Shown here: positions 1 through 64,000 of the stretch, in pieces
Layout: every line of letters begins with the position of its first letter
Position numbering within the stretch: position 1 is the first letter of the stretch
Assembly (NCBI GenBank): GCA_900316305.1
Contig: ONCM01000009.1
Location: 1-64,000, forward strand
Source of the DNA: an uncultured Bacteroidales bacterium
Lineage (GTDB): Bacteria > Bacteroidota > Bacteroidia > Bacteroidales > WCHB1-69
Direction: 5' to 3'
Length of the DNA: 64,000 bases
The notes under the pieces: model-generated
What the model saw: the letters and a program-made list of their open reading frames with translations, nothing else
Database searches by the model: none
Told to the model about the DNA's origin: nothing
Program-made: the position numbers and the translations under genes

Positions 1-54
1 GACAAAGAACGTTTTGGCTTTAACGAGCCAACTTTGTTTGATAATTTTGATTAA
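1..54 (+). CDS. C-terminus of an unidentified protein (partial)
   Basis: The first 54 bases read as 17 sense codons ending FNEPTLFDNFD and a TAA stop, in a frame open to the window edge. Codon use is plausible for a real gene and non-coding repeat DNA begins soon after the stop. The fragment is too short to assign to a family. The gene body lies outside the window. Confidence 0.5.
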   Translation, partial: DKERFGFNEPTLFDNFD

Positions 55-85
55 TAACACGTCCCAATTTTAACGGGACACTAGT

Positions 86-159
86 GGGTTTAAGGTTTAA
101 GGTTTAAGGTTTAGGGTTTAAGGTTTAGGGTTTAGAGGGTTAAAAGGTTATGGGTTAAA
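86..159. repeat. Heptad array (GTTTAAG/GTTTAGG units)
   Basis: About ten tandem 7-bp units, mostly GTTTAAG and GTTTAGG, fill the spacer between the partial first gene and the CapA-like gene. The right end degrades to GGTTAAAA-type units. It is the first of about sixteen period-7/8 arrays in the window. Confidence 0.85.
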
Positions 160-208
160 CAAATTCCTTGAACAGCCCCGACAGGGGCAAGAGCTCGGTA
201 GAGATAGA

Positions 209-1117
209 ATGCTGGTTTATAAGGCTTTTTGGATTTTTACGTTTGCGGTGCTGATCTCCTTTCAGGGCGGTTGGGCGCAACCGGTGCGGCCGTCGGGCGG
301 GGACACGCTGACGATTGCCTTTACGGGGGACATCCTTCTTGACAGGGGAGTGCGGCAGCGGATTGAGCGTGACGGCATAGAGAGCATTTTTGATGCGAGG
401 GCGGATTCCCTGTTCCGCAATTCCGACCTTGTGGTGGGGAATCTGGAATGCCCGGCCACCGCGCTTAAAACGCCGATGATGAAGAAGTTCGTGTTCCGCG
501 CCGAACCGGAATGGTTGGAGGCGTTGCGCGCCCATGGTTTCACCCATCTCAATCTGGCCAACAACCATTCGGTGGACCAAGGCCGGCGAGGATTGGTGGA
601 CACGTGGCACAATGTGGAGCGGTACGGCATGACGGCCGTCGGGGTGGGCAACACGATGGCGGAAGCCGCACAGCCCGTCCTGTTGGCAGAGCATCCCCGG
701 AAGGTCTGGCTGATTGCCTCGCTGCAAATGGCGTTGGAGCATTTTCCGTATCTCCCAGAAGCCCCTTCCGTCAACCAGGAGTCCATCGATTCGATGTTAG
801 TCCGCATCCGTGCGTTGCGCGCGGAGGACAGCACCGCCGTCATCATCGTGTCGTTGCATTGGGGGCAAGAACACACTTTGGAACCGACGCCGATGCAGCG
901 CAGTGCCGCCCGTCGTTTGATAGATGCCGGTGCCGATGCCCTGATCTGCCACCACACCCACACCCTGCAGACCATCGAGCAGTATCGTGGTAAGTACATT
1001 TACTATAGTCTTGGCAACTTTATCTTCGATCAAGACCGGGACATCAATCGCCGCACGTGTGTTCCGCAGGTGATGGTTACGCGGGATAGCGTGACGGTAA
1101 GAGAGAATTTTAATTAG
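209..1117 (+). CDS. CapA-family (poly-gamma-glutamate synthesis type) metallophosphatase-like protein
   Basis: A 302-aa exported protein. Residues 1-24 form a signal peptide ending GGWAQ. The CapA fold starts with AFTGDILLDRGV (about 35-46), followed by SDLVVGNLECP, LNLANNHSVDQG and HWGQEHTLEPT, and ends with CHHTHTLQ and YYSLGNFIFDQ. These are the conserved Asp/Asn/His motifs of the PF09587 calcineurin-like superfamily. No capBC-like ligase genes are nearby, so a role in poly-glutamate capsule is not supported by context; a periplasmic hydrolase role is as likely. The stop codon TAG falls at the edge of the following heptad array. Confidence 0.85.
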   Translation: MLVYKAFWIFTFAVLISFQGGWAQPVRPSGGDTLTIAFTGDILLDRGVRQRIERDGIESIFDARADSLFRNSDLVVGNLECPATALKTPMMKKFVFRAEPEWLEALRAHGFTHLNLANNHSVDQGRRGLVDTWHNVERYGMTAVGVGNTMAEAAQPVLLAEHPRKVWLIASLQMALEHFPYLPEAPSVNQESIDSMLVRIRALRAEDSTAVIIVSLHWGQEHTLEPTPMQRSAARRLIDAGADALICHHTHTLQTIEQYRGKYIYYSLGNFIFDQDRDINRRTCVPQVMVTRDSVTVRENFN

Positions 1118-1183
1118 TTAGCAGTTAGTAGTTAATAGTTAGCAGTTGGTTCAACAGGTAACAGCCAATAGCCAACAGCCAAT
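1116..1183. repeat. Heptad arrays (AGTTAGC and CCAATAG/CCAACAG units)
   Basis: Two short arrays sit back to back between the stop codons of convergent genes: AGTTAGC/AGTTAGT units (about 1116-1148) and AGCCAAT/AGCCAAC units (about 1160-1183). Both have period 7. Confidence 0.8.
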
Positions 1184-1187
1184 AATC

Positions 1188-1721
1188 TTACTTAACCACC
1201 TTCCATTCCCCTGGCTGAAGAGATCCCAGACTGAGGTCACCAATCTGGATGCGGATGAGTCGTAGGGTAGGGAAGCCGACCGCCGCGGTCATGTGGCGGA
1301 CTTGGCGGTTTTTGCCTTCGGTGAGGGTAAGGCGGACCCAACTGGTGGGGATGTTGGCGCGATAGCGGATGGGCGGCACGCGCTCCCAGAGGTTGTCCGG
1401 CGGCGATACCTTTTCGGTTTTGCAGGGTCGTGTGCGGTACCCTTTGATGACGACCCCTTTCCGCAGTTTTTGCAGGGCCTCGTCGGTGATCTCGCCATCG
1501 ACTTGGGCGAGGTAGGTGCGCGGGTGGGCGTTCTTCGGGTCCAGCAGCCGTTTCACCAACCGTCCGTCGTCGGTCAGCAGCAGGGCGCCTTCGCTGTCGT
1601 GGTCCAGCCGTCCAGCGGCATAGACTCCGGGAGGAAATCCGAACCCGTCGAGGGCGGGATGTCCCGCCTCGGGGGTGAACTGGCTCAGCACGCCGTAGGG
1701 TTTGTTGAAGAGGATGACCAT
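1188..1721 (-). CDS. rluE: RsuA/RluE-family rRNA pseudouridine synthase
   Basis: A 177-aa pseudouridine synthase without an S4 RNA-binding domain, as in the short RluE type that modifies 23S rRNA. It begins [14 protein letters not shown], carries the catalytic motif [17 protein letters not shown] (about residues 37-53; the Asp of RLDHD is the nucleophile), and ends with the family motif [23 protein letters not shown]. The length and missing S4 domain favour RluE over RsuA or RluB, but the exact target base cannot be read from sequence. It is convergent with the CapA-like gene and lies just downstream of tRNA-Ser. Confidence 0.88.
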
Positions 1722-1737
1722 GATCTATCTAAAAAAC

Positions 1738-1765
1738 GTAGGGGCGAAAAATCTTTCGCCCCTAC
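1738..1765. repeat. 28-bp palindrome, GTAGGGGCGAA type
   Basis: Arms GTAGGGGCGAAA and TTTCGCCCCTAC around a 4-base centre, between the pseudouridine synthase start and tRNA-Ser. Other members with the same outer arms lie at 9915-9942 and 60174-60197. Confidence 0.85.
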
Positions 1766-1771
1766 AGGTTG

Positions 1772-1856
1772 CGGAGAGAGAGGGATTCGAACCCCCGGAG
1801 GTGTTACCCTCAACGGTTTTCAAGACCGCCGCAATCGACCGCTCTGCCATCTCTCC
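1772..1856 (-). tRNA. tRNA-Ser (anticodon TGA)
   Basis: An 85-nt type II tRNA with acceptor arms GGAGAGA/TCTCTCC, a long variable arm, T-loop GTTCGAATC and loop CTTGAAA. The anticodon is at 1820-1822 (complement) and reads UCN serine codons. CCA is not encoded. Confidence 0.95.
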
Positions 1857-1868
1857 ATTTTCGGGCGG

Positions 1869-1876
1869 CAAAAATA
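1869..1876 (-). promoter_or_regulatory. TATTTTTG -7 box for tRNA-Ser
   Basis: Bacteroidota-type TAnnTTTG box ending 12 bp before the tRNA 5' end, the same spacing range as at tRNA-Met and tRNA-Pro. Confidence 0.7.
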
Positions 1877-1956
1877 GTATTTTTTCCTATACGAAATGCA
1901 TTGGTGATTCGGAATTTCATATTTCATTCCAATTTTATATATAATTGTCTGGTTAT

Positions 1957-2044
1957 TAGCTTTTAGCTTTTGGCCATTGGCTTTTGGCGTATAGTCTTCG
2001 ACTATATTTAGCCAACAGCCAACAGCTAATAGCCAATAGCTAAA
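1957..2044. repeat. Inverted heptad arrays around a small hairpin
   Basis: GCTTTTA/GCTTTTG units (about 1957-1987), a hairpin TATAGTC-TTC-GACTATA (about 1990-2006), then GCCAACA/GCTAATA units (about 2010-2044), which are roughly the reverse complement of the first array. The right array reaches into the stop codon (TAG) of the ABC ATPase gene. Confidence 0.7.
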
Positions 2045-2807
2045 GTTTCTTAGTAATAAACCCTTCTTCCGAAATGAGGTAAACATCGGAAAGATCGAAG
2101 CAATTCCGAATATTTCCCTCCGTCAACACCGCGTTTCGATCGCCGTATTGCAGCACGTTTCCCTCTTTCAGCAGCAGAATCTGTTTGGAGTAGGACTTGG
2201 CGATGGGCAGGTCGTGCAGGATGATGAGGATGCTGACGCCCTGCTCCTCGTTGAGCTGCTGTAGGATGTCCATGATCTCGAACTTGTGGGTGACGTCAAT
2301 GTTGGAGAGCGGTTCGTCGAGGAGCATGATGCCGGTCTGCTGGGCCATGGCGCGGGCGATCATCACGCGCTGACGTTCGCCGCCGCTCAACGCCTGCAAC
2401 AAATTATCGCGGTATTTCCACACTTTGCATCGCTGCAGCATGTCTTCCACCACCTCTTTGTCTTCCGGACGCTGCATTTCCCATGGAGTTTGGTAGGGGT
2501 TCCGCCCTAACATTACGTAATCGAAAACGCTAATGTCGAACACAATGTCCTGGTATTGTGGCACGTAGGCGAGCGTGCGGGCCATCTCCGTCATCTTGTA
2601 TTCCGACATGGGTTTCCCGTTCAGCTGTATCGTGCCGCTGTCGGGCTTCAGCAGCCCCGCAACGCATTTCAGCAACGTGGTTTTGCCGGAGCCGTTCGGA
2701 CCCAAAATCGAGCAAAAGCCGCCTTGGGGAAAGCTTACGGACAAATCGTTGAATATCACGCGGTTGTCGTAGCCAAAATGGAGATTTTGTATGTTGATGG
2801 AATCCAT
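2040..2807 (-). CDS. ABC transporter ATP-binding protein, FecE/FepC/BtuD type
   Basis: A 255-aa cytoplasmic ATPase of the iron-siderophore/heme/cobalamin importer class. Walker A is GPNGSGKTT (about residues 38-46), the Q-loop lies in YVPQYQDIVF, the signature is LSGGERQRV and Walker B is IMLLDEPLSNID with the switch His in LILHDL. The spacing and LGRNPY motif fit the FecCD-associated family. No permease or binding-protein gene is adjacent; mutL lies upstream across a repeat array, so the permease must be elsewhere or the ATPase is shared. The substrate cannot be decided. Confidence 0.88.
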   Translation of the reverse strand: MDSINIQNLHFGYDNRVIFNDLSVSFPQGGFCSILGPNGSGKTTLLKCVAGLLKPDSGTIQLNGKPMSEYKMTEMARTLAYVPQYQDIVFDISVFDYVMLGRNPYQTPWEMQRPEDKEVVEDMLQRCKVWKYRDNLLQALSGGERQRVMIARAMAQQTGIMLLDEPLSNIDVTHKFEIMDILQQLNEEQGVSILIILHDLPIAKSYSKQILLLKEGNVLQYGDRNAVLTEGNIRNCFDLSDVYLISEEGFITKKL

Positions 2808-2812
2808 GTTTG

Positions 2813-2912
2813 GTTTAAGGTTTAAAGTTTAGAGTTTAGAGTTTAAGGTTTAGGAGTTTAGGAGCTTAGAAGCTTAGGAGTTTAGGAGTTTAGGGGCTTA
2901 GACGTTTGAGGT
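2813..2912. repeat. Array of 7/8-bp units (GTTTAAG, TTTAGGAG)
   Basis: A spacer of roughly twelve units that starts with period 7 (GGTTTAA, AGTTTAG) and shifts to period 8 (TTTAGGAG, CTTAGAAG). It lies between the ABC ATPase start and the mutL stop. Confidence 0.8.
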
Positions 2913-2959
2913 AATAGGCAATTTATAATTCATAAATCATACGTCTCACGTCTTATGTC

Positions 2960-4825
2960 TCATTCAAAATAATGTCTCAGTTCCTCCGCGCCGAAAATAT
3001 GCAACGTGCTCTTTCCCGACGGAGAAATGGTGGGCATATCGCTTTCAAACAATCTGCGAATTAACGATTTGACCTCTTCTTGCGTGGCGGGCACGCGCTG
3101 GCGGGAGCGTTTCTGACGGGCTAGACTTTGCGCGATGCCAGAGATTTTGTCGCCTTTGTGGATGACTTGGTTGGTCTGGTAGGCGGTCAGCACATTTTCG
3201 ATAAGTGCTTGCACGTCACCCTCTTCCTCTTCGTCATTGGGCGTGGCGTTGACGGCAATGTGGGTGTTGTCGATTTTTTCGAGGTCGTAGCCTAATCGTA
3301 GAAAATCCCCCTTCAGAGATATAGCTAAGTCGGTTTGCGCGGCGGTGAGCGTGACGGTCTGCGGGAACAGACTCTGCTGCGGCCGTATCGGGGTGTTTTT
3401 CAATGCGTTGACGTACATGTCGTAGAGGATGCGCTCCTGCACGTTGGGCAGGTCGGCGGTCATTACCTGACCGTTCAGCTCGAAAAAGAGGTAGCGTCCA
3501 CCGAATACGAAAAATGGAATGGTTTCGGGAATTTCGATGCTGTTTTCCGCTGTTTCAGACTGGAAATCAACGGTTTGCTGTTCCTCTTTCGGGTATTCCA
3601 CCTTCTCCACGTTGAGTTCTTTGAGGAAGTTTTCCCAATCGTTGGAAGTGGGTGTCTCGCGACGGAAACCGCCACCGCCGAACTGCTGGAACGGCGAACT
3701 GTGCTTCTTTTCCGGCACCTTGTCGAATGGGTTGTAGTTGGGGTTTGTATGGAAAACAGGAGCTGTAATCTCTTTGTTCTCAGGTTTTTCTGTGATAATA
3801 TCGGGAAAGGAGTCATCGAAGTCGATCATCGGGGTGAGCGACATGGTGCCAAGGGCCTTCTTCACCGTGGAGTTGAGGAAGCCGAAGAAGAGGCGTTCGT
3901 CCTGCAGTTTTACCTCCACTTTGGTGGGACTGACATTGACATCGATCATGGCCGGGTCAATCTCAATGGCGATGAAGTAGGCGGGGTGCGAACCCTGCGG
4001 GATGAGGTCGGCGTATGCCTTCTCAACCGCAAAATTGAGCAAACTATGACGCACAAAACGCTGGTTGACAAACATATACTGCTCACTCTTCCTCTTGGCG
4101 TTCTCGGGTTTGGCGATGAAGCCGGAAATGCGCATCAGCTCATGGTCGAGCTCTACGGGGAAGAGTTTGTCGTTGAAATGCTGTCCAAAGATGTTGACGA
4201 TGCGCTGGCGCATGTTGGAAGCGGGCAGCAGCAGGATGAGTTTGCCGTTATTATAATATTGAAAAGTGATATCGTGGTGAATGAGGGCAACGCGGTAAAG
4301 TTCCTCCTCGATGTGGGTGAGCTCCACCTTGTCGGATTTGAGGAAGTTGCGGCGGGCGGGCACATTGAAGAAGAGGTTTTTGACGGCGATTGAGGTGCCG
4401 TCGGCGCAGGTAATGGGCGCATGTTCCTTGATGTCAGCGCCTTCGATGAGGACGAGGGTGCCCATCTCGTCGGCTGCGGGCTTGGTTTTGAGCTCCACGT
4501 GTGCGATGGCCGCGATGGAGGCGAGGGCCTCTCCGCGGAACCCCTTAGTGCAGATGTGGAACAGATCGTCAGCCTTGCGCAGCTTGGAGGTGGCGTGCCG
4601 CTCGAAGCAGAGACGAGCGTCGTTGAACGACATGCCCTTGCCGTTGTCGGTCACCTGAATGAGGGTCTTGCCGGCATCCTTGATGATGAGTTGGATCTGA
4701 GTTGCGCCGGCATCCACGGCGTTTTCGAGCAACTCCTTGACCACGGAGGCGGGTCGCTGTACAACCTCACCGGCCGCAATCTGATTCGCCACCGCGTCGG
4801 GCAGCAGTCGTATAATGTCTTCCAT
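2960..4825 (-). CDS. mutL: DNA mismatch repair protein MutL
   Basis: A 621-aa MutL, a normal length. The N-terminal GHKL ATPase holds VVKELLENAVDAGAT, VTDNGKGM, RHATSKL and GFRGEALASIAA within the first ~110 residues, and MutL transducer residues follow to ~330. After an acidic linker the C-terminal dimerisation domain runs from about 425. There the motif that is DQHAxxE in endonuclease-type MutL reads ADLPNVQERILYD, and the C-terminal CPHGRP-type motif reads SPSGKS, so nickase activity looks absent. No mutS or mutH is in view. The start at MEDIIRLLPD fits the family. Confidence 0.96.
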   Translation of the reverse strand: MEDIIRLLPDAVANQIAAGEVVQRPASVVKELLENAVDAGATQIQLIIKDAGKTLIQVTDNGKGMSFNDARLCFERHATSKLRKADDLFHICTKGFRGEALASIAAIAHVELKTKPAADEMGTLVLIEGADIKEHAPITCADGTSIAVKNLFFNVPARRNFLKSDKVELTHIEEELYRVALIHHDITFQYYNNGKLILLLPASNMRQRIVNIFGQHFNDKLFPVELDHELMRISGFIAKPENAKRKSEQYMFVNQRFVRHSLLNFAVEKAYADLIPQGSHPAYFIAIEIDPAMIDVNVSPTKVEVKLQDERLFFGFLNSTVKKALGTMSLTPMIDFDDSFPDIITEKPENKEITAPVFHTNPNYNPFDKVPEKKHSSPFQQFGGGGFRRETPTSNDWENFLKELNVEKVEYPKEEQQTVDFQSETAENSIEIPETIPFFVFGGRYLFFELNGQVMTADLPNVQERILYDMYVNALKNTPIRPQQSLFPQTVTLTAAQTDLAISLKGDFLRLGYDLEKIDNTHIAVNATPNDEEEEGDVQALIENVLTAYQTNQVIHKGDKISGIAQSLARQKRSRQRVPATQEEVKSLIRRLFESDMPTISPSGKSTLHIFGAEELRHYFE

Positions 4826-4837
4826 ACGGTTAAAATT

Positions 4838-4918
4838 GGTTAAAAGTTTAGGAGTTTAGAAGCTTAGGAGCTTAAAAGCTTAAAAGCTTAGGAGCTTAGA
4901 AGTTTAGAAGTTTAGAAG
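4838..4918. repeat. Period-8 array (GCTTAGGA/GCTTAAAA/GTTTAGAA units)
   Basis: About nine 8-bp units directly upstream of mutL. The last units contain the TAA stop codon of the upstream small membrane-protein gene (complement of 4912-4914). Confidence 0.85.
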
Positions 4919-5154
4919 AATTTCCAGATGATGATGCCGAGGATTACTACCAGGAAAACCATGAAGAGGATAGTGATGGAGAAATTGTTCTTGCGGTCGG
5001 CGGTGTGGTTGCGCTTGCTCTGCCACTCATCATGGAGGTTGCGGGCGAAATCGCGTCGTGCGTCGCCGGTGGATTCCTCTTTCTTGGGGTCGTAGAATCT
5101 GGGTTTGTAGTTGAACTGTCTCGGTTCGCGGTTGTTAAAAAATGTGAATGCCAT
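4912..5154 (-). CDS. Small C-terminally membrane-anchored protein upstream of mutL
   Basis: An 80-aa protein of unknown function. It opens MAFTFFNNREPRQFNYKPRF, has a charged middle containing KEESTGDARRDFARN, and ends in one transmembrane helix (FSITILFMVFLVVILGIII). I chose the ATG at 5154 because a longer reading would need a TTG inside the TAnnTTTG promoter box at 5173-5180. I recall small proteins with similar PRxFxYxPRFYDP text next to mutL in other Bacteroidota. Its stop codon lies inside the adjacent repeat array. Confidence 0.75.
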   Translation of the reverse strand: MAFTFFNNREPRQFNYKPRFYDPKKEESTGDARRDFARNLHDEWQSKRNHTADRKNNFSITILFMVFLVVILGIIIWKFF

Positions 5155-5172
5155 AACTATGAATTTTGTTTG

Positions 5173-5180
5173 CAAAAGTA
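5173..5180 (-). promoter_or_regulatory. TACTTTTG -7 box
   Basis: Exact TAnnTTTG match 18 bp before the ATG at 5154. It sets the start of the small membrane-protein gene and may also drive mutL. Confidence 0.65.
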
Positions 5181-5262
5181 CGATTTTTTCGGTTTATCAA
5201 TCACCATTTTGCTGACATTGGCAAAATGGTCAAGATTGGCTATAATGATGACTGTTGCACAC

Positions 5263-5550
5263 CTACTGTGCTACAGAAACAATAGGGACTCCCAATGCCA
5301 ACTGTATTAAGGCAATGGTTTTGCAGGTGAAGTTGTGACCAAACGAGAACCATCTGGACACTTCAGACTCCTTTTTTCCGGTCAGTCGTGCCAAATCACG
5401 CTTGGTCATCCCCTTTTCTTGCAATGTTTGGTATATCTTTTCCGATATACTGAAATTCAAGTCAAAGGCCGCCTTTTCCTGTGGGGTAATGGAATTAATT
5501 GCCTCTTGCAAAATAGGCGAATAAATCTTGGCGTTTGTCTCTTTTTTCAT
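5263..5550 (-). CDS. XRE-family helix-turn-helix antitoxin
   Basis: A 95-aa protein with an XRE helix-turn-helix in the middle: KIYQTLQEKGMTKRDLARLT followed by KKESEVSRWFSFGHNFTCKT. It is the second gene of a two-gene unit; its start overlaps the upstream gene's stop by four bases (5547-5550). This HTH protein paired with a slightly larger basic partner is a typical type II toxin-antitoxin arrangement with the toxin gene first, as in HigBA. It probably represses the shared promoter at 6050-6057. The exact family is unassigned. Confidence 0.75.
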   Translation of the reverse strand: MKKETNAKIYSPILQEAINSITPQEKAAFDLNFSISEKIYQTLQEKGMTKRDLARLTGKKESEVSRWFSFGHNFTCKTIALIQLALGVPIVSVAQ

Positions 5551-6026
5551 GATAATTGAAATACTTTTCCTTCTATTCCGGTGATAACATTCTTCTCGAT
5601 GGTCACAGATCCTGCTTTTTGCGCTTCTGCGAGCATTTTGTCAAAGGCTTGCAAATCCATGACATATCCGCTCAATTCAGAGCTTTCTTCGTATGTGCGT
5701 GTATCCTTTCTCCCACCATTTCCAACAATAAGAATTTGGTCAGAAATGCGTAAACAATACAGGCGCAATTTTCGTGAATCAATAGATAAGGCTGCCACGC
5801 GGTCACTCATTTTGCCTTCAGGACGGAAAAATCGTTCAAAAGCTCCTACAGCGACAATCTTTTCCAATGCCAAGATGATGTTCTTATAGTCGGTGTTTAG
5901 CGTGGCATCGTCTTTGAATTTTTGCACAAATGATTCATATTCGCTGATGGCATTCCCATCAAAGCAAATAGAATACAAGCTAACATTATCAGTCTGTTCC
6001 AGTATTTTTAATCTAGCCTCTTTCAT
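5547..6026 (-). CDS. Putative toxin partner of the XRE antitoxin
   Basis: A 159-aa cytoplasmic protein, first gene of the unit. The central strand-rich segment RKLRLYCLRISDQILIVGNGG resembles the core strands of RelE/ParE-like toxins, followed by YEESSELSGYVMDLQAFDKM. Its length exceeds classical RelE, and catalytic residues cannot be assigned with confidence. The toxin call rests mainly on the four-base overlap with the XRE gene and the accessory context. It could instead be a sensor-type partner. Confidence 0.6.
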   Translation of the reverse strand: MKEARLKILEQTDNVSLYSICFDGNAISEYESFVQKFKDDATLNTDYKNIILALEKIVAVGAFERFFRPEGKMSDRVAALSIDSRKLRLYCLRISDQILIVGNGGRKDTRTYEESSELSGYVMDLQAFDKMLAEAQKAGSVTIEKNVITGIEGKVFQLS

Positions 6027-6049
6027 TATAGTACGTTTTAATTAGGCTG

Positions 6050-6057
6050 CAAAGATA
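6050..6057 (-). promoter_or_regulatory. TATCTTTG -7 box of the toxin-antitoxin unit
   Basis: TAnnTTTG box 23 bp before the ATG at 6026 on the minus strand. Confidence 0.7.
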
Positions 6058-6127
6058 CTTTTTTTCTGGATAAGTTTAACATATATGTGAATTTTTTGTT
6101 TCCAAGATAGACTATTGGAAAAAAACG

Positions 6128-6135
6128 TATCTTTG
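6128..6135 (+). promoter_or_regulatory. TATCTTTG -7 box upstream of structured element 1
   Basis: TAnnTTTG box on the plus strand, 18 bp before the structured element. A transcript from here would carry the whole element as a leader of about 270 nt before the barrel gene at 6408, or make a free RNA. Confidence 0.6.
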
Positions 6136-6153
6136 CCACGTCAACCAAAAGAC

Positions 6154-6371
6154 GCATTATGCCGGACGGTTGGCGGAATTTATTGAATAAAACGAAGCGT
6201 TATGCTCGTCTTGTGAATGGAAACGTAGGAAATTTCCAATACAATGATGCAAGAGAGTGTGACGGCTTGCGCGAATAGCGTGGGCTGGTTCCACATCTTC
6301 ATCATTAGGTTTCCTACGACCTCCATTCAAAGAAGTGGTGTACAGTGCCACGCTTCTTTTGTGTAATATGC
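6154..6371 (+). other. Structured element 1: ~220-bp nested hairpin upstream of the barrel gene
   Basis: No gene is supported in 6027-6407. The stretch folds on paper into nested arms: GAAGCGT (6194-6200) with ACGCTTC (6350-6356), then GAATGGAAACGTAGGAAA (6215-6232) with TTTCCTACGACCTCCATTC (6310-6328), then AATGATG (6243-6249) with CATCATT (6300-6306). A central GCGTGGGCT (6278-6286) and the 3' motif GTGCCACGCTT also occur, in the same order, in the element at 39732-39961. A promoter box lies just upstream. It may be a non-coding RNA, a leader or a mobile miniature element. Confidence 0.5.
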
Positions 6372-6407
6372 TCTTGGGGTGCTGGGGAGCGGAAAATATT
6401 GACAATT

Positions 6408-6899
6408 ATGAAGAAAGCTTTTGTTTTTGTCTTATTATCATTAGCAACGTTTCTTGCTTCAGCACAGAAAACATGGTTTGTTGGAGGCACTGCTAGCATC
6501 GGATACCTTAACAATTTCACCTTTGCCGTTGAACCGCAATTCGGATACGAATTTAGTGATCGTTTTGCAATGGGAACGGGGATAGGGTTAACTTTAATGG
6601 ATGACGGCTATTATACATCTGTCATCGGAATTGCGGAACCTTTCCTACGTTTTTGTGTATGGCACAATGAGCGTTTTTTTGTGGATTTAAAAACAACCGC
6701 TGGTTTTGGCTTTACCGATGAGCTTATTCTTTGTCAAGTCGGAGTGCGCCCTGGGTTGCGTTTTCGTATTAACGATCACTGGGACATATCAGCTGATTTA
6801 GGCTTGTTTGGAGCAAGATACAGTTATTCTGATGGTTGGAGGCCTGAATTAGGCATTAATGCAGTAAATGCTGCGGTTTGGTTCGCCTATCGTTTTTAA
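6408..6899 (+). CDS. Small outer-membrane beta-barrel protein
   Basis: A 163-aa exported protein with signal peptide MKKAFVFVLLSLATFLASAQ. The mature part alternates polar and hydrophobic residues as beta-hairpins (for example FAVEPQFGYEFSDRFAMGTG and HWDISADLGLFGARYSY) and ends in the aromatic motif WFAYRF typical of outer-membrane insertion. The size suggests an eight-stranded OmpW/OmpX-like barrel. I chose the ATG at 6408 over an earlier in-frame ATG at 6345, which lies within structured element 1. The region is more AT-rich than the neighbouring core genes, hinting at transfer. Confidence 0.75.
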   Translation: MKKAFVFVLLSLATFLASAQKTWFVGGTASIGYLNNFTFAVEPQFGYEFSDRFAMGTGIGLTLMDDGYYTSVIGIAEPFLRFCVWHNERFFVDLKTTAGFGFTDELILCQVGVRPGLRFRINDHWDISADLGLFGARYSYSDGWRPELGINAVNAAVWFAYRF

Positions 6900-6959
6900 C
6901 GTTTGTTATGGGCTTGTTGCGTACCCTCGGCACGCCCACACTCGAGAGAGCACCGCACA

Positions 6960-7234
6960 CCCCACACTGCGGCCTGACGGCCTTAGTGCGGGGTTATTGA
7001 GATAGCGTGCCGCTGGCACGCCTCGTAAATCGATACACTATTGCAATAACGACAGAGTAGCGAAACGCCATCACAAAGAGGTCAGTGAGCCGAAACATCA
7101 TTTACATCACCATTGTAGAATTTGCGCCTCGTGCTGAAAGCACGAAATCCTAATAACCCCGCACAAGCGTAACGAAGTGGAGCACAGTGTGGGGTAACAG
7201 CGACGCGCGCGGGAACGGCGTGCCAGCGGCACGC
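6960..7234. repeat. Cluster of palindromes between the barrel gene and tRNA-Met
   Basis: The 529-bp gene-free stretch 6900-7428 holds at least five palindromes. A (6960-6993) has arms CCCCACACT and AGTGCGGGG and is followed by TTATTG. B (7005-7021) is GCGTGCCGCTGGCACGC. A small one (7130-7144) is CGTGCTGAAAGCACG. C (7157-7194) has the arms of A in the opposite orientation (AATAACCCCGCAC ... GTGTGGGG). D (7218-7234) is the reverse complement of B. The cluster is therefore roughly an inverted repeat of two modules. No coding signal is seen. Confidence 0.75.
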
Positions 7235-7407
7235 AACGATGGATATGTAATGCCATCGGGCATTGTTTTAGGCGTATTCACTCATAATAGTTTCGTTTAT
7301 ATCATCATAAGTCTCTCGTAAATTAGAGTATATTTCCAGATATCCGACTGAAAACCACCCTCTTACATAAAATTTTCAATTCCCTGTCGCGCAATTGAAA
7401 AAAAGTG

Positions 7408-7415
7408 TATTTTTG
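7408..7415 (+). promoter_or_regulatory. TATTTTTG -7 box of tRNA-Met
   Basis: TAnnTTTG box ending 13 bp before the tRNA 5' end. Confidence 0.75.
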
Positions 7416-7428
7416 CAGCCTCAAAAAA

Positions 7429-7502
7429 GGCGGGGTAGCTCAGTTGGTTAGAGCGTCGGATTCATAACCCGGAGGTCACGAGTTCAACTCTCGTTCCCGC
7501 CA
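7429..7502 (+). tRNA. tRNA-Met (anticodon CAT)
   Basis: A 74-nt tRNA with acceptor arms GGCGGGG/TCCCGCC, D-arm GCTCAGTTGGTTAGAGC and T-loop GTTCAACTC. The anticodon CAT is at 7463-7465. The fully paired first acceptor base argues against the initiator; elongator Met is likeliest, though a lysidine-modified Ile tRNA cannot be excluded. CCA is not encoded. Confidence 0.92.
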
Positions 7503-7508
7503 CAAAAG

Positions 7509-7535
7509 AAGGCGACTAAAACAGTCGCCTTTTTT
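7509..7535 (+). terminator. Rho-independent terminator after tRNA-Met
   Basis: Hairpin GGCGACT-AAAAC-AGTCGCC followed by a T-run, starting 8 bp after the tRNA. Confidence 0.9.
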
Positions 7536-7543
7536 GTTTTTTT

Positions 7544-7571
7544 GTAGAGACGTTTCATGAAACGTCTCTAC
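7544..7571. repeat. 28-bp perfect palindrome, GTAGAGACG type (intergenic copy)
   Basis: Arms GTAGAGACGTTTCA and TGAAACGTCTCTAC form a perfect 28-bp palindrome. Identical copies lie inside two coding regions, at 11913-11940 and 46535-46562. Here it sits between the tRNA-Met terminator and the glutaminyl cyclase promoter. Confidence 0.95.
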
Positions 7572-7595
7572 CGTTTGTCCGTTCATCATTTTTTG

Positions 7596-7603
7596 TATCT
7601 TCG
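7596..7603 (+). promoter_or_regulatory. TATCTTCG -7 box of the glutaminyl cyclase gene
   Basis: One-base variant of TAnnTTTG with an upstream TTTG at 7574-7577, about 19 bp away, matching the phylum's -33/-7 spacing. Confidence 0.5.
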
Positions 7604-7649
7604 CCCGTTATTTTTTAAACATCCTAAATCATTAATGGTCTATTATAAC

Positions 7650-8633
7650 ATGTTGAAATTTAAGACGATATTGATTCTGTTGGTGGGCGCGATCATCCTC
7701 TTCTCCGCTTGCGACCGCACCAAGAAAACCCCGAAAGATACCCCTCAAGTCACCGTCACTTTGCCGGCGTTCGACAACGACTCCGCTTACGTGTTTGTGA
7801 AGGCGCAGACCGACTTCGGACCGCGCGTGCTGGGTACGGAAGCGCACGAGAATTGCCGCACATGGCTATTGGGGAAACTGTACGAGTACTGCGATACGGT
7901 TTACAACCAGACATTTACAGCCAAAACTTACGATGGAAAATCGTGGCCTTGTGCCAATCTTGTCGGCAGTTTCGGTCCCGAAAAGACGAAGCGTATCGTT
8001 TTAGCTGCGCACTGGGATTCCCGTCCTTTCGCCGACCACGATCCGATTCCCGCGAACCGCGAAACCCCCATTGACGGGGCCAACGACGGCGCTAGCGGCG
8101 TGGGTGTGCTGCTCGAGATTGCTCGTCAACTGCACGAGAACCAGCCGAATGTGGGTGTCGATATCGTTTTCTTCGATGCCGAGGACTACGGTCCGAGGGA
8201 GAGCGAGAGCGTGCCCGGCGACTGGTGGGGACTCGGCGCACAATACTGGGCGAAAAATCCTCATATCCAAGGATATACGGCTAACTACGGCATACTGCTC
8301 GACATGGTGGGCAGTCCAAACGCGCAGTTCATGCAGGAGCAGTTCTCCTTGCGGGATGCGCAGAATGTGGTGCAGAAGGTATGGTCCACAGCCTACGAAC
8401 TTGGGCACGGACAGTACTTCCAAAACAAGCCCGGCGGCGTGATCACCGATGACCATTACTATGTCAACAAATACGCGCCGTTCAAGATGATCGACATTAT
8501 CCACTACGACGCGGCTTCCGGCACCGGTTTCGACCCCGTCTGGCATACCGTGAACGACAATATCCAGCACATCGACCGGAACACCCTCGGTGTGGTGGGT
8601 ACAACCTTATTGCAAGTCCTTAAAAACGAATAA
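7650..8633 (+). CDS. Glutaminyl cyclase-like M28 zinc lipoprotein
   Basis: A 327-aa lipoprotein of the M28 fold resembling bacterial type II glutaminyl-peptide cyclotransferases (PgQC-like), which form N-terminal pyroglutamate on exported proteins. The signal peptide ends in lipobox LFSAC (Cys21). Zinc-site residues are visible as His121 in AAHWDSRP, Asp146 in GANDGASG, Glu178 in FFDAEDYG and His299 in VWHTVND. The segment GDWWGLGAQYWAKNP is the typical QC block. I chose the ATG at 7650 because it opens the signal peptide directly. Six bases separate it from the aspartate kinase gene, so the two are probably cotranscribed. Confidence 0.88.
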   Translation: MLKFKTILILLVGAIILFSACDRTKKTPKDTPQVTVTLPAFDNDSAYVFVKAQTDFGPRVLGTEAHENCRTWLLGKLYEYCDTVYNQTFTAKTYDGKSWPCANLVGSFGPEKTKRIVLAAHWDSRPFADHDPIPANRETPIDGANDGASGVGVLLEIARQLHENQPNVGVDIVFFDAEDYGPRESESVPGDWWGLGAQYWAKNPHIQGYTANYGILLDMVGSPNAQFMQEQFSLRDAQNVVQKVWSTAYELGHGQYFQNKPGGVITDDHYYVNKYAPFKMIDIIHYDAASGTGFDPVWHTVNDNIQHIDRNTLGVVGTTLLQVLKNE

Positions 8634-8639
8634 CTTACG

Positions 8640-9911
8640 ATGAAAGTATTCAAATTCGGCGGCGCCTCCGTGAAAGACGCCCCAGCCATCGAAAATCTGA
8701 AAAACATCCTGCAACGTTATGAAAACGAGCAGCTTGTGGTGGTGATTTCCGCCATGGGCAAGACCACCAACTTCTTGGAGAAACTGTTAGATGCCTATTA
8801 CCATGCGCCGGAAAACGTCCCCGCTTTGCTTTCGGAACTGCGCACACAGCACGAAACGGTGGCAGCGCAATTGATGGGCGCGGACAACCCCTTCCTGCCG
8901 CATTCCGAACGATTGTTTACCTTGCTGAATGAGCAGTTGCAGCGTCCCACGTCCGACAACTTCGACTACGACTACGACCGCATCGTCAGCTTCGGTGAAC
9001 TGCTCTCCACGACGTTGATCGCCACTTATCTGAACACGCAAGGGCTTGAAACGCAGTGGCTTGATGCACGGCAACTCGTGCGCACGGACAATACCTATCG
9101 TGAGGGTCACGTGGACTGGACGGTGACGCAGAAGCTGGTCTGCAACACCATCAACCCCTACTTCCAAAACCGCTCACACGGCATCGTGTTGACGCAGGGA
9201 TTCATCGCGGGCACAGCCGAGAACCAGACGACCACTCTCGGTCGCGAGGGTTCCGACTATTCCGCTGCTATCATGGCTTACACCCTTGATGCCGAGTGTG
9301 TTACGGTGTGGAAAGACGTTCCCGGCATCCTCAACGCTGATCCGAAACGATTCGCTGATGCCGTCAAAATCGACAAACTGACTTACCACGAGACCGTGGA
9401 ACTGGCCTACTACGGTGCGAGCGTCATACACCCGAAGACGCTTAAACCGTTGCACAACAAGCAGATACCGTTGTTTGTGAAATCTTTCTTCCATCCGGAG
9501 AATGAGGGTAGTATGATTACGCAAAATGCTGATACTGTGGCGGTCCCATCCTACATCGTGAAGGACAACCAGTTGCTGATTTCGGTTTCCCCGCGTGACT
9601 TCTCCATCATCGGGGTTGATAATCTCTCCATCATTCTGGATATTCTGGCTAAATATCGCGTCAAAATCAACATGATCCAGAATTCCGCGCTCACTTTTTC
9701 CGTCTGTACCGACAATGTGCCATTGCGCTTGCAGCCTTGTATGGAAGCGTTGCAAAAGGAGTTCATCGTCAAGTTCAACGACGGCATTCGTTTGGTGACC
9801 ATCCGCCACTATGATACCGCATCGGAAGAAGCTGTGTTGAAGATGTTTGCGGGCGAGGAGGTGCTGATTCGGCAGAGCAACCGGCACACGATACAATTAG
9901 TACTGAAATAG
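8640..9911 (+). CDS. Aspartate kinase
   Basis: A 423-aa monofunctional aspartokinase, the first step of lysine, threonine and methionine synthesis. It begins VFKFGGASVKD (family KFGGxS), has ISAMGKTTN, SFGELLSTTL, then LGREGSDYSAAIMAYTL and VTVWKDVPGILNADP for ATP and aspartate binding, and an ACT regulatory region from about residue 300 (for example FSIIGVDNLSIILDIL). No homoserine dehydrogenase domain follows. The gene starts six bases after the cyclase stop. lysC is the usual name, but the paralogue type cannot be fixed here. Confidence 0.93.
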   Translation: MKVFKFGGASVKDAPAIENLKNILQRYENEQLVVVISAMGKTTNFLEKLLDAYYHAPENVPALLSELRTQHETVAAQLMGADNPFLPHSERLFTLLNEQLQRPTSDNFDYDYDRIVSFGELLSTTLIATYLNTQGLETQWLDARQLVRTDNTYREGHVDWTVTQKLVCNTINPYFQNRSHGIVLTQGFIAGTAENQTTTLGREGSDYSAAIMAYTLDAECVTVWKDVPGILNADPKRFADAVKIDKLTYHETVELAYYGASVIHPKTLKPLHNKQIPLFVKSFFHPENEGSMITQNADTVAVPSYIVKDNQLLISVSPRDFSIIGVDNLSIILDILAKYRVKINMIQNSALTFSVCTDNVPLRLQPCMEALQKEFIVKFNDGIRLVTIRHYDTASEEAVLKMFAGEEVLIRQSNRHTIQLVLK

Positions 9912-9914
9912 ATT

Positions 9915-9942
9915 GTAGGGGCGAATAATTATTCGCCCCTAC
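9915..9942. repeat. 28-bp perfect palindrome, GTAGGGGCGAA type
   Basis: GTAGGGGCGAATAA and its exact complement, starting 3 bp after the aspartate kinase stop. It could act as a transcript end but lacks a T-run. Confidence 0.9.
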
Positions 9943-10008
9943 AGAAACCGAAAAACATCAATAATCAAAAAATGTGTTTTACCCCCTTGACAATCTAAAA
10001 CAAAAATG

Positions 10009-10016
10009 TATTTTTG
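10009..10016 (+). promoter_or_regulatory. TATTTTTG -7 box of the thioredoxin-like T9SS cargo gene
   Basis: TAnnTTTG box with an upstream TTGA at 9987-9990, giving the canonical ~19-bp spacing. The leader is about 45 nt. Confidence 0.75.
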
Positions 10017-10066
10017 CAGGCATAAATTTAGAATCAAATAAATCAGTATTTATTAAAAATAATCGT

Positions 10067-11716
10067 ATGAAAAAATTATCTTTACTTCTTTGCATGAGCG
10101 CGTTAGTGATGGCCTCTTTCGCACAATTGCCGAATGGGACTTACGCTCCCGCTTTTACCGGTTATGAGATTAACAAAACAACCGGCTCCATTGTCACCAA
10201 TAACCCCATTACGTTGTACGACCTTACCGATGCAGGTTATACGGTTTATATGGATGTTTTCGCCACGTGGTGCAATCCGTGTTGGAACTTCCATACGGGA
10301 GGTCATTTGGAGAACCTCTATTCCCAGTATGGTCCTACCGGTACCAATGAGGTGCGCGTGTTGGCTATCGAGGGTAGCTATGGTAACTATGCTTCCTTGA
10401 GCGGCACAGGTCCCGATGCTGGAGGCCAAGCCACGCAGGGCAACTGGCTGAATGGTGTGGAATATCCCGTCATCCCCTTGAGAATGTCTCCCAACACAAC
10501 CCAGTTCGACAATGACTATGCCATTTCCTACTTCCCGACTGTCTATATGGTTTGCCCGAACCGTCTGGTTTATGAGGTGGGTCAGCAGACCACTGCCAAC
10601 CTGTACGCTGCAAAAAGTACTTGTCCTCAGTATGACAACACGCTGGACAACAACGCTTTGCTGCTTAAGACCGAAGGCTTTGACGGCGCTTATTACTGCT
10701 CCTGTACGGCCAACCCGACTGTGACCCTGCAAAATGTGGGTAACAATCCTCTGACTTCTGCAACGCTGACCATCGATTTCGATGGACAGACCTCCACTTT
10801 CAATTGGAGCGGCAACCTGGCCAAATACAACACGGTCTCCATCGATTTGCCTCAGATTACCTCCAACGTGGATGGTATGCACACCTACACTGTGACGATT
10901 AACACGGTGAATGGTGCGGCTGACGCTGATCCCGCCATGAACACTTCTTCTACTGAATTCGCTGTGAACATCAACCCGACGTCCACCACGATTGACGAAA
11001 ACTTCAGCGAAGGCATCCCGGATGACTGGTCCAATGCAGAGGGTATCCTTTTCACTCATGAACTCAACGGCAACCACGGAAATGCGGTGGTTTTCAATGC
11101 TTATAACTATGAGAGCGGCACCATCGCTAACCTCTATCTCCCTTATGAGAACCTTTCCACTATCAATAACCCCGTTTTGTCATTTGATTTGGCGCACAAA
11201 CGTTATAATTCTAACTATTCAGAGAGATTGCGTGTGATGTGCTCTACCAACTGTGGTGCTTCTTGGACCAATCTTTACAGTAAGTCTGGCAATAACCTTG
11301 CTACCGCAGGTACGATCACGAGCAACTACATCCCTGTTGACGCAGATTGGCGCAATGAAACCGTTGATCTCTCGGGTATCACCGACAATGACGACGTCAT
11401 TATCCGTTTTGAATTCAAGAGCGGCTATGGCAACAATGTCTGGATTGACAACGTAAAGCTTGCTGGTGCCACTGGTATTGACGAAAATAACGAATTGGGT
11501 GTCAGCATTTATCCGAACCCTGCCACCGACATGATTTCCATCACCACTTCCGAGAACATCCAACGTGTGGAGATCTTCAACATGCAAGGCCAACTGGTGA
11601 AAGCTGAAAGCGGTGCTGTGAACAACATCTCCGTGAAGGATCTCGCCAACGGACTTTACACCTTGAAGCTCACGACCGATAACGGCACGTCAATTCATAA
11701 GATTATCAAGAAGTAA
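10067..11716 (+). CDS. T9SS-exported protein with thioredoxin-like domain
   Basis: A 549-aa secreted protein. The signal peptide is MKKLSLLLCMSALVMASFAQ. A thioredoxin-like domain follows, with DVFATWCNPCWNF and redox Cys69/Cys72. Next come an immunoglobulin-like beta region (about 215-320), a jelly-roll segment with NVWIDNVKL, and a type A sorting domain (SIYPNPATDMISI ... GLYTLKL ... KIIKK) in the last ~75 residues. The sorting domain sends it through the type IX system to the cell surface. Thiol oxidoreductase activity is inferred from CxxC only. The start at 10067 opens the signal peptide. Confidence 0.88.
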   Translation: MKKLSLLLCMSALVMASFAQLPNGTYAPAFTGYEINKTTGSIVTNNPITLYDLTDAGYTVYMDVFATWCNPCWNFHTGGHLENLYSQYGPTGTNEVRVLAIEGSYGNYASLSGTGPDAGGQATQGNWLNGVEYPVIPLRMSPNTTQFDNDYAISYFPTVYMVCPNRLVYEVGQQTTANLYAAKSTCPQYDNTLDNNALLLKTEGFDGAYYCSCTANPTVTLQNVGNNPLTSATLTIDFDGQTSTFNWSGNLAKYNTVSIDLPQITSNVDGMHTYTVTINTVNGAADADPAMNTSSTEFAVNINPTSTTIDENFSEGIPDDWSNAEGILFTHELNGNHGNAVVFNAYNYESGTIANLYLPYENLSTINNPVLSFDLAHKRYNSNYSERLRVMCSTNCGASWTNLYSKSGNNLATAGTITSNYIPVDADWRNETVDLSGITDNDDVIIRFEFKSGYGNNVWIDNVKLAGATGIDENNELGVSIYPNPATDMISITTSENIQRVEIFNMQGQLVKAESGAVNNISVKDLANGLYTLKLTTDNGTSIHKIIKK

Positions 11717-11744
11717 GGTTTTCGTAACCTTTTTCGATAAAAAA

Positions 11745-11780
11745 AACGAGACCGGCAATAATGTCGGTCTCGTTTTTTTT
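11745..11780. terminator. Bidirectional terminator between convergent T9SS cargo genes
   Basis: Hairpin ACGAGACCG ... CGGTCTCGT with an A-run before and a T-run after, so it can end transcripts from both the gene ending at 11716 and the gene ending at 11797. Confidence 0.9.
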
Positions 11781-11796
11781 AATGATGAATGTTGAA

Positions 11797-13491
11797 TTAT
11801 GAATTATGAATAATTTTGCGGATGAATTCGCGGTTGTCGGAGGTTTTGAGGTGGAGGATGTAGGTGCCGAAGGGGAGGGCGCGGAAATCCAATTTGATGA
11901 TTCCGTCCCGTTGTAGAGACGTTTCATGAAACGTCTCTACAGGTCTGCCATGAATGTCATATAAGGCCATGTCAACGATTTCCAAACCACCGTCAACCTC
12001 CACGGTTACGTAGTCCTTCGCGGGGTTGGGATAGATCGTCACCTTGTTTTCGTAATTATCAATGCCGACGGGTTTGCTCAATTGCACGTTTTGTACCAGT
12101 TTCTCGCCGTCAACAACGTTGGTGACGATGGTCTTGGGCAGATACCCCTCCGCCGAATAGGTCACCGCGTACTGTCCGCCTTTGATGGGCCGGTGGTAGT
12201 CGCCGTGGGGAAGGGAGGTCTCGACGTAGGAGTGGTCAAGATCGTGGTTGGCGATATAAATCAGCGCTTCCAACGGCTCTCCGGTCAGCGAATCGGTGAC
12301 AGTGCCGTGGATGCCGTTGTCGGCCTCCGCAATGAAGTTCAGCAGTGAACGGTAGATATATCCCCAATAAATGGGCAGTTGACTGGAATTGAGTACTTTG
12401 TCGTTGCTGACTTCAACGGTGACGTGCCGTGTGCCGAGATACCAGTTGTGATAATCCTGCATGGAACCGGTGATGACGTACCAGTCGCCGCCTTCCGTGA
12501 CACCGTTGTCCTCTTCGTTCATGAATAGAGGGAAAACGAAGTGACAGGTGTCGGCAAATTGGCGGCCGACCAACTCCCACCAATCGGCATCCGCATGACT
12601 GCGTTGCCAAGTCATCCAAGTGTCCCAAGGATAGTTGAAAACCTCTGCGCCGCCATGGAAGTTGGCTGCTAACGTGAAATTGTGTGCCGACAGAAATTGC
12701 ATCATCGCCTCTATCTCAGGCTCGTAGGACGATTTCGCAATGGGCTCTCCAGCCAATGGGAAATCCCTGTTGAGGTCCTCCCAGTGGCTGTTGTAGCGCA
12801 TGGAAACAGGGGTCTCATTAATCTGGTTGTCGGAACTGAAGTAAGTGCCGTCGGGGTTGTAGAGCGGACATATCCAAAGGTCAATGTTGTTGACAAGATG
12901 GGTGATGTAAGAGTTTGTGTTGTAGTTTGTTAAAAGATAATGTATCAGTCGGAGCATTTCATGGTATCCGACTACCTCGTCCCCGTGAATGGTGGAAATA
13001 TAGCATACCGAAGGCTTGCCTTCATTGTCGTTAAGGTTGTTGCTGATGTGGGCGCAGAGAATCTTGTGCCCATTCGGAGTCGTGGCCAAGATGGTGTCAA
13101 TTTCGCACAAGTTCGGGTAGCGAGTCTGGAAGGTGTCCATGATGGCGAGATAGGTGCTGTAGGTCGGGTAGCGGGTCCAGCTGGCCGTCATCTGCTCGTA
13201 ATTATGTGCCATGGTTACTTGAGCGCGGGTCTTCGGTGTCACCGTGTAAGGGATGTGCAAGGCTTGAAAGGCATCGAACTCTTTGTACGACAGACTGATG
13301 CGGGTGTTGAAAGTGCCATCGGCATTGCGCTGCACCTTGTCCACGGAGAAGTCTCTCGACAGCGACTGCAGTGTGGCGGCATCGAGGACGGTCTCCACGT
13401 AAGTGGCGGGGTAGGTGAGGGCCGTGTCCTGGGCCGACACGGTGATGGCGATGAGGATTGTGGCGATGAGGGGGAGGATGTTTTTTTTCAT
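11797..13491 (-). CDS. Secreted M14 zinc carboxypeptidase with T9SS sorting domain
   Basis: A 564-aa exported metallocarboxypeptidase. The signal peptide is MKKNILPLIATILIAITVSA and a propeptide-like region reaches ~110. In the M14 domain the zinc ligands are His169 and Glu172 (STIHGDEVVGYHE) and His279 (ANFHGGAEVFNYPWD); Glu360 in VTVEVSND is the catalytic base. A carboxypeptidase regulatory-like beta domain spans about 393-475, and a type A sorting domain (VTIYPNPAKDYV) closes the protein. Residues 518-527 read VETFHETSLQ and are encoded entirely by the 28-bp palindrome at 11913-11940, within a loop of the sorting domain. Confidence 0.92.
   Translation of the reverse strand: MKKNILPLIATILIAITVSAQDTALTYPATYVETVLDAATLQSLSRDFSVDKVQRNADGTFNTRISLSYKEFDAFQALHIPYTVTPKTRAQVTMAHNYEQMTASWTRYPTYSTYLAIMDTFQTRYPNLCEIDTILATTPNGHKILCAHISNNLNDNEGKPSVCYISTIHGDEVVGYHEMLRLIHYLLTNYNTNSYITHLVNNIDLWICPLYNPDGTYFSSDNQINETPVSMRYNSHWEDLNRDFPLAGEPIAKSSYEPEIEAMMQFLSAHNFTLAANFHGGAEVFNYPWDTWMTWQRSHADADWWELVGRQFADTCHFVFPLFMNEEDNGVTEGGDWYVITGSMQDYHNWYLGTRHVTVEVSNDKVLNSSQLPIYWGYIYRSLLNFIAEADNGIHGTVTDSLTGEPLEALIYIANHDLDHSYVETSLPHGDYHRPIKGGQYAVTYSAEGYLPKTIVTNVVDGEKLVQNVQLSKPVGIDNYENKVTIYPNPAKDYVTVEVDGGLEIVDMALYDIHGRPVETFHETSLQRDGIIKLDFRALPFGTYILHLKTSDNREFIRKIIHNS
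11913..11940. repeat. 28-bp GTAGAGACG palindrome inside the M14 peptidase gene
   Basis: Identical to 7544-7571 and 46535-46562. Read in the peptidase frame it gives VETFHETSL(Q). It sits between GRP and RDGII of the sorting domain. Confidence 0.95.
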
Positions 13492-13504
13492 ATTGGGAAA
13501 AATA

Positions 13505-13573
13505 TAGTTAGCAGTTAGTAGTTAGCAGTTAGTAGTTAAAGGTTAACGGTCAATAGTCAATGGTCAATGGTCA
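13505..13573. repeat. Heptad arrays (AGTTAGC/AGTTAGT and GGTCAAT units)
   Basis: Two period-7 arrays in tandem. The GGTCAAT array runs into uvrC, whose last codons and TGA stop (LDH stop) are made of its complement TTGACCATTGA. Confidence 0.85.
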
Positions 13574-15342
13574 AGATAAGCTCGGAGGGCGGCAGCTTTT
13601 TTGGGGCCGATGATGGCAGCGAGTTCGGATTCGGAGGCGGATTTTATCTTGGAAACGCTTTTGAATTCTTTCAATAGTTTGGTTTTAAGTACAGCCCCTA
13701 TTCCAGGCGCGTCGTCCAGAATGGAGGCGATGCTGGTTTTGGAGCGGCGTTTACGGTGATGGGTGATGCCGAAACGGTGCACTTCGTCGCGGACGTGCTG
13801 CAGTAATTTTTGCGCTTCGGAACGTTTGTCGATATAGACGGGCACGTCATCGCCGACCTTGAAGATGTCCTCCAACCGTTTGGCGATGCCCACCATCATG
13901 AGGCGGTCTTCGATGTGCAGAGCAATGATGGCGTTCCAGGCAGCGTGGAGTTGTCCCTTGCCGCCATCGATGACCACGAGGTCGGGCAGGGGCTTGTTCT
14001 CCTCCAACAGTCGGTGGTAGCGGCGGTAGATGACCTCCTCCATGGAGGCGAAGTCGTCGGCACCGACCACAGTCTTGATGTTAAAGTGGCGGTATTCACT
14101 CTTGGCTGGCTTCCCGTCGATGAAGCAGCTCATGGCTGCCACGGGTTCTTCGCCTTGCGTGTTGGAGTTGTCGAAACACTCGATACGGCGCGGTAACGTC
14201 TTCATACCCAGAGCTTCCTGTAGTGCCTGCAGCACACGCATATTCCGGCGTTCGGGGTCGGCGAGATCTTGCCGTTTCTTCTTTTCGAGCATGTAGAAGT
14301 GGGCGTTGTGGACGGCCAGATCCAGCAGTTTGCGTTTGTCACCGCGCTGCGGAACCTGAAAGTCCCACTCTTTCGGGGCCAGTGTGAGTTCGAACGGTAC
14401 TAACACCGTGGGACACAGTCCTTTCAGCCGTTCTTTGATCTCCAAGATGCCGGTCCACAAAGCATCCTCGCGACTCGGCTCGATCTGGTGGTCGATTTCC
14501 AAGGTATGTGCTTGTACCACAGCGCCATCGACCACGCGAAGGAAGCTGATGTAGGTGCAGTCATCGTCCTCTTCCATGCCAAAAACGTCCATATTGGTGA
14601 GGGCCGGGTTCACCACCACCGACTTCCCGATATAGTTCTCCAGGGTCTCAATCTTTCTTTTCACATCGGCGGCCTCCTCGAATTTCCATTCGTCTGCATA
14701 CCGCATCATCTCCTCTTTCAGCTGGCGGATCACCTCTTTGCGGTTACCTTTGATGATTTGCATCGCCTTGTCAATATTTTGCTGGTATGCTTCCGTTGAA
14801 ATCAGCCCACAGCAGGGTGCAGCACACTTTTTGATCTGGTATTGCATGCATGGACGGTCGTTGTTCCGCAAAATTTTGCAGTTGCGGATGGGGAACATCT
14901 TATAGATGAGATCCAACAGTATATTCATCTGTTTTACAGAGGAATAGGGGCCGAAGAGATGCATGGTGGCGGCATCGGGCCGGCGCGTCGGGAAGATGCG
15001 CGCGAAGGGTTCGCGGGTGATGGCAATCCAAGGATAGGTCTTGTCGTCCTTCAGCATGATGTTGTACTTCGGCTTGAATTCCTTGATCATGCTGTTCTCC
15101 AATAATAAGGCATCCCACTCCGTATCCACTACAACAGTCTGTATGTCACGGATTTTCGTCACCAGCATCCGCACTTTTGCGGAGTCGTGCTCTTTGTTGA
15201 AGTAGGAAGAAACCCTTCGTTTAAGACGCTTTGCTTTTCCGACATAGATGACCGTGCCCTTGTCGTCGTAGAAGCGATAAACACCTGGCTTCTCCGGCAA
15301 GGTTTTCAGAATCAGTTTGATATGTTCGGGAGTTTCTTTCAA
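13564..15342 (-). CDS. uvrC: Excinuclease ABC subunit C
   Basis: A 592-aa UvrC, the dual-incision nuclease of nucleotide excision repair. The N-terminal GIY-YIG domain opens PGVYRFYDDKGTVIYVGKA, a Cys cluster lies near 155-175 (CKILRNNDRPCMQ, CAAPCCG), and the UvrB-interacting helix is WKFEEAADVKRKIETL. The RNase-H-like domain holds ECFDNSNTQGEEPVAAM and LVVIDGGKGQLHAA, and the C-terminal helix-hairpin-helix is DAPGIGAVLKTKLLKEF. The last residues LDH and the stop lie in the heptad array, so the extreme C-terminus looks overwritten by repeat DNA. Confidence 0.97.
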   Translation of the reverse strand: MKETPEHIKLILKTLPEKPGVYRFYDDKGTVIYVGKAKRLKRRVSSYFNKEHDSAKVRMLVTKIRDIQTVVVDTEWDALLLENSMIKEFKPKYNIMLKDDKTYPWIAITREPFARIFPTRRPDAATMHLFGPYSSVKQMNILLDLIYKMFPIRNCKILRNNDRPCMQYQIKKCAAPCCGLISTEAYQQNIDKAMQIIKGNRKEVIRQLKEEMMRYADEWKFEEAADVKRKIETLENYIGKSVVVNPALTNMDVFGMEEDDDCTYISFLRVVDGAVVQAHTLEIDHQIEPSREDALWTGILEIKERLKGLCPTVLVPFELTLAPKEWDFQVPQRGDKRKLLDLAVHNAHFYMLEKKKRQDLADPERRNMRVLQALQEALGMKTLPRRIECFDNSNTQGEEPVAAMSCFIDGKPAKSEYRHFNIKTVVGADDFASMEEVIYRRYHRLLEENKPLPDLVVIDGGKGQLHAAWNAIIALHIEDRLMMVGIAKRLEDIFKVGDDVPVYIDKRSEAQKLLQHVRDEVHRFGITHHRKRRSKTSIASILDDAPGIGAVLKTKLLKEFKSVSKIKSASESELAAIIGPKKAAALRAYLDH

Positions 15343-15347
15343 AGGGG

Positions 15348-15438
15348 TTCAGGTTTCAAGTTTCAGGTTTCAGGTTTCAAGTTTCAAGTTTCAGGGTAAA
15401 TGGCCAACAGTCAATAGTCAATAGTCAATGGTCAACAG
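15348..15438. repeat. Heptad arrays (GTTTCAA/GTTTCAG and AGTCAAT units)
   Basis: Six GTTTCAR units followed by AGTCAAT/GGTCAAC units between uvrC and the OstA-like gene. The second array supplies the OstA-like gene's final VDH and TGA stop, the same TTGACCATTGA text as at uvrC. Confidence 0.85.
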
Positions 15439-16960
15439 TCTCTCTCGGTATAGGTAATACAAACAAATCTTCGGGTTTTCGCGGCCGGTATTCAATCAAC
15501 CAGCGGAACCCCTGGAGTTTGCGGTCTTTGGCATCCAGCTTGTCGTCGGGGTGCACGTGCCCGTTGGGCGAGTCGTAGTAGCGGATCTGTTGTATTCTGT
15601 TGCTGTCCAGTAAGATGCACATTTCCGTAGTGATGGAGGTGTTGATGCCTACCAGGGAGCTGTCTTCTTCCTGAAGATAATAGACACATTCTGCATTGCC
15701 CACTATATCAACGCGTTGCAGATTTTTCTCCATAAAATGTCCGATGATGTTCAATCCTTTGATTTGGTTGAACTCGGTGTCGCGGAAGAGCCCGCCGACG
15801 ATGAACCCGGATTTGCACAGTTCGACCTTGCTTCTGATGGAATCAATGATGGTGAAGCGAATGGTGTCGCCCGAGAGTTGATAACTTTCCGACCATAGTA
15901 TCGGGTTGTAGAACAGAGTCAGAAGGGAGTCCTCGACGTTGTAAACCAATGAGTCGCAGGCACCTTGCAAGTTCTTGTGCAGGAATTTGGTATGGAAAAA
16001 GGCTCGCATCAAGGTCGGATTGGAGGCGGTGTCGAAATCGACCAGCAGGGTGTCACAGTGCATGAAAAGGGTGTCCTTATTGTCATCTATATATATAAGC
16101 AGGTTGCTGTCGGTGGCGATGGAGGTTCCGCCCTTTTCATGGTGTTCCAGATAGTTGCCCTTGAGGATAAAATGGTTGCTTGTATCAACGTAAGTGGTAT
16201 TATACCAAGCTTTTCCGAAATGATTCTCTTTGTCATAGTAAAGACTGTCGGCAAAGAGTTGTTGCTTTTCGCCAAGCAGTTGCACATGGCCATCAAGGAT
16301 GGTGATGTCCAGATTGGTGTTGTAGATTCCGCCGTCGGCATAGATGGTGTTCTCTTCGCTGACGAGTTTTGTGGGGGAGATAAAGTAAGCGATTTTGGAG
16401 CTGGCGTTATAGCGAAGGGAGTCGCAGTTCATTCGGTAGCTGGTGCTGCGCAGCAGGACGCTGTCGTGGAGATAGGCATCGTCGGTGTTGGTGAAATATT
16501 TCCCGATTTCGCTGGTGAGCGTGTCTTCTTCATTGTAGATTTCGCCGCCGGTCGTGTAGAATCCGCAGTCGATGTTGAGGTCATAGAAGATACTGTCGGA
16601 AAGCAGATAGGATTTGCCGTTGTCGAGCCTGACCTTGCCGGCGATGGCCGCCTGACGGATGTTGCCGTCGTAAGTGGCGCGTCTTCCGGTGAGAATCACA
16701 GAGTCGCTGATGACAAAGCGGACGGGCGAACCGAACGCGATGATGTAATTGTCTGCTTCATAGAGATATGCACTGTCGCAAAAGCCCACTACGTTGTCTT
16801 GGGCGAATTTCACGTTTCCGATGAGGCGTTGTGCGCCGGGGAGCACCTCTTCGTCGTAATAGCCCATATCCGCCCGATAACGAATCCTGCGGTTTCCCTG
16901 CCCGTGTATGCTACTGATACACAGGATGAAAAGCAGGATAATGGCGAGTAGGCGTCTCAT
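15425..16960 (-). CDS. OstA/LptA-like LPS transport protein
   Basis: A 511-aa exported protein with signal peptide MRRLLAIILLFILCISSIHG. The mature protein is a regular series of short beta repeats alternating 'function' and 'structure' strands (for example YLYEADNYIIAFGSPVRF, LTGRRATYDGNIRQA, IYADGGIYNTNLDITILDG), as in OstA/LptA/LptD N-terminal domains that bind lipopolysaccharide in the periplasm. Two bases separate it from the MORN-repeat lipoprotein gene upstream, so they are probably cotranscribed. LptA proper is shorter (~190 aa); this is the long form often seen in Bacteroidota. Its C-terminal VDH comes from the repeat array. Confidence 0.85.
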   Translation of the reverse strand: MRRLLAIILLFILCISSIHGQGNRRIRYRADMGYYDEEVLPGAQRLIGNVKFAQDNVVGFCDSAYLYEADNYIIAFGSPVRFVISDSVILTGRRATYDGNIRQAAIAGKVRLDNGKSYLLSDSIFYDLNIDCGFYTTGGEIYNEEDTLTSEIGKYFTNTDDAYLHDSVLLRSTSYRMNCDSLRYNASSKIAYFISPTKLVSEENTIYADGGIYNTNLDITILDGHVQLLGEKQQLFADSLYYDKENHFGKAWYNTTYVDTSNHFILKGNYLEHHEKGGTSIATDSNLLIYIDDNKDTLFMHCDTLLVDFDTASNPTLMRAFFHTKFLHKNLQGACDSLVYNVEDSLLTLFYNPILWSESYQLSGDTIRFTIIDSIRSKVELCKSGFIVGGLFRDTEFNQIKGLNIIGHFMEKNLQRVDIVGNAECVYYLQEEDSSLVGINTSITTEMCILLDSNRIQQIRYYDSPNGHVHPDDKLDAKDRKLQGFRWLIEYRPRKPEDLFVLPIPRETVDH

Positions 16961-16962
16961 GA

Positions 16963-17631
16963 TTATTTCAAGAGGGTAGAATCGGTGTGGTCGCTGATGA
17001 TGCGGTCTTCTTTGAATGTGATTTCGCGATAAACGTTGCCTGATGGGGTGTAATAGAGCTCTTTGCCGTCCTTTTTGTTGCTTTTGTAGTGGGTGGTGCG
17101 TTGCGGATGACCGTTTTTGTCGTAAAAGGTCACTTCGCCGGTGCCGTCATGGAATTCGCCTTCCCCGACGAGCACGCCGCGTTCGTCATAGTAGGTCCAA
17201 GGCCCTTCAAAGAGGTCGTTTTGGAAACCGCCCTCCAACTTAACGCTGCCGTCGAGGTGATAGGCTTTGTGGGGACCGTTCTTGCGGCCGTGTAGGTAGG
17301 TGGTTTCTTGACTTTTGCATCCGTTGGCGAGAAACATCACCTCCACCCCTTCGATAGAGTCGTTCTTATACACGCAGTAGGTGTCCAAAAGGCCGTTGTT
17401 GAAATATCTTCTGAATTCGCCGTTCCGTTTGCCGTTCTTCATTTCCACCTCTATTTCCACGGTATTGGGACTGTGGTAGAAATAGACGGTTTTGCCGTGT
17501 TCCTTTTTGCCCTTGTATTGGATAATGGACTGAGTGCGGCCGTCAGGGAAATAGGTGGTTTCGGTGTGTTTGCAGCCGGCGCAAAGCAGCGCGACAATGG
17601 CGACAATCCATATACTATATTGTCTGGTCAT
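16963..17631 (-). CDS. MORN-repeat lipoprotein
   Basis: A 222-aa lipoprotein: signal MTRQYSIWIVAIVALLCAGC with lipobox LCAGC. The mature part consists of MORN-2-like repeats such as TYFPDGRTQSIIQYKGKKEHG, YLHGRKNGPHKAYHLDG and YYDERGVLVGEGEFHDG. A surface or periplasmic role is likely; no enzymatic motif is seen. I chose the ATG at 17631 because the longer reading begins with a TTG inside the TATCTTTG box at 17650-17657. It probably heads a transcript with the OstA-like gene. Confidence 0.85.
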   Translation of the reverse strand: MTRQYSIWIVAIVALLCAGCKHTETTYFPDGRTQSIIQYKGKKEHGKTVYFYHSPNTVEIEVEMKNGKRNGEFRRYFNNGLLDTYCVYKNDSIEGVEVMFLANGCKSQETTYLHGRKNGPHKAYHLDGSVKLEGGFQNDLFEGPWTYYDERGVLVGEGEFHDGTGEVTFYDKNGHPQRTTHYKSNKKDGKELYYTPSGNVYREITFKEDRIISDHTDSTLLK

Positions 17632-17649
17632 ATTTTCAAAATTTGGGCG

Positions 17650-17657
17650 CAAAGATA
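17650..17657 (-). promoter_or_regulatory. TATCTTTG -7 box of the MORN lipoprotein gene
   Basis: TAnnTTTG box 18 bp before the ATG at 17631; it decides the start codon. Confidence 0.75.
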
Positions 17658-17666
17658 CAATTTTTA

Positions 17667-17739
17667 ATGGTTATTGGTTATGGGTTAGTGGTTATAGAAG
17701 GAGTGAGTAGGGAGAAATTAAAGTCAACAGTCAATGGTC
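17667..17739. repeat. Short heptad-like arrays (GGTTATT and GTCAACA/GTCAATG units)
   Basis: ATGGTTATTGGTTATGGGTT-type units at about 17667-17692 and AGTCAAC/AGTCAAT units at about 17720-17739, between the lipoprotein promoter and the tRNA-Pro terminator. Confidence 0.6.
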
Positions 17740-17745
17740 AAAAAA

Positions 17746-17769
17746 AGGCCGTCACATAGTGACAGCCTT
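17746..17769 (-). terminator. Terminator of tRNA-Pro
   Basis: On the minus strand, AAGGCTGTCAC-TAT-GTGACGGCC is followed by a T-run, 10 bp after the tRNA. Confidence 0.85.
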
Positions 17770-17778
17770 TTGGTAATG

Positions 17779-17851
17779 TCGGGGTGAGAAGACTCGAACT
17801 TCCGGCCTCTACGTCCCGAACGTAGCGCGCTACCAACTGCGCCACACCCCG
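17779..17851 (-). tRNA. tRNA-Pro (anticodon CGG)
   Basis: A 73-nt tRNA with acceptor arms CGGGGTG/CACCCCG and loop TTCGGGA. The anticodon complements 17816-17818. The TATTTTTG box at 17867-17874 precedes it. Confidence 0.95.
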
Positions 17852-17866
17852 TCCGTTTTGCGGCTG

Positions 17867-17874
17867 CAAAAATA
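17867..17874 (-). promoter_or_regulatory. TATTTTTG -7 box of tRNA-Pro
   Basis: TAnnTTTG box 15 bp before the tRNA 5' end. Confidence 0.75.
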
Positions 17875-17918
17875 CACTTTTTTTGAATTGATGGACGGGT
17901 GGAGAAATGTTTTTTTTG

Positions 17919-17926
17919 TATTTTTG
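17919..17926 (+). promoter_or_regulatory. TATTTTTG -7 box of the large T9SS type B protein gene
   Basis: TAnnTTTG box in the divergent spacer. It implies a leader of about 115 nt before the ATG at 18050; no clear hairpin is seen in that leader. Confidence 0.6.
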
Positions 17927-18049
17927 CAAATTCATTGGAAATGCCTATATCTCAACGTTTTGTTGTGATGTGTCAGGGTGTTTGATTTTTTTTGTAACAA
18001 TAGGAATCCTTTTTCGTTTAGAGTGTATTAATAAGATAAACTTACTAGA

Positions 18050-20959
18050 ATGAAGAAAAACATATTCGGCATCAGCTTGCTTTTGATGTTTTTGGCTTTT
18101 GCTCAAATGGCTGTGGCGCAAACTATTATAATGGGGTCAACGCCGTTGGTGGGTGACATTGACGAGGAGGTTCGAAACTTTTATGACCCGGGCGGCGTGC
18201 CCGGCGCTATGGGTGACAACCAAGATCCCAATGGCTATTTCGCGCCTAACCTCAAAGACACGATGACGTTGAGAACGAACACGTACAACTGCGTGTTGTA
18301 CGTGCTGTTTGAGGAATTTGCCATGACTGAAGGTGACTCGTTGTGGATTTTTGACGGTCCGAACTGTTCTTCGCCGCTTATTGGGGTTTATAACCAAGTG
18401 AACTCTCCCGGTGAGTTCCTCTCCACGGGGAAAAACCTGACCTTTGTATTCCATTCCGATGAAGTGGATATCCCGGGTTTGATGGCGGGCTGGCAGGCAA
18501 AAGTGTATGCATACGACACATTGCCCGCCAATCGCTTGTTTGGAGACGGATATGTCTATAACCTCACCTGCTTGTCTGAATTCTATGATTCCGGCGGTCC
18601 TACAGGCAATATAGCGGCCAATAATGAGAACTCGAGTGGAACTTCTTACGTCGAATTCACCTCACCGGTAGGCACGCATATTAAATGCGAGTTTTCTCAG
18701 TTTGCGGTCAACGGCATTATGAAAATTTACGATGGCATGTATATGGATCCTGACAAACGTCTGATTGGTCAGTTTTGCACCTCCACGTTGGATGGGACCA
18801 CGAATAACAGACCGCCGGTGCTCTTTTCCAGCGGCAATACGCTGAGTTTCGTCTATGTGGGTGCAGCCAACGATGTCAACAAAGCGGGTTGGCATGCCAC
18901 AATTACCTGTGTGGCCACCCTTTTTGAATCTCCGGACGGTAGCGCCTGCCCAAGCGTCACCAATATCCCTTCCGGTGTTTATGCGGACGCACCAAATCCG
19001 AAAGATTTCGATTTTGACTGCAGCAACCCGGTGGTCCTGCTGGAAGCCGAGGTGATCGCCACGGGACGTTATACGAATGACTATACGGTGAAGCAAATCC
19101 CTTATAATGAGGAAAATATGCTCTTTGCCTATAATGAAGGCGATCCTATTGGCGCTTCTTCTGACGATAACTGGTTGTCAGGTGTGTCGTTGCCCTTCAC
19201 CTTCATCTTTTTTGGAAGACCCTACACCATGGTCTATCCGGGTACCAATGGATTGATTTCCATGAATCCTCAGTCTGGCGGATGTACCTATTCCTATCAG
19301 CAACCGTCCACCACACCGCCCTATTCCTCCATTCCTTATGTTTATAAGAATTGTGTATATGGAGTTTATGAGGACATTGACTGCCGTTATTATACCAACA
19401 AGCAAGATGGTCTTGGTCAGGGTAATGTGCGTGTGAAAGTGCTTGGACAGTATCCTTGCCGGGCGTTCGTGTTCAATTATCTGAATGTGGGTCTCTATGG
19501 ACTGACCAATACAAGTACGGGCAGCCAATATCAGAATTACAATACCTATCAGATGGTCTTGTATGAGGGCACCAATATTATCGATGTCTATGTGAAGCAT
19601 CGTAAGTGTTGTGCCACGACCAATTCGCATGGAGAGGGCATCATCGGATTGCAGAACAACACCTCTTCCCAGATTTTGTTGGCACCTGAGCGTGGTATGA
19701 CCAGCTGGAATACTGATAACGAAGCTTGGCGTTTTACTCCGATTACCCCGTTTGATGAGAATGGAGAGTTGACGTGGTATGCCAATTCCGTCTCGCCGGC
19801 GAACATCATCAGCTATGATGCCCATGCCAAGAACCGCAAGATTACCGTGAGTCCGACGGAAACCACGAAGTATATTTCGGAGTACAAATACCATAATGCC
19901 AATAATGACGAATTCATTATTCGCGATACCACTACGATTCGGGTGCGTATTCCGTCGGTTCTTGCCAGTAGCAATACAGGAACCAACCATATCTGTCCAA
20001 ATGACAATGCCACATTGAGCGTTTCATTCCAGAATTATCCGGATGTCCAACCGATGAGTTACCGTTGGAGCAGTGGTGACACTACCGCAACCTGTGTGGT
20101 ATCTCCTTCTCAAACACAAACATATAGGGTGACGGTCACCTTTGACAACGGTTGTACCAACTACGACTCTGTGGCTGTACTGGTTACTGATTTGGAATTC
20201 CCGACCATTACCGGTATTGACACCATCTGTTTTGGCAAATCGACCACTCTGACGGCTTCTCATCCCACCTCCAACCAATTCCATTGGAGCTCGGGTCAGA
20301 CCACCTCTACCATCACTGTTTCTCCGCAGGTGACCACTACCTATATCGTCTCTGCCACTATGATTGGCGACTGTATCGTCACCGATACGCTCACCGTCAC
20401 GGTGTTGCAGTTGCCGAAACCGCAGTTCCAGGCCACCCCGACGGAAATCTATGTGGAAAACGGCATCGGAACGGTGAACTGCGTCAACCTGACGCCAGGC
20501 GATAACCATCTGGTGTGGAATTTCGGGGATGTCTTCTCCAACCTCAATATTATTGAAGATGTGGAGGATCCTGCGCATGATTATACCCATTCCGGCTATT
20601 ATACCATCACTTTGACGGCTACCGACTCATTGGGTTGTGTGGATTCGGTGAAAAACCGCGTTTCTGTGGAAGTGCCGTATTTCTTCTATATCCCGAATTC
20701 ATTCACTCCTGATGGCGATGGTGTCAACGAATATTTTGCCCCGCAAGGACAGGGTGTTGACCCGGAGAATTATCTGATGCAGATTTTCGACCGCTCGGGT
20801 ATGCTGATCTACACCACACACAATCCTTACGACTATTGGGATGGTCGCAACAAATATGGCCAGAAGTGTCCCGAAGGGGTCTATGTTTATCGTATTCTGT
20901 TGCGAAATCTGAATGTGGAGGACAAGGAATACACCGGAACCGTGACTTTGATCCGGTAA
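18050..20959 (+). CDS. Large secreted CUB/PKD-like protein with T9SS type B (CHU_C) domain
   Basis: A 969-aa surface protein. After the signal peptide (MKKNIFGISLLLMFLAFAQM, then AVAQ) come two CUB-like regions (about 30-165 and 170-290; for example SLWIFDGPNCSSPLIG, MKIYDGMY), a middle domain with SLPFTFIFFGRPYTMVYPG and YTMVYPGTNGLIS, two immunoglobulin-like repeats (YRWSSGDTTATCVVSPSQT, FHWSSGQTTSTITVSPQVT), a PKD-like domain (VWNFGDVFS ... YTHSGYYTITLTATDSLGC), and the C-terminal gliding-motility-associated domain IPNSFTPDGDGVNEYF ... WDGRNKYGQKCPEGVYVY. It is likely anchored or released by the type IX system and used for adhesion or display. It has its own promoter and no operon partner. 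Confidence 0.9.
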   Translation: MKKNIFGISLLLMFLAFAQMAVAQTIIMGSTPLVGDIDEEVRNFYDPGGVPGAMGDNQDPNGYFAPNLKDTMTLRTNTYNCVLYVLFEEFAMTEGDSLWIFDGPNCSSPLIGVYNQVNSPGEFLSTGKNLTFVFHSDEVDIPGLMAGWQAKVYAYDTLPANRLFGDGYVYNLTCLSEFYDSGGPTGNIAANNENSSGTSYVEFTSPVGTHIKCEFSQFAVNGIMKIYDGMYMDPDKRLIGQFCTSTLDGTTNNRPPVLFSSGNTLSFVYVGAANDVNKAGWHATITCVATLFESPDGSACPSVTNIPSGVYADAPNPKDFDFDCSNPVVLLEAEVIATGRYTNDYTVKQIPYNEENMLFAYNEGDPIGASSDDNWLSGVSLPFTFIFFGRPYTMVYPGTNGLISMNPQSGGCTYSYQQPSTTPPYSSIPYVYKNCVYGVYEDIDCRYYTNKQDGLGQGNVRVKVLGQYPCRAFVFNYLNVGLYGLTNTSTGSQYQNYNTYQMVLYEGTNIIDVYVKHRKCCATTNSHGEGIIGLQNNTSSQILLAPERGMTSWNTDNEAWRFTPITPFDENGELTWYANSVSPANIISYDAHAKNRKITVSPTETTKYISEYKYHNANNDEFIIRDTTTIRVRIPSVLASSNTGTNHICPNDNATLSVSFQNYPDVQPMSYRWSSGDTTATCVVSPSQTQTYRVTVTFDNGCTNYDSVAVLVTDLEFPTITGIDTICFGKSTTLTASHPTSNQFHWSSGQTTSTITVSPQVTTTYIVSATMIGDCIVTDTLTVTVLQLPKPQFQATPTEIYVENGIGTVNCVNLTPGDNHLVWNFGDVFSNLNIIEDVEDPAHDYTHSGYYTITLTATDSLGCVDSVKNRVSVEVPYFFYIPNSFTPDGDGVNEYFAPQGQGVDPENYLMQIFDRSGMLIYTTHNPYDYWDGRNKYGQKCPEGVYVYRILLRNLNVEDKEYTGTVTLIR

Positions 20960-21005
20960 TACCATCCGACCGATACATCATTAAGAAACCTTAATACACA
21001 CGCAA

Positions 21006-21034
21006 GTAGAGCCGTCACATTGTGACGGCTCTAC
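21006..21034. repeat. 29-bp palindrome, GTAGAGCCG type
   Basis: Arms GTAGAGCCGTCAC and GTGACGGCTCTAC around ATT, between convergent genes and followed by GGTTTT. It shares the outer GTAGAG/CTCTAC with the GTAGAGACG palindromes and the core GTCAC-GTGAC with the tRNA-Pro terminator hairpin. It may double as a terminator. Confidence 0.85.
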
Positions 21035-21061
21035 GGTTTTATATCGTCTTGTTTTGCGTTA

Positions 21062-21991
21062 TTAAGATGCTTTTTCCAGATCGCGGATGCGCAGATTGGT
21101 CCACTTGGGTTCGATGGTCGGGTCGTGGAAAATTTCGTCGATCTGTAAGTTTTTGTGGGTGAAAACGAAGTCGGCGATAAAACGGTCGAGGAAGTCGAAT
21201 TCGTCGTTGTAGCGGATGGCTACTTGGTGTCCGAGATCCGGATAACGACGGATGTAGTAACTGTAACCGTTTTTCTTGAACTGTTTGGCAAGCGAGCTGG
21301 AACCGAAAAGTCCGAAGTTGAAGACTTGCAACTTGTTGTAATACACCAATTTGTCAATAGTTCCGTGACAGAGAAGGGTAGGGGCGGGCTCGTGGTTCTT
21401 GTATTTGGGCTTTCCGTGCGTGGAGAAGATGGCGCCGGCGTAGGAAATGACCCCTGCAGGACGGAAATCGGCGGGCAGGATGTTACTGTTGAGGTAGCCG
21501 TTGCACAGGGCGTAGTCGGTCTCCAAGACGGTGATGGCTCCGGCGCTGCTGCCCATGAGGATGATATTCGTGGGGTTGATTTTATACTTCTTCGTGTCCA
21601 AAAGGTTCTTAAGGGTGTAGTCGATGGCGGAAATCAGGTCTTCTGCTGCCATATTGATGGCTTTTTCGAACTGTTTCACGGAGGCGACGGCCGAAATTTT
21701 CTTCTGTCCCCGCATTCCCAACCGATAGTCGATGGCAATGACCACAAAACCCTTGTCCGTGAAGTGCTTCTTGATTTGTTGGATTTGGCTGTCGTCTCGT
21801 TTCCCGCCGACGAAGCCGCCGCCGAATACGAAAATCAGGCACGCCTGCTGCTCGTTTTGCACCTGTGGCACATAGACATCCATGTAAAGTTTGGAGGTGT
21901 CCTTGGTGGCATACAGGTAAGTCTCCTTTTCTTGTGCAAATACGGTGGAGAAACTGATGATGAATGCTATTGCAAGTATGAATCGACGCAT
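21062..21991 (-). CDS. Secreted alpha/beta-hydrolase (esterase/lipase family)
   Basis: A 309-aa exported hydrolase with signal peptide MRRFILAIAFIISFSTVFAQ. The oxyanion region is FVFGGGFVGGKRDD (HGGGF-like with Phe for His), the nucleophile elbow is LMGSSAGAITVLE, a late Asp is in GTIDKLVYY and the His is in DLGHQVAIR. This is the BD-FAE/carboxylesterase type; the substrate is unknown. It lies 18 bp after the O-antigen-ligase-like gene and is probably the last gene of the long minus-strand cluster. Confidence 0.83.
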   Translation of the reverse strand: MRRFILAIAFIISFSTVFAQEKETYLYATKDTSKLYMDVYVPQVQNEQQACLIFVFGGGFVGGKRDDSQIQQIKKHFTDKGFVVIAIDYRLGMRGQKKISAVASVKQFEKAINMAAEDLISAIDYTLKNLLDTKKYKINPTNIILMGSSAGAITVLETDYALCNGYLNSNILPADFRPAGVISYAGAIFSTHGKPKYKNHEPAPTLLCHGTIDKLVYYNKLQVFNFGLFGSSSLAKQFKKNGYSYYIRRYPDLGHQVAIRYNDEFDFLDRFIADFVFTHKNLQIDEIFHDPTIEPKWTNLRIRDLEKAS

Positions 21992-22009
21992 GGTTTTGCG
22001 ATTTTTGGT

Positions 22010-23266
22010 TTACGATTGTTTGGTCAAGCTGTTGGCTTGCACCATGAAGAGTGGAATCATGATGGCGAAGAAATCAACCCCGGCCCGTCGGTCGAACATG
22101 CATTCGACCAAGCAATTGAGAAATAGCAGCAGGAACAGGGACAGCAACATCATATCGCGATGCTTGATACCGGTACATAATGGGGTGATGAAATAGAGCG
22201 CGGTGAGGATCAGTCCGAGAATGCCGTTGGTGAGGAGGGCGAAAAGAAGCTGGTTATGTGCATTGTAGGGGTGTTCACGGTTTTTCCAGTAGCCATTTTC
22301 GTGATATTTTTCCATCACGACATCGTTGCCGTCGCCGGTGCCCACGCCCCAAGGGAGGTTCTCCACTGCTCCGTCCCATGCCGCCTCCCAGATGATGAGG
22401 CGTGCATCGGGCTTCTTGTTCTTGTGACGGAAAGACATGGCATTTTGGGTGAAACGGTTGCTTGGCGAGGTGATCACCAGCGTGGTGAACAGACCGAAGG
22501 TGAAGATAAACAACGGTATCATGTATTTCAGTCGGGAACGCTTCCGATAGACAGCGTAGCCGCACCATAAGGTGTGCATAAACAGGAAAATAAGGATTCC
22601 TGCGCGGGAATAGACGCAGAAAACGCCGACGGAAATGACAAGTTCCAAAAGGTAAGCTAGCACGATACGCTTTTTGGTCATCTCGTGCTGATGATTGATT
22701 AAATGGTTGAAAATCAGGATATAGACAAATGTAAGATATAAGGCGACGTAGGCGTGGTGCCGCTGATAGCAGAAGAAGTTGTCGTACATGTAGCTGGAGT
22801 CGCCCGTTTTGATGGTTCGATAGATTCCGAAACCAAACAGGAAGAGTAACAATAAGATTTCACTGGCGGCAAAGAGTGTCAAAAGCACATCAAAATGCTG
22901 TTTTTTCCACGTTTTTGGGGAAGTGGTGAGGAAGATGACAGGAGCAAAGAAGAACCAAATATAGCATTCGAAAGTGCGCCACGCAATGGGTATGTTTTCG
23001 GAATTGATAAATCCAAGGGTAGGGATCAGGCAGATGCCCAGGAGGAAGAAACCGTAGGGAATGCCGTCGTTGGCTTTGAAGTTCTCCCATTTTTCGCGCC
23101 AGTTCCATTGGCAAATCCAGAGCACCAGCAAGGTGATGCCAATGGGCCACATGAGATAGGTGGTGATGGGTAACAGCCCCATCATAATCATCATCAGAAT
23201 GTAGCTGATGTTGAAGAACACGTCTTGTGTGCGCAACGATTGGCAATATGCGGATAGTTTATTCAT
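22010..23266 (-). CDS. O-antigen ligase (Wzy_C/WaaL-like) membrane protein
   Basis: A 418-aa inner-membrane protein with about ten hydrophobic helices. The Wzy_C region contains [15 protein letters not shown], then a large periplasmic loop with [21 protein letters not shown] and [20 protein letters not shown]; the H-NxH pattern in that loop is typical of O-antigen ligases and polymerases. It overlaps trmD by eight bases, indicating translational coupling. No other polysaccharide genes are near, so the glycan is unknown. Confidence 0.85.
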
Positions 23267-23939
23267 GTTCTAGGAGGTCTGGTCTTCGTTGTTGGGTTCT
23301 CGTCATCTGCTGATTGTAACGCCATTCGTCAATCAGTTTCTGGTTGCCGGAGAGCAGCACGTCGGGGACGCGATGACCGCGGAAGTCGGCGGGACGGGTA
23401 TAGACGGGAGCGGAGAGCAGGTTGTCCTGGAAGGAGTCGGAGAGGGCGGAGGCCCCGTCGCTGATGACACCGGGAATCACTCGCGCGATGGCGTCGGTGA
23501 TGACCATGGCCGCTAGTTCGCCGCCGGAAAGCACGTAGTCGCCGATGCTAAGCTCGCCGGTGATGAAGAGGTCGCGCACGCGCTCGTCCACGCCTTTGTA
23601 GTGCCCGCACAGCAGGATGATGTTGTTCAGCATGGACATCTCATTGGCTATCTGTTGGTTGAAAGTTTTGCCATCAGGAGCCATCAAGTAGATGCCGTCA
23701 TACTCGCGCTCGCTCTGCAGCTGTTCGATGCAGCGGGCGATGGGCTCCACCATCATTACCATACCGGCACCGCCGCCGAAAGGATAGTCGTCGGCGCGAT
23801 GATGTTTGTCGTACGTGAATGCGCGTATGTCATGCACATGCAACTCCAAATACTGCTTCTCCACGGCGCGTTTCAGTATGGAACTGCCGAACACGCCCGG
23901 GAACATTTCGGGGAAAAGGGTCAATATGTCTATTCTCAT
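23259..23939 (-). CDS. trmD: tRNA (guanine37-N1)-methyltransferase
   Basis: A 226-aa TrmD that methylates G37 with S-adenosylmethionine. It begins [15 protein letters not shown], has [14 protein letters not shown], and the trefoil-knot cofactor motif [15 protein letters not shown] followed by [16 protein letters not shown]. The C-terminal part carries [20 protein letters not shown]. Four bases overlap with the upstream methyltransferase gene. rpsP, rimM and rplS, common neighbours of trmD elsewhere, are not here. Confidence 0.97.
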
Positions 23940-24592
23940 CCTTGTAATTTCTCTATGATCATAATGCCGTCACGGAAAGGAAGCAAGAGGTTGCGTACCC
24001 GAGGATCCTGCTGTACGTGGTCGTTGAACGCCAGGATTGCCTGCGTGTCGCGGTCGTTGTGAGCCACCTCGTGTACTACTTTACTATTCCATAACGTGTT
24101 GTCAATCAATATAAATCCGTTTTCCCGCACTTGCGGAAAGACGATGTCGTAATATTCTTGGTAGTCGGTTTTCTCTGCATCGATGAAGACCAAATCCCAT
24201 ATTTCGTTCATGGCGGGCACGATGCGTTTTGCGTCACCAATGTGCAGTTGGATTTTGTTGGTATCGGGACTTTTAGCCACAAATTCCCGGATACGGTCTT
24301 CGTACTCTTCATTGATTTCGATGGTGTGCAGGATGCCGTCATCCGTAAGCCCCTCCGCCAGACAGATGGCCGAGTAGCCGGTGAAGGTGCCGATTTCCAA
24401 GATTCTCGTTGGATGTATCATTTTGGAAATCAGCGATAAAAACTGTCCTTGAAGTTGTCCGGAGGCCATCCTCGGATTGATGGTCTGCAGGTGGGTCTGC
24501 CGGTTCAGACGGTACAGCAAATCCGTCTCGGCAGTGGTGTGTGCCTCGCAGTAGGATTCGATTTCGGGATCTATGAGGTCGAATGTGGACAT
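23936..24592 (-). CDS. O-methyltransferase (Methyltransf_3 / COMT-like)
   Basis: A 218-aa class I SAM methyltransferase. Motif I is [19 protein letters not shown], the acidic motif is [11 protein letters not shown], and the metal-binding region is [16 protein letters not shown] with [13 protein letters not shown]. These match the cation-dependent catechol/caffeoyl-CoA O-methyltransferase family, also related to tRNA 5-hydroxyuridine methyltransferase TrmR. Given its coupling to trmD (overlap of four bases), a tRNA substrate is an attractive inference but not shown. Confidence 0.87.
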
Positions 24593-24787
24593 TTAGGTCA
24601 GTTCTGCAATGGTTTTATTGACCTCCTCTTCCGTTTTGGTCAGTTTGTCACGACAAATTTTCATCAAAACGGTCGCGCGTTTCATCTTTTCGGTCAGTTC
24701 GTCCACGCTGATGCTGTCGTTTTCCAATTGGTCCACAATCTCCTTCAATTCTTCGAAAGCCGCGGTATATGTCATTTCTTCTTTCAT
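24593..24787 (-). CDS. xseB: Exodeoxyribonuclease VII small subunit
   Basis: A 64-aa acidic helical protein reading YTAAFEELKEIVDQLENDSI and MKRATVLMKICRDKLTKTEE, the standard XseB pattern. It abuts the methyltransferase gene with no spacer. The large subunit gene xseA, often directly upstream, is not in the window. Confidence 0.88.
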   Translation of the reverse strand: MKEEMTYTAAFEELKEIVDQLENDSISVDELTEKMKRATVLMKICRDKLTKTEEEVNKTIAELT

Positions 24788-24799
24788 CTTATTCTTTAT

Positions 24800-24858
24800 T
24801 ATTCATCGTTCTTCATCGCTTTTCATCGTCATTCATCGTCATTCATCGTCATTCGTCG
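24800..24858. repeat. Decamer array (TCATTCATCG units)
   Basis: About five tandem 10-bp units, TCATTCATCG and variants, between xseB and the barrel gene. This is the only period-10 array in the window. Confidence 0.8.
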
Positions 24859-25479
24859 CTAGAACTGAATTCCGAGACGGACTCCGGCGAAATGGTAAAG
24901 CACATTTTTGACTGCGTTGGTGGAGTAGGCAGAGAAGTCCTGTTCGTCCGGTTTCAGGATGGTGTAGCGGATGTCGCTGTATTGGTTTTTATAGCAGGCG
25001 GCCAGCACGATGGAGAGTTGTTCGTTGAGGTTGATGCGCATACCGATGCCGGCCTCGCCCATAGGACCCGTGGAGGTGCCGTGCACCACGCGGTCCATCG
25101 TTTCGGGAACGGAGGAGACGTACCATTTGAAGCTGTAGCCCATGTTGGCGTAGAACAGCGGCTCAATTTTCGTGTCGGTAAAGTTGACGGTGAAGTTGAG
25201 ATAGACGGGGATGAAGGCGGTGTGTTTCCAGAAGTCGAAACCGGCCCCGATACCCATCTGGAAATAGGGGTTGAACTGGTAGCCCAGCAGCTGGTTGACG
25301 GAGATGTCGAAGTTACGGTTCTGCACCGTTTTGTTCTCCAGTTCGATTTGGCCCAGTCCGGTGGCATAGCCGATGGAGGTCATGTAAATGAACTTCTTTT
25401 CGGGAGTGGGTCGGCGGTTCTGTGCATGAAGATTCAGACAGAACAGTGCAGCTATGAGGATAATGAGAATCTTTTTCAT
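24859..25479 (-). CDS. Outer-membrane beta-barrel protein
   Basis: A 206-aa exported protein with signal peptide MKKILIILIAALFCLNLHAQ and beta-hairpin-rich mature sequence (for example YQFNPYFQMGIGAGFDF and IPVYLNFTVNFTDTKIEPLF) ending FAGVRLGIQF. The aromatic last residue and strand pattern support an outer-membrane barrel. It lies 12 bp after recN in the minus-strand cluster; the function is unknown. Confidence 0.8.
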   Translation of the reverse strand: MKKILIILIAALFCLNLHAQNRRPTPEKKFIYMTSIGYATGLGQIELENKTVQNRNFDISVNQLLGYQFNPYFQMGIGAGFDFWKHTAFIPVYLNFTVNFTDTKIEPLFYANMGYSFKWYVSSVPETMDRVVHGTSTGPMGEAGIGMRINLNEQLSIVLAACYKNQYSDIRYTILKPDEQDFSAYSTNAVKNVLYHFAGVRLGIQF

Positions 25480-25491
25480 AATGATACCTCT

Positions 25492-27168
25492 TTATGATTG
25501 TTTGTGCGGGGCATGTTTCAGCATTTCGCGGGCGGTGGCTACGGCCGATTCGGTGCAGTTTTCACCGCTCATCATGGTGGCGATCATCTGCTCGCGTTCT
25601 TGCATGTCCAGCTGTTTGATATTCGTGAATGTTTTATTGTCGGCAGTCTGCTTGAAGACCAGCAGATGTTGGTCTCCGCAGGCGGCGATTTGCGGGAGGT
25701 GGGTGATGGCCAGCACCTGATGTTTCTGCGAAAGAAGCAGCATCATCTGGCCGACCTTCGAGGCGGTCTCACCGGAAATGCCCGTGTCGATTTCATCGAA
25801 GATGATGGTGGGCAGATACATGGAGTCGGTGATGATGGACTTGAGACAGAGCATGATACGGGACATTTCACCGCCTGAAGCAATGCGGGTGATGTCGGCG
25901 GGGTTGACACCGGCATTGGCAGAGAAGAGGAATGTGGCGGTGTCGGCGCCGTTTTCGCGCAACTCGCCAGTACTTTCCAACTCGACGGAGAATCGGCTTC
26001 CCTCCATACCCAGCTGTTGCAAACGGCTCTCCATCGCGTTGATCAAAGCGGGAAGGGCCGCTTTACGCGTCTCCGATAGTTTCTTGGCCGCGTCGGTGGC
26101 CTTCTCTTCCAGGATTTTCACGTTCCACTCACTCTCCGCAAGCCGCTCTTTCTCATCCGTAAAGGAGGAAACCTCCTGTTGCAGCTTCTCCAAAAGCGCT
26201 ATCAGGGCTTTATTGTCGTCCACGTGATATTTGTTCTGGAGGGTGAAAAGTTCGTCCAGACGGGCATTCAGCTGTTCGGTCAGGGCGGGGTTCACCTCCA
26301 CGTTATCGTTTTTACGGGCAATCTCGTATGCCAAATCCTGTGCTTCAACCAGCAGATTTTCAATACGTTGGTTGAAGGCTGCATATTCGGCACCTACCGA
26401 TTCGAGTGGACGAAGTTCCTGTTGAAGGCTCTTCAATATATATAATATATTGTCACTCTCCTGCTCGGAAAGCAGTCGGGTGGCATTGAAAAGGTGCGAT
26501 TTGATGGTTTCAGCAGAGGTCAGCTCCTTAATCCGTTGTTCGAGTTCCTCCTGCTCATCGGGTTGCAGCTGCGCGTTTTCCAGTTCATTGATAGTGAAAA
26601 GGTTATAGTCGTAACGCTGTGCCTCTTCCGTGCATTTCACGCGTAAGGCTTCCAAGGCCGTTTTCTCTTGCTGCCATTGATGTAAGATCTGCTGATAGTC
26701 GTTCAGAATGGCTTGGTTTTGCGCGAATTGGTCAATCAGCCGCATCCGGAAGCCGGCATTCTGCAGCATGAGGGTTTGGTGCTGGGAGTGGATGTCAACC
26801 AACAGCGAGGAGATGGTTTTCAGTACGGTAAGGTTGACGGGTGTGTCGTTGATGAAGGCGCGCGACTTTCCATGTTCGTTGATTTCGCGCCGGATGATGG
26901 TCTCGTCTTGATAATCGAGGTCGAATTCCTGAAATTGAGGTTCCAGATGGAGCCCTTTGAGGTTGAAAGTGGCCTCCACGATGCATTTTCTGGATTTGTC
27001 GAACAGCACGTCGGTGTCCGCGCGGTTGCCGAGAATCAGTGAGAGGGCACCCATGAGGATAGACTTACCGGCACCGGTCTCACCGGTGATGACGATCAAG
27101 CCTTCTTGAAAGGAGATCTCCAACGACCGAATAATGGCGTAATTCTCTATTTGTAGCGAGGTCAGCAT
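25492..27168 (-). CDS. recN: DNA repair protein RecN
   Basis: A 558-aa SMC-like ATPase acting in double-strand-break repair. Walker A is ITGETGAGKSILMGAL (about residues 26-41), long coiled coils fill about 160-380, the ABC signature is TRIASGGEMSRIMLCLK and Walker B is TIIFDEIDTGISG, followed by the D-loop and HLPQIAA. Six bases separate it from the DUF4835 gene, within the bamD-to-recN block. Confidence 0.96.
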   Translation of the reverse strand: MLTSLQIENYAIIRSLEISFQEGLIVITGETGAGKSILMGALSLILGNRADTDVLFDKSRKCIVEATFNLKGLHLEPQFQEFDLDYQDETIIRREINEHGKSRAFINDTPVNLTVLKTISSLLVDIHSQHQTLMLQNAGFRMRLIDQFAQNQAILNDYQQILHQWQQEKTALEALRVKCTEEAQRYDYNLFTINELENAQLQPDEQEELEQRIKELTSAETIKSHLFNATRLLSEQESDNILYILKSLQQELRPLESVGAEYAAFNQRIENLLVEAQDLAYEIARKNDNVEVNPALTEQLNARLDELFTLQNKYHVDDNKALIALLEKLQQEVSSFTDEKERLAESEWNVKILEEKATDAAKKLSETRKAALPALINAMESRLQQLGMEGSRFSVELESTGELRENGADTATFLFSANAGVNPADITRIASGGEMSRIMLCLKSIITDSMYLPTIIFDEIDTGISGETASKVGQMMLLLSQKHQVLAITHLPQIAACGDQHLLVFKQTADNKTFTNIKQLDMQEREQMIATMMSGENCTESAVATAREMLKHAPHKQS

Positions 27169-27174
27169 GTGCAG

Positions 27175-28077
27175 CTATTTGGAAGCAGTGTTGATGGCAT
27201 CGTATGCAGAAGAGTTGGTCGGGTCAATCTGCTTCATGATGTTGACCACCTGGGTCTTTTCGGAGGGCATACCCTCTTTGAAGATATTGATGATTTCGTC
27301 CTTCTTGGTATTGAGGATGATACGGATGATGGCGAGGTTTGACTTCTGGGCGTTGACCTGTTGCAGCAGTTTGAGGCTTTCGAGGATGACGGCGCGACCG
27401 GCATCGGGGGTTTCGCTCATCACGTCCAGCCCTAAACGGTGGTATTGGTAGTAGAAATCGTGAATTTTGCTGTAAGTGCTGTTGGTGAAGTTGTCGGTGA
27501 TCCAGTAACGGTTGTTCTGGCCGCTTTCTGCCACGTTCCAGCCCACATCCTTTTGATTGAGGTTCACGGTGTTCTGACATTTCGCAAAATAGGGAGAACC
27601 GCCGTTTGGGGAGAAGGAATCCAGTTCAACGGCGATAAACAGGTTTAGATAGTAGGCAATCAGCGAGGTGAGTTCCGAAAGGGCGGCGTTCTCGTCGTAT
27701 TCTAACTCGTCGCCGTCACTGTATTTGAATTTCACTTTCTTGTCTTGGAAACTCATCAACGTGGTTTTGTAGCTGGCGTTGAACACCGGACGTTGCAGCA
27801 CCAGATTGGCGGTGCCTTCGTATTCGTCACCGGAGGCTTTGGCCAAGTTGATGGTGATGGAGCACTCGATGCGCTCATTCTGTTTCAGGTTGTACTGGCA
27901 CCATTTCCGGTCATGGATGAAGGTGTACAGTTTTTGACGCAACTCGTTGTAACGCTGTTGGTTGCCAGTGTTTGAGATTTGGGTGGTGTTGATGGAGATG
28001 GCGCATTGGAAATCCTGCGCTTTCAACGGGCTGAAGGCGATCAGCAAGAGTACGAGAATGCCGATGATACGTTTCAT
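27175..28077 (-). CDS. DUF4835-family protein (PorD-like, type IX secretion associated)
   Basis: A 300-aa exported protein, signal peptide MKRIIGILVLLLIAFSPLKA. It has a conserved front half (ISINTTQISNTGNQQRYNEL, FIHDRKWCQYNLKQNERIEC) and the block SLIAYYLNLFIAVELDSFSP, then LKLLQQVNAQKSNLAIIRI near the end. This is the DUF4835 pattern; I recall the family being named PorD and linked to the type IX system, which agrees with three T9SS cargo genes in the window. Its biochemical role is unknown. Confidence 0.82.
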   Translation of the reverse strand: MKRIIGILVLLLIAFSPLKAQDFQCAISINTTQISNTGNQQRYNELRQKLYTFIHDRKWCQYNLKQNERIECSITINLAKASGDEYEGTANLVLQRPVFNASYKTTLMSFQDKKVKFKYSDGDELEYDENAALSELTSLIAYYLNLFIAVELDSFSPNGGSPYFAKCQNTVNLNQKDVGWNVAESGQNNRYWITDNFTNSTYSKIHDFYYQYHRLGLDVMSETPDAGRAVILESLKLLQQVNAQKSNLAIIRIILNTKKDEIINIFKEGMPSEKTQVVNIMKQIDPTNSSAYDAINTASK

Positions 28078-28086
28078 AGGTTAAGG

Positions 28087-29283
28087 TTATTGGTGAATAT
28101 AATGCAAGGCGGTTTGTAATATTTCCTGAGCTATTTCCTGTTTGCTTTTCAATTCGCTGGCGAACGACTGGCCGTCTTTGCTGAAAATGGTCACCTGGTT
28201 GGTGGCGGTGCGGAATCCGGCGCCTTTGGTTCGCAGGGAATTGAGAACGATGAGGTCTGCGTTTTTAGTATGCAGTTTCTTTTTGGCGTTTTCGAACTCG
28301 TTTTCGGTCTCCAGGGCGAAACCGATGAGCAGTTGGTCATCGCGTTTTGTCTTGCCGATGGAGGCGAGGATGTCTTTGGTCTTGACCAGCTCAACGGTCA
28401 GATTCTCTTCCCCTTTCTTGATTTTTTCGGGAGCGACGTGCGCGGGTGTGTAATCGGCCACGGCAGCGGACATGATGATAATGTCTTGCTGGTCAGCCAA
28501 TTCCGTGCACTTCCGGTACATCTCCTCGGCGGTCTTCACATCGTAACGTTGGATGTTGTGATGCCGCGCGGAGCATTGGGTGGGACCGGTCACTAGGGAG
28601 ACCAACGCCCCCTTGCGGGCGGCGGCCTCGGCTAGACAGAAACCCATCAGTCCGGAGGAGTGGTTGCCGATGAAGCGGACAGGGTCGATGGGCTCGTAGG
28701 TTGGACCTGCGCTGATGAGCACGCGTTTGCCCTCTAGGGTGTGGTCATCACTCATGAACTCATCCACCGTCTCGAAAATCTCCTCGGGTTCCCTCATGCG
28801 TCCGTTGCCGGTGGTGCCGCAGGCCAGAAATCCCGAATCGGGCTGGATGATGTGGCAGCCGCGTTGGACAAGTAAATCGAGGTTATGCTGTACCGCTGGA
28901 TTCTCGAACATGTTGCTGTTCATGGCCGGTGCAATGAAGACGGGTTTGTTGACAGCCAAGAAAAGGGTGGAGAGGGCATCATCGGCAATGCCGTTGGCGA
29001 ATTTGCCGATGATGTTGGCGGTGGCAGGGGCCACCACGAGGGCATCCGCCCAGTCCGCCACACTGATGTGCTCGACCTCCAACGTGCGGTTGGGATCGAA
29101 CATGTCGGTGTATAATTTGTTCTGAGACAGCGTCTCAATGGTCAGCGGGGTGACAAATTGCAAGGCATTCTGAGTGGCGGTCACACGTACCTCGTAGCCG
29201 TTTTTCTTGAAAAGACGGATGAGGTGCATCGACTTGTAAGCCGCGATGCCGCCGGAGATGCCTATGACTATGTGCTTGCCCAT
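28087..29283 (-). CDS. coaBC: Bifunctional phosphopantothenoylcysteine decarboxylase / phosphopantothenate-cysteine ligase
   Basis: A 398-aa coenzyme A synthesis enzyme. The N-terminal flavoprotein CoaC domain has IGISGGIAAYKSMHLIR, the active-site His in EHISVADWADALVVAPATAN, the substrate motif APAMNSNMFENPAVQ and the cysteine motif in FLACGTTGNGRM. The C-terminal CoaB domain holds VLISAGPTYEPIDPVRFIGN and SAAVADYTP. Both halves are intact. Twelve bases separate it from rpoZ. Confidence 0.97.
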   Translation of the reverse strand: MGKHIVIGISGGIAAYKSMHLIRLFKKNGYEVRVTATQNALQFVTPLTIETLSQNKLYTDMFDPNRTLEVEHISVADWADALVVAPATANIIGKFANGIADDALSTLFLAVNKPVFIAPAMNSNMFENPAVQHNLDLLVQRGCHIIQPDSGFLACGTTGNGRMREPEEIFETVDEFMSDDHTLEGKRVLISAGPTYEPIDPVRFIGNHSSGLMGFCLAEAAARKGALVSLVTGPTQCSARHHNIQRYDVKTAEEMYRKCTELADQQDIIIMSAAVADYTPAHVAPEKIKKGEENLTVELVKTKDILASIGKTKRDDQLLIGFALETENEFENAKKKLHTKNADLIVLNSLRTKGAGFRTATNQVTIFSKDGQSFASELKSKQEIAQEILQTALHYIHQ

Positions 29284-29295
29284 AACCCGTTGTGA

Positions 29296-29622
29296 TTATT
29301 CGGTGACGTCTTTGAAGTAGATCTGGTCATTCTCGAATTCGTAGAGAGCCAGTTGGGTGGGCTTGGGAAGCTGCTCGTACATCTTGGAAAGTTCGATCTG
29401 TTCGCGGTTTTCGTAAACCTCTTCGCCAGAACGCTCTTGCGGAGCCTGAAGGTGGGAGTTCTCTTGGAATTCCTGTTTCAGCTCGGCGGCAATTTGGTCG
29501 GCGCGTTTCGACATGATGACGATGCTCTTGTAGAAGTTGCCGGTGTCCTTGTCGTACTTGCGGATGTCTTTGGTCTTGGCGTACAGGTCGATTTTTAATT
29601 TTTTGTAGTCTAAAGCTTTCAT
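29296..29622 (-). CDS. rpoZ: DNA-directed RNA polymerase omega subunit (RpoZ/Rpb6-like)
   Basis: A 108-aa protein of the Bacteroidota omega type. It has NFYKSIVIMSKRADQIAAEL, the core Rpb6/omega helix, and the C-terminal PKPTQLALYEFENDQIYFKD tail characteristic of the phylum's version. It lies between bamD (15 bp upstream) and coaBC (12 bp downstream), the usual location in the phylum. Confidence 0.9.
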   Translation of the reverse strand: MKALDYKKLKIDLYAKTKDIRKYDKDTGNFYKSIVIMSKRADQIAAELKQEFQENSHLQAPQERSGEEVYENREQIELSKMYEQLPKPTQLALYEFENDQIYFKDVTE

Positions 29623-29637
29623 TTTTTGTGACTTATA

Positions 29638-30579
29638 TTATTGATTCGTTTTATATTTCAGCAATTGTTTGGCTGCATCTTGGGCGATTTTCTCCACCTC
29701 CTTCATGTATTTGCAGTCGGGGTAGTTGACGCGCATCTTCTCGCAGGATTCGAGGCAGGTCTTGAAACGTTCGGGCTTTTTGCGCTCTGTGCTTCGCTTG
29801 GCGTACTCGTAGTTGTTAAGCACCAGATAATAGACGGCCTCGGGCATGAGCGGCGAATAGGAGTACTTGTTGAAAAAGTTCTTGGCCGCAATCTGGCAGG
29901 CTTCGTAATTGTCTGTGTTGTAGTATAGTTTCATGATTTCCAGTTCCTTGCGGGCGAGCTTGATATAGAGTTCGTCAAGCATCAGGTTGCACTCCTCAAG
30001 GTGCTTGCTTTCGGGGTAGGCCTGGATGTAGGATTTAATCTGCTCGATGGCAAACTGGGTGTTGGTTTGGTCGAGATAATATTCGGGACTGGTCTTATAG
30101 ACCGCTTGGATGCAGCGGAAGAAGGCATCTTCGGTGTGTTCGGAGTTGGGGTAGCGTCTGACGAAGTCCTTGAAGTGGAAAGCAGCCATGTTGTAGTCGC
30201 CGTTTTGATAGTAGGAATCGGCGAAGAGGTAGAGGATAGTGTCGGCTTGCGGGGTACCCAGGGAGAGGGGATAGAGCTCTTCAAAAAGACCGGCGGCGGA
30301 GAGCCACTGGTGGTTGTTGTAGAACTTTAGGGCGCGCTGGTAGTTCTGTTCGAAAGTCTCAAAGGTGACCCGTTTGTTGGAGATTCTGGTGGTATTTTTT
30401 TTCTTCTTGCCAGGTTTGTCGTTGCCCTGCTGCGCCGGAGCTTGGGGCTTGACCGTGTCCTGCTGTGCCAGCGTTTCGGGCACAATCGTATCTACCGCAC
30501 AGCGAAACTCCGCTGCACACACGTCCACCGTGAAGGCTAACAATATGACTAACAGTATATTACAAGTCTTCTTTGCCAT
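29638..30579 (-). CDS. bamD: BamD-like outer-membrane assembly protein
   Basis: A 313-aa exported TPR protein. After the signal peptide MAKKTCNILLVILLAFTVDV there is a basic, Gln/Pro-rich linker (about 40-70), then TPR repeats: FYNNHQWLSAAGLFEELYPL, LFADSYYQNGDYNMAAFHF, FVRRYPNSEHTEDAFFRC, YIQAYPESKHLEEC. This is the BamD/YfiO pattern and gene position. A standard lipobox is not evident (VDVC), unlike typical BamD lipoproteins. The ATG at 30579 is preferred because the longer reading starts with a TTG inside the TATATTTG promoter box. Confidence 0.87.
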   Translation of the reverse strand: MAKKTCNILLVILLAFTVDVCAAEFRCAVDTIVPETLAQQDTVKPQAPAQQGNDKPGKKKKNTTRISNKRVTFETFEQNYQRALKFYNNHQWLSAAGLFEELYPLSLGTPQADTILYLFADSYYQNGDYNMAAFHFKDFVRRYPNSEHTEDAFFRCIQAVYKTSPEYYLDQTNTQFAIEQIKSYIQAYPESKHLEECNLMLDELYIKLARKELEIMKLYYNTDNYEACQIAAKNFFNKYSYSPLMPEAVYYLVLNNYEYAKRSTERKKPERFKTCLESCEKMRVNYPDCKYMKEVEKIAQDAAKQLLKYKTNQ

Positions 30580-30594
30580 ATTTAAAAAATCGCG

Positions 30595-30602
30595 CAAATA
30601 TA
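30595..30602 (-). promoter_or_regulatory. TATATTTG -7 box of the bamD-rpoZ-coaBC-recN block
   Basis: TAnnTTTG box 15 bp before the bamD ATG. It probably drives the long minus-strand transcript. Confidence 0.75.
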
Positions 30603-30631
30603 GTATTTTTTTTGGTATGAGGTAAAATTAG

Positions 30632-30639
30632 TATCTTTG
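30632..30639 (+). promoter_or_regulatory. TATCTTTG -7 box of sbcDC
   Basis: TAnnTTTG box on the plus strand, 29 bp from the divergent bamD box and 18 bp before the sbcD ATG. Confidence 0.75.
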
Positions 30640-30657
30640 CCGCTCAAAACGGCTGAA

Positions 30658-31845
30658 ATGAAACTATTACACACATCGGACTGGCACATCGGACAGGTGC
30701 TTAACTTCCACTACGACAGGCAGGAGGAGCATCAATATTTCTTCGATCAGCTCTGTCGGATCATTGAGCGGGAAAGACCTGATGCGATGGTCGTCAGCGG
30801 GGATATTTACGACAAGAACACGCCGGGCAACAGCTCCATGCGTTTTCTGTCCGACAACCTGCTCAGAATCTGTGATTTGGTACCCGATATGCCGCTCATT
30901 CTCACTGCTGGCAATCACGACAGCAGTTCGCGCATCGAAAGCATGGCGGGCGTATGGCGGCGGGTGAACACTTATTTCATCGGAGCGGCGGAACGTGCAG
31001 AAGACCAATATCTTATCGACAAACATATCCTTGAAATTCCGGGAAAAGGTTGGATTGCCGCCATCCCGTATATCCCTGATTATCAAAGTGATTTGTACAA
31101 TGCGGTCTTGTCAGAAATCCGTACTCGGAACACTCAAAACTTGCCCGTGATTCTGATGGGGCATACCACGATCGGTAACGCTGTGTTCACCGCGCACGAA
31201 AGCGTCTCCTTCAACGGAAGAGACATTGTGGGTGGTATCAACAGTATGGATATCAGTGAGATAGATGACGATTACGACTATTTGGCGTTAGGACACATCC
31301 ACACCCCGCAGACGCTTCCGAACGGGAAGGCCAGGTACTGTGGCAGTCCTGTGCAGCTGAACTTCAAGGAGCAGTTTGCGCATTCGGTGACGATGGTAAC
31401 CGTTGACAATCATGGAGATACGCCCAAAATGGAGACCATCGAGTTGGAGCCGTTGCGTCGGTTCTATGTGATTCCGCAGGAACCGAAGCCGCTGGAAGAG
31501 GCTTTGGAGGATCTGGATACGCATCTTCCTGACCAGCAGGGATATGTACAGCTCAATATCCTTTCGGCCGAACGACTGCCCTCCGACACGGAGAACCGCA
31601 TCCGCAGCATTCTCGAACGCGGCGAAGGCCTCCTCTACTGCGACTACAAGGTCTCGCGCCCTGCTCGCGATGGCCAATCCACACTCGAAAAACCCGACTT
31701 CAACCTCTCCGAATTCCGAGAAAAAGACCCGCTCGAGATTGCCGAACGCTACTTCACGGAAACGTTGCAAACGGATATGGACGACACTTTGAAAGAACTT
31801 TTACATTCGGTGATACAAGAGGTTAGGGAGGAAGAAGCACGTTGA
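30658..31845 (+). CDS. sbcD: Exonuclease SbcCD, nuclease subunit SbcD
   Basis: A 395-aa Mre11-type nuclease. Metal-binding motifs are all present: HTSDWHIGQVL, VVSGDIYDKNTPG, LTAGNHDSSSRI, ILMGHTTIG and LALGHIHTPQTL. The C-terminal cap continues to ~395. The ATG at 30658 is chosen because the longer reading begins within the promoter box. sbcC follows after 89 bp containing two repeat half-palindromes. Confidence 0.95.
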   Translation: MKLLHTSDWHIGQVLNFHYDRQEEHQYFFDQLCRIIERERPDAMVVSGDIYDKNTPGNSSMRFLSDNLLRICDLVPDMPLILTAGNHDSSSRIESMAGVWRRVNTYFIGAAERAEDQYLIDKHILEIPGKGWIAAIPYIPDYQSDLYNAVLSEIRTRNTQNLPVILMGHTTIGNAVFTAHESVSFNGRDIVGGINSMDISEIDDDYDYLALGHIHTPQTLPNGKARYCGSPVQLNFKEQFAHSVTMVTVDNHGDTPKMETIELEPLRRFYVIPQEPKPLEEALEDLDTHLPDQQGYVQLNILSAERLPSDTENRIRSILERGEGLLYCDYKVSRPARDGQSTLEKPDFNLSEFREKDPLEIAERYFTETLQTDMDDTLKELLHSVIQEVREEEAR

Positions 31846-31857
31846 TCTTGACAGATT

Positions 31858-31915
31858 GGGCGTATGCGGATCGCCGATGTAATTGAGAAAATGGGCGTAT
31901 GCGATACGCCCCTAC
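31858..31915. repeat. GGGCGTATGCG repeats and a GTAGGGGCG-type half palindrome
   Basis: GGGCGTATGCGGATCGCC (31858-31875) is followed by GGGCGTATGCGATACGCCC and CTAC (31893-31915). The word GGGCGTATGCGATTCGCC recurs at 60154-60171. It fills the sbcD-sbcC spacer. Confidence 0.75.
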
Positions 31916-31934
31916 CAGAAACAATCATTAAACA

Positions 31935-34900
31935 ATGAAATTCAAACGATTAGAGATACGAAACATCAATTCCATTGCGGAGGCGGTCATCGATTTTGAA
32001 CACCTGATGCCCGAGGACCAGCATATCTTCATGATCTGGGGAGTGTCGGGCGCGGGAAAGAGCACCATCCTTGATGCGATATGCATGGCGTTGTTTTGCA
32101 AAACACCTCGTTTACAGAGTATTGCGGAGAAGAAGGAGAACCAGTACGTGGACCCCGAGTTCCAGTTCAGTGATCGCGCCAAAGGCATTGCCATTAATGA
32201 CCTTCGGCAGTATCTGAAGCGCGGTACAAAGGAGGGCTGGTGTAGTCTGCAATTCGTTGGGAATGACAGTATTACTTATACTGCCAAGACCGCCTTTTCG
32301 ATTAATCGAAACGGCAATCTCAATAACATTGAGTGGTCGCTGACTTCCGAAAACGGTGTTTGGAGCAAGGTGAAAGAGGTTGAACAGCAAGTGATTACCG
32401 TTACTGGACTGACCTACGAGCAGTTTTGTCGCACGACGATGTTGGCGCAAGGCGAGTTTACTAAGTTCATGAAGAGCGACCAGAACGCTAAAGCGGAGAT
32501 TCTGGAGAAATTGACCGACACGAGCATCTTTTCGGAAATAGGCCGGCGGATTTACGAGAAATACAACGCCCAGAAGAAGGCTTTCGAGCAACTTAACAGC
32601 GAAAACGAGAATATTACGAGACTGAATGACGAGCAAATTGCAGATTATCAGAAGAATATACAAGAAATTGAAGCTGGGAACAAGCAGATAGACGAGGAGT
32701 TAGTTATTCTAACCCAAAAGTCCACGTGGATAAAGCAATTGGCTCAATATCAAGAGGATGTGGCTAAATCGGAGGCACAATGTCTGTCCGCCGAAGCCGC
32801 CACGAAATCGGAGGAGTATCTTCGCACACAGGAGTTGGTGCAGCGTTGGGAGAAAGCTGAGAACGAGCGCAAAACCTACAACGAACGGGTGCTGCTCCAA
32901 CAAAACGCCCAACAACTGCAAGAAACCGAAAAAGCGTGCCAATCCAACTATCAGATACTTACGTCTGGATTAGTACATTACAAACAGCAACTCGAACAGT
33001 TGTATGCTGATATTGAAAAAATCCAAGATGAGCTGAAATCTCAGGCTTTTAAGGCGGAAGTGTACGCTCACGCGCCCATTTTGTGCGAAAAATTGAAACA
33101 ATTTGCCAGTTTTCAGCAGGAATTGTCGCTGATTGACGGCAAAATAAAGGTGACAACAGCGTCTATCGGACAGTTTGAGGATGCTTTAGAGAAGAAAAAG
33201 GCGGAAATCGCTCAGCAACAGGGAATTGTCACCAATCTTTCTCAAGATGCCGAGGTATTAAAGTCTCAGGCACAACAATTTGATTTGGCGGATCTCACCC
33301 GCCAGCAGACCGAAAAGACGAACCTGCTGAACCAGTTGAAAAATGTCCAGAAATCGGTTCAAGATCTTAGAAAACAGCAAGATGAGATTACGACGTTGAA
33401 AAATGCGGTTAACGCGCAACAGCAACAGGTTCAAGAACTTAACCAGCAGTTTGGACATGCGCAGCAGCAGTTTGTAGCGGCGCAAGCGGCACAGGTAACC
33501 GCCCAAAAGTGCTACGATTCGGCGGCGCAGAGTGTCAACGATTTCGCCAAACAGATCCGTGCGGGTCTGCAGGTGGGCGACACCTGTCCCGTTTGCGGAC
33601 AAAAGGTGGAACAACTGCTTACGAATGAGGCCGTTGAGCAAAGTGTAAAAGCATTGCAGCAGCAATTGGCAGAGGCGAACAAGGCGGTCGATGATAGTAA
33701 GAAAGCGTTGAACACCGTCACCACCAATCTTAGTCGAGCGCAGGGAAGTTTCGATGCTGCGCAAAAAGACCTCCAGCTGAAGTCGCAGCAGCAGAAATCC
33801 GCCTTGTCGGCCTTGGGTGAGGTTTGTCAAACGCTGAACATCACGATGGACAAAACCATTGATGAACAGCTTGATAATCTGATTGCTGCAACGAAGGAAG
33901 AGGCTCAAGTCATCACGCAGCGTATTGAGAATGCTATACAGTTGAACAAGCAGTTGACAGAGAAGTCAGAGCAGCTGTCGAAGCAGAACAAGCAGTTGGA
34001 GCAGCTCACTGTCGACAAGCATCAGGCGGAAGTGAACCTCGCCACTGCGCAGAAGTCGTTAGATGGTCTGAGGGAGCAACAAACGCAAATTTCCAAGAAT
34101 ATTGAGGCTTCGCATGCGGAATTGGCCGGTTCTTTCAGCGATATTTATCCAAAATGGGAAGATAATCCGCTTGAGACGGCCCAAACCCTTGATCAGGAGA
34201 CAAAATCCTACGAAAAACGCAAGGAAGAGCTGAAAAACCTACAGGAGGCCGCCGAAAAGGGAAAGACTGAACTGCAGCAAATACAGGCTTTTGAGAAGAA
34301 AGTGTCGGCGTTGTTCCCATTTATTGTGCCAGAAATTGCCAAACCGTGTGAGCAATTGACTGAAAAATGGTCGGATTTGGCTGAAAAGTGCGCGATTTTG
34401 TCGCAACAGAAGTCCGAATTGTCCTCGAAATTAGCTAAAGCGGAGACTTCATTGCGAGAATATTACCAACAACATCCGGAAATCTCAGAGGCTGTCTTGG
34501 CGGAATTGGCTGGCATATCCGCTGAACAGATTGCCCAACTACGTGAGCAATTGAAGGTTGCTCAGGAACAGGTGCAGACCGCCCTCGGGAAACGTCAACA
34601 AGCGCAGGAAACGTTGCAAAAACACGAAGCGTCGAAACCTGAGTTTGCTGAAAACGAACAATTGTCCGACATTGAGCGGCTAATTCTCGAAAAGAATGCG
34701 CTGAAGACGGAAAAATCGCAAGAAATCGGGCAAATCAAGCATATTTTGCAGCAGGATGCCGACAACAAACAGAAATATGCTGACACATTGGCGAAATTGG
34801 ACGCTTTGCAGCAGCAGGTACGGCAGTGGGAGCGGCTCAACAACACTTTCGGTGACAGCAACGGCAAGGTCTTTCGCCGCATCGCACAGAGTTTCATCCT

Positions 34901-35339
34901 GCAGAAACTTCTAGACAACACCAACTATTTCCTTGGGATGCTCTCCGATCGTTACGAGCTCACGGGAGCAGGTCGCGAACTGATGATCTTGGTGAAAGAC
35001 AAGTACTTGGGTGACGCACCGCGTCCCGTGGAGATGGTCTCCGGCGGTGAGAGCTTCCTCATCTCCATCGCTCTCGCGCTCGGCCTCTCCAACCTCGCCC
35101 TGCAAGGTGTTTCCTCCGACTTCCTCTTCATCGACGAGGGCATCAGCCAGTTGGACGGTAGCCTCTGCGACAGTGTGGTCAATACCCTCCAGCAATTGCA
35201 CCACATCGTGCACTGCAACATTGGCATTATCAGTCATTTGGACGTTCTCGCCGACAAAATCCCGACGAAGATCATCGTACAACCGGTGAGTCTTGGCACG
35301 AGTGAAGTGACAATTCATAATGTAGAATGTAGAATGTAG
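31935..35339 (+). CDS. sbcC: Exonuclease SbcCD, ATPase subunit SbcC
   Basis: A 1134-aa Rad50-type ATPase. Walker A is WGVSGAGKSTILDAICMALF (about residues 35-54), the Q-loop region is TTMLAQGEFTKFMKSD, and two very long Gln/Glu-rich coiled coils flank the zinc hook CPVCGQ (about 554-559). The C-terminal signature is EMVSGGESFLISIALALGLS and Walker B is FLFIDEGISQLDG, with His in IGIISHLDVL. It partners with SbcD to cut hairpins and blocked DNA ends, which may matter in a genome this rich in palindromes (inference). Confidence 0.95.
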   Translation: MKFKRLEIRNINSIAEAVIDFEHLMPEDQHIFMIWGVSGAGKSTILDAICMALFCKTPRLQSIAEKKENQYVDPEFQFSDRAKGIAINDLRQYLKRGTKEGWCSLQFVGNDSITYTAKTAFSINRNGNLNNIEWSLTSENGVWSKVKEVEQQVITVTGLTYEQFCRTTMLAQGEFTKFMKSDQNAKAEILEKLTDTSIFSEIGRRIYEKYNAQKKAFEQLNSENENITRLNDEQIADYQKNIQEIEAGNKQIDEELVILTQKSTWIKQLAQYQEDVAKSEAQCLSAEAATKSEEYLRTQELVQRWEKAENERKTYNERVLLQQNAQQLQETEKACQSNYQILTSGLVHYKQQLEQLYADIEKIQDELKSQAFKAEVYAHAPILCEKLKQFASFQQELSLIDGKIKVTTASIGQFEDALEKKKAEIAQQQGIVTNLSQDAEVLKSQAQQFDLADLTRQQTEKTNLLNQLKNVQKSVQDLRKQQDEITTLKNAVNAQQQQVQELNQQFGHAQQQFVAAQAAQVTAQKCYDSAAQSVNDFAKQIRAGLQVGDTCPVCGQKVEQLLTNEAVEQSVKALQQQLAEANKAVDDSKKALNTVTTNLSRAQGSFDAAQKDLQLKSQQQKSALSALGEVCQTLNITMDKTIDEQLDNLIAATKEEAQVITQRIENAIQLNKQLTEKSEQLSKQNKQLEQLTVDKHQAEVNLATAQKSLDGLREQQTQISKNIEASHAELAGSFSDIYPKWEDNPLETAQTLDQETKSYEKRKEELKNLQEAAEKGKTELQQIQAFEKKVSALFPFIVPEIAKPCEQLTEKWSDLAEKCAILSQQKSELSSKLAKAETSLREYYQQHPEISEAVLAELAGISAEQIAQLREQLKVAQEQVQTALGKRQQAQETLQKHEASKPEFAENEQLSDIERLILEKNALKTEKSQEIGQIKHILQQDADNKQKYADTLAKLDALQQQVRQWERLNNTFGDSNGKVFRRIAQSFILQKLLDNTNYFLGMLSDRYELTGAGRELMILVKDKYLGDAPRPVEMVSGGESFLISIALALGLSNLALQGVSSDFLFIDEGISQLDGSLCDSVVNTLQQLHHIVHCNIGIISHLDVLADKIPTKIIVQPVSLGTSEVTIHNVECRM

Positions 35340-35439
35340 AATGAAGAATAAAAAAAGTTTTTCACAAAGTGCAACCTTTTGTGTTTTTTTCATCTTATGG
35401 AACGAAAAATATGTTATCTGTTAATTAAATAATTTTGTT

Positions 35440-37185
35440 ATGAAGCGTAAAATATTAACACTCATTATGTTGTTTGTGGTTACGGTTTCGTTTGCGCAGG
35501 TGCCGAAGCATTTGCGTGTGCTCAACTATGTGCCCGACAGTTGCTATTCGCTAACCATGATGAACCTCGACACCATCGCGAGGGTCATGGAACTCGAGTC
35601 CTTGCACCGAGAGAACGTCCTGAAACCACTCTACGATAGCCTGAAATTTTCCAAGAAGCTGATACAGAGTTGGATAAAGAAAGATAACAAATTAGGCATT
35701 GACTTCACAGCATCGGCGGCTTTTGTGGATTCCCGCTATTTTCTCCTGCCGCTGAATAACGAAAAGAACTTCGAGAAGACCGTGCGTTCGATTGAGAAAT
35801 CGATGCCGAAGTTCGAGACAATGACCGACCTTGACGGACGGAAGATCCGATGTTTGGTTGTAGAAGATGCCAGCGTCGAACTGAGCGTCGCTGTGTTCTG
35901 CACAGAGGATGTCGCATGTCTCGCGCTGCTCACCGATCCGAATGCCCTCTATTCAAGCGCATTGCAGCCTACTATAGATGTGGAATCGGATACCGTTGAT
36001 ATAGAGCAGTGGATTAATACGATGTACAATAACTTAACGGAATCACCCATGAAAGTGTGGACGAGGCTGAGTCGTTCGAAGTTTGCTGAAAGCCAGACTG
36101 TGACCAACATGTTGACCAAGGGTTGGAGCTCCTATACCGCCTATAAACAGGGCAGTTCAATTCTTAGAACACTGTCAAGCGCAATGGGCATGTTGTTCCC
36201 CGCTTCCGGTGAATTGCAAAAGACTGTGAAAGAAATGGATTTGGAGATGTTTTCGAGAGTCGAGGCCCGACATGACCGCCTCACCTCCTACAGTGAGGTT
36301 TATGCTCGCAGCGAACAGCCCGGATTGCAAGCACTCAAGTCTTCACCTGAAAAACTGAAAAAGCTGTTGCCGTATGTTTCTGGTGATTATATGTCATTGG
36401 TTGTCAGTACGATGGAAGGCTATGGCGACCTTGCAAAACCCTACATGGATACTTACCCGCAGTGGCGTGAGCTCTGTCCGCTGTTTAACAAACCGTTCGT
36501 GTTCACAGCCTCCGCCCTTGATGATAATAACATGCAGATAGTTACCCTTGTGGAGCATCCTGAAAAGGTTCAAGGTATTTTGGAACGCTTTGTCGAAATC
36601 AGCAACCACATCACGGACTCGATCAATAAGTCGCAACCGATTGTGCTAGAAGATGTTGTGGAAGAACCAGCAGTTGTGACTGAGGAAGTGGTGGAAGTCC
36701 CTGTCGAACCTGCGAACGAGGAACCCATGGACTATCCCTGGATAGAGCAGGAGGATTCCACTATTAATATGAAAACGTTGGTTTACAAAAAGATAGGCGG
36801 TTGGGATGCATACATCATTATAACAGAGAAAAGCTCAATGGATTATGAGACCTTCACGCGAGTGGTGAAGGATGACTCTGCCTGTGTGTTGGTGAAAGAT
36901 GATCTGCTTTTCTACACGAAGAGCCTTAACGCATTGGAGTCGTTGTCGCAACCGATGGAACGTGAGTGGCCGAAAGAGTATCTCGAGCACAACCTTTTCG
37001 CCCGGATTGACTTTGGCTCTTTTGTGGCTCTCCTCGGTCCGGAGGCTGCCATGCCCGTCCGCGACATGGATTTTTACTTCGATGGCAACACCTTCACGAT
37101 GAATATCAATGCGGAACCGGGGCTTCGCCATGGGGTTTTGTATGAAGTGGTGAAGTTTGTTGTTGATATTGTAAGGAGTTTTTGA
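35440..37185 (+). CDS. Exported protein of unknown function
   Basis: A 581-aa protein with signal peptide MKRKILTLIMLFVVTVSFAQ. The mature part reads VPKHLRVLNYVPDSCYSLTM and resembles large Bacteroidota periplasmic proteins of DUF4836-like architecture, with two related halves: FTASAAFVDSRYFLLPLNNE early and TKSLNALESLSQPMEREWPK late. A Glu/Val/Pro-rich linker (about 405-430) separates them. No catalytic motif is recognised. It follows sbcC by 100 bp and might be a readthrough partner. Confidence 0.6.
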   Translation: MKRKILTLIMLFVVTVSFAQVPKHLRVLNYVPDSCYSLTMMNLDTIARVMELESLHRENVLKPLYDSLKFSKKLIQSWIKKDNKLGIDFTASAAFVDSRYFLLPLNNEKNFEKTVRSIEKSMPKFETMTDLDGRKIRCLVVEDASVELSVAVFCTEDVACLALLTDPNALYSSALQPTIDVESDTVDIEQWINTMYNNLTESPMKVWTRLSRSKFAESQTVTNMLTKGWSSYTAYKQGSSILRTLSSAMGMLFPASGELQKTVKEMDLEMFSRVEARHDRLTSYSEVYARSEQPGLQALKSSPEKLKKLLPYVSGDYMSLVVSTMEGYGDLAKPYMDTYPQWRELCPLFNKPFVFTASALDDNNMQIVTLVEHPEKVQGILERFVEISNHITDSINKSQPIVLEDVVEEPAVVTEEVVEVPVEPANEEPMDYPWIEQEDSTINMKTLVYKKIGGWDAYIIITEKSSMDYETFTRVVKDDSACVLVKDDLLFYTKSLNALESLSQPMEREWPKEYLEHNLFARIDFGSFVALLGPEAAMPVRDMDFYFDGNTFTMNINAEPGLRHGVLYEVVKFVVDIVRSF

Positions 37186-37189
37186 TTGA

Positions 37190-37975
37190 TTATTGTTTCT
37201 CCGTCAGGTATTTCCAATACCGTCGCGGCATGTCCTGCAGCTGTTTGCGGGGATTCATGCGCTCCTTGATGCAGATGGCCTTGAAGTAGGTGCGCCAAAG
37301 CTCCTGCAGGAGGTGGTCGTCGCTGCTCAGCACGTCGTCGTTTAAGCGGCCGTCGGTGAGACTGAAGGTTACGGCGGACTCGTCAGCGAAGGTGATGCGG
37401 GAGGGAACGCCTGTGCCATCGTAGTAGTATCCGTAATGGCGTTTAGCATCGTAGATGAGCCAGTGTTGGTCGTTGAAACGGTCGCGGAAATGGTCGATGA
37501 CGAGCGGCAATACGTTGTGGTCGGGAGAGATGACGGCCAAGTAGGTGCCGTCCTTGGCCTTCTGGAAACGGACGAACTGCTTCATTCGCAGCTGCTCGTG
37601 CAGCACTTTGCGGGCGATGTTGGTGACCGCGAGCACGTCCGGGTCGGAGAAATTGCGTTCGATGCTCGGTGCCCCTTCTGGCTGCCGGAACACCTTGCAG
37701 ATGTACTGGAACAGCGCGTTGTTGAGCTCCGACATCTCCGATAACCAGCTGACATATAGCATTCTGATCGCTTCCTTCGACAATCGTTTCTCCAACCCTT
37801 TCCACACGCGGCGAGCTTTCTCCTCGTTGGTGGGCACCTGGTAGAGGCGGTCGCAGAACAGAGGCATCGGGTCGCCCTCCGACAACAGCGCCTCTGGCTG
37901 TTCGTGCAGTGCGAACGCCTCGAAGACTGCCGTGAGCAGGCCGTCGATTGTGCCGTCGAAGGAGTAGATGGTCAT
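37190..37975 (-). CDS. TIGR03915-family DNA-metabolism protein (DUF4130-like)
   Basis: A 261-aa cytoplasmic protein opening IYSFDGTIDGLLTAVFEAF with the middle block NPDVLAVTN-like FSDPDVLAVTNIARKVLHEQ and HRMKQF-like RMKQFVRFQKAKDGTYLAVI. It ends YFKAICIKERMNPRKQLQDM. The family usually sits beside a TIGR03916 radical-SAM protein and is thought to act in DNA modification or repair, but no activity has been established to my knowledge. Here the partner lies 2.8 kb away at 40810-42105, separated by an accessory patch. Confidence 0.82.
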   Translation of the reverse strand: MTIYSFDGTIDGLLTAVFEAFALHEQPEALLSEGDPMPLFCDRLYQVPTNEEKARRVWKGLEKRLSKEAIRMLYVSWLSEMSELNNALFQYICKVFRQPEGAPSIERNFSDPDVLAVTNIARKVLHEQLRMKQFVRFQKAKDGTYLAVISPDHNVLPLVIDHFRDRFNDQHWLIYDAKRHYGYYYDGTGVPSRITFADESAVTFSLTDGRLNDDVLSSDDHLLQELWRTYFKAICIKERMNPRKQLQDMPRRYWKYLTEKQ

Positions 37976-37978
37976 TTT

Positions 37979-38048
37979 TAAGGTTATAGGTTATTGGTTA
38001 TTGAAGCAGTTGGTAGTTAGTAGTTAGTAGTTAGTGGGCAGTTGCGGC
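37979..38048. repeat. Heptad arrays (GGTTATT and AGTTAGT units)
   Basis: GGTTATA/GGTTATT units run into GTAGTTA/GTTAGTA units, starting 4 bp upstream of the TIGR03915 gene, at the left edge of accessory patch 2. Confidence 0.75.
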
Positions 38049-38142
38049 AGGGAGAAGAGATCGGGGGGATTAGAATGTGATGGCAAAAATACAAAAAAGA
38101 AGGATTACATGTTTTCCTCTTGACAAGCCCTGTTTTTTGTTG

Positions 38143-38150
38143 TATATTTG
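38143..38150 (+). promoter_or_regulatory. TATATTTG -7 box of the RhuM-like gene
   Basis: TAnnTTTG box with TTGACA about 20 bp upstream; the ATG at 38173 follows by 22 bp. Confidence 0.7.
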
Positions 38151-38172
38151 CATTTTGGAAACTTTGAAAGCG

Positions 38173-39030
38173 ATGAATCAGGAAATACAACAATATCAGT
38201 CAGATGACGCACGGATCACATTGGATGTGCGCGTGGAAAATGACACCGTTTGGTTGACACAGGCGCAAATCGGCATACTGTTTGGTGTTCAAAAATCCGC
38301 TATTTCCAAGCATTTGAAAAACATTTTCAATTCTGGAGAATTGTGCCAGGAATCAGTTGTTTCCATTTTGGAAACAACTGCCAATGATGGGAAAACATAC
38401 GATGTGCGCTACTATAATCTTGATGCCGTGTTATCTATAGGTTATCGTGTGAACTCACGCCAGGCCACTCAATTCCGAATTTGGGCTAATTCAGTGTTGA
38501 AGGATTATCTGTTACGGGGAGCGGTTGTAAGCCGGCGTTTTGAGCAAGTGGAGCAACGACTTCTGCAAAACGAAATGGGTCTTCAGGCCATAAACCAAAA
38601 AGTGCAATCATTAGTGCAAACTGCATTACCTCCAAAACAGGGCGTCTTCTTCAACGGACAGATATTCGATGCGTACCAGTTTGTGTCGGAGTTGATTCGC
38701 AGTGCGAAAACCTCCATTGTGCTGGTGGACAACTATGCCGATGACAGTGTGCTGACGCAACTGACCAAGCGTGCTGATGGCGTTTCTGCCACTGTCTGCG
38801 TAAGTCACCTCGCAGAAGCGTTCCGATTGGATATTGAACGGCACAACCGCCAGTACCCGCCTGTAGATGTGCGCGAGGTGCCCTCTGTTCACGACCGTTT
38901 CCTGTTGCTTGACGGCACACGTCTCTATACGTTCGGTGCCTCGTTCAAAGACTTGGGCAAGAAACTGTTCTGTTTCTCCTTGATAGAAAACGAGGCGGTG
39001 GTGGAGACGGTGAAGGGGATGGTGGATTAA
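38173..39030 (+). CDS. RhuM-family protein with C-terminal PLD-like domain
   Basis: A 285-aa protein. The N-terminal RhuM domain (about 10-125) reads VENDTVWLTQAQIGILFGV, KSAISKHLKNIFNSGEL and YNLDAVLSIGYRVNSRQATQ, a pattern with a helix-turn-helix-like start. The C-terminal half (about 160-285) reads VFFNGQIFDAYQFVSELIRS, KTSIVLVDNYADDSVL, HDRFLLLDGTRLYTFGASFK, a phospholipase-D-like fold with a single HxxxxxxxD-type motif. Such proteins are common on Bacteroidota mobile regions; function is unproven. The ATG at 38173 follows the promoter box. Confidence 0.82.
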   Translation: MNQEIQQYQSDDARITLDVRVENDTVWLTQAQIGILFGVQKSAISKHLKNIFNSGELCQESVVSILETTANDGKTYDVRYYNLDAVLSIGYRVNSRQATQFRIWANSVLKDYLLRGAVVSRRFEQVEQRLLQNEMGLQAINQKVQSLVQTALPPKQGVFFNGQIFDAYQFVSELIRSAKTSIVLVDNYADDSVLTQLTKRADGVSATVCVSHLAEAFRLDIERHNRQYPPVDVREVPSVHDRFLLLDGTRLYTFGASFKDLGKKLFCFSLIENEAVVETVKGMVD

Positions 39031-39081
39031 TAGACTGATAAAGGAGAAGTTATAGTAGTAACTGTTTAAGACAGCGTATGA

Positions 39082-39648
39082 TCACTGCTTCTTTAAGCGT
39101 TTCAATATATTCTTGTAACACTTTTCCAATCCATAAGTGAATTGAGAACTAATCGCAATTGTTTCATCAGAAAATACCATACTTTCTACAAGGTTATTAA
39201 TTATCTGACTGATATCCTCTTCCGTAATACTATAACAAGCGGTACCCAAATACCAAGTGCCATTAGCTGTTGGAATAGCAACATCCTCTTGTATAATCTT
39301 TTCCAAATCCTCACGTGTTACATCTTTATCAGCGAATAGAGACAACGTCAGTTTATTTGCCTTAAGATTCATTTTTAATTGAGATCCTTTTGAAATTGTT
39401 TGTGGAAAAAGGTATTTATATCTGAGTTGTAAATAATATTCTGTTGGACGATTCTCGGAAGAATGACACTCTAAAGCGACTCCAATAGGACCACTATTTT
39501 CAATATATTTCCCGAAAATAGCAAAATCTGTCACAATACATCTTTGATTACCATCTTTTGTGTCAGAAACAACCTTTTGCGAATAAGTTGGTATGCATAT
39601 TAAGAACATTATACAAAATAAGGGGAAAACATGTAACCATTTAGTCAT
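39082..39648 (-). CDS. Exported protein of unknown function in accessory patch 2
   Basis: A 188-aa protein with signal peptide TKWLHVFPLFCIMFLICIPT and then YSQK. The mature part contains VTDFAIFGKYIENSGPIGVA, YYLQLRYKYLFPQTISKG and TWYLGTACYSITEEDISQII, with no family I recognise. It is AT-rich compared with neighbouring core genes. The start could also be an upstream ATG at 39675 preceded by a GGAG sequence. Structured element 2 (39732-39961) lies just upstream in the same orientation, as element 1 does for the barrel gene at 6408. Confidence 0.6.
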   Translation of the reverse strand: MTKWLHVFPLFCIMFLICIPTYSQKVVSDTKDGNQRCIVTDFAIFGKYIENSGPIGVALECHSSENRPTEYYLQLRYKYLFPQTISKGSQLKMNLKANKLTLSLFADKDVTREDLEKIIQEDVAIPTANGTWYLGTACYSITEEDISQIINNLVESMVFSDETIAISSQFTYGLEKCYKNILKRLKKQ

Positions 39649-39731
39649 TCGTATCTTCGCCGTGTTATATCCCATCCGGCTCCTTCGGTTTCTGTAAGAA
39701 TAATAAAGGTGTGCCGGAAAAATCTGTGTCC

Positions 39732-39961
39732 TATTATGCGCACAAAAAAAGCGTGGCACTTTTTCGCCTTCATTGGAGTCTTTGAGGTCTTCGACTACCT
39801 ACATTTCCCAATTACAACGAGTAAAGCCCACGCCAAATGGCGGGAGCGTCGCTGCTTTACTCTGGGAAATGATTATTGAAAGTGTCGAAGTTTCAAAGAC
39901 TCCAGTGTAAAAGCTACTTCGCTTTTTCCTATTCTATGGTGTGCATAACAGAATTATGCGG
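39732..39961 (-). other. Structured element 2: ~220-bp nested hairpin upstream of an exported-protein gene
   Basis: The 385-bp gene-free stretch 39649-40033 contains this element. Arms nest: ATTATGCGCAC (39733-39743) with GTGTGCATAAC (39939-39949); GGAGTCTTTGA..CTTCGAC (39775-39795) with GTCGAAG..TCAAAGACTCC (39884-39903); ATTTCCCA (39803-39810) with TGGGAAAT (39863-39870); GAGTAAAGC (39819-39827) with GCTTTACTC (39854-39862). On the minus strand it shares GCGTGGGCT and GTGCCACGCTT with element 1 in the same order. No TAnnTTTG box was found directly upstream. Confidence 0.5.
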
Positions 39962-40033
39962 TTTTGCTCATAAGCGTTTTATTTCGTTATTACTTATTTC
40001 TTTTAATTCTTATTTTGGTATAATACTATCTAT

Positions 40034-40414
40034 TTAGTTCACTCTTTCTTTTTCTTTCCACTCATTCCAATTTGTTTCCTCCAGATATTGGGAAATCTGT
40101 TCTTTTAGTTCAACAAGACTCTTCGTGGCAACTTCCCAGACTACTATGTCATCAATCTGGAAATACTCATGGACTATGTAATTCCGCATCCCTTTCACCT
40201 TTTTCCATGGGGTGTTCGGGTGTGATTCCTGAAATTCCGTAGTGAGCATGTTAGCCGCTTCGCCAATTATCTCAATATTCTTAACCACAGCATAATACAT
40301 CATATCATCATCTACAAGGTCCTGATATGTCTTGCCTGCTATATAACGGTTCACCCGTTCTATAGCCGCAAGAATATGTTCCAGTCTTTCCTTGTCTCTA
40401 CGCGGTTCTCTCAT
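40034..40414 (-). CDS. hepT: HEPN-domain toxin (HepT-like, DUF86)
   Basis: A 126-aa helical protein of the HepT family. The catalytic RNase motif R-x4-H appears as MRNYIVHEYFQID (Arg-Asn-Tyr-Ile-Val-His). Other family text: VVKNIEIIGEAANMLTTEF. It overlaps the nucleotidyltransferase gene by 17 bases, the normal order for MntA-HepT modules, in which MntA inactivates HepT by adding AMP to a Tyr in the RX4HXY motif; that Tyr is present in HEYF. Confidence 0.9.
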   Translation of the reverse strand: MREPRRDKERLEHILAAIERVNRYIAGKTYQDLVDDDMMYYAVVKNIEIIGEAANMLTTEFQESHPNTPWKKVKGMRNYIVHEYFQIDDIVVWEVATKSLVELKEQISQYLEETNWNEWKEKERVN

Positions 40415-40694
40415 AAACCAATTTTCTATCTTGTTCTACACTTTTTCGGGCGAAAGGAGCCAATGACCGCTCTGTCACCAGATCCACATTCCGGCCCAAA
40501 AGATCCTTTAATTCCTCATACATACCGAAAAAATCCATTCCTACAGTCTGGGAGTGATCCAACACGATGAGGATATCCACATCGCTTTGGGATGTTTCCT
40601 CTCCGCGGGCGAAGGAACCAAACAGCCAAGCTTTCAAAACAGGTTTTGTCTTGAAGTACTCCGCTAACATGTTCGACATCATTTCAGTACTCAT
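40398..40694 (-). CDS. mntA: MNT-domain nucleotidyltransferase antitoxin (MntA-like)
   Basis: A 98-aa minimal nucleotidyltransferase with AWLFGSFARGEETSQSDVDI: the GSFARGE motif and DVD metal-binding pair are intact, so adenylylation of HepT is expected. The ATG at 40694 follows the TATCTTTG box at 40719-40726; a longer reading would cross that box. Together with hepT it forms a type VII toxin-antitoxin unit. Confidence 0.9.
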   Translation of the reverse strand: MSTEMMSNMLAEYFKTKPVLKAWLFGSFARGEETSQSDVDILIVLDHSQTVGMDFFGMYEELKDLLGRNVDLVTERSLAPFARKSVEQDRKLVYERTA

Positions 40695-40718
40695 AATCAG
40701 AATGTTTTTTTCAACCCG

Positions 40719-40726
40719 CAAAGATA
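40719..40726 (-). promoter_or_regulatory. TATCTTTG -7 box of mntA-hepT
   Basis: TAnnTTTG box 24 bp before the ATG at 40694. Confidence 0.75.
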
Positions 40727-40763
40727 CAACTTTTTCTATATGCCCGCCACCTTGCATTGGTCT

Positions 40764-40822
40764 GGTTTCAAGTTTCAGGTTTCAAGTTTCAAGTTTCAGG
40801 TTTCAGGTTTCAAGGTTCAAAA
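40764..40822. repeat. Heptad array (GTTTCAA/GTTTCAG units)
   Basis: Seven or more GTTTCAR units at the right edge of accessory patch 2. The array supplies the last codons (EP) and TGA stop of the radical-SAM gene. Confidence 0.85.
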
Positions 40823-42105
40823 TCAAAAGAGAGTTGGGATTCGGCGGCGGCGAGTTTTTGTTCCGCTTTCGAGACTAGCAGCGGCCGCAACCGTTCGGGA
40901 GTCAGTTCGTTGATGCCGAGGGTTGGTTGTAAGTTGGAGGCGCCGAGCTCGTGGCAGGTGATGAAGTATTTCGCCTTCTTCATGACCACGCCCATTTTCT
41001 TGAGGTCGAAGGTGGTCAACCGGTTGAAACGGCGGGAGTTGACGATGAGCCATGCCGACTTGGTACCGAGTCCGGGGACACGGAGCAGCATCTCGAAGTC
41101 GGCCGTGTTGATATCCACGGGGAAGGCTTCGGGGTGACGCAACGCCCACGCTAATTTCGGGTCAACCTCCAAGTCAAGGTTCGGGTGCAGGTCATCGACA
41201 ATCTCGTCCACCTTGAAGTGGTAGAAGCGCAGCAGCCAGTCAGCCTGGTAGAGGCGGTTCTCGCGCACAAGCGGCGGCTGTTTGAGCACGGGCAGACGCG
41301 GGTCGAAGGTGTTAACACTCACGTAGCCAGAGTAATAGACACGACGCATTGAGGGCTGTCCGTAGAGCATCGACGACATGGTGAGGATGTCGCGGTCGGA
41401 GTCCTTAGTGGCCCCCACGATCATCTGGGTCGATTGTCCGGCGGGCACGAAACGGGGTGCGTGGCGGTATCTTTGACGGTCTTCCTTATTCTCAAGTATG
41501 CCCTGCTGAACGAGTTTCATCGGCTGGAAGACGCTGGTGTGGTCCTTTTCGGGCGCGAGCATCTTCAGCGACTCCTCCTTGGGAATCTCGATGTTCACGC
41601 TCATACGGTCGGCATAGCGGCCGGCCTCGCTGAGCAGCTCCTGTGACGCACCCGGGATGGCCTTCAGGTGGATGTATCCGTTGAAACGGTGCACTAACCG
41701 CAGGTCGCGGACGATGGCCGTGAGCCGCTCCATCGTATAGTCGGGATTGCGGACCACCCCGCTGGAGAGGAACAGCCCCTCAATGTAGTTGCGGCGGTAG
41801 AATTCCATCGTAATCTCCTCCAACTCGCTGACACTCAATGTCGCGCGCTTGATATCGTTGCTGCGGCGGTTGACGCAGTAGGCGCAGTCGTACATACAGT
41901 GGTTGGTGAGCATGATTTTCAGCAGCGAGATGCAGCGACCGTCGTCGGCGAACGAGTGGCAGATGCCGATGCCGCCTACGGTGTTGCCCACCATGCCCTG
42001 CTTGCCCTTGCGCACGGTGCCACTCGACGAGCACGAGACGTCGTACTTCGCCGATTCCGTGAGGATGCGCATTTTTTCTATGGTCTTGTCTGCTAGCATG
42101 TTCAT
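40810..42105 (-). CDS. TIGR03916-family radical SAM protein (putative DNA modification/repair)
   Basis: A 431-aa radical SAM enzyme. The iron-sulfur motif CMYDCAYC (C-x3-C-x2-C) lies in LLKIMLTNHCMYDCAYCVNR. It is preceded by an N-terminal Cys region (AKYDVSCSSSG, GICHSFADDGRC) and followed by GLFLSSGVVRNPDYTMERL and IHLKAIPGASQELL. The C-terminal helix-hairpin-helix FEMLLRVPGLGTKSAWLIV suggests nucleic-acid binding. It is the usual partner of the TIGR03915 protein at 37190-37975. It starts 74 bp after hflX. Confidence 0.9.
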   Translation of the reverse strand: MNMLADKTIEKMRILTESAKYDVSCSSSGTVRKGKQGMVGNTVGGIGICHSFADDGRCISLLKIMLTNHCMYDCAYCVNRRSNDIKRATLSVSELEEITMEFYRRNYIEGLFLSSGVVRNPDYTMERLTAIVRDLRLVHRFNGYIHLKAIPGASQELLSEAGRYADRMSVNIEIPKEESLKMLAPEKDHTSVFQPMKLVQQGILENKEDRQRYRHAPRFVPAGQSTQMIVGATKDSDRDILTMSSMLYGQPSMRRVYYSGYVSVNTFDPRLPVLKQPPLVRENRLYQADWLLRFYHFKVDEIVDDLHPNLDLEVDPKLAWALRHPEAFPVDINTADFEMLLRVPGLGTKSAWLIVNSRRFNRLTTFDLKKMGVVMKKAKYFITCHELGASNLQPTLGINELTPERLRPLLVSKAEQKLAAAESQLSFDFEP

Positions 42106-42113
42106 TCTTATAT

Positions 42114-42167
42114 CCTAGGGCTCGGCTTCGCCTCACCCTAGGTTAACATAGGTCGGGCTTTCAGCCC
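42114..42167. repeat. CCTAGGG palindrome plus small GGGCT hairpin
   Basis: CCTAGGG ... CCCTAGG arms (42114-42142) enclose GCTCGGCTTCGCCTCA, followed by hairpin GGGCTTTCAGCCC (42155-42167) and a short T-run, in the spacer between hflX and the radical-SAM gene. A different palindromic family from the GTAG elements. Confidence 0.75.
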
Positions 42168-42178
42168 TTTTTGGAAGT

Positions 42179-43369
42179 CTAATATAGGAAATTATTGTAG
42201 GGGTAGATCTGGATGTGCAGCTTCTTGATTTCTTCGTACAGGAAATCGCGCATTTCGGCGACGTTTTCCTTTGTTTTGGCGGAGATGAAGAGGGTTTTGG
42301 GGCCGAGTTTCGCCATCCAGGTGGCTTTGAGTTCGTCGAGGGTGATGTTCTCCTTGGTCTTCGGGGTGAGGTCGTCTTCGGCTTTCTCGACCCAGGAGTA
42401 TTGGTCTATTTTATTGAAAATGATGACGGTGGGTTTGCCACCGCAGTTGATTTCGTCTAGCGTTTTCTGTACTGTCTGGATCTGTTCCTCGAAGTCGGGG
42501 TGGCTGATATCGACGACGTGCAGCAGCAGATGCGTCTCGCGGACCTCGTCAAGGGTCGATTTGAAGGATTCCACCAGTCCGTGCGGCAGTTTGCGGATAA
42601 ATCCCACGGTATCAGAGAGTAAGAACGGAAGATTTTGGAAGACGACCTTGCGGACGGTGGTGTCGAGGGTGGCGAAGAGTTTGTTCTCCACGAGGACATC
42701 GGAGTTGCTCAGCAGGTTCATGATGGTGGATTTGCCGACGTTGGTGTAGCCCACGAGCGCGACTCTTACGAATTGCTCGCGATGTCCACGCTGCGTTTTC
42801 TTCTGCCTGTCGATTTCCTTCAACCGCTTTTCCAACAAGGAGATACGGTCGCGGATAATACGGCGGTCGGTCTCGATTTCCTTCTCACCGGGACCACGCA
42901 TACCAATACCGCCGCGCTGTTTCTCCAAGTGTGTCCACATACCGGCGAGGCGGGGTAGGAGGTACTTGTACTGCGCCAACTCCACTTGCGTTTTGGCGTG
43001 CGCCGTCTGCGCGTGCTTGGCGAAGATGTCGAGGATGAGGTGCGTGCGGTCCATGACCTTGCAGCGCACAATTTCCTCGATATTACGCTGTTGTGACGGT
43101 GGCAGCTCATCATCGACCACCACCATGTCAATATCGTTCTCGTGTACGTAGTCGGCCACTTCGCGGATTTTGCCGCTGCCGAAATAGGTGCGCGTATCGG
43201 GGTGCGCGAGGTTCTGGATGAATTTCTTCACGCACTGTCCGCCGGCGGTCTCCACCAGGAAGGCCAGCTCGTCGAGGTATTCCATCGTCTTCTCCTCCGC
43301 CACATCGGGGGTGGACACAGCTATCAACACCGCCGTTTCGCGGTAATTATCAGGATATTCTATCGCCAT
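42179..43369 (-). CDS. hflX: GTPase HflX
   Basis: A 396-aa ribosome-associated GTPase that splits stalled 70S ribosomes. The N-terminal domain has YFGSGKIREVADYV and VVVDDELPPSQQRNIEE, then LDIFAKHAQTAHAKTQVELA and the glycine-rich GGIGMRGPGEKEIETDRR. G1 is VGYTNVGKST, G3 is SDTVGFIRKLPH and G4 is IFNKID. The TATCTTTG box at 43402-43409 lies 33 bp upstream. Confidence 0.96.
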   Translation of the reverse strand: MAIEYPDNYRETAVLIAVSTPDVAEEKTMEYLDELAFLVETAGGQCVKKFIQNLAHPDTRTYFGSGKIREVADYVHENDIDMVVVDDELPPSQQRNIEEIVRCKVMDRTHLILDIFAKHAQTAHAKTQVELAQYKYLLPRLAGMWTHLEKQRGGIGMRGPGEKEIETDRRIIRDRISLLEKRLKEIDRQKKTQRGHREQFVRVALVGYTNVGKSTIMNLLSNSDVLVENKLFATLDTTVRKVVFQNLPFLLSDTVGFIRKLPHGLVESFKSTLDEVRETHLLLHVVDISHPDFEEQIQTVQKTLDEINCGGKPTVIIFNKIDQYSWVEKAEDDLTPKTKENITLDELKATWMAKLGPKTLFISAKTKENVAEMRDFLYEEIKKLHIQIYPYNNFLY

Positions 43370-43401
43370 TCGGTTTGTAGATTAGGTTTGGTTTTAGACG
43401 G

Positions 43402-43409
43402 CAAAGATA
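43402..43409 (-). promoter_or_regulatory. TATCTTTG -7 box of hflX
   Basis: TAnnTTTG box on the minus strand. Confidence 0.7.
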
Positions 43410-43519
43410 CAAAATAATCGGGCTTCCTTCGCATCTTTTGAAGGTGTCGTTTTTGACAGATGGGAATATCGGATGCGAGAACTCATGATTTAGTAGATAT
43501 AATGTATCGAAAAAAATTT

Positions 43520-43527
43520 TACTTTTG
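43520..43527 (+). promoter_or_regulatory. TACTTTTG -7 box of rnfDGEA
   Basis: TAnnTTTG box 61 bp before the rnfD ATG. Together with the divergent hflX gene it shows the rnf transcript starts at rnfD. Confidence 0.65.
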
Positions 43528-43587
43528 CGGTTTCTTTTGAAATTGAAATTTTATAAGGTATTCTAGGCAATTAAAAATCAATTATCT

Positions 43588-44553
43588 ATGGATAAATTAC
43601 TACACGTTTCCGGATCACCGCACGTTCACAGCGACGAGTCTGTGAAGAAAATCATGTGGTCGGTGGTCCTTGCGCTGGTACCTGCATTTCTGGTATCGGT
43701 TTATTATTTCGGGCTTCCCGTCATCATTCTGACGTTGGTCTCCATCGGCTGCTGTGTGGGTTTCGAATACCTCATCCAGCGTTTCATGCTGCATCAGAAA
43801 CCGACTGTTGACGACGGTTCCGCCGTGGTCACGGGTCTGCTTTTGGCCTTCAACGTGCCCTCCAACCTGCCCATCTGGATTATGGTGATCGGTGCGCTTG
43901 TCGCCATCGGCATTGCAAAGATGCCCTTCGGCGGTCTGGGCCACAATCCGTTCAATCCGGCAATTGTGGCACGTGTCACCCTGCTCATTGCCTTCCCAGT
44001 GCAGATGACTTCCTGGCCGGTGCCGACGCCGCTTTGGAGCTTCCATTTCGCCGACGCCGTGACGGGTCCCACGACCCTCGGTCTCATCAAGGAGGGCGGC
44101 GACCTGACGCAACTCCCGACCTACGCCAACATGCTCATCGGACAGATGGGCGGCAGCTTCGGTGAAGTGTCCGCCATCGCCCTGCTCATCGGCGCAGGCT
44201 TCCTGCTCTGGAAACGCATCATCACGTGGCACATCCCCGTGTCATTCATTGCAACGGTGCTCATCATCGCCGGCATTTTCCATCTGGTGAATCCTGAGGT
44301 GTATGTGAACCCGATGATCCACCTGCTCGCCGGCGGTCTCATCCTCGGTGCCTGCTTCATGGCCACCGATATGGTGACCTCCCCGACCTCTCCGTGGGGT
44401 ATGATCGTGTTCGGCTGCGGTTGCGGTCTGCTCACCATCATCATCCGCCTTTTCGGCGCATACCCCGAAGGTGTCTCCTTCTCCATCCTGCTGATGAACG
44501 CTGTGGTGCCGTTGATTAACAAAGGCTTCAAACCGAAACAATTCGCTCACTAA
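43588..44553 (+). CDS. rnfD: Rnf complex subunit D
   Basis: A 321-aa inner-membrane subunit of the sodium/proton-translocating ferredoxin:NAD oxidoreductase. About nine transmembrane helices; family motifs DDGSAVVTGLLLAFNVPSNL and GGLGHNPFNPAIVARVTLL; the covalent FMN site is the Thr in FMATDMVTSPTSPWG. The length fits RnfD rather than NqrB. It is the first gene of a run D-G-E-A; rnfB and rnfC, normally just before it, are absent. Confidence 0.95.
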   Translation: MDKLLHVSGSPHVHSDESVKKIMWSVVLALVPAFLVSVYYFGLPVIILTLVSIGCCVGFEYLIQRFMLHQKPTVDDGSAVVTGLLLAFNVPSNLPIWIMVIGALVAIGIAKMPFGGLGHNPFNPAIVARVTLLIAFPVQMTSWPVPTPLWSFHFADAVTGPTTLGLIKEGGDLTQLPTYANMLIGQMGGSFGEVSAIALLIGAGFLLWKRIITWHIPVSFIATVLIIAGIFHLVNPEVYVNPMIHLLAGGLILGACFMATDMVTSPTSPWGMIVFGCGCGLLTIIIRLFGAYPEGVSFSILLMNAVVPLINKGFKPKQFAH

Positions 44554-44570
44554 CCCTAAATTCAATCGAT

Positions 44571-45155
44571 ATGGCAAAGAATGATTCTATCTGGAGATTA
44601 GTGATTGTGCTGACATGCATATCACTGTTGGCGGCGCTGGCTTTGACTGGCGTTTATGCCCTCACCAAAGGACCTATCGAACAGGGTCAACGTGAGAAAA
44701 AGGAGAAAGCTTTACAGGCGGTATTGCCTGATTATGAAGGTACTGTGCGTGACACTGTCATCGTGGACGCCGACAACGAGAGTATTCCTGTGCACTTGGC
44801 CATTGGCAAGGACGGCGAGCTCTGCGGTGCGGGTATCGAAACCTACACCAAGAAGGCTTTCGCGGGCCGCTTCGACCTGATGGTCGGTTTTGACGCGGAA
44901 GGTACCATCGTGAATACGGAAGTGCTCAAGGCGGGTGAAACTCCCGGTCTGGGCGACAAAATCAACAAGGACAAGAGCGAGTTTGCCATGCAGTTCAACC
45001 ATCAGAACCCTGCGGATTATAAGCTGGTGGTGAAGAAGGACGGCGGCGATGTGGATGCCATTACGGCGGCCACTATCTCCTCCCGCGCCTACTGCGACGC
45101 TGTGCAGCGCGCTTACGACATTTTTATGAAAATAAAGGAGGATTATCATGAGTAA
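44571..45155 (+). CDS. rnfG: Rnf complex subunit G
   Basis: A 194-aa protein with one N-terminal transmembrane helix (WRLVIVLTCISLLAALALTG) and a periplasmic FMN-binding domain. The flavin-attachment motif is DAITAATISSRA near residue 168, where the Thr of the S/T-G/A-A-T-x-S pattern carries FMN. VLKAGETPGLGDKI is the second family motif. The stop overlaps the rnfE start by eight bases. Confidence 0.93.
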   Translation: MAKNDSIWRLVIVLTCISLLAALALTGVYALTKGPIEQGQREKKEKALQAVLPDYEGTVRDTVIVDADNESIPVHLAIGKDGELCGAGIETYTKKAFAGRFDLMVGFDAEGTIVNTEVLKAGETPGLGDKINKDKSEFAMQFNHQNPADYKLVVKKDGGDVDAITAATISSRAYCDAVQRAYDIFMKIKEDYHE

Positions 45156-45768
45156 CAGCAAATTAAACATACTGACCAAGGGCTTTTTCAAAGAAAACCC
45201 GACCTTGATTCTGGTGTTGGGCTGCTGTCCGACGCTGGCCGTCACCACTTCGGTGACCAACGCTCTGGGTATGGGCATGGCCACGACTTTCGTGCTGCTG
45301 ATGTCCAACATGCTCATCTCCGCGCTGAAGAATGTCATTCCCGACAAGGTGCGTATTCCGAGCTACATCGTCATTATTGCTACCTTCGTGAGCATGATTG
45401 ACCTGCTGATTCAGGGCTTCCTGCCGTCACTGTCTGCCAGCTTGGGTGTGTTCATCCCGTTGATTGTGGTGAACTGCATCGTGCTGGGTCGTGCGGAGGC
45501 CTTCGCCAACAAAAACAGCGTGTTCGACTCGCTGCTTGACGGTCTGGGCATGGGTATCGGCTTCACTATTGCACTGACACTCATCGGTGCTATCCGTGAG
45601 ATTCTGGGTTCCGGCTCTATCATGGGCTTCCAGTTCATCCCCGCCGAGTACCACATCCTGATCTTCGTGCTTGCCCCCGGTGCATTCCTCGTCTTCGGCT
45701 TTGTGATGGCTGCAGTGCGGTATATTGTGAACAAGAGCGAGGAGAAAAAGAAACAAAAAGAGGCGTAA
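45148..45768 (+). CDS. rnfE: Rnf complex subunit E
   Basis: A 206-aa inner-membrane protein with six helices. KENPTLILVLGCCPTLAVTT and LGVFIPLIVVNCIVLGRAEA hold the conserved Cys pairs that bind the membrane-embedded iron-sulfur centre with RnfA; IREILGSGSIMG is typical of RnfE. Translational overlap with rnfG. Confidence 0.94.
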   Translation: MSNSKLNILTKGFFKENPTLILVLGCCPTLAVTTSVTNALGMGMATTFVLLMSNMLISALKNVIPDKVRIPSYIVIIATFVSMIDLLIQGFLPSLSASLGVFIPLIVVNCIVLGRAEAFANKNSVFDSLLDGLGMGIGFTIALTLIGAIREILGSGSIMGFQFIPAEYHILIFVLAPGAFLVFGFVMAAVRYIVNKSEEKKKQKEA

Positions 45769-45873
45769 AATCGCATAGTGCCGTTGCCAGTCTGAGATTC
45801 CGTCCTCCTAACGTCGGACGGAATGGAGGTGGCAAATAAGAAACAGTTAATTAATCAACGAAATAATAAAACA

Positions 45874-46464
45874 ATGGAATATATTTTAATGATAATCGGA
45901 GCTGTGCTGGTCAACAACATCATTTTGGTGCAGTTCCTCGGTATATGCCCGTTTTTGGGCGTTTCCAGCAAGGTGAACACTGCCCTCGGCATGGGCGCGG
46001 CCGTCACCTTCGTGATGGCGCTGGCCACGCTGGTCACCTCGCTGTTGCAGAAGTATGTTCTGGTGCCGCTGGACATCACCTTCCTGCAGACCATCGTCTT
46101 CATCCTGGTCATCGCCAGCTTAGTGCAGATGGTGGAAATCATGCTCAAGAAGGTCAGTCCCTCGCTGTATCGTGCGTTGGGTGTCTTCTTGCCGCTGATC
46201 ACGACCAACTGCGCCGTCCTCGGTGTCGCCATCAACGTCACCCAGCAGACCATCATCCCCGGTCACGGTTTCTCCGTGATTGACAACACGTTGTATGCCG
46301 TCGCCATCGCCATCGGCTTCACATTGGCTATTACCATCTTCGCTGGTCTGCGCGAGCAGCTCGAACTGGTGGAGATCCCCAAGGGTATGAAGGGCGTGCC
46401 GATCGCGCTGATTACCGCCGGCATTTTGGCTATGGCGTTTATGGGATTTGCGAATTTGGTGTAA
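45874..46464 (+). CDS. rnfA: Rnf complex subunit A
   Basis: A 196-aa inner-membrane partner of RnfE. Conserved text: NNIILVQFLGICPFLGVSSK and ALGVFLPLITTNCAVLGVAI. I chose the ATG at 45874, which matches the usual RnfA N-terminus (EYILMIIGAVLVNN) and lies 105 bp after rnfE. The TAA stop is the first part of the following heptad array. Confidence 0.95.
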   Translation: MEYILMIIGAVLVNNIILVQFLGICPFLGVSSKVNTALGMGAAVTFVMALATLVTSLLQKYVLVPLDITFLQTIVFILVIASLVQMVEIMLKKVSPSLYRALGVFLPLITTNCAVLGVAINVTQQTIIPGHGFSVIDNTLYAVAIAIGFTLAITIFAGLREQLELVEIPKGMKGVPIALITAGILAMAFMGFANLV

Positions 46465-46503
46465 GGTTTAGGGTTTATAGTTTAAGGTTTAAGGTTTAAG
46501 GTC
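46463..46503. repeat. Heptad array (GTTTAAG/GTTTAGG units)
   Basis: Five to six period-7 units beginning within the rnfA stop codon and ending just before the next gene. Confidence 0.8.
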
Positions 46504-46513
46504 GAAAGACGAA

Positions 46514-47734
46514 ATGGAAGAGACGAATCCCTCTGTAGAGACGTTTCATGAAACGTCTCTACAATCATCTGATAACGCATCGCAACAAACTGCGAAAAAG
46601 GTTCGCAAAAAGCGTTCCTTATGGAAATCGTGGAAACGGCTGAAAGGTCGCACGAAATTCTATCTTATTGTATTACACCTCTTTGCGCTGGTGGGTGCGG
46701 GCATCCTCGGCGCATGGGCGTTTTATGAGTTAGGGTTTACGAACAATAAGGGCGGTACGGATAAAAATAACCGTTACCTCTCTGAAAATCAGAAATATGC
46801 AGCGCAGGCGGATACCGTGAACAGTCAGGAAAAGACGTTGAACGGCTACCGGAACTTGTCGGTGTTGCGCGAATTTTACCCGCAGAATGCCGACTTGATC
46901 TTTAATGCTGCGCAGTTCAGCGACCGTCCCACGGCAATACAGGAGATGATTTACGCCGCCAACATGTACATGCAGGGCGACGACCACGCCACCGCCTACC
47001 AGAAGATGGTGGCGGATGTGGATAATATTCTGAAATCCAATAGGATGAAACCCTTCGAGGGGAATGTGATTCCTTGGATGAATGACTCCGCATGGCCTGC
47101 GCTGAAGGCTGCTATCCTGAAAGACACGGCCGTGATTTACGAGGCCGCGCGTCTCACGGGTGTGGAACCCCGTCTTATCGTAGGCTGTCTTGTGGGTGAG
47201 CAGGTGCGTCTGTTCAACAGTAAGCGCGAGATGTTCAAGCGCTACCTCGGTCCGATGAAGGTGCTCTCCGTGCAGTCGCAGTTCTCGTTAGGTGTCAACG
47301 GTATCAAGGACTTTACCGCCATGCAGGTGGAGCGCAACCTCACCGACACCGCCTCCATCTTCTACATGGGCAAGCAGTACGAGCATATCCTTGATTTCCA
47401 GACTGCTGACCATCAGAGTGAGCGGTTCAACCGACTGACGAACTACCATAACCATCTGTATTCCTACCTTTACACGGGATGTATCCTGCACCAGACCATG
47501 TTGCAGTGGAAGCGTTCTGGCTATGACATCGTCAACCGTCCCGACATTCTATTTACCCTGTTCAACCTCGGTTTCCAGGCTTCCAAGCCCGGTCCCGACC
47601 CGAAGTGCGGCGGTTCGCATATTACCGTGCACGATGAGGTTTACACCTTCGGGGTGATTTGCAACGACTTCTACTACTCTGGCGAGCTGGCTGAATATTT
47701 CCCGTTGAAAGCGCAACGCTTTGCCAATGAGTAA
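46514..47734 (+). CDS. Membrane-anchored protein of unknown function, possibly lysozyme-like
   Basis: A 406-aa protein. After an N-terminal stretch containing VETFHETSLQ (residues 8-17, encoded by the palindrome at 46535-46562) and a basic run (KKVRKKRSLWKSWKR), one transmembrane helix (YLIVLHLFALVGAGILGAWA) anchors a large extracytoplasmic domain. Its segment EPRLIVGCLVGEQVRLF ... FSLGVNGIKDFTA loosely resembles the E-x-S/G-x-x-Q layout of lytic transglycosylases, but the family is not recognised. It overlaps the U32 peptidase gene by eight bases, so the two are translationally coupled. Confidence 0.6.
   Translation: MEETNPSVETFHETSLQSSDNASQQTAKKVRKKRSLWKSWKRLKGRTKFYLIVLHLFALVGAGILGAWAFYELGFTNNKGGTDKNNRYLSENQKYAAQADTVNSQEKTLNGYRNLSVLREFYPQNADLIFNAAQFSDRPTAIQEMIYAANMYMQGDDHATAYQKMVADVDNILKSNRMKPFEGNVIPWMNDSAWPALKAAILKDTAVIYEAARLTGVEPRLIVGCLVGEQVRLFNSKREMFKRYLGPMKVLSVQSQFSLGVNGIKDFTAMQVERNLTDTASIFYMGKQYEHILDFQTADHQSERFNRLTNYHNHLYSYLYTGCILHQTMLQWKRSGYDIVNRPDILFTLFNLGFQASKPGPDPKCGGSHITVHDEVYTFGVICNDFYYSGELAEYFPLKAQRFANE
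46535..46562. repeat. 28-bp GTAGAGACG palindrome inside the membrane-protein gene
   Basis: Identical to the copies at 7544-7571 and 11913-11940. Translated in frame as VETFHETSL(Q), as in the M14 peptidase. Confidence 0.95.
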
Positions 47735-49607
47735 AATCGAGCTACTGCTGCCCGCCAAGGATTTGTCCACCGGCAAAACCGCCATCAACCACGGCGCGGA
47801 TGCCGTTTATATTGGCGCGAGTGCGTTTGGGGCGCGACAGGCGGCGGGCAATTCCCTGCAAGACCTTGAATCTTTAGTGCAATATGCCCATTTGTATGGT
47901 TCTAAAGTGCATGTGACCGTCAATACCGTGTTGTTTGACAACGAGTTAGAAGGCGCACGAAAATTGCTTTGGGACTTATACAACATAGGCGTGGATGCCG
48001 TGTTGATTCAGGATTTGGGACTGCTGAAGCTCGACATTCCGCCGATTGCTTTGCACGCGAGCACGCAATGTCACAACCATAATCTGGAGCGCATCCAATT
48101 TCTCGAAAAACTCGGCTTCACACGTGCTGTATTAGCGCGTGAAACCGACTTGGAGACCATTCAACAGATTCATCATCAAACGAATATTGAGCTTGAAGCC
48201 TTCGTGCACGGAGCGTTGTGCGTGAGCTACAGCGGACAGTGTTATATTAGCCGGATGATGACGGGCAGAAGCGGCAATAGGGGAGAGTGCGCCCAAATCT
48301 GTCGCACCCGTTTCGACTTGCAAGACGGCAATGGTAAAACGCTGATACACAACAAACATTTGCTTTCGTTGAAAGATATGTGCCGGGCAGATTATATAGA
48401 AGATATGATGAAAGCCGGCATCGTATCCTTCAAAATCGAGGGTCGGCTGAAAAACGAGAATTACGTCAAAAACGTGACCGCCTTTTACCGTCAACGGTTG
48501 GATGCCATCTTCAACGGAAATCCTGACTACCAGCGCGTTGGCAGCGGTACTACTCGCTTCTTCTTCACCCCTGACCTCCACAAGACCTTCAACCGCGAAT
48601 ATACCTCTTATTTTATTGGCAGTCAACGCGAACTGATGGCCTCTTTCGATACCCCGAAAGCGATTGGGGAGTTTGTTGGTTACTTGAAACAGAGAGGGGG
48701 TAGGTACTTGTTTGAGGGTTTAGGCAATAGGGATCAGGCAATAGGCAACAGAGAACAGGCAATAGCTAAAAGCCAACAGCTAAAAGCCAACAGCCAACAG
48801 CCAATTTCCAACGGTGATGGGTTGTGTTTCATCAATGCCGATGGTGAGTTGGAAGGGTTTTTGGTCAATGGTGTGGAAGGCAACCGCATCATTCCTCAAA
48901 AACCGTTGTCCAAATTCGACAAAGTGCCATTGTATAGAAATATTGACAAGGCGTTCGAGAAGGTTTTGTCGGGGAAAACGGCCGAACGGAAAATCGCAGT
49001 CGATATCTTGTTCGAGGAACATTCTGAAAATGTGCAGCTTACGATGACCGACGAAGACGGTTGTCGAGTGACGGTAGGGGAGGGCATCGAATACACAGAG
49101 GCACAGCAGCCGGAGAAGATGCTGGAAACTTTGCGCACCGCATTGTCGAAGTTGGGCGGCACGCCATTTGAGGCACGCAACATAGTGATTCCGAAATGCA
49201 CCGCTTTCCTTCGGGCAGGCTTCATCAACGAGCTGAAGAATAGGGTGGTGGAGCTGTTAATGGAGGAACGAGTCAGACATTTCCATCCGGAGGATGTTTG
49301 TCGAGAATATCGTACCGAAAAGCTCTTTCAAAAGGCTGATTATCTGCGAAATATCACCAACGAGATGCATAAGGCCGTCTATGCCGACTTCGGCGCGACG
49401 GAATTTGAATACGGATTAGACAAGACAGAAGCTTACACAGGCAAGGCTGTGATGACCTGCAAGTATTGTCTGCGCCATGAGTTGGGTTGGTGCCGCAAAG
49501 GTCCCGATGCTGCGAAAGCCCCTAAAGACCCGCTGTTTCTCGTATCCGGCAAGCGCCGTTTCCGTTTGGAATTCGACTGCGGACATTGCGTGATGAAGCT
49601 GACTTGA
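47727..49607 (+). CDS. U32-family peptidase-like protein with an in-frame repeat insertion
   Basis: A 626-aa U32 protein (TrhP/RlhA relatives act in tRNA or rRNA hydroxylation). The N-terminal barrel reads IELLLPAKDLSTGKTAINHG; the family signature EAFVHGALCVSYSGQCYIS is intact, followed by GNRGECAQICRTRF with its extra cysteines. Residues ~333-361 are low-complexity (GNREQAIAKSQQLKANSQQP) and encoded by the heptad array 48724-48808. The C-terminus has CKYC, WC and CGHC, a possible metal site. The ATG at 47727 overlaps the previous gene. The array probably sits in a surface loop. Confidence 0.87.
   Translation: MSKIELLLPAKDLSTGKTAINHGADAVYIGASAFGARQAAGNSLQDLESLVQYAHLYGSKVHVTVNTVLFDNELEGARKLLWDLYNIGVDAVLIQDLGLLKLDIPPIALHASTQCHNHNLERIQFLEKLGFTRAVLARETDLETIQQIHHQTNIELEAFVHGALCVSYSGQCYISRMMTGRSGNRGECAQICRTRFDLQDGNGKTLIHNKHLLSLKDMCRADYIEDMMKAGIVSFKIEGRLKNENYVKNVTAFYRQRLDAIFNGNPDYQRVGSGTTRFFFTPDLHKTFNREYTSYFIGSQRELMASFDTPKAIGEFVGYLKQRGGRYLFEGLGNRDQAIGNREQAIAKSQQLKANSQQPISNGDGLCFINADGELEGFLVNGVEGNRIIPQKPLSKFDKVPLYRNIDKAFEKVLSGKTAERKIAVDILFEEHSENVQLTMTDEDGCRVTVGEGIEYTEAQQPEKMLETLRTALSKLGGTPFEARNIVIPKCTAFLRAGFINELKNRVVELLMEERVRHFHPEDVCREYRTEKLFQKADYLRNITNEMHKAVYADFGATEFEYGLDKTEAYTGKAVMTCKYCLRHELGWCRKGPDAAKAPKDPLFLVSGKRRFRLEFDCGHCVMKLT
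48724..48808 (+). repeat. In-frame heptad array (CAATAGC/CCAACAG/GCTAAAA units) within the U32 gene
   Basis: CAATAGG, CAATAGC, CCAACAG and CTAAAAG units of the same type as spacer arrays at 1160-1183, 2010-2044 and 55743-55797, here translated without a stop for about 28 codons. Confidence 0.9.
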
Positions 49608-49634
49608 AACCTGAAACCAAAATAAGTTTTCCCT

Positions 49635-50204
49635 TTAGTCGTCTTCCGAATCCTCCTCCATCCGGCAAATCTTCCGTGTTTCCTTTCTGGCTTCTTTCCA
49701 GCGCGGGAAGTACTTGTCCATCAGCAGGTGGAACCGTTTGTTGTGGCTGGGTTCGAGGAGGTGACAGAGTTCGTGCACGACGATGTGTTCCACGCACCAT
49801 TCGGGCAACAGCAGCACGTAGGCGGAGAAACAGATGGTGCGCTCCTTTATGTGGCACACGCCCCAGCGCGAAATCATCGGTTTGTAGTAGATATAGCGCG
49901 GTTTTACGCCCATAATCTCCGAATGCCGTTCCACCATGGGCTCCACCAACGCTTTCAGTCGCTGTAGTGCTTCATCGGCCTGTGCGCGCGTGGTCAGGGG
50001 CAGCCGGTTGTAAAAGTCTGCCCGCTGTTTTTGCCGGTCGAGGGTCTTCTTCCGCGCCTCGGCAATCCAGTCGCGGTGCTGCTCGATGAAGGCCTCCACC
50101 TCCCATTTTGGCACCCCGATGGGCACCGACACGTGCACATCGCCGTTCTTCACGATGCGCATCGACATTCGGCGGGTTCTCCGGTATGTGATTTCTATGG
50201 CCAT
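49635..50204 (-). CDS. YgjP-like (M48-type) metallopeptidase
   Basis: A 189-aa protein of the YgjP/DUF45 family. The N-terminal strand block is ITYRRTRRMSMRIVKNGDVH and VSVPIGVPKWEVEAFIEQH; the zinc motif is HELCHLLEPSHNKRFH (HExxH plus downstream His), preceded by SRWGVCHIKERTICFSAYVL. It is cytoplasmic by absence of a signal. The role of this family is unclear. It is convergent with the U32 gene. Confidence 0.9.
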   Translation of the reverse strand: MAIEITYRRTRRMSMRIVKNGDVHVSVPIGVPKWEVEAFIEQHRDWIAEARKKTLDRQKQRADFYNRLPLTTRAQADEALQRLKALVEPMVERHSEIMGVKPRYIYYKPMISRWGVCHIKERTICFSAYVLLLPEWCVEHIVVHELCHLLEPSHNKRFHLLMDKYFPRWKEARKETRKICRMEEDSEDD

Positions 50205-50226
50205 TTCCGTTGTATAATCGTTGTTT

Positions 50227-50289
50227 TATCTCCGCGTATCACACGTATCTGCACGTATAAATCTACGTAAGTCTGCGAGTTCTGCGGGA
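50227..50289. repeat. ~65-bp spacer element, copy 1
   Basis: TATCTCCGCGTATCACACG ... CTGCGAGTTCTGCGGGA directly after the stop of the WG-repeat gene. Copies 2 and 3 are at 51741-51825 and 52403-52466. Confidence 0.9.
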
Positions 50290-51720
50290 TTATTTCTTCC
50301 GCTTCTCATGCCACTCCCGAAGCTTTTGCATCTCCTCCTCCGTGAACGTGCTGTTTCCGTAGCGGTCGATGAAACCGCTGAGACCCTTCCAGGAGTCTGG
50401 CGGATAGCCCCCCACCATAAACCAACCGTTCGCTTTTGGCGAAGTGATATAAGCGTATGGTCCTGAGATGATTAACTGGCCTTGCTCATCAATCAGGGTG
50501 GTTTGGCCGTCACCCGTATTCACATATCCGTACCTATCGCCTCCAAATATCGGAGTTTCATATTGGCACGGCACAATCAATTCAAAGTCTCGGTTGACGA
50601 AACCCCACTTGCCGTTGCGCTTCACAGGAATCATGGAGATGTAGGGCATTAGTTCCTCCTCATACTCAATTCCTTCAAATGCATCCACCTTTTTGCCCTG
50701 CCGGTCGTAGATTTCGCATGTCGCGTTCCAATCCTGATCACGAGTCAGTATCGCAATGCGCTCGCCGGATTCACTTAGGATACAGTCGTCAAAGGAAGAA
50801 ACCAGAATTTCCCCTTTTCTGTTGAGTAACTGACTTTTTTCCCCTGGAATTACAAGTTCAATAATATCCGATTTTGGAAAAAAACACAGGTATGATGCTT
50901 TGTAAAGGAAAGGGACCACCACATTGTTCGCCGAATCCACCACGCCCCACTTTCCTCCCTGACGTGCAGCGAAATAGCCCATATCCGAGCCCCAAATCAT
51001 TTCGTACTTGCATGGGATGATTTCCTGTCCTGTGACAGAAAGCACACCGTATAAGTCTTGCCTTTCTGCTTTAAGATAATGATCGTTGTAAGCGTACAAG
51101 AGATTATAGACAAAAGGTATCACGGTGTCGCCGTGATGGTTGACTGCACCGACAACCTTTTCATTCCTTTTTTCAATGATAAAAAGGTCCGGACCGGCTA
51201 TTCTCACCCAGTCATACTGGCAGGGCAGTACCTCGCGACCAGTAGAATCCACCACACCCTCTTTCCCGTTCATATCTGTTAATGCGATCATCCCGTACTC
51301 AAAAAAGTCATCAACCTCTTCAAAATCGTACCATCCCCTACCGTCATATTTCGGGGGGATTACCCATTCCAGTTGCCGATTCATAAAGCCTAAAAGGCTA
51401 TCTTTCATCACAAAGATCAGGTCGGAATGCTCTTGGAAACGGATGTCGCTGTACTCGCAGGGTAAAATCTGTCTCCCAAAATCGTCAATAATGCCAAAAC
51501 GGTTTGGCCATGCTTTCTTTGCATTGTTGTCCGAGAGTTTGCTCACGATTATCCAGCCGTGGCGGTCGAGGTAGTCGAAGTAATCGTATTTCCGGAGGGA
51601 ATCTCCGAGTTGCTGCAGCCGTGCCTTGCTCTCTTCGGGCGGCAGCGGTGCAGTAGGTTTTGTCTGCGCCCACGCCAGCAGTGGGAGCAACAAAATTGCG
51701 ATGATGAGGGTGCGGTTCAT
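50290..51720 (-). CDS. Secreted WG-repeat protein
   Basis: A 476-aa exported protein with signal peptide NRTLIIAILLLPLLAWAQ. The mature protein consists of about eight WG (KWG) repeats, for example NRFGIIDDFGRQILPCEYSD, KWGVVDSANNVVVPFLYKAS and KWGFVNRDFELIVPCQYETP. WG-repeat proteins are common secreted proteins in Bacteroidota with no settled function. The start at 51720 opens the signal peptide. The signal peptide is nearly identical to that of the YD-repeat-like gene at 52470-53828, suggesting a duplicated 5' segment. Confidence 0.85.
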   Translation of the reverse strand: MNRTLIIAILLLPLLAWAQTKPTAPLPPEESKARLQQLGDSLRKYDYFDYLDRHGWIIVSKLSDNNAKKAWPNRFGIIDDFGRQILPCEYSDIRFQEHSDLIFVMKDSLLGFMNRQLEWVIPPKYDGRGWYDFEEVDDFFEYGMIALTDMNGKEGVVDSTGREVLPCQYDWVRIAGPDLFIIEKRNEKVVGAVNHHGDTVIPFVYNLLYAYNDHYLKAERQDLYGVLSVTGQEIIPCKYEMIWGSDMGYFAARQGGKWGVVDSANNVVVPFLYKASYLCFFPKSDIIELVIPGEKSQLLNRKGEILVSSFDDCILSESGERIAILTRDQDWNATCEIYDRQGKKVDAFEGIEYEEELMPYISMIPVKRNGKWGFVNRDFELIVPCQYETPIFGGDRYGYVNTGDGQTTLIDEQGQLIISGPYAYITSPKANGWFMVGGYPPDSWKGLSGFIDRYGNSTFTEEEMQKLREWHEKRKK

Positions 51721-51740
51721 GATGGGTGATCTATGATGAT

Positions 51741-51825
51741 TATCTCCGCGTATGACGTTTTTATCTTCGCGTATTTCGCGTATTTGCACGTATAATTCTG
51801 CGTTAATCTGCGAGTTTTGCGGGAG
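51741..51825. repeat. ~65-bp spacer element, copy 2 (with internal expansion)
   Basis: Same start TATCTCCGCGTAT and end CTGCGAGTTTTGCGGGAG as copies 1 and 3, with about 20 extra bases of TATCTTCGCGTATTTCGCG in the first half. It follows the stop of the 165-aa gene by 6 bp. Confidence 0.85.
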
Positions 51826-51831
51826 GATAGC

Positions 51832-52329
51832 TTATTTCGGCATCAACTCCTCCAGATAGGACTTCAGCGTCCCTTTTTCGCGCATTTTGAGGAACTTCTC
51901 CGCGCCTTTGTCTCTTCCAAGCTCTTTCTTGTACTTCACGTAGTAATTGAGGGCGGTGTTCATTCCAGCGAGACAACCATCCAGCTGGTCATCGCTTTTG
52001 TACTGAATGGCGTATTGTGCCCAGCCCCCGAGTAGCAGAATCAGCAGGTTCCTGTTCTCAAATTCTGCCGCTGCTGCGTTAATCTCAATGCGCACATCGG
52101 GAGTACCAACGAGCCACCAGACCGCAAACTCCGACACTCTCTTCCGGTGAGGGTCGTTCGGGGAATGTGTTTTTAGCCATTCGATGCAGTCCATGGCGGG
52201 AAGTGTGTAGTTGGCATACTCGGACTTTTCGATTTCTCCCGGGATTTCCGGAACGGTGAATGTTATGTTCTGTGCATTCACGCCTTGCGCGAGGAACAGG
52301 CTGAAAAGGATAACGGCAATTTTTTTCAT
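51832..52329 (-). CDS. Small exported protein of unknown function
   Basis: A 165-aa protein with signal peptide KKIAVILFSLFLAQGVNAQ. The mature part is helical (AAAAEFENRNLLILLLGGWA, SDDQLDGCLAGMNTALNYYV) and ends LKSYLEELMPK. No family recognised. It is the middle gene of three exported-protein genes each followed by the ~65-bp element. Confidence 0.75.
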   Translation of the reverse strand: MKKIAVILFSLFLAQGVNAQNITFTVPEIPGEIEKSEYANYTLPAMDCIEWLKTHSPNDPHRKRVSEFAVWWLVGTPDVRIEINAAAAEFENRNLLILLLGGWAQYAIQYKSDDQLDGCLAGMNTALNYYVKYKKELGRDKGAEKFLKMREKGTLKSYLEELMPK

Positions 52330-52402
52330 ATCAAGAATTATTTGGGTTTATACTATTATGATGCAAAAAAAGTTGAAAGGTTGCAGTTGGGTTGAAATTT
52401 TT

Positions 52403-52466
52403 TATCTCCGCATATCACACGTGTCTGCACGTATAAATCTGCTTTAATCAGCGAGTTCTGCGGGAG
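52403..52466. repeat. ~65-bp spacer element, copy 3
   Basis: TATCTCCGCATATCACACG ... CAGCGAGTTCTGCGGGAG, 3 bp after the stop of the YD-repeat-like gene. Confidence 0.9.
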
Positions 52467-52469
52467 AAA

Positions 52470-53828
52470 TCACTTCTTTCTCACCTTTTTATCTCCAGCT
52501 AACTCTGAATAATAGGTGATCTCGCGTTTATCAACTCCCAATTTCTTCCCTTTGTAATAAGTTTCGCGGCGGATCCAGTTGCCATGGGCATCGTATGTAT
52601 AGCGATAGGAAAGAGTATTTGAGACGGTGTCGCGGCGTTCGTCTAATCCATTACAATGAATTTCCACTATGTTGTTATGGTCGTCGTATTTGTATCCCAC
52701 GTATGTACACCTTTGGGTTGGAATTAAACCGACCCCGTCCAACAAGGTGCCTGTATCTGCCCGCATTTCCACGATTCTGCCGCAGGTATCATATAAAATG
52801 GCCGCCTCGGTTTGTTCATGCATCTGTATATCAACAGAATATGCTATCAGCCGGTCGTTCGGGTCAAAAGTGTATTCTCCTGGAGTGAGGAAGCGTTCGG
52901 GCAATCCGAATAATTCGTAAATAGATGGGGGGTTACCCGCGAACCGGTCCCGTTCTTCACATTTTGCCAAGCGATTATCGAAAAACGTCTCCAGATAATC
53001 TGCCGGATTATTATGCAGTAGGATGTAATCCAGACTGTCGCTGCCACACGATTTGTCGCACCAAGTGACGTGCAGTGTTGTGGAATTGTCCGAATGGGTA
53101 TGGTAGTGCAGCCGCCGCAAATCGCCTTTCGGGGAACAGGTGGGCTTGTCCGCCAGAACCGCTGTACAATGGTCGGAATCGTACTGGAAGGCATAGACAC
53201 TTTGGGGAAGGTTTTTGTAATTTGAGTCAGGGTTCCAGTCGTCCACATAGACCAGTCGGTTGAGAGAATCGTAAAACAGATGCCATTGTTGAGAATGGGA
53301 ATTTTTGCTCTTGTAAAGATAAACCAAGTTCCCATCAAGATTATATCTTAACAATGTGGTGTCATTAGTATGGTTTGGGATATATTCCGTGTAAGTGATG
53401 ATGCAGCCGCCCTGGAAAGACACATTCTTTTCACCATGATAGTAATCCGAATATACTTTTTCGTTCTTCTTCTTGAATGGTTTACTCATATCGTGGATGA
53501 AATAGTCTCCGCGCATAGTGTACTGGGAATGCATCCGTTGCAATTTTCCTGTTGTATCATACTCGTATTCCCATCGTTCATCTGTGATAACATCTTGAAT
53601 GCGATGCTTCTTTTCAAAGCAACTCCATGGGTAAGTCCTTATAACATTGGGCGTTTCGGACAAATATACAACGCACGCCACATCTCCGTTCAATAGGAAG
53701 TCTTCCGACAATTTCGGCACAGGCACGAACGCATCGACACGTACCACAGACGAGAGTGTGGGGGTGTCGTACTGCGCCCACGCGAGGAGCGGGAGCAGGA
53801 GGATTGCGGTGATGAGGGTGCGGTTCAT
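52470..53828 (-). CDS. Secreted protein with YD/RHS-like repeats
   Basis: A 452-aa exported protein with signal peptide NRTLITAILLLPLLAWAQ. The mature part contains loosely repeated strands such as WEYEYDTTGKLQRMHSQY, YDSLNRLVYVDDWN, YDTCGRIVEMRADTG and YRYTYDAHGNWIRRETYYKG, which resemble YD (RHS-like) repeats. No toxin-like C-terminal domain is evident. It shares its signal peptide almost word for word with the WG-repeat protein. Confidence 0.75.
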   Translation of the reverse strand: MNRTLITAILLLPLLAWAQYDTPTLSSVVRVDAFVPVPKLSEDFLLNGDVACVVYLSETPNVIRTYPWSCFEKKHRIQDVITDERWEYEYDTTGKLQRMHSQYTMRGDYFIHDMSKPFKKKNEKVYSDYYHGEKNVSFQGGCIITYTEYIPNHTNDTTLLRYNLDGNLVYLYKSKNSHSQQWHLFYDSLNRLVYVDDWNPDSNYKNLPQSVYAFQYDSDHCTAVLADKPTCSPKGDLRRLHYHTHSDNSTTLHVTWCDKSCGSDSLDYILLHNNPADYLETFFDNRLAKCEERDRFAGNPPSIYELFGLPERFLTPGEYTFDPNDRLIAYSVDIQMHEQTEAAILYDTCGRIVEMRADTGTLLDGVGLIPTQRCTYVGYKYDDHNNIVEIHCNGLDERRDTVSNTLSYRYTYDAHGNWIRRETYYKGKKLGVDKREITYYSELAGDKKVRKK

Positions 53829-53862
53829 GATGATTTTTCACTGAAATTACGCTCAATAGTGG

Positions 53863-54264
53863 TTAAACTAACGTCATAGTGCTAAACGTCTTTGCGAAAC
53901 GTGTCACGCCTTCTTGAATCCGCAGTATCGTTTTGGGCGATGGTTTGCGGTAGCCAGTTACATAATGGCTCAATTGTTTGCAATTTATGCCGGTAGCTTT
54001 TGAGAGTCCAGTGAGTGTGAACGGTGAATATTTGAGGAAAGAGACAGTATCGAACACATATTCAAAGTCCAAGTTGTCAAAATCGAATGATTTTCCGGCG
54101 GCGACAAATTCCTGTTTCATCTCTTCTTTACATTTGAGAAAATCGCTTTTTGCCTCTTCGATAGTCTTTCCTTGACCGAGCAGCATGAAATCTAACGATT
54201 CGTCATCGGTGTAAATATCGTAATCCAAATCCTTTCCCGTTTCTATTATTGCTTTGACTTTCAT
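53863..54264 (-). CDS. hicB: HicB-family antitoxin with C-terminal HTH
   Basis: A 133-aa protein. The N-terminal half is HicB-like (KVKAIIETGKDLDYDIYTDD, GQGKTIEEAKSDFLKCKEEM) and the C-terminal part is a helix-turn-helix (FTLTGLSKATGINCKQLSHYV, TGYRKPSPKTILRIQEGVT). It follows hicA by 18 bp and should neutralise HicA and repress the operon promoter. Confidence 0.88.
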   Translation of the reverse strand: MKVKAIIETGKDLDYDIYTDDESLDFMLLGQGKTIEEAKSDFLKCKEEMKQEFVAAGKSFDFDNLDFEYVFDTVSFLKYSPFTLTGLSKATGINCKQLSHYVTGYRKPSPKTILRIQEGVTRFAKTFSTMTLV

Positions 54265-54282
54265 ATCTTTAGTTTTATTTCA

Positions 54283-54468
54283 TTATAAATTCACTCCTGC
54301 TATTTTGAGAATTTTACTCAATGTTCCAGTTTTCACTTCCTGTGACTTGTGATGCCCCGTTTTGAACATTTTCTTTGTAATTGGGCTATACCAAATGGGG
54401 TGATCACTGTTGTCAATGGGGTAACATCCTGCTTTTCTCAATTTCTTTTCAAGTTCCGAATACTTCAT
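54283..54468 (-). CDS. hicA: HicA-family mRNA interferase toxin
   Basis: A 61-aa basic protein, KYSELEKKLRKAGCYPIDNS ... KTGHHKSQEVKTGTLSKILK, matching HicA; the catalytic His lies in TGHHKSQEV. The ATG at 54468 is preferred to a GTG two codons earlier. The TATCTTTG box at 54492-54499 precedes it. Confidence 0.9.
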   Translation of the reverse strand: MKYSELEKKLRKAGCYPIDNSDHPIWYSPITKKMFKTGHHKSQEVKTGTLSKILKIAGVNL

Positions 54469-54491
54469 TTTCACTGATTAATTTAACGCGG

Positions 54492-54499
54492 CAAAGATA
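54492..54499 (-). promoter_or_regulatory. TATCTTTG -7 box of hicAB
   Basis: TAnnTTTG box 23 bp before the hicA ATG. Confidence 0.75.
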
Positions 54500-54521
54500 G
54501 AAAAAAAACTAACATAAAAAA

Positions 54522-55682
54522 CTATCGTCTCCTTGCGCTCACAATTTTCCCGATATACACACTGTGGATGCCGGCGGGGAAGTTTTCGTATCGTTTGCGC
54601 GGAATCTCTTCGAAGCCTCTTTGATCGAACGGACCACGGTACATAATCTCGCATTCATACACCTCGCGAGCTTCCAAGTAGTAAGGCGTACCATGCTCTG
54701 TATAAGCCACATGCAAGCCCAATGCCGCACCCTTGTCGCCGTCGCGGCCGCTGTGCGTACCCATATACTCCAACACGTCCTGGCGATCCTCGTCGAAGAC
54801 CATCACGGTGAAGTATTGGTAACGTTCCATGAATTCGAAGGTGTAGCGGGCGGGGGCGACATACACGGTGATGGTGCTGAGGTCGTGCTGCCAGATGTTG
54901 CCTAATGCGCCCCAACCGATGGTCATCGCGTTGTGACGTTTTACATCGCCGGAGGCCAGCAGTAGTCCATTGCCCTTGAACCACGTGAACGGGTTGAGGT
55001 TTGGGGATTGGGTGTAGTCGAACTCCACGAAGTCAGATTCCCGGATCGGACGGGGCATCTCTTTGGGCTGTTTGCCGCCATAAACATTGTAGGAGATGTT
55101 CTCGGGTTTCCACTTGTCCTTGGGTTGGTTCTCGCCGGCGGGGTAGCCGATGACGATGGTGCAGAGCGGGATGAGGTTTTTGGGCAGTTGTAAGACAGAT
55201 GCAACGGCCTTGCAGCGTTCCTGGTTGGGGTAGGTACCGGTCCAGACGGCGCCGAGTCCCAATGCATTGGCAGCCAACAAGATATTCTCAGTTGCAGCGG
55301 AGCAATCTTGCACCCAAAATTCGCGGGCATCGCCACTGAGTGCCTTGGTCATATCGCCGCACACCACGATGGCGAGGGGCGCTTTTGCGGCCATGCCCGC
55401 ATGCGGATTGGCTTTGGCAAGCGCGGCCAGCTGCGCCTTGTCGGTGACCACCACGAAGTGCCACGGTTGCTTGTTTACCGCCGAGGGAGCCGCCATGCCC
55501 GCCCGGAGCAGCTGCTCGATCTGTGCCGCTTCCACGGGCTTGTTGAGGTAACTGCGCACGGAAGTCCGCGTTGCGATGTTTTCCAATGCGGCATTCTTGT
55601 AACTGTTTGATTTCTGCGCTTCTGCGCTCATGCTTGCGGTCAGCGCCGCCATACATATCAAAATAGCCATACGATGTTTCAT
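54522..55682 (-). CDS. Exported nitroreductase fused to a flavin-reductase-like domain
   Basis: A 386-aa protein with signal peptide [21 protein letters not shown]. The nitroreductase domain (about 30-195) has [37 protein letters not shown] and [13 protein letters not shown] second domain (about 215-386) reads [20 protein letters not shown] and [20 protein letters not shown] with [20 protein letters not shown], the FMN-binding split barrel of flavin reductases. Two flavin domains in one exported chain suggest a periplasmic electron-transfer role (inference). Substrate unknown. Promoter box at 55705-55712. Confidence 0.87.
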
Positions 55683-55704
55683 ATTTCCTTTTTTTATTAA
55701 AGTG

Positions 55705-55712
55705 CAAAAATA
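55705..55712 (-). promoter_or_regulatory. TATTTTTG -7 box of the nitroreductase fusion gene
   Basis: TAnnTTTG box 22 bp before the ATG at 55682. Confidence 0.7.
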
Positions 55713-55742
55713 CGAAAAATGTTACACGATAGTTGATATCTT

Positions 55743-55797
55743 TTGGCCAACAGCCAATAGCCAACAGCCAACTGCTAACAGCCAATATCCAACAGTC
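55743..55797. repeat. Heptad array (GCCAACA/GCCAATA units)
   Basis: Seven period-7 units in the divergent spacer between the nitroreductase fusion gene and gcvT, between the two promoter boxes. Confidence 0.85.
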
Positions 55798-55818
55798 CCA
55801 TCATATCGAATTTTTTGT

Positions 55819-55826
55819 ATTTTTGC
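55819..55826 (+). promoter_or_regulatory. TATTTTTG -7 box of gcvT
   Basis: TAnnTTTG box 37 bp before the gcvT ATG. Confidence 0.75.
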
Positions 55827-55863
55827 GCTCTCAAAAAGTTATTACAATTTAATCCAAAACAAT

Positions 55864-56958
55864 ATGAAAGAAACCGTTTATAGAGCGAAACATGAGGCGT
55901 TAGGCGCCAAGATGGAAGAGTTTGCCGGCTTTTACATGCCGATTCAGTACGACAGCATCACTAACGAGCACCTGCAGGTGCGCAACAAGGTGGGCGTGTT
56001 CGACGTGTCCCACATGGGTGAGTTCACCGTGAAGGGTCCCAAGGCTCTGGCTTTGCTGCAACACATCACGACGAACGATGTGGCTGCCTTGTTCCCGGGC
56101 AAAGTGCAATACAGCTGCTTCCCGAACGGCAAGGGCGGTATCGTCGATGACCTTTTGGTTTACAATCTCCATGACGAGGATTACCTGCTGGTGGTGAACG
56201 CCGCCAACATCGACAAAGACTGGGCATGGGTGGTGGAGCAGAACAAGGCTTTCGGTGCCGAGATCGAGAACATCTCCGACAGCATCTCCCAATTGGCAGT
56301 GCAGGGTCCTTTGGCACTCAAGGCTATGCAGAAACTGACCAGCGCGAACGTGGTCGACATGGAGTACTACACCAACCAGATCATCACTTTCGCCGGCATC
56401 GACAATATCCTCTTCTCCACGACCGGTTACACTGGCAGCGGCGGATGTGAGATTTATTTCCCGAATGAGGTGGCCATGAAGATTTGGGATGCCGTGTTCG
56501 AGGCTGGTGCTGAGTTCGACATCAAACCCATCGGTTTGGGTGCTCGCGACACCTTGCGTTTGGAGATGGGCTTCTGCCTGTATGGTCACGAGATTGACGA
56601 TACGATCTCTCCGATCGAGGCCGGTTTGGGCTGGATCACGAAGTTCGTGGACGGCAAGGATTTCATCGACCGCAAGTACATGGAAGACCTGAAAGCCAAC
56701 GGCGTGACCCGCAGAATCGCCGGTTTCGAGCTGATTGACCGCGGAATTCCGAGAAACGGCTACGAGGTGTGCGACGCTGAGGGCAACGTCATCGGCGAAG
56801 TGCGTTCCGGCACATTCGGTCCGTCCGTGAACAAGGGCATCGGCACGGCGCTGATCAAGAAAGAGTTCGCGAAATCCGGTACGGAAATTTTCATCAAGGT
56901 GCGCAACCGCCTGCTGAAGGCCGTTACGGTGAAGATGCCGTTCTACAAACCCGAATAA
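55864..56958 (+). CDS. gcvT: Glycine cleavage system T protein (aminomethyltransferase)
   Basis: A 364-aa tetrahydrofolate-dependent aminomethyltransferase. Conserved blocks: [69 protein letters not shown] and [17 protein letters not shown]; the C-terminal barrel has [16 protein letters not shown] and [21 protein letters not shown] chose the ATG at 55864 because it matches the family N-terminus and follows its promoter. gcvH and gcvP are not adjacent. A strong terminator follows. Confidence 0.96.
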
Positions 56959-56988
56959 TTCAATGGCGTATGCTGTTGTTTGATAATA

Positions 56989-57021
56989 AACGTCCGGGTT
57001 TTTCGCCTGGACGTTTTTTTT
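56989..57021 (+). terminator. Terminator of gcvT
   Basis: AACGTCCGGG-TTTTTCG-CCTGGACGTT hairpin (one G-T pair) followed by a T-run. Confidence 0.9.
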
Positions 57022-57096
57022 GGCTTAGAGGCTTAGAGGCTTACACGCTTAGAGGCTTAGAGGTTTAGAGGTTAATAAGTTTAGAGGGGTAAAAGG
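57022..57096. repeat. Period-8 array (GGCTTAGA/GGTTTAGA units)
   Basis: About seven 8-bp units, then GTTTAGAGGGGTAAAAGGG, between the gcvT terminator and the next promoter box. Confidence 0.8.
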
Positions 57097-57112
57097 GTAA
57101 ACGAAAAAAATG

Positions 57113-57120
57113 TAATTTTG
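57113..57120 (+). promoter_or_regulatory. TAATTTTG -7 box
   Basis: TAnnTTTG box 44 bp before the ATG at 57165. Confidence 0.65.
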
Positions 57121-57164
57121 CAGCATCGTTCTGAAAGCTTAAGTCATCAGTCAAAAGTCAAAAT

Positions 57165-57812
57165 ATGGAAAACCGAAAATTCATCATCACCATCAACCGC
57201 GAAGCAGGGACAGGTGGTCGCGAAATTGCCCAGAAAGTGAGCGAAATGCTCGGCATCAAACTCTATGACAGAACATTCCTGGCTCATATTTTGGAAGAGT
57301 TCAAACTCACAAGGGAAGAGGCCGAGAAGATTAAATCCACCAAAATAAACTGGTGGTCCGAATTTTGCCGTTTCTACAAGCAGTTCGGCACTACTGCCGC
57401 CATCGCCTACGAGAACTTCGAGGTGAACTCCAAGCAGCTCTATTACGCGGAGGCCAAGGCCCTGCGCGATCTTGCCGAACAGGAGTCCTGCGTCATCGTC
57501 GGCCGCACCGGCTTTCACGTCTTCAAAGACACCCCCGACACCATCCGGATCTTCCTCATTGCCGATATGGATCACCGTGTGAAGCGCATGATGCAAAAGT
57601 GGAACTTCGACGAGAAGGAGGCACGCGAAAAAATCGAGGAACTCGACAACGCCCGCGAGACCTTCACGAAAACCTTCGCCGGCGTCTCCCGCTACGACGC
57701 CCGCAACTACGACCTCGTCATCAACGTCACCCCCTTCACCACTGATCAAGTGGCCCGTTTCCTGGTTGACAACCTCCGCAAGAAATACCCGGCCAACCCC
57801 AAAAACGAATAA
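57165..57812 (+). CDS. Cytidylate kinase-like family protein
   Basis: A 215-aa P-loop kinase of the cytidylate-kinase-like family (PF13189). It begins KFIITINREAGTGGREIAQK, where the phosphate-binding loop is REAGTGGR rather than the classic GxxGxGKS, then VIVGRTGFHVFKDTPDTIRI and FAGVSRYDARNYDLVINVTP. Family members occur widely in anaerobes; the substrate is not established. It is followed after 28 bp by the RsmI-like gene, probably in one transcript. Confidence 0.85.
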   Translation: MENRKFIITINREAGTGGREIAQKVSEMLGIKLYDRTFLAHILEEFKLTREEAEKIKSTKINWWSEFCRFYKQFGTTAAIAYENFEVNSKQLYYAEAKALRDLAEQESCVIVGRTGFHVFKDTPDTIRIFLIADMDHRVKRMMQKWNFDEKEAREKIEELDNARETFTKTFAGVSRYDARNYDLVINVTPFTTDQVARFLVDNLRKKYPANPKNE

Positions 57813-57840
57813 GCCTGTAAACCTGTAAGCCAGTAAACCT

Positions 57841-58560
57841 ATGACCTACGGCAAACTATACCTCATTCCCACCCCCATTGCGGAGGGCGCGTTCGAAACC
57901 TTTTTCCCGTCGGTGAACGCGGATGCGATTAACGAGACGGACTATTACATTGTGGAGGCGTTGCGGACGGCGCGGCGTTTCCTGCGTTATGCGGGGATCA
58001 AGAAGCGCATCGACGAGCTGACCTTTTTCGAGCTGAACGAGCACACGCAGGGGGTGGAGTTGAACGACTTCCTGCAGCCCTGCCTGGAGGGGAAGAATGT
58101 GGCGGTGATGTCGGAGGCGGGCGTGCCGTGTGTGGCCGACCCCGGACACAAGGCGGTGGAGAAGGCGCACCAGTTGGGCATCGAGGTGGTGCCGCTCATC
58201 GGACCGAGTTCGCTGATCCTTGCGTTGATGGGCAGCGGCATGAACGGGCAGAACTTCACCTTCCACGGCTATCTGCCTGCTGAACAGTACGACAGGGAGA
58301 AGAAGCTGGTAGAGATCGAGGCAGTGGCGGTGAAGACCGGTCAGACGCAGATGTTCATTGAGACGCCGTACCGCAACAACCGGATGACGGCTTCGATTTG
58401 CAAGGTGCTGCAGCCGGCCACGCGGGTCTGCATTGCTGCCAACCTGACGGGTGAAAATGCGCTATTGAGGACGCAATCTGTGTCGAAATGGCGCAAATAT
58501 TTCGAGAAGGAATCGAATCAGTTGGGTAAAGTACCATGTATATATCTGATTAACAAATAA
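57841..58560 (+). CDS. RsmI-like SAM-dependent methyltransferase (tetrapyrrole methylase fold)
   Basis: A 239-aa protein of the YabN/RsmI fold. It begins GKLYLIPTPIAEGAFETFFP, has VAVMSEAGVPCVADPGHKAV (the SAM loop with the D-PG motif) and VPLIGPSSLILALMGSGMNG, then FHGYLPAE and MFIETPYRNNRMTASICKVL. RsmI methylates C1402 of 16S rRNA, but this is the shorter Bacteroidota variant, often a second copy, so the target is uncertain. The preceding spacer has short period-8 repeats (CCTGTAAA/CCTGTAAG). Confidence 0.85.
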   Translation: MTYGKLYLIPTPIAEGAFETFFPSVNADAINETDYYIVEALRTARRFLRYAGIKKRIDELTFFELNEHTQGVELNDFLQPCLEGKNVAVMSEAGVPCVADPGHKAVEKAHQLGIEVVPLIGPSSLILALMGSGMNGQNFTFHGYLPAEQYDREKKLVEIEAVAVKTGQTQMFIETPYRNNRMTASICKVLQPATRVCIAANLTGENALLRTQSVSKWRKYFEKESNQLGKVPCIYLINK

Positions 58561-58603
58561 ATAATTTTTTTAGAAAAATACAGCGGAGATAAAGAAAAAA
58601 GTG

Positions 58604-58611
58604 TATTTTTG
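58604..58611 (+). promoter_or_regulatory. TATTTTTG -7 box of tRNA-Leu/tRNA-Gly
   Basis: TAnnTTTG box 42 bp before tRNA-Leu; drives both tRNAs up to the terminator at 58828-58857. Confidence 0.75.
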
Positions 58612-58653
58612 CGCCGTCATTTTTCGAGTGACACGTTCATTGGAAAATGTGCT

Positions 58654-58737
58654 GCCATGGTGGTGGAATGGTAGACACGAGGGACTTAAAATCCCTTGCC
58701 CATTACGGGCGTGTGGGTTCAAGTCCCACCCGTGGTA
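58654..58737 (+). tRNA. tRNA-Leu (anticodon TAA)
   Basis: An 84-nt type II tRNA with acceptor arms GCCATGG/CCGTGGT, long variable arm and T-loop GTTCAAGTC. The anticodon is at 58687-58689. Confidence 0.94.
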
Positions 58738-58743
58738 CGATAA

Positions 58744-58816
58744 GCGGAAGTAGCTCAGTTGGTAGAGCACAACCTTGCCAAGGTTGGGGTCGCGAGTTCG
58801 AGTCTCGTTTTCCGCT
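58744..58816 (+). tRNA. tRNA-Gly (anticodon GCC)
   Basis: A 73-nt tRNA with acceptor arms GCGGAAG/TTTCCGC and loop TTGCCAA. The anticodon is at 58777-58779. Six bases after tRNA-Leu. Confidence 0.95.
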
Positions 58817-58827
58817 CAAAATCAACA

Positions 58828-58857
58828 AAAAGCCCAGTCATTTGACTGGGCTTTTTT
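58828..58857 (+). terminator. Terminator of the tRNA-Leu/tRNA-Gly transcript
   Basis: AGCCCAGTCA-TT-TGACTGGGCT hairpin with flanking A-run and T-run; usable in both directions, so it may also end the DUF4421 transcript from the other strand. Confidence 0.92.
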
Positions 58858-58881
58858 GTTGTAACTGGCTGGAAACCAAAG

Positions 58882-60015
58882 TCAGAACTTGTATGTAAAC
58901 ATGACCTTCACCTTCCAGTCGTGGAAAGAGCCGTAAGATTTGGAACACCCTTCGAAGCCCTGAATCTGCAATTTCTCAGCGTTAATGGCGCGGGGGTCGT
59001 AAAAATAATACAGATTGTAGGTGAACTGGGTGGAGAGGAAAAAGCGATCCAAGGTCATCCCGACAGCGGCGCTCCCAATAAAGCTGGGCATGGGGTAGCA
59101 ATACATTTTAGAAACTTTCTTTCCAACACATTCACCGGCATTGTTATATTCGAATGAAATGGTTTTCAAATAGTTGAAGACCGAAATAACCGGCATTGCC
59201 GTCAGGTTGAGGGTGAGGTTGCGGAGACCTTTGTCGCGAAGTTCCACCGGATCGCGGTGCCAGCACACGATATTGGCCGAATAGCCACCGCCGATGGCGA
59301 CCTGCATGGTGGAAAAGCCGTCCAACAGGTTGTAGGCATCGTATGACGCTTTCGGGGAGTTGTTGAGGTCCCCTTGCATGTACCGCGCGGCTACCATCCA
59401 CGAACCAGTTGTTTTCCGTTGCACCAAACCAGCCTTGTACACAGCCGGATAAGCGAAACGCTTGTTATTGAAGATGTAATAGCCATCAATGGTGAGGCTT
59501 CTCAGCATGGACAGTTCGGAGGCGACCACTTCATCCTGCCAATAATCGGGAGTTCCTTCCTCCCCTACCGAGACTATTGCGTGATAGGGATTGGTGATCT
59601 TGAAAAAGTTGCAATTGATACCCCAGGCTTTCCCCAGGAGATTCAGTGCCAAAGCGCGTTTTGTGTACGCTTTCTTGGGGCCTATTTCAAAACTGTAGTC
59701 ACACACAAGCTTTCCGTAGCCCAACTCAAGACCGAGTTTCGTGCTTATCCCCCCTTTCAATGTGTACTGTGACAAGCCGGACAACGGATTATCCGCGCTT
59801 GAGTTAAGATCGAACAGAATATTCACATTGACACCCGCCTGCTGCTCAATAGAAAAAACACCGAGCGTGAACCCTTGTTTGGGCTGGTAAACGTACAACG
59901 TGTCTACATTCTTGTACGTGGTCATCATCCGGTTGACCTTTTGCCAAAAGGTGAGTTCCTGCGCTTGCACGGACAACACAGACAACAAAAAAACCAAGAC
60001 GAGTAATCGTTTCAT
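58882..60015 (-). CDS. DUF4421-like outer-membrane protein
   Basis: A 377-aa exported protein with signal peptide KRLLVLVFLLSVLSVQAQ. The mature part opens TFWQKVNRMMTTYKNVDTLY, has YTLKGGISTKLGLELGYGKL, FKITNPYHAIVSVGEEG and RQKTTGSW-like QRKTTGSWMVAARYMQGDLN, and ends WKVKVMFTYKF. The pattern and length fit DUF4421 barrels of unknown function. The ATG at 60015 opens the signal peptide; another ATG three codons upstream is possible. Promoter TATCTTTG at 60036-60043. Confidence 0.78.
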   Translation of the reverse strand: MKRLLVLVFLLSVLSVQAQELTFWQKVNRMMTTYKNVDTLYVYQPKQGFTLGVFSIEQQAGVNVNILFDLNSSADNPLSGLSQYTLKGGISTKLGLELGYGKLVCDYSFEIGPKKAYTKRALALNLLGKAWGINCNFFKITNPYHAIVSVGEEGTPDYWQDEVVASELSMLRSLTIDGYYIFNNKRFAYPAVYKAGLVQRKTTGSWMVAARYMQGDLNNSPKASYDAYNLLDGFSTMQVAIGGGYSANIVCWHRDPVELRDKGLRNLTLNLTAMPVISVFNYLKTISFEYNNAGECVGKKVSKMYCYPMPSFIGSAAVGMTLDRFFLSTQFTYNLYYFYDPRAINAEKLQIQGFEGCSKSYGSFHDWKVKVMFTYKF

Positions 60016-60035
60016 ATCAGACATCTTTCAAAATG

Positions 60036-60043
60036 CAAAGATA
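60036..60043 (-). promoter_or_regulatory. TATCTTTG -7 box of the DUF4421 gene
   Basis: TAnnTTTG box 20 bp before the ATG at 60015. Confidence 0.7.
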
Positions 60044-60088
60044 CAAAAAATTGAGAAAACCATTCAAACCACCATTCAAGCTATATAC

Positions 60089-60116
60089 AAAAAAACGGCC
60101 ACGTTTTCGTGACCGC
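60089..60116 (-). terminator. Terminator of the flavoprotein gene
   Basis: On the minus strand GCGGTCACG-AAAA-CGTGGCCG (one mismatch) is followed by a T-run, about 80 bp after the flavoprotein stop. Confidence 0.7.
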
Positions 60117-60153
60117 TTTTTCGATTTCAGAGATTTGCGGATTGCAAATCTTC

Positions 60154-60197
60154 GGGCGTATGCGATTCGCCAAGGGCGAAAAATTTTTCGCCCCTAC
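60154..60197. repeat. GGGCGTATGCG word plus GTAGGGGCGAA-type palindrome
   Basis: GGGCGTATGCGATTCGCC (60154-60171) precedes GGGCGAAAAATTTTTCGCCC and CTAC (60174-60197). On the minus strand the palindrome's GTAG supplies the TAG stop codon of the flavoprotein gene (complement of 60194-60196). Confidence 0.8.
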
Positions 60198-63100
60198 TGG
60201 AACGCGTTCTCGCTCAGGCCGTCGCCGCTGATGGCGAGACGCGACATGTAGGACGGGGCCTCTTTGCCGAGGTACTTATCGACGTAAATCTTGGCGAGGT
60301 ACTGACCCAACATGAAGCCGTGTCCGCGCATGCCGACCAAGAGGCCGTGCTCGGGATCCACGATGTAACGCGGCTCGGTGTAGTAACCTGCCCACGTGGC
60401 CTGGAAGCTGACGTTCTTCAACTGCGGAATCCAGTCGATGAACATTTCGGCGCACACCTGCAGGAAGTCCTGCGTGTTGTACTTCAGCTCCTTGCCGGCC
60501 TGCAGCTGCTCGGTAGCAGGCGACGCGCAGCCGATGATCTGGCCAGTCTCCGCGAACTGCTGTCCATAAACGGCGGAGAAGCCTTTGTACTTCCGACGGT
60601 CGATGAGCATGTCCAAGGAGTCGCCATCTTTACCCAACATCGGCAAGCGATGCGTGATAAAGGCTTGGTGCTTAATGGGATACAAGCCGAGATACATACC
60701 CAACTGTTCTGCAAACTTGTTGGCACTCGGTCCCAAAGCGTTCACGAAATGCTCGCAGTGGTATTCCACATACTGCTTGTCGTGGGTTTTCACCAAGGCC
60801 ATGAAGCCCTTGGCGGTTTTCTGCACCTCCAACAGACGGGTGTCTTCCAACAGCACACCGCCCTTCTCGATGGCGATGTTGCGGATGTAGTTGATGGTGG
60901 GGCCGGGCGTGGCCTGCCAGCACGCGTTGGTGATGCAGGCAGCCTGGTAGGTGTTGAGGTTCGGGTTGAAGTAGGGCGAAACCTCCTTCAGGAAGTCCTT
61001 CTTATCGACCATGTAGCCGTCGCTCCATTCGAGGGATTTCTCCAACGCCTTGTAGTTGGCCTCGTCGTGGGCGAACCCGACGTAGCGTGTGGGCTTGTAG
61101 TTGATGTTGGTAACCTTCTGGATGGATTCGAAGATGGCGCGGTTATGTTCCGCAATGTCCGCGATTTCGGGGACAGAGAAGCTAGGACGGCCGCCGCCGA
61201 TGCAGCGCCAGGAAGAGCCTCTCTCGGCGTTGCAGAGCACCACCTTCTTGCCGGCCTCGGCGAAGTAACGGAACAGACCGCTACCGGTGATACCGCCGCC
61301 CGCCACGAAAACGTCGCATTCGACCTTCTTGGTGGCTTGTCCGTGGACGTTAGTCACAAATTCCGCCGGTTTGTCGTTCGGAACGAGCTCGCCGATGTTG
61401 AGCTGCGAGGAGAGCGGACCGCGCGGAGTAGCATCGCCCACCACCTCCACACCGTGGCTGGCCAATAGCAGTTTCACGCGCGGGATGCAACGTTTACCGC
61501 GGCACGGACCCATCCCGATACGGGTGATGTGCTTGAGCTCATCTACGGAGATGATTTTCTTGCCTTTCACAGCCTCTAAGATGGTGTCGATATTGACATC
61601 GTCGCAGTGGCAGACGTAAGCGGGATCTTCCTCTTCCTTACCCAACTTCTGCCAGTTCAGCGGTTCGGGGTAGTTTGCCTTGAGGATGAAGCCGGTGACA
61701 GACATCAACGCTTCACCGCTGACATCCAAAGCTTTCACGCGAGCCACGTGCGTCTTGTTCTCGCCCTTGGTGATCTTTTCGATGACACCTTCACCCACCT
61801 TCTTGCCGTTGTCATCCACGAGGAAGACCTCGGCGTTCTCCTCTGCTTCGTACTCAAACGGCAGGAAGAGCCAGTTCTTAGGCAGGTTGTAGCCGAACAG
61901 CGCCAGACCGGGACAGTGGTTGACGCACTTCATACAGCCGATGCACTTGTCGTAGTCGATTTGTGGCACGTGGTTGGTGGCGATTTTGGTGATCGCACCT
62001 TGCGGGCAGGCGAATGTGCAGGGGTTGCAGGCGAAACCATAGAGGCAGTCGGCCATCACGAACGGCTTCTGCAGACGGTCGCCGGCGGGACGGTTGGGTT
62101 TCTCCAACACGCGCACGGGATGTTGCTGGGAATCCGCGTAATCCTTGGTCACAGCGAGGTAGTCGTCGTAGTTAAAGCGCACGTTCAGGGCTTGGGCAAT
62201 CTCCATGGCGGCCTGCTTGCCGCGCAACACAGCGCAGGTGCCTTCACCCACGCGGGTGGCGTCACCGATGCCGTAGGTGTTGAGTCCGAAGGTGACTTTG
62301 CCCTTTTCGAGGATGAGGTTGTCGGGCTTCAAGCCGGTACATATATTAATAAGGTCGATGTCTTTGATGATCTGTTCGGTGCCGGGCACGGGACGGAAGT
62401 TCTGGCATTCGGCAATCACCGCGCCGACCACACCGGTGTGGTCTTCGTTGGGGATGGCCTTGAGTAGGGTGTGGGAGGTGAGGATGGGAATGCCGAGACG
62501 ACGCACACGGTTTGCCTGCACCGGGAATCCGCCCTCATGGTCCATCGCTTCCACGATAGCCACCACTTTTGCGCCAGCCTGAACCGCCTGATAGGAAGTG
62601 AGATAGCCGATGTTGCCGGCGCCGATGGTGAGGATGCGCTTGCCGAGGAGCGTGTGCTGCAGGTTCATCATCTTTTGGACGACAGCGGCGGTATAAACGC
62701 CCGGCAGGTCGTCGTTCTCGAAAGTGGGCATGAACGGGAATGCGCCCGTAGCCACCACGAGGAAGTTGGCATCCACGAAGAAGATGTTGCCGTCCTGCAT
62801 GTTCTTGGCGGCCACGCGTTTGCCTTCGAGGATGTCCCACACGGTACTATTGAGCAGGATGCCGGAATGGTCATCGCCGGCGAGCGTTTTAGCGATGTCG
62901 AAACCGCGCATGCCGCCGTATTTCTGCTCCTTCTCGAAGAAGAAGAACTGGTGGGTCTGCATGGTGAACTGTCCGCCGATGCGGTCGTTGGATGTTGGGG
63001 ATGCCGAACTTGTTGAGCTGTTCGCGGCAGGCGAGGCCGGCAGGACCCGCACCGATGATAGCAACCTCGGTCTTATAGACCTTCGGGGCTGCACAGTTAC

Positions 63101-63413
63101 ATTCGCCGGTGGCCTCGGGCAGGTGGTTGTGGGCGATCTCCTCCACCTTCTTCACGCCATCCACGAGGGTGACGCAGATGCGCTTCACCACGCCGTCCAC
63201 AAGCATTTCGCAGGCACCGCACTTGCCGATACCGCAGTCCATGCTGCGCTCGCGGCCCTTCAAACTGTGACTGTGGATGGGGAAACCTGCCTGATGCAGG
63301 GCTGCCGCGATGGTGTAACCCTTCGCAGCCTTCACTTGCTGACCCTTGTACTCAAAGGTCGTAACCTCCCGTTCGGGAATGTCCAAGATGGGATGATGTG
63401 TAATCGGATACAT
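60194..63413 (-). pseudogene. Large iron-sulfur flavoprotein oxidoreductase, frameshifted near the first FAD motif
   Basis: Two frames together make a ~1070-aa FAD/iron-sulfur oxidoreductase. The first frame (63413 to about 62995) has a 2Fe-2S domain (CGIGKCGACEMLVDG) and the FAD motif VAIIGAGPAGLACREQLNKF, then runs off. The second resumes at DRIGGQFTMQTHQFFFFEK and continues: a second dinucleotide motif (ILTIGAGNIGYL), 4Fe-4S ligands (FACNPCTFACPQG, CIGCMKCVNHCP), a BFD-like 2Fe-2S domain (CHCDDVNIDTIL, GMGPCRGKRC), and a DAO-type FAD domain (FVAGGGITGSGLFRYFAEAG). The order resembles sarcosine/opine/proline oxidase-type enzymes. A few codons (VLVIE-like) plus frame are missing at the junction. 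It may be a real pseudogene or an assembly error. Confidence 0.85.
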
Positions 63414-63465
63414 GATTCTTGTTCTTATATTTTTGATTGTTGTTGATTCCGAAAATTACAAGTTG

Positions 63466-63473
63466 CAAAAATA
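63466..63473 (-). promoter_or_regulatory. TATTTTTG -7 box of the flavoprotein gene
   Basis: TAnnTTTG box 52 bp before the ATG at 63413. Confidence 0.65.
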
Positions 63474-63559
63474 GTTTTTTTTCAAACCGCATTCAAGAAA
63501 AAATTTTTGCGAGGTTTCAAAAAAAATTATCGAACAATGTTTGGATATTAAAAAAAATG

Positions 63560-63567
63560 TATTTTTG
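63560..63567 (+). promoter_or_regulatory. TATTTTTG -7 box of a possible small RNA
   Basis: TAnnTTTG box with a TTTG at about 63539-63543, giving the usual ~17-20 bp spacing. There is no plus-strand gene downstream within the window. Confidence 0.65.
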
Positions 63568-63571
63568 CAGC

Positions 63572-63658
63572 GGAGTTGGGTGAAAACCCGACTGACGATT
63601 CTGCGGATTCGTCGCCGGCGTTGGCTGATACCTTGTGTGTCAGCCTTACGTGTTTTTA
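63572..63658 (+). ncRNA. Candidate small structured RNA
   Basis: Immediately after the promoter box come three hairpins in a row. GTTGGGT-GAAA-ACCCGAC has a GNRA tetraloop. GACGATTC-TGCG-GATTCGTC has one mismatch. GGCTGATAC-CTTGT-GTGTCAGCC is followed by TTACGTGTTTTT. The last could be a weak terminator. Its 3' end overlaps the stop codon of the convergent nuclease-like gene (63646). No known family is recognised; it may be a small RNA or an antisense control of the convergent gene. Confidence 0.4.
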
Positions 63659-64000
63659 TAGTACAATCTCAGACCCTCTGCAGTTCTTATCCACAGTTCT
63701 GCTACCAAAGACCCTTTCTTTATTCGCTCTGCAAGTGATTTTCTCATCTGACGGTCGGTGAGACCGCAATCTTCAATGATTATTCTGTCAGACTGTTTGA
63801 ACCCATGGTTACACATGTTACGGAAAGATCTTTTGGGCTTTTCCCCCGAGAACCCCTCGTGTTCATACCACACCCCATCCACTTGCATATCGGGGCATTT
63901 GCCATAATACGGCGTTCCGCGCAAAGAGCCGAAAATCCTATCGTATGCCGGGTTCTTGTACGGCACATCCAATTTCGGCGGCATCACTACCTGTTTGCCT
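63646..64000 (-). CDS. C-terminal part of a CdiA_C-like nuclease-domain protein (partial)
   Basis: The frame is open to the window edge, so at least 117 residues of a longer protein are visible. KCPDMQVDGVWYEHEGF is followed by FKQSDRIIIEDCGLTDRQMR and VAELWIRTAEGLRLYYKNT. The PD-x-x-DG-x-WYE and KQSDxIII patterns resemble the tRNase domain at the C-terminus of contact-dependent inhibition toxins (CdiA_C, PF18451), which in Bacteroidota also ends phage- or plasmid-type proteins. The N-terminal context is outside the window. No immunity gene is visible downstream. Confidence 0.55.
   Translation of the reverse strand, partial: GKQVVMPPKLDVPYKNPAYDRIFGSLRGTPYYGKCPDMQVDGVWYEHEGFSGEKPKRSFRNMCNHGFKQSDRIIIEDCGLTDRQMRKSLAERIKKGSLVAELWIRTAEGLRLYYKNT

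Follow-up and report, generated by a model that had tools for sequence, protein, structure and literature searches.

Here, we describe a palindrome of 28 bp that occurs three times in a 64,000-nucleotide stretch of DNA from an uncultured Bacteroidales bacterium (the whole stretch is called the window in the following). By its sequence this palindrome is a double-foot REP, a known REP type, with GTAG at one end and CTAC at the other. We have filed it there because the picture at RAYT loci agrees with that of TnpAREP subclass 2.4 in the available text of PMC6006769. The best explanation, which we hold with considerable confidence, is that the palindrome belongs, as a miniature element, to the RAYT/TnpAREP world, that it has been multiplied by a RAYT and that resident cores have been exchanged in place. 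The element is known; the in-place switching of its core, whose mechanism we infer from sequence comparisons, may be new.

Palindromes in the window and beyond

An exact search places GTAGAGACGTTTCATGAAACGTCTCTAC with 0 mismatches at positions 7544, 11913 and 46535 of the window, so that the three identical perfect palindromes of the original prediction are confirmed, and 100 dinucleotide shuffles of the window gave 0 matches to GTAGAGACGTTTCATGAAACGTCTCTAC. The spacer copy (7544-7571, core TTTCATGAAA) is 28 bp long and lies directly 3' of a T-rich terminator-like sequence. Both coding copies are 30-bp palindromes of the form TGTAG...CTACA, including the flanking T and A. One of them (11912-11941) lies in the sorting domain of an M14 peptidase gene, the other (46534-46563) in the N-terminal part of a membrane-protein gene. 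Two related palindromes of the double-foot type are present in the window, the perfect intergenic GTAGGGGCGAATAATTATTCGCCCCTAC at 9915-9942, which is the type found at the M14 site of genome G017, and the imperfect GTAGGGGCGAAAAATCTTTCGCCCCTAC at 1738-1765 with 13 of 14 pairs, for which the aligned place in G017 has GTAGAGACGCACGGCCGTGCGTCTCTAC. The spacer copy is followed by a weakly peptidase-like ORF (7557-8633, plus strand); its listed ATG is part of the palindrome, and the true start probably lies elsewhere.

The first host gene (11797-13491, minus strand) codes for an M14 zinc carboxypeptidase with a T9SS sorting domain (Pfam PF00246 Peptidase_M14, 1.1e-44; PF18962 Por_Secre_tail, 3.8e-10), and the latter domain (486-561) spans the palindrome, in line with the location predicted earlier. 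The product of the second (46514-47734, plus strand) is a putative membrane protein, "membrane" being read from the sequence; it matched no Pfam or NCBIfam family and has matches in 31 of 40 genomes of the genus. The peptide VETFHETSLQ, said to be shared by the two proteins, can indeed be read in both, and both use the frame VETFHETSL, the sole stop-free frame of this core, the two others running into TAG and TGA. These stops account for the common frame of the two window genes, which is no evidence of function. Among ten other family sequences that were translated, nine have a stop in one frame only and thus two open frames, and in RAYT genes both open frames of family palindromes are in use.

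The genome from which the window derives comprises 3.28 Mb in 99 contigs, of which the window is contig 32, and is 97% complete. It harbors 51 copies of the palindrome at up to 3 mismatches, with 36 of the 50 places listed being exact. Eighteen of the 51 copies were read (15 loci and the 3 in the window), and six of the 18 lie in ORFs with Pfam or orthologue backing, which bears out the idea of a spreading element that tolerates coding DNA. The six ORFs are the M14 peptidase, the membrane protein, a GH78 rhamnosidase, a polyferredoxin, a molybdopterin-domain ORF with the palindrome outside the domain-matched part, and HydF, where the palindrome forms the last residues; all read the frame VETFHETSL. 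The N-terminal copy in the membrane protein is very probably translated, because MEET and the palindrome stand in frame in all 15 near orthologues, our own one included. From the few genes seen, copies in genes would survive where the open frame of the palindrome is used and where the place is a loop, a linker or a terminus.

In the same genome, 207 places fit a wider pattern in which GTAGRGRCG and CGYCYCTAC are separated by up to 24 bases; read backwards, the pattern fits 0. Among the matches listed, nearly all palindromes are exactly 28 bp long and the ten-base cores are palindromic or nearly so. As far as these sequences go, the family is set by its arms and its length, and the core varies. 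Over all loci, 77% of 492 flanks have a T directly before GTAG, and 148 of 246 palindromes are bordered by both the T and the A. A frame-preserving insertion unit of 30 bp appears plausible on this basis.

Across 24 genomes of the genus, including our own, the number of copies at up to 2 mismatches ranges from 0 (four genomes) to 84. The exact 28-mer occurs in at least 111 stretches across genomes, which among the matches listed belong to Bacteroidales, one Patescibacteria record, two Neomarinimicrobiota records and several cyanobacterial genera, including Cylindrospermum, Argonema, Dolichospermum, Crocosphaera and Nostoc; the suspected presence in other phyla, cyanobacteria included, is thereby borne out. 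When the arms are fixed and ten bases are left free, the pattern matches 37 of 296 Bacteroidota genomes, our own included (reversed control, 1 genome), and 30 of 146 genomes of the cyanobacterial phylum, a rich centre genome included (reversed control, 0). Our own genome, with 172 such matches, has the most among the 296 Bacteroidota genomes. Phages and plasmids gave no match to the 30-mer at megablast sensitivity.

RAYT genes and related repeat families

RAYT loci were found with the NCBIfam RAYT model and then with one RAYT protein of genome G015 as query, chosen because two exact 28-mers flank its gene. The association count uses the protein query; the NCBIfam model alone seems to mix RAYT groups. 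The 44 match rows gave 30 RAYT-like loci of the genus, among them that of the query. A GTAG...CTAC palindrome lies within 500 bp of, or inside, the ORF at 16 of these 30 loci, as compared with 51 of 642 control windows (binomial 1.2e-10), and the association persists when the query locus is left out (15 of 29, 8e-10). The control windows had the same length and were placed around palindrome-bearing genes, and hence are, if anything, palindrome-rich. No such palindrome was seen at 14 of the 30 loci, one of which ends at a contig end. Thus, the palindromes are associated with the RAYT genes and, by inspection, the core goes with the type of RAYT. The TTTCATGAAA core lies on either side of the RAYT ORF of G015, 94 bp upstream and 50 bp downstream. 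It is also found within two RAYT-like ORFs, that of L076 and a partial one at L032; both loci were retrieved by the 28-mer itself and stand outside the count of 30. CGCCATGGCA is present at the RAYTs of G008, G023 and G050, and CAAAATTTTG at those of G000, G012, G050 and G054. Inner copies keep the reading frame of the RAYT ORFs; 9 of the 11 marked are located in the variable loop between the HUH and Tyr motifs and 2 before HUH. The NCBIfam model REP_Tyr_transpos matches all six RAYTs scanned, one above the curated cut-off and five below, and Pfam gave no family in the two RAYTs scanned. In the alignment, read by eye, HUH and WQ are present in most rows, NHLH and D-for-N occurring as variants; YIENNV is a frequent form of the Tyr motif.

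In several RAYTs of the CAAAATTTTG type (L261, L273, L274 and L276) the variable loop contains SETQNFASLQ or GTRNFASLQ, apparently a decayed copy of their own REP. At aligned places by one RAYT gene (L239, L240 and L241) the slightly asymmetric core TGCCATGGCG / CGCCATGGCA is found in opposite orientations, and a RAYT of G013 (L268, contig C67) has two palindromes with the arms GTAGAGCCG...CGGCTCTAC, a variant of the family arms. Among the genomes with 28-mer loci, which are mostly cyanobacterial, 7 of 18 match the RAYT protein. The Phormidium RAYT (L316) has double-foot palindromes of the TTGCATGCAA type before, inside and after the gene. L318 and L319 also have double-foot palindromes beside the RAYT, and the rest of the 12 loci have mostly GTAGGGGC-type repeats or none. 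At L318, from Symploca, four palindromes at 83-bp spacing, of which three are imperfect, lie ahead of and across the start of the RAYT-like gene.

In our own genome none of the seven Y1_Tnp/RAYT matches, all of which were inspected, is a RAYT flanked by the TTTCATGAAA core. The sole one with adjoining palindromes is the RAYT on contig C66, and these are of the CAAAATTTTG type. A match on C48 was considered as a REPtron; two palindromes, one of them TTTCATGAAA, lie about 0.5 kb away with another gene between, and it was not counted. The cognate RAYT may have been lost, may be missing from the assembly, or its place may have been taken by the work of another RAYT. G006, with 84 copies, has two RAYT matches, and the one inspected is without such a palindrome; G014, with 62 copies, has 0 matches to the protein query and weak matches to the NCBIfam RAYT model.

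According to the available text of PMC6006769, TnpAREP subclass 2.4 occurs in Cyanobacteria and Bacteroidetes, its double-foot REPs have the ends GT[AG]G and C[TC]AC, REPs lie inside the tnpAREP gene with the frame kept, and its proteins carry the motifs NH[IFV]H, WQ and YIxNNP. The REPs of this subclass, or RAYT group 4, resemble ours in their ends, the long stem, the position beside and inside the tnpAREP gene and the phyla. However, compared with that description, our own genome is without a RAYT flanked by the exact core, and in-place switching at host genes is seen here. As far as PMC3733652 is available, its GTAG REPs share with ours the GTAG end, the link to RAYT and copies inside host genes, but their GTAG is unpaired and at one end, whereas here it pairs with CTAC, so that ours are not canonical GTAG REPs. 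The same text assigns GTAG repeats to Proteobacteria, Cyanobacteria, Chloroflexi and PVC, and only CGTC repeats to Bacteroidetes. REPINs are likewise RAYT-linked, non-autonomous and present in many copies, but are REP doublets that form a hairpin (PMC3116915, available text), whereas the window copies are single symmetric palindromes; the nearest other palindrome is about 2 kb off, and close pairs occur elsewhere in our own genome. The original prediction had likened the element to the Rickettsia palindromic elements. This holds functionally, as both are in-frame palindromes in unrelated genes, but not for the type of element. In the portions of PMC3733652 at hand the Rickettsia elements end in CGTC and no linked transposase gene is reported for CGTC repeats, whereas here the ends are GTAG and CTAC and go with RAYT genes; we have rejected this assignment.

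Orthologous sites with different cores

In the membrane-protein gene the palindrome is found at the same place, in the same frame and with a length of 28 in all 15 near orthologues, which come from 15 related species. The more distant orthologues (15 of 30 loci) have no such N-terminal stretch. At least 12 of 14 pairs form in 14 of the 15, and G009 has 11 by eye. Sorted by eye, the cores fall into eight classes, among which those of G002 and G054 may be decayed forms of other cores. With the palindrome removed, a maximum-likelihood tree was computed from the gene body (15 rows, 4 of 12 inner branches well supported). On this tree 10 changes account for the core classes, 7 being the lower limit. 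Shuffling the labels gave a mean of 10.2, and a number as low was reached in 123 of 200 shuffles. Hence, among these 15 rows the core classes show no detectable phylogenetic signal: the place is inherited, and inheritance of the core is undetectable.

Near orthologues have peptides such as VETLRATSLQ and VETVHAPSLQ at the site. The same peptide in two genes could point to an ordinary conserved motif of the two proteins, an objection already raised with the original prediction. This explanation is refuted, and we give it practically no weight, since the near orthologues keep the DNA palindrome while core and peptide change; moreover, some copies have no long ORF over them.

At the M14 site, 12 or more pairs form in 9 of the 17 near orthologues; the cores differ, one (G017) being of the GTAGGGGCGAATAATTATTCGCCCCTAC type, and in the remaining near orthologues the stretch is decayed. 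Between G000 and G017 arms and core have both changed, at 10 of 28 positions. Thirteen distant orthologues have no palindrome at this place; distant orthologues carry an unrelated stretch of nearly equal length there. The earlier proposal of an inserted element is upheld as far as spreading is concerned, but not for insertion into an empty gene.

The clearest case of a changed core is the membrane-protein site of G006 and G021, a pair picked after the fact. The 400-bp flanks are 99-100% identical, yet the palindrome itself shows 7 differences over its 28 bp. The surrounding block of about 6 kb differs by 2%, and of the 8 differences in the 250-bp bin 7,750-8,000, 7 fall within the 28 bp. Against 0.21 differences expected from the 828 bp around the site the Poisson probability of 7 is 3e-9; it is 1e-8 with 1028 bp, and 1.5e-6 with the 0.53 expected from the 6-kb block. 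Many of the genomes compared are fragmentary, and the estimated contamination of G006 is 7%. This is the one distinct site pair in which a different core stands between near-identical flanks: of the 15 rows with flanks at or above 95%, 11 differ at 0-1 positions and 4 are G006/G021 again via overlapping loci. Counting the focal sites, TTTC(AT/AG)GAAA types make up 5 of 7 sampled palindromes in G006 and CGATTAATCG 5 of 8 in G003, and CGCCATGGCA is joint commonest in G021 with 3 of 17. In these three genomes, weakly so in G021, a focal-site core leads or shares first place among the palindromes sampled. The core of the membrane-protein site of G012 has no second copy in 271 kb.

For a broader view, 51 site pairs were kept from 213 after filtering on flank length and duplicates; species and sites overlap, so that these pairs are not independent. 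The differences number 124 at the ten inner positions and 41 at the eighteen outer positions. Stem pairs changed on both sides number 53, as compared with 20-22 expected under an even spread of changes along the palindrome and 36.7 if the totals of core and arms are kept, which makes the excess weaker. Where flank identity is 80-89%, palindromes and flanks differ to a similar degree on average. At 75-79% and 90-94% the palindrome mean is the smaller of the two, and below 75% as well as at or above 95% it is the larger; the bulk thus reflects a different pattern of change and not faster change. Flank pairs with a palindrome-like stretch number 165, and those without it 83, 16 of which are tight. 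No clean empty site was found among the 83, and no target duplication was seen. The 16 tight pairs turned out to be palindromes that had decayed or shifted, hairpins of other kinds, or spacers rich in repeats. One candidate for an empty site, G003 L191:4807 compared with G009 (2 bases for 39), lies in a repeat-rich spacer with flanks of 72/89% and was rejected. In place of the palindrome of G010 at L307:13387, G021 has an unrelated 28-base hairpin-like stretch, GTAGGGCTGTCACAATGTGGCAGCCCTG.

A loop of the GH78 rhamnosidase (own gene L010:127-2940; compared loci L328-L352) has double-foot palindromes in G000, G006, G014 and G040, decayed palindromes in G012 and G003, and other repeats in G009, G013, G017, G021, G050 and G055. 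In G009, G013 and G017 (L329, L330 and L335) the repeat has GTCACGAAGTGAC between short C-rich/G-rich arms. Judged by these sequences, tolerant places also undergo turnover.

How a resident core might change

Several routes could lead to different cores at one address. Our tentative reading is an in-place rewriting of REP palindromes: the copy that occupies an address, also within a host ORF, would be overwritten by another core type of the same cell. Copying over in this way fits best because the changes are simultaneous and the cores recur elsewhere. A somewhat doubtful alternative is drift at the site with self-correction, in which a change in one arm is copied to the other by template switching in the palindrome's own hairpin, or is matched by selection on the hairpin, without any donor. 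Drift is supported by compensatory pair changes at orthologous sites (GTAGAGACGC...GCGTCTCTAC compared with GTAGAGACAC...GTGTCTCTAC), by the surplus of stem pairs in which both sides have changed, and by flips of cores with a slight asymmetry, and because of the compensatory pairs and the flips we see a fit with hairpin self-correction. Drift is harder to reconcile with seven simultaneous changes between the near-identical flanks of G006 and G021, with the joint change of arms and core at the M14 site, and with the many cores at switched sites that are types recurring elsewhere in the genus and at RAYT genes. Copy-over and self-correction may both act. Loss of the element followed by insertion of a new one at the same tolerant place appears unlikely to us; the rhamnosidase loop, which holds palindromes of different cores or else other repeats depending on the species, would agree with such turnover, but the constancy of place, frame and length in the membrane protein would not, nor would the lack of a clean empty site, for which G003/G009 was the sole candidate.

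The hairpin is strong, the spacer copy adjoins a terminator-like sequence, and roles of REPs in termination and mRNA stability have been hypothesised (PMC3733652, available text), so that a transcription terminator or regulatory RNA hairpin common to many genes has to be considered. Copies inside ORFs and near RAYT genes, together with a mean flank composition that has no T run 3' of the hairpin, make this very improbable, and we have rejected an intrinsic terminator.

Our best explanation envisages the following sequence of steps. A RAYT of subclass 2.4, an HUH-type nuclease similar to IS200/IS605, would recognise the hairpin and its GTAG/CTAC feet in single-stranded form. It would cut the hairpin and rejoin it elsewhere, so that one type of core multiplies in a genome; cutting of a single-stranded hairpin by RAYT has been shown for other groups in the accessible part of PMC8266576, and for the present group catalysis would be analogous only by inference. 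Comparison of orthologous sites shows that an occupied address can stay occupied for long, with the core being swapped and length, frame and flanks unchanged. The most likely route would be copying from another palindrome of the cell. Here RAYT could exchange strands where the feet are paired, or replication could switch templates within the hairpin.

For recB of two Xanthomonas species, different REPs have been described at nearly one and the same position (PMC3733652). In the orthoswitch model (PMC3686654) the REP class changes at orthologous RAYT genes and partial replacement of old variants is mentioned; however, old genomic copies are left to decay, whereas here the copies in host genes change type themselves. 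Apart from these two reports, as far as their text is available, the open-access literature, outside which most subscription journals lie, yielded no precedent for in-place REP switching, and a word search with GTAGAGACG in the same literature returned unrelated titles only among the matches listed.

How REPs spread is regarded as an open question in the available parts of PMC8266576 and PMC3686654. Sites in coding genes with alignable flanks allow one to ask directly whether a REP has moved to a new place or has been copied over an old one, and the membrane-protein site, with one position, 15 species and eight core classes, is a ready test bed. Here a small selfish DNA writes part of host protein sequences. 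If the proposed switching is true, turnover of the REP population would come mostly from homing to sites that already hold a REP, and some host proteins would carry a ten-residue cassette whose sequence is set by the last winning REP type.
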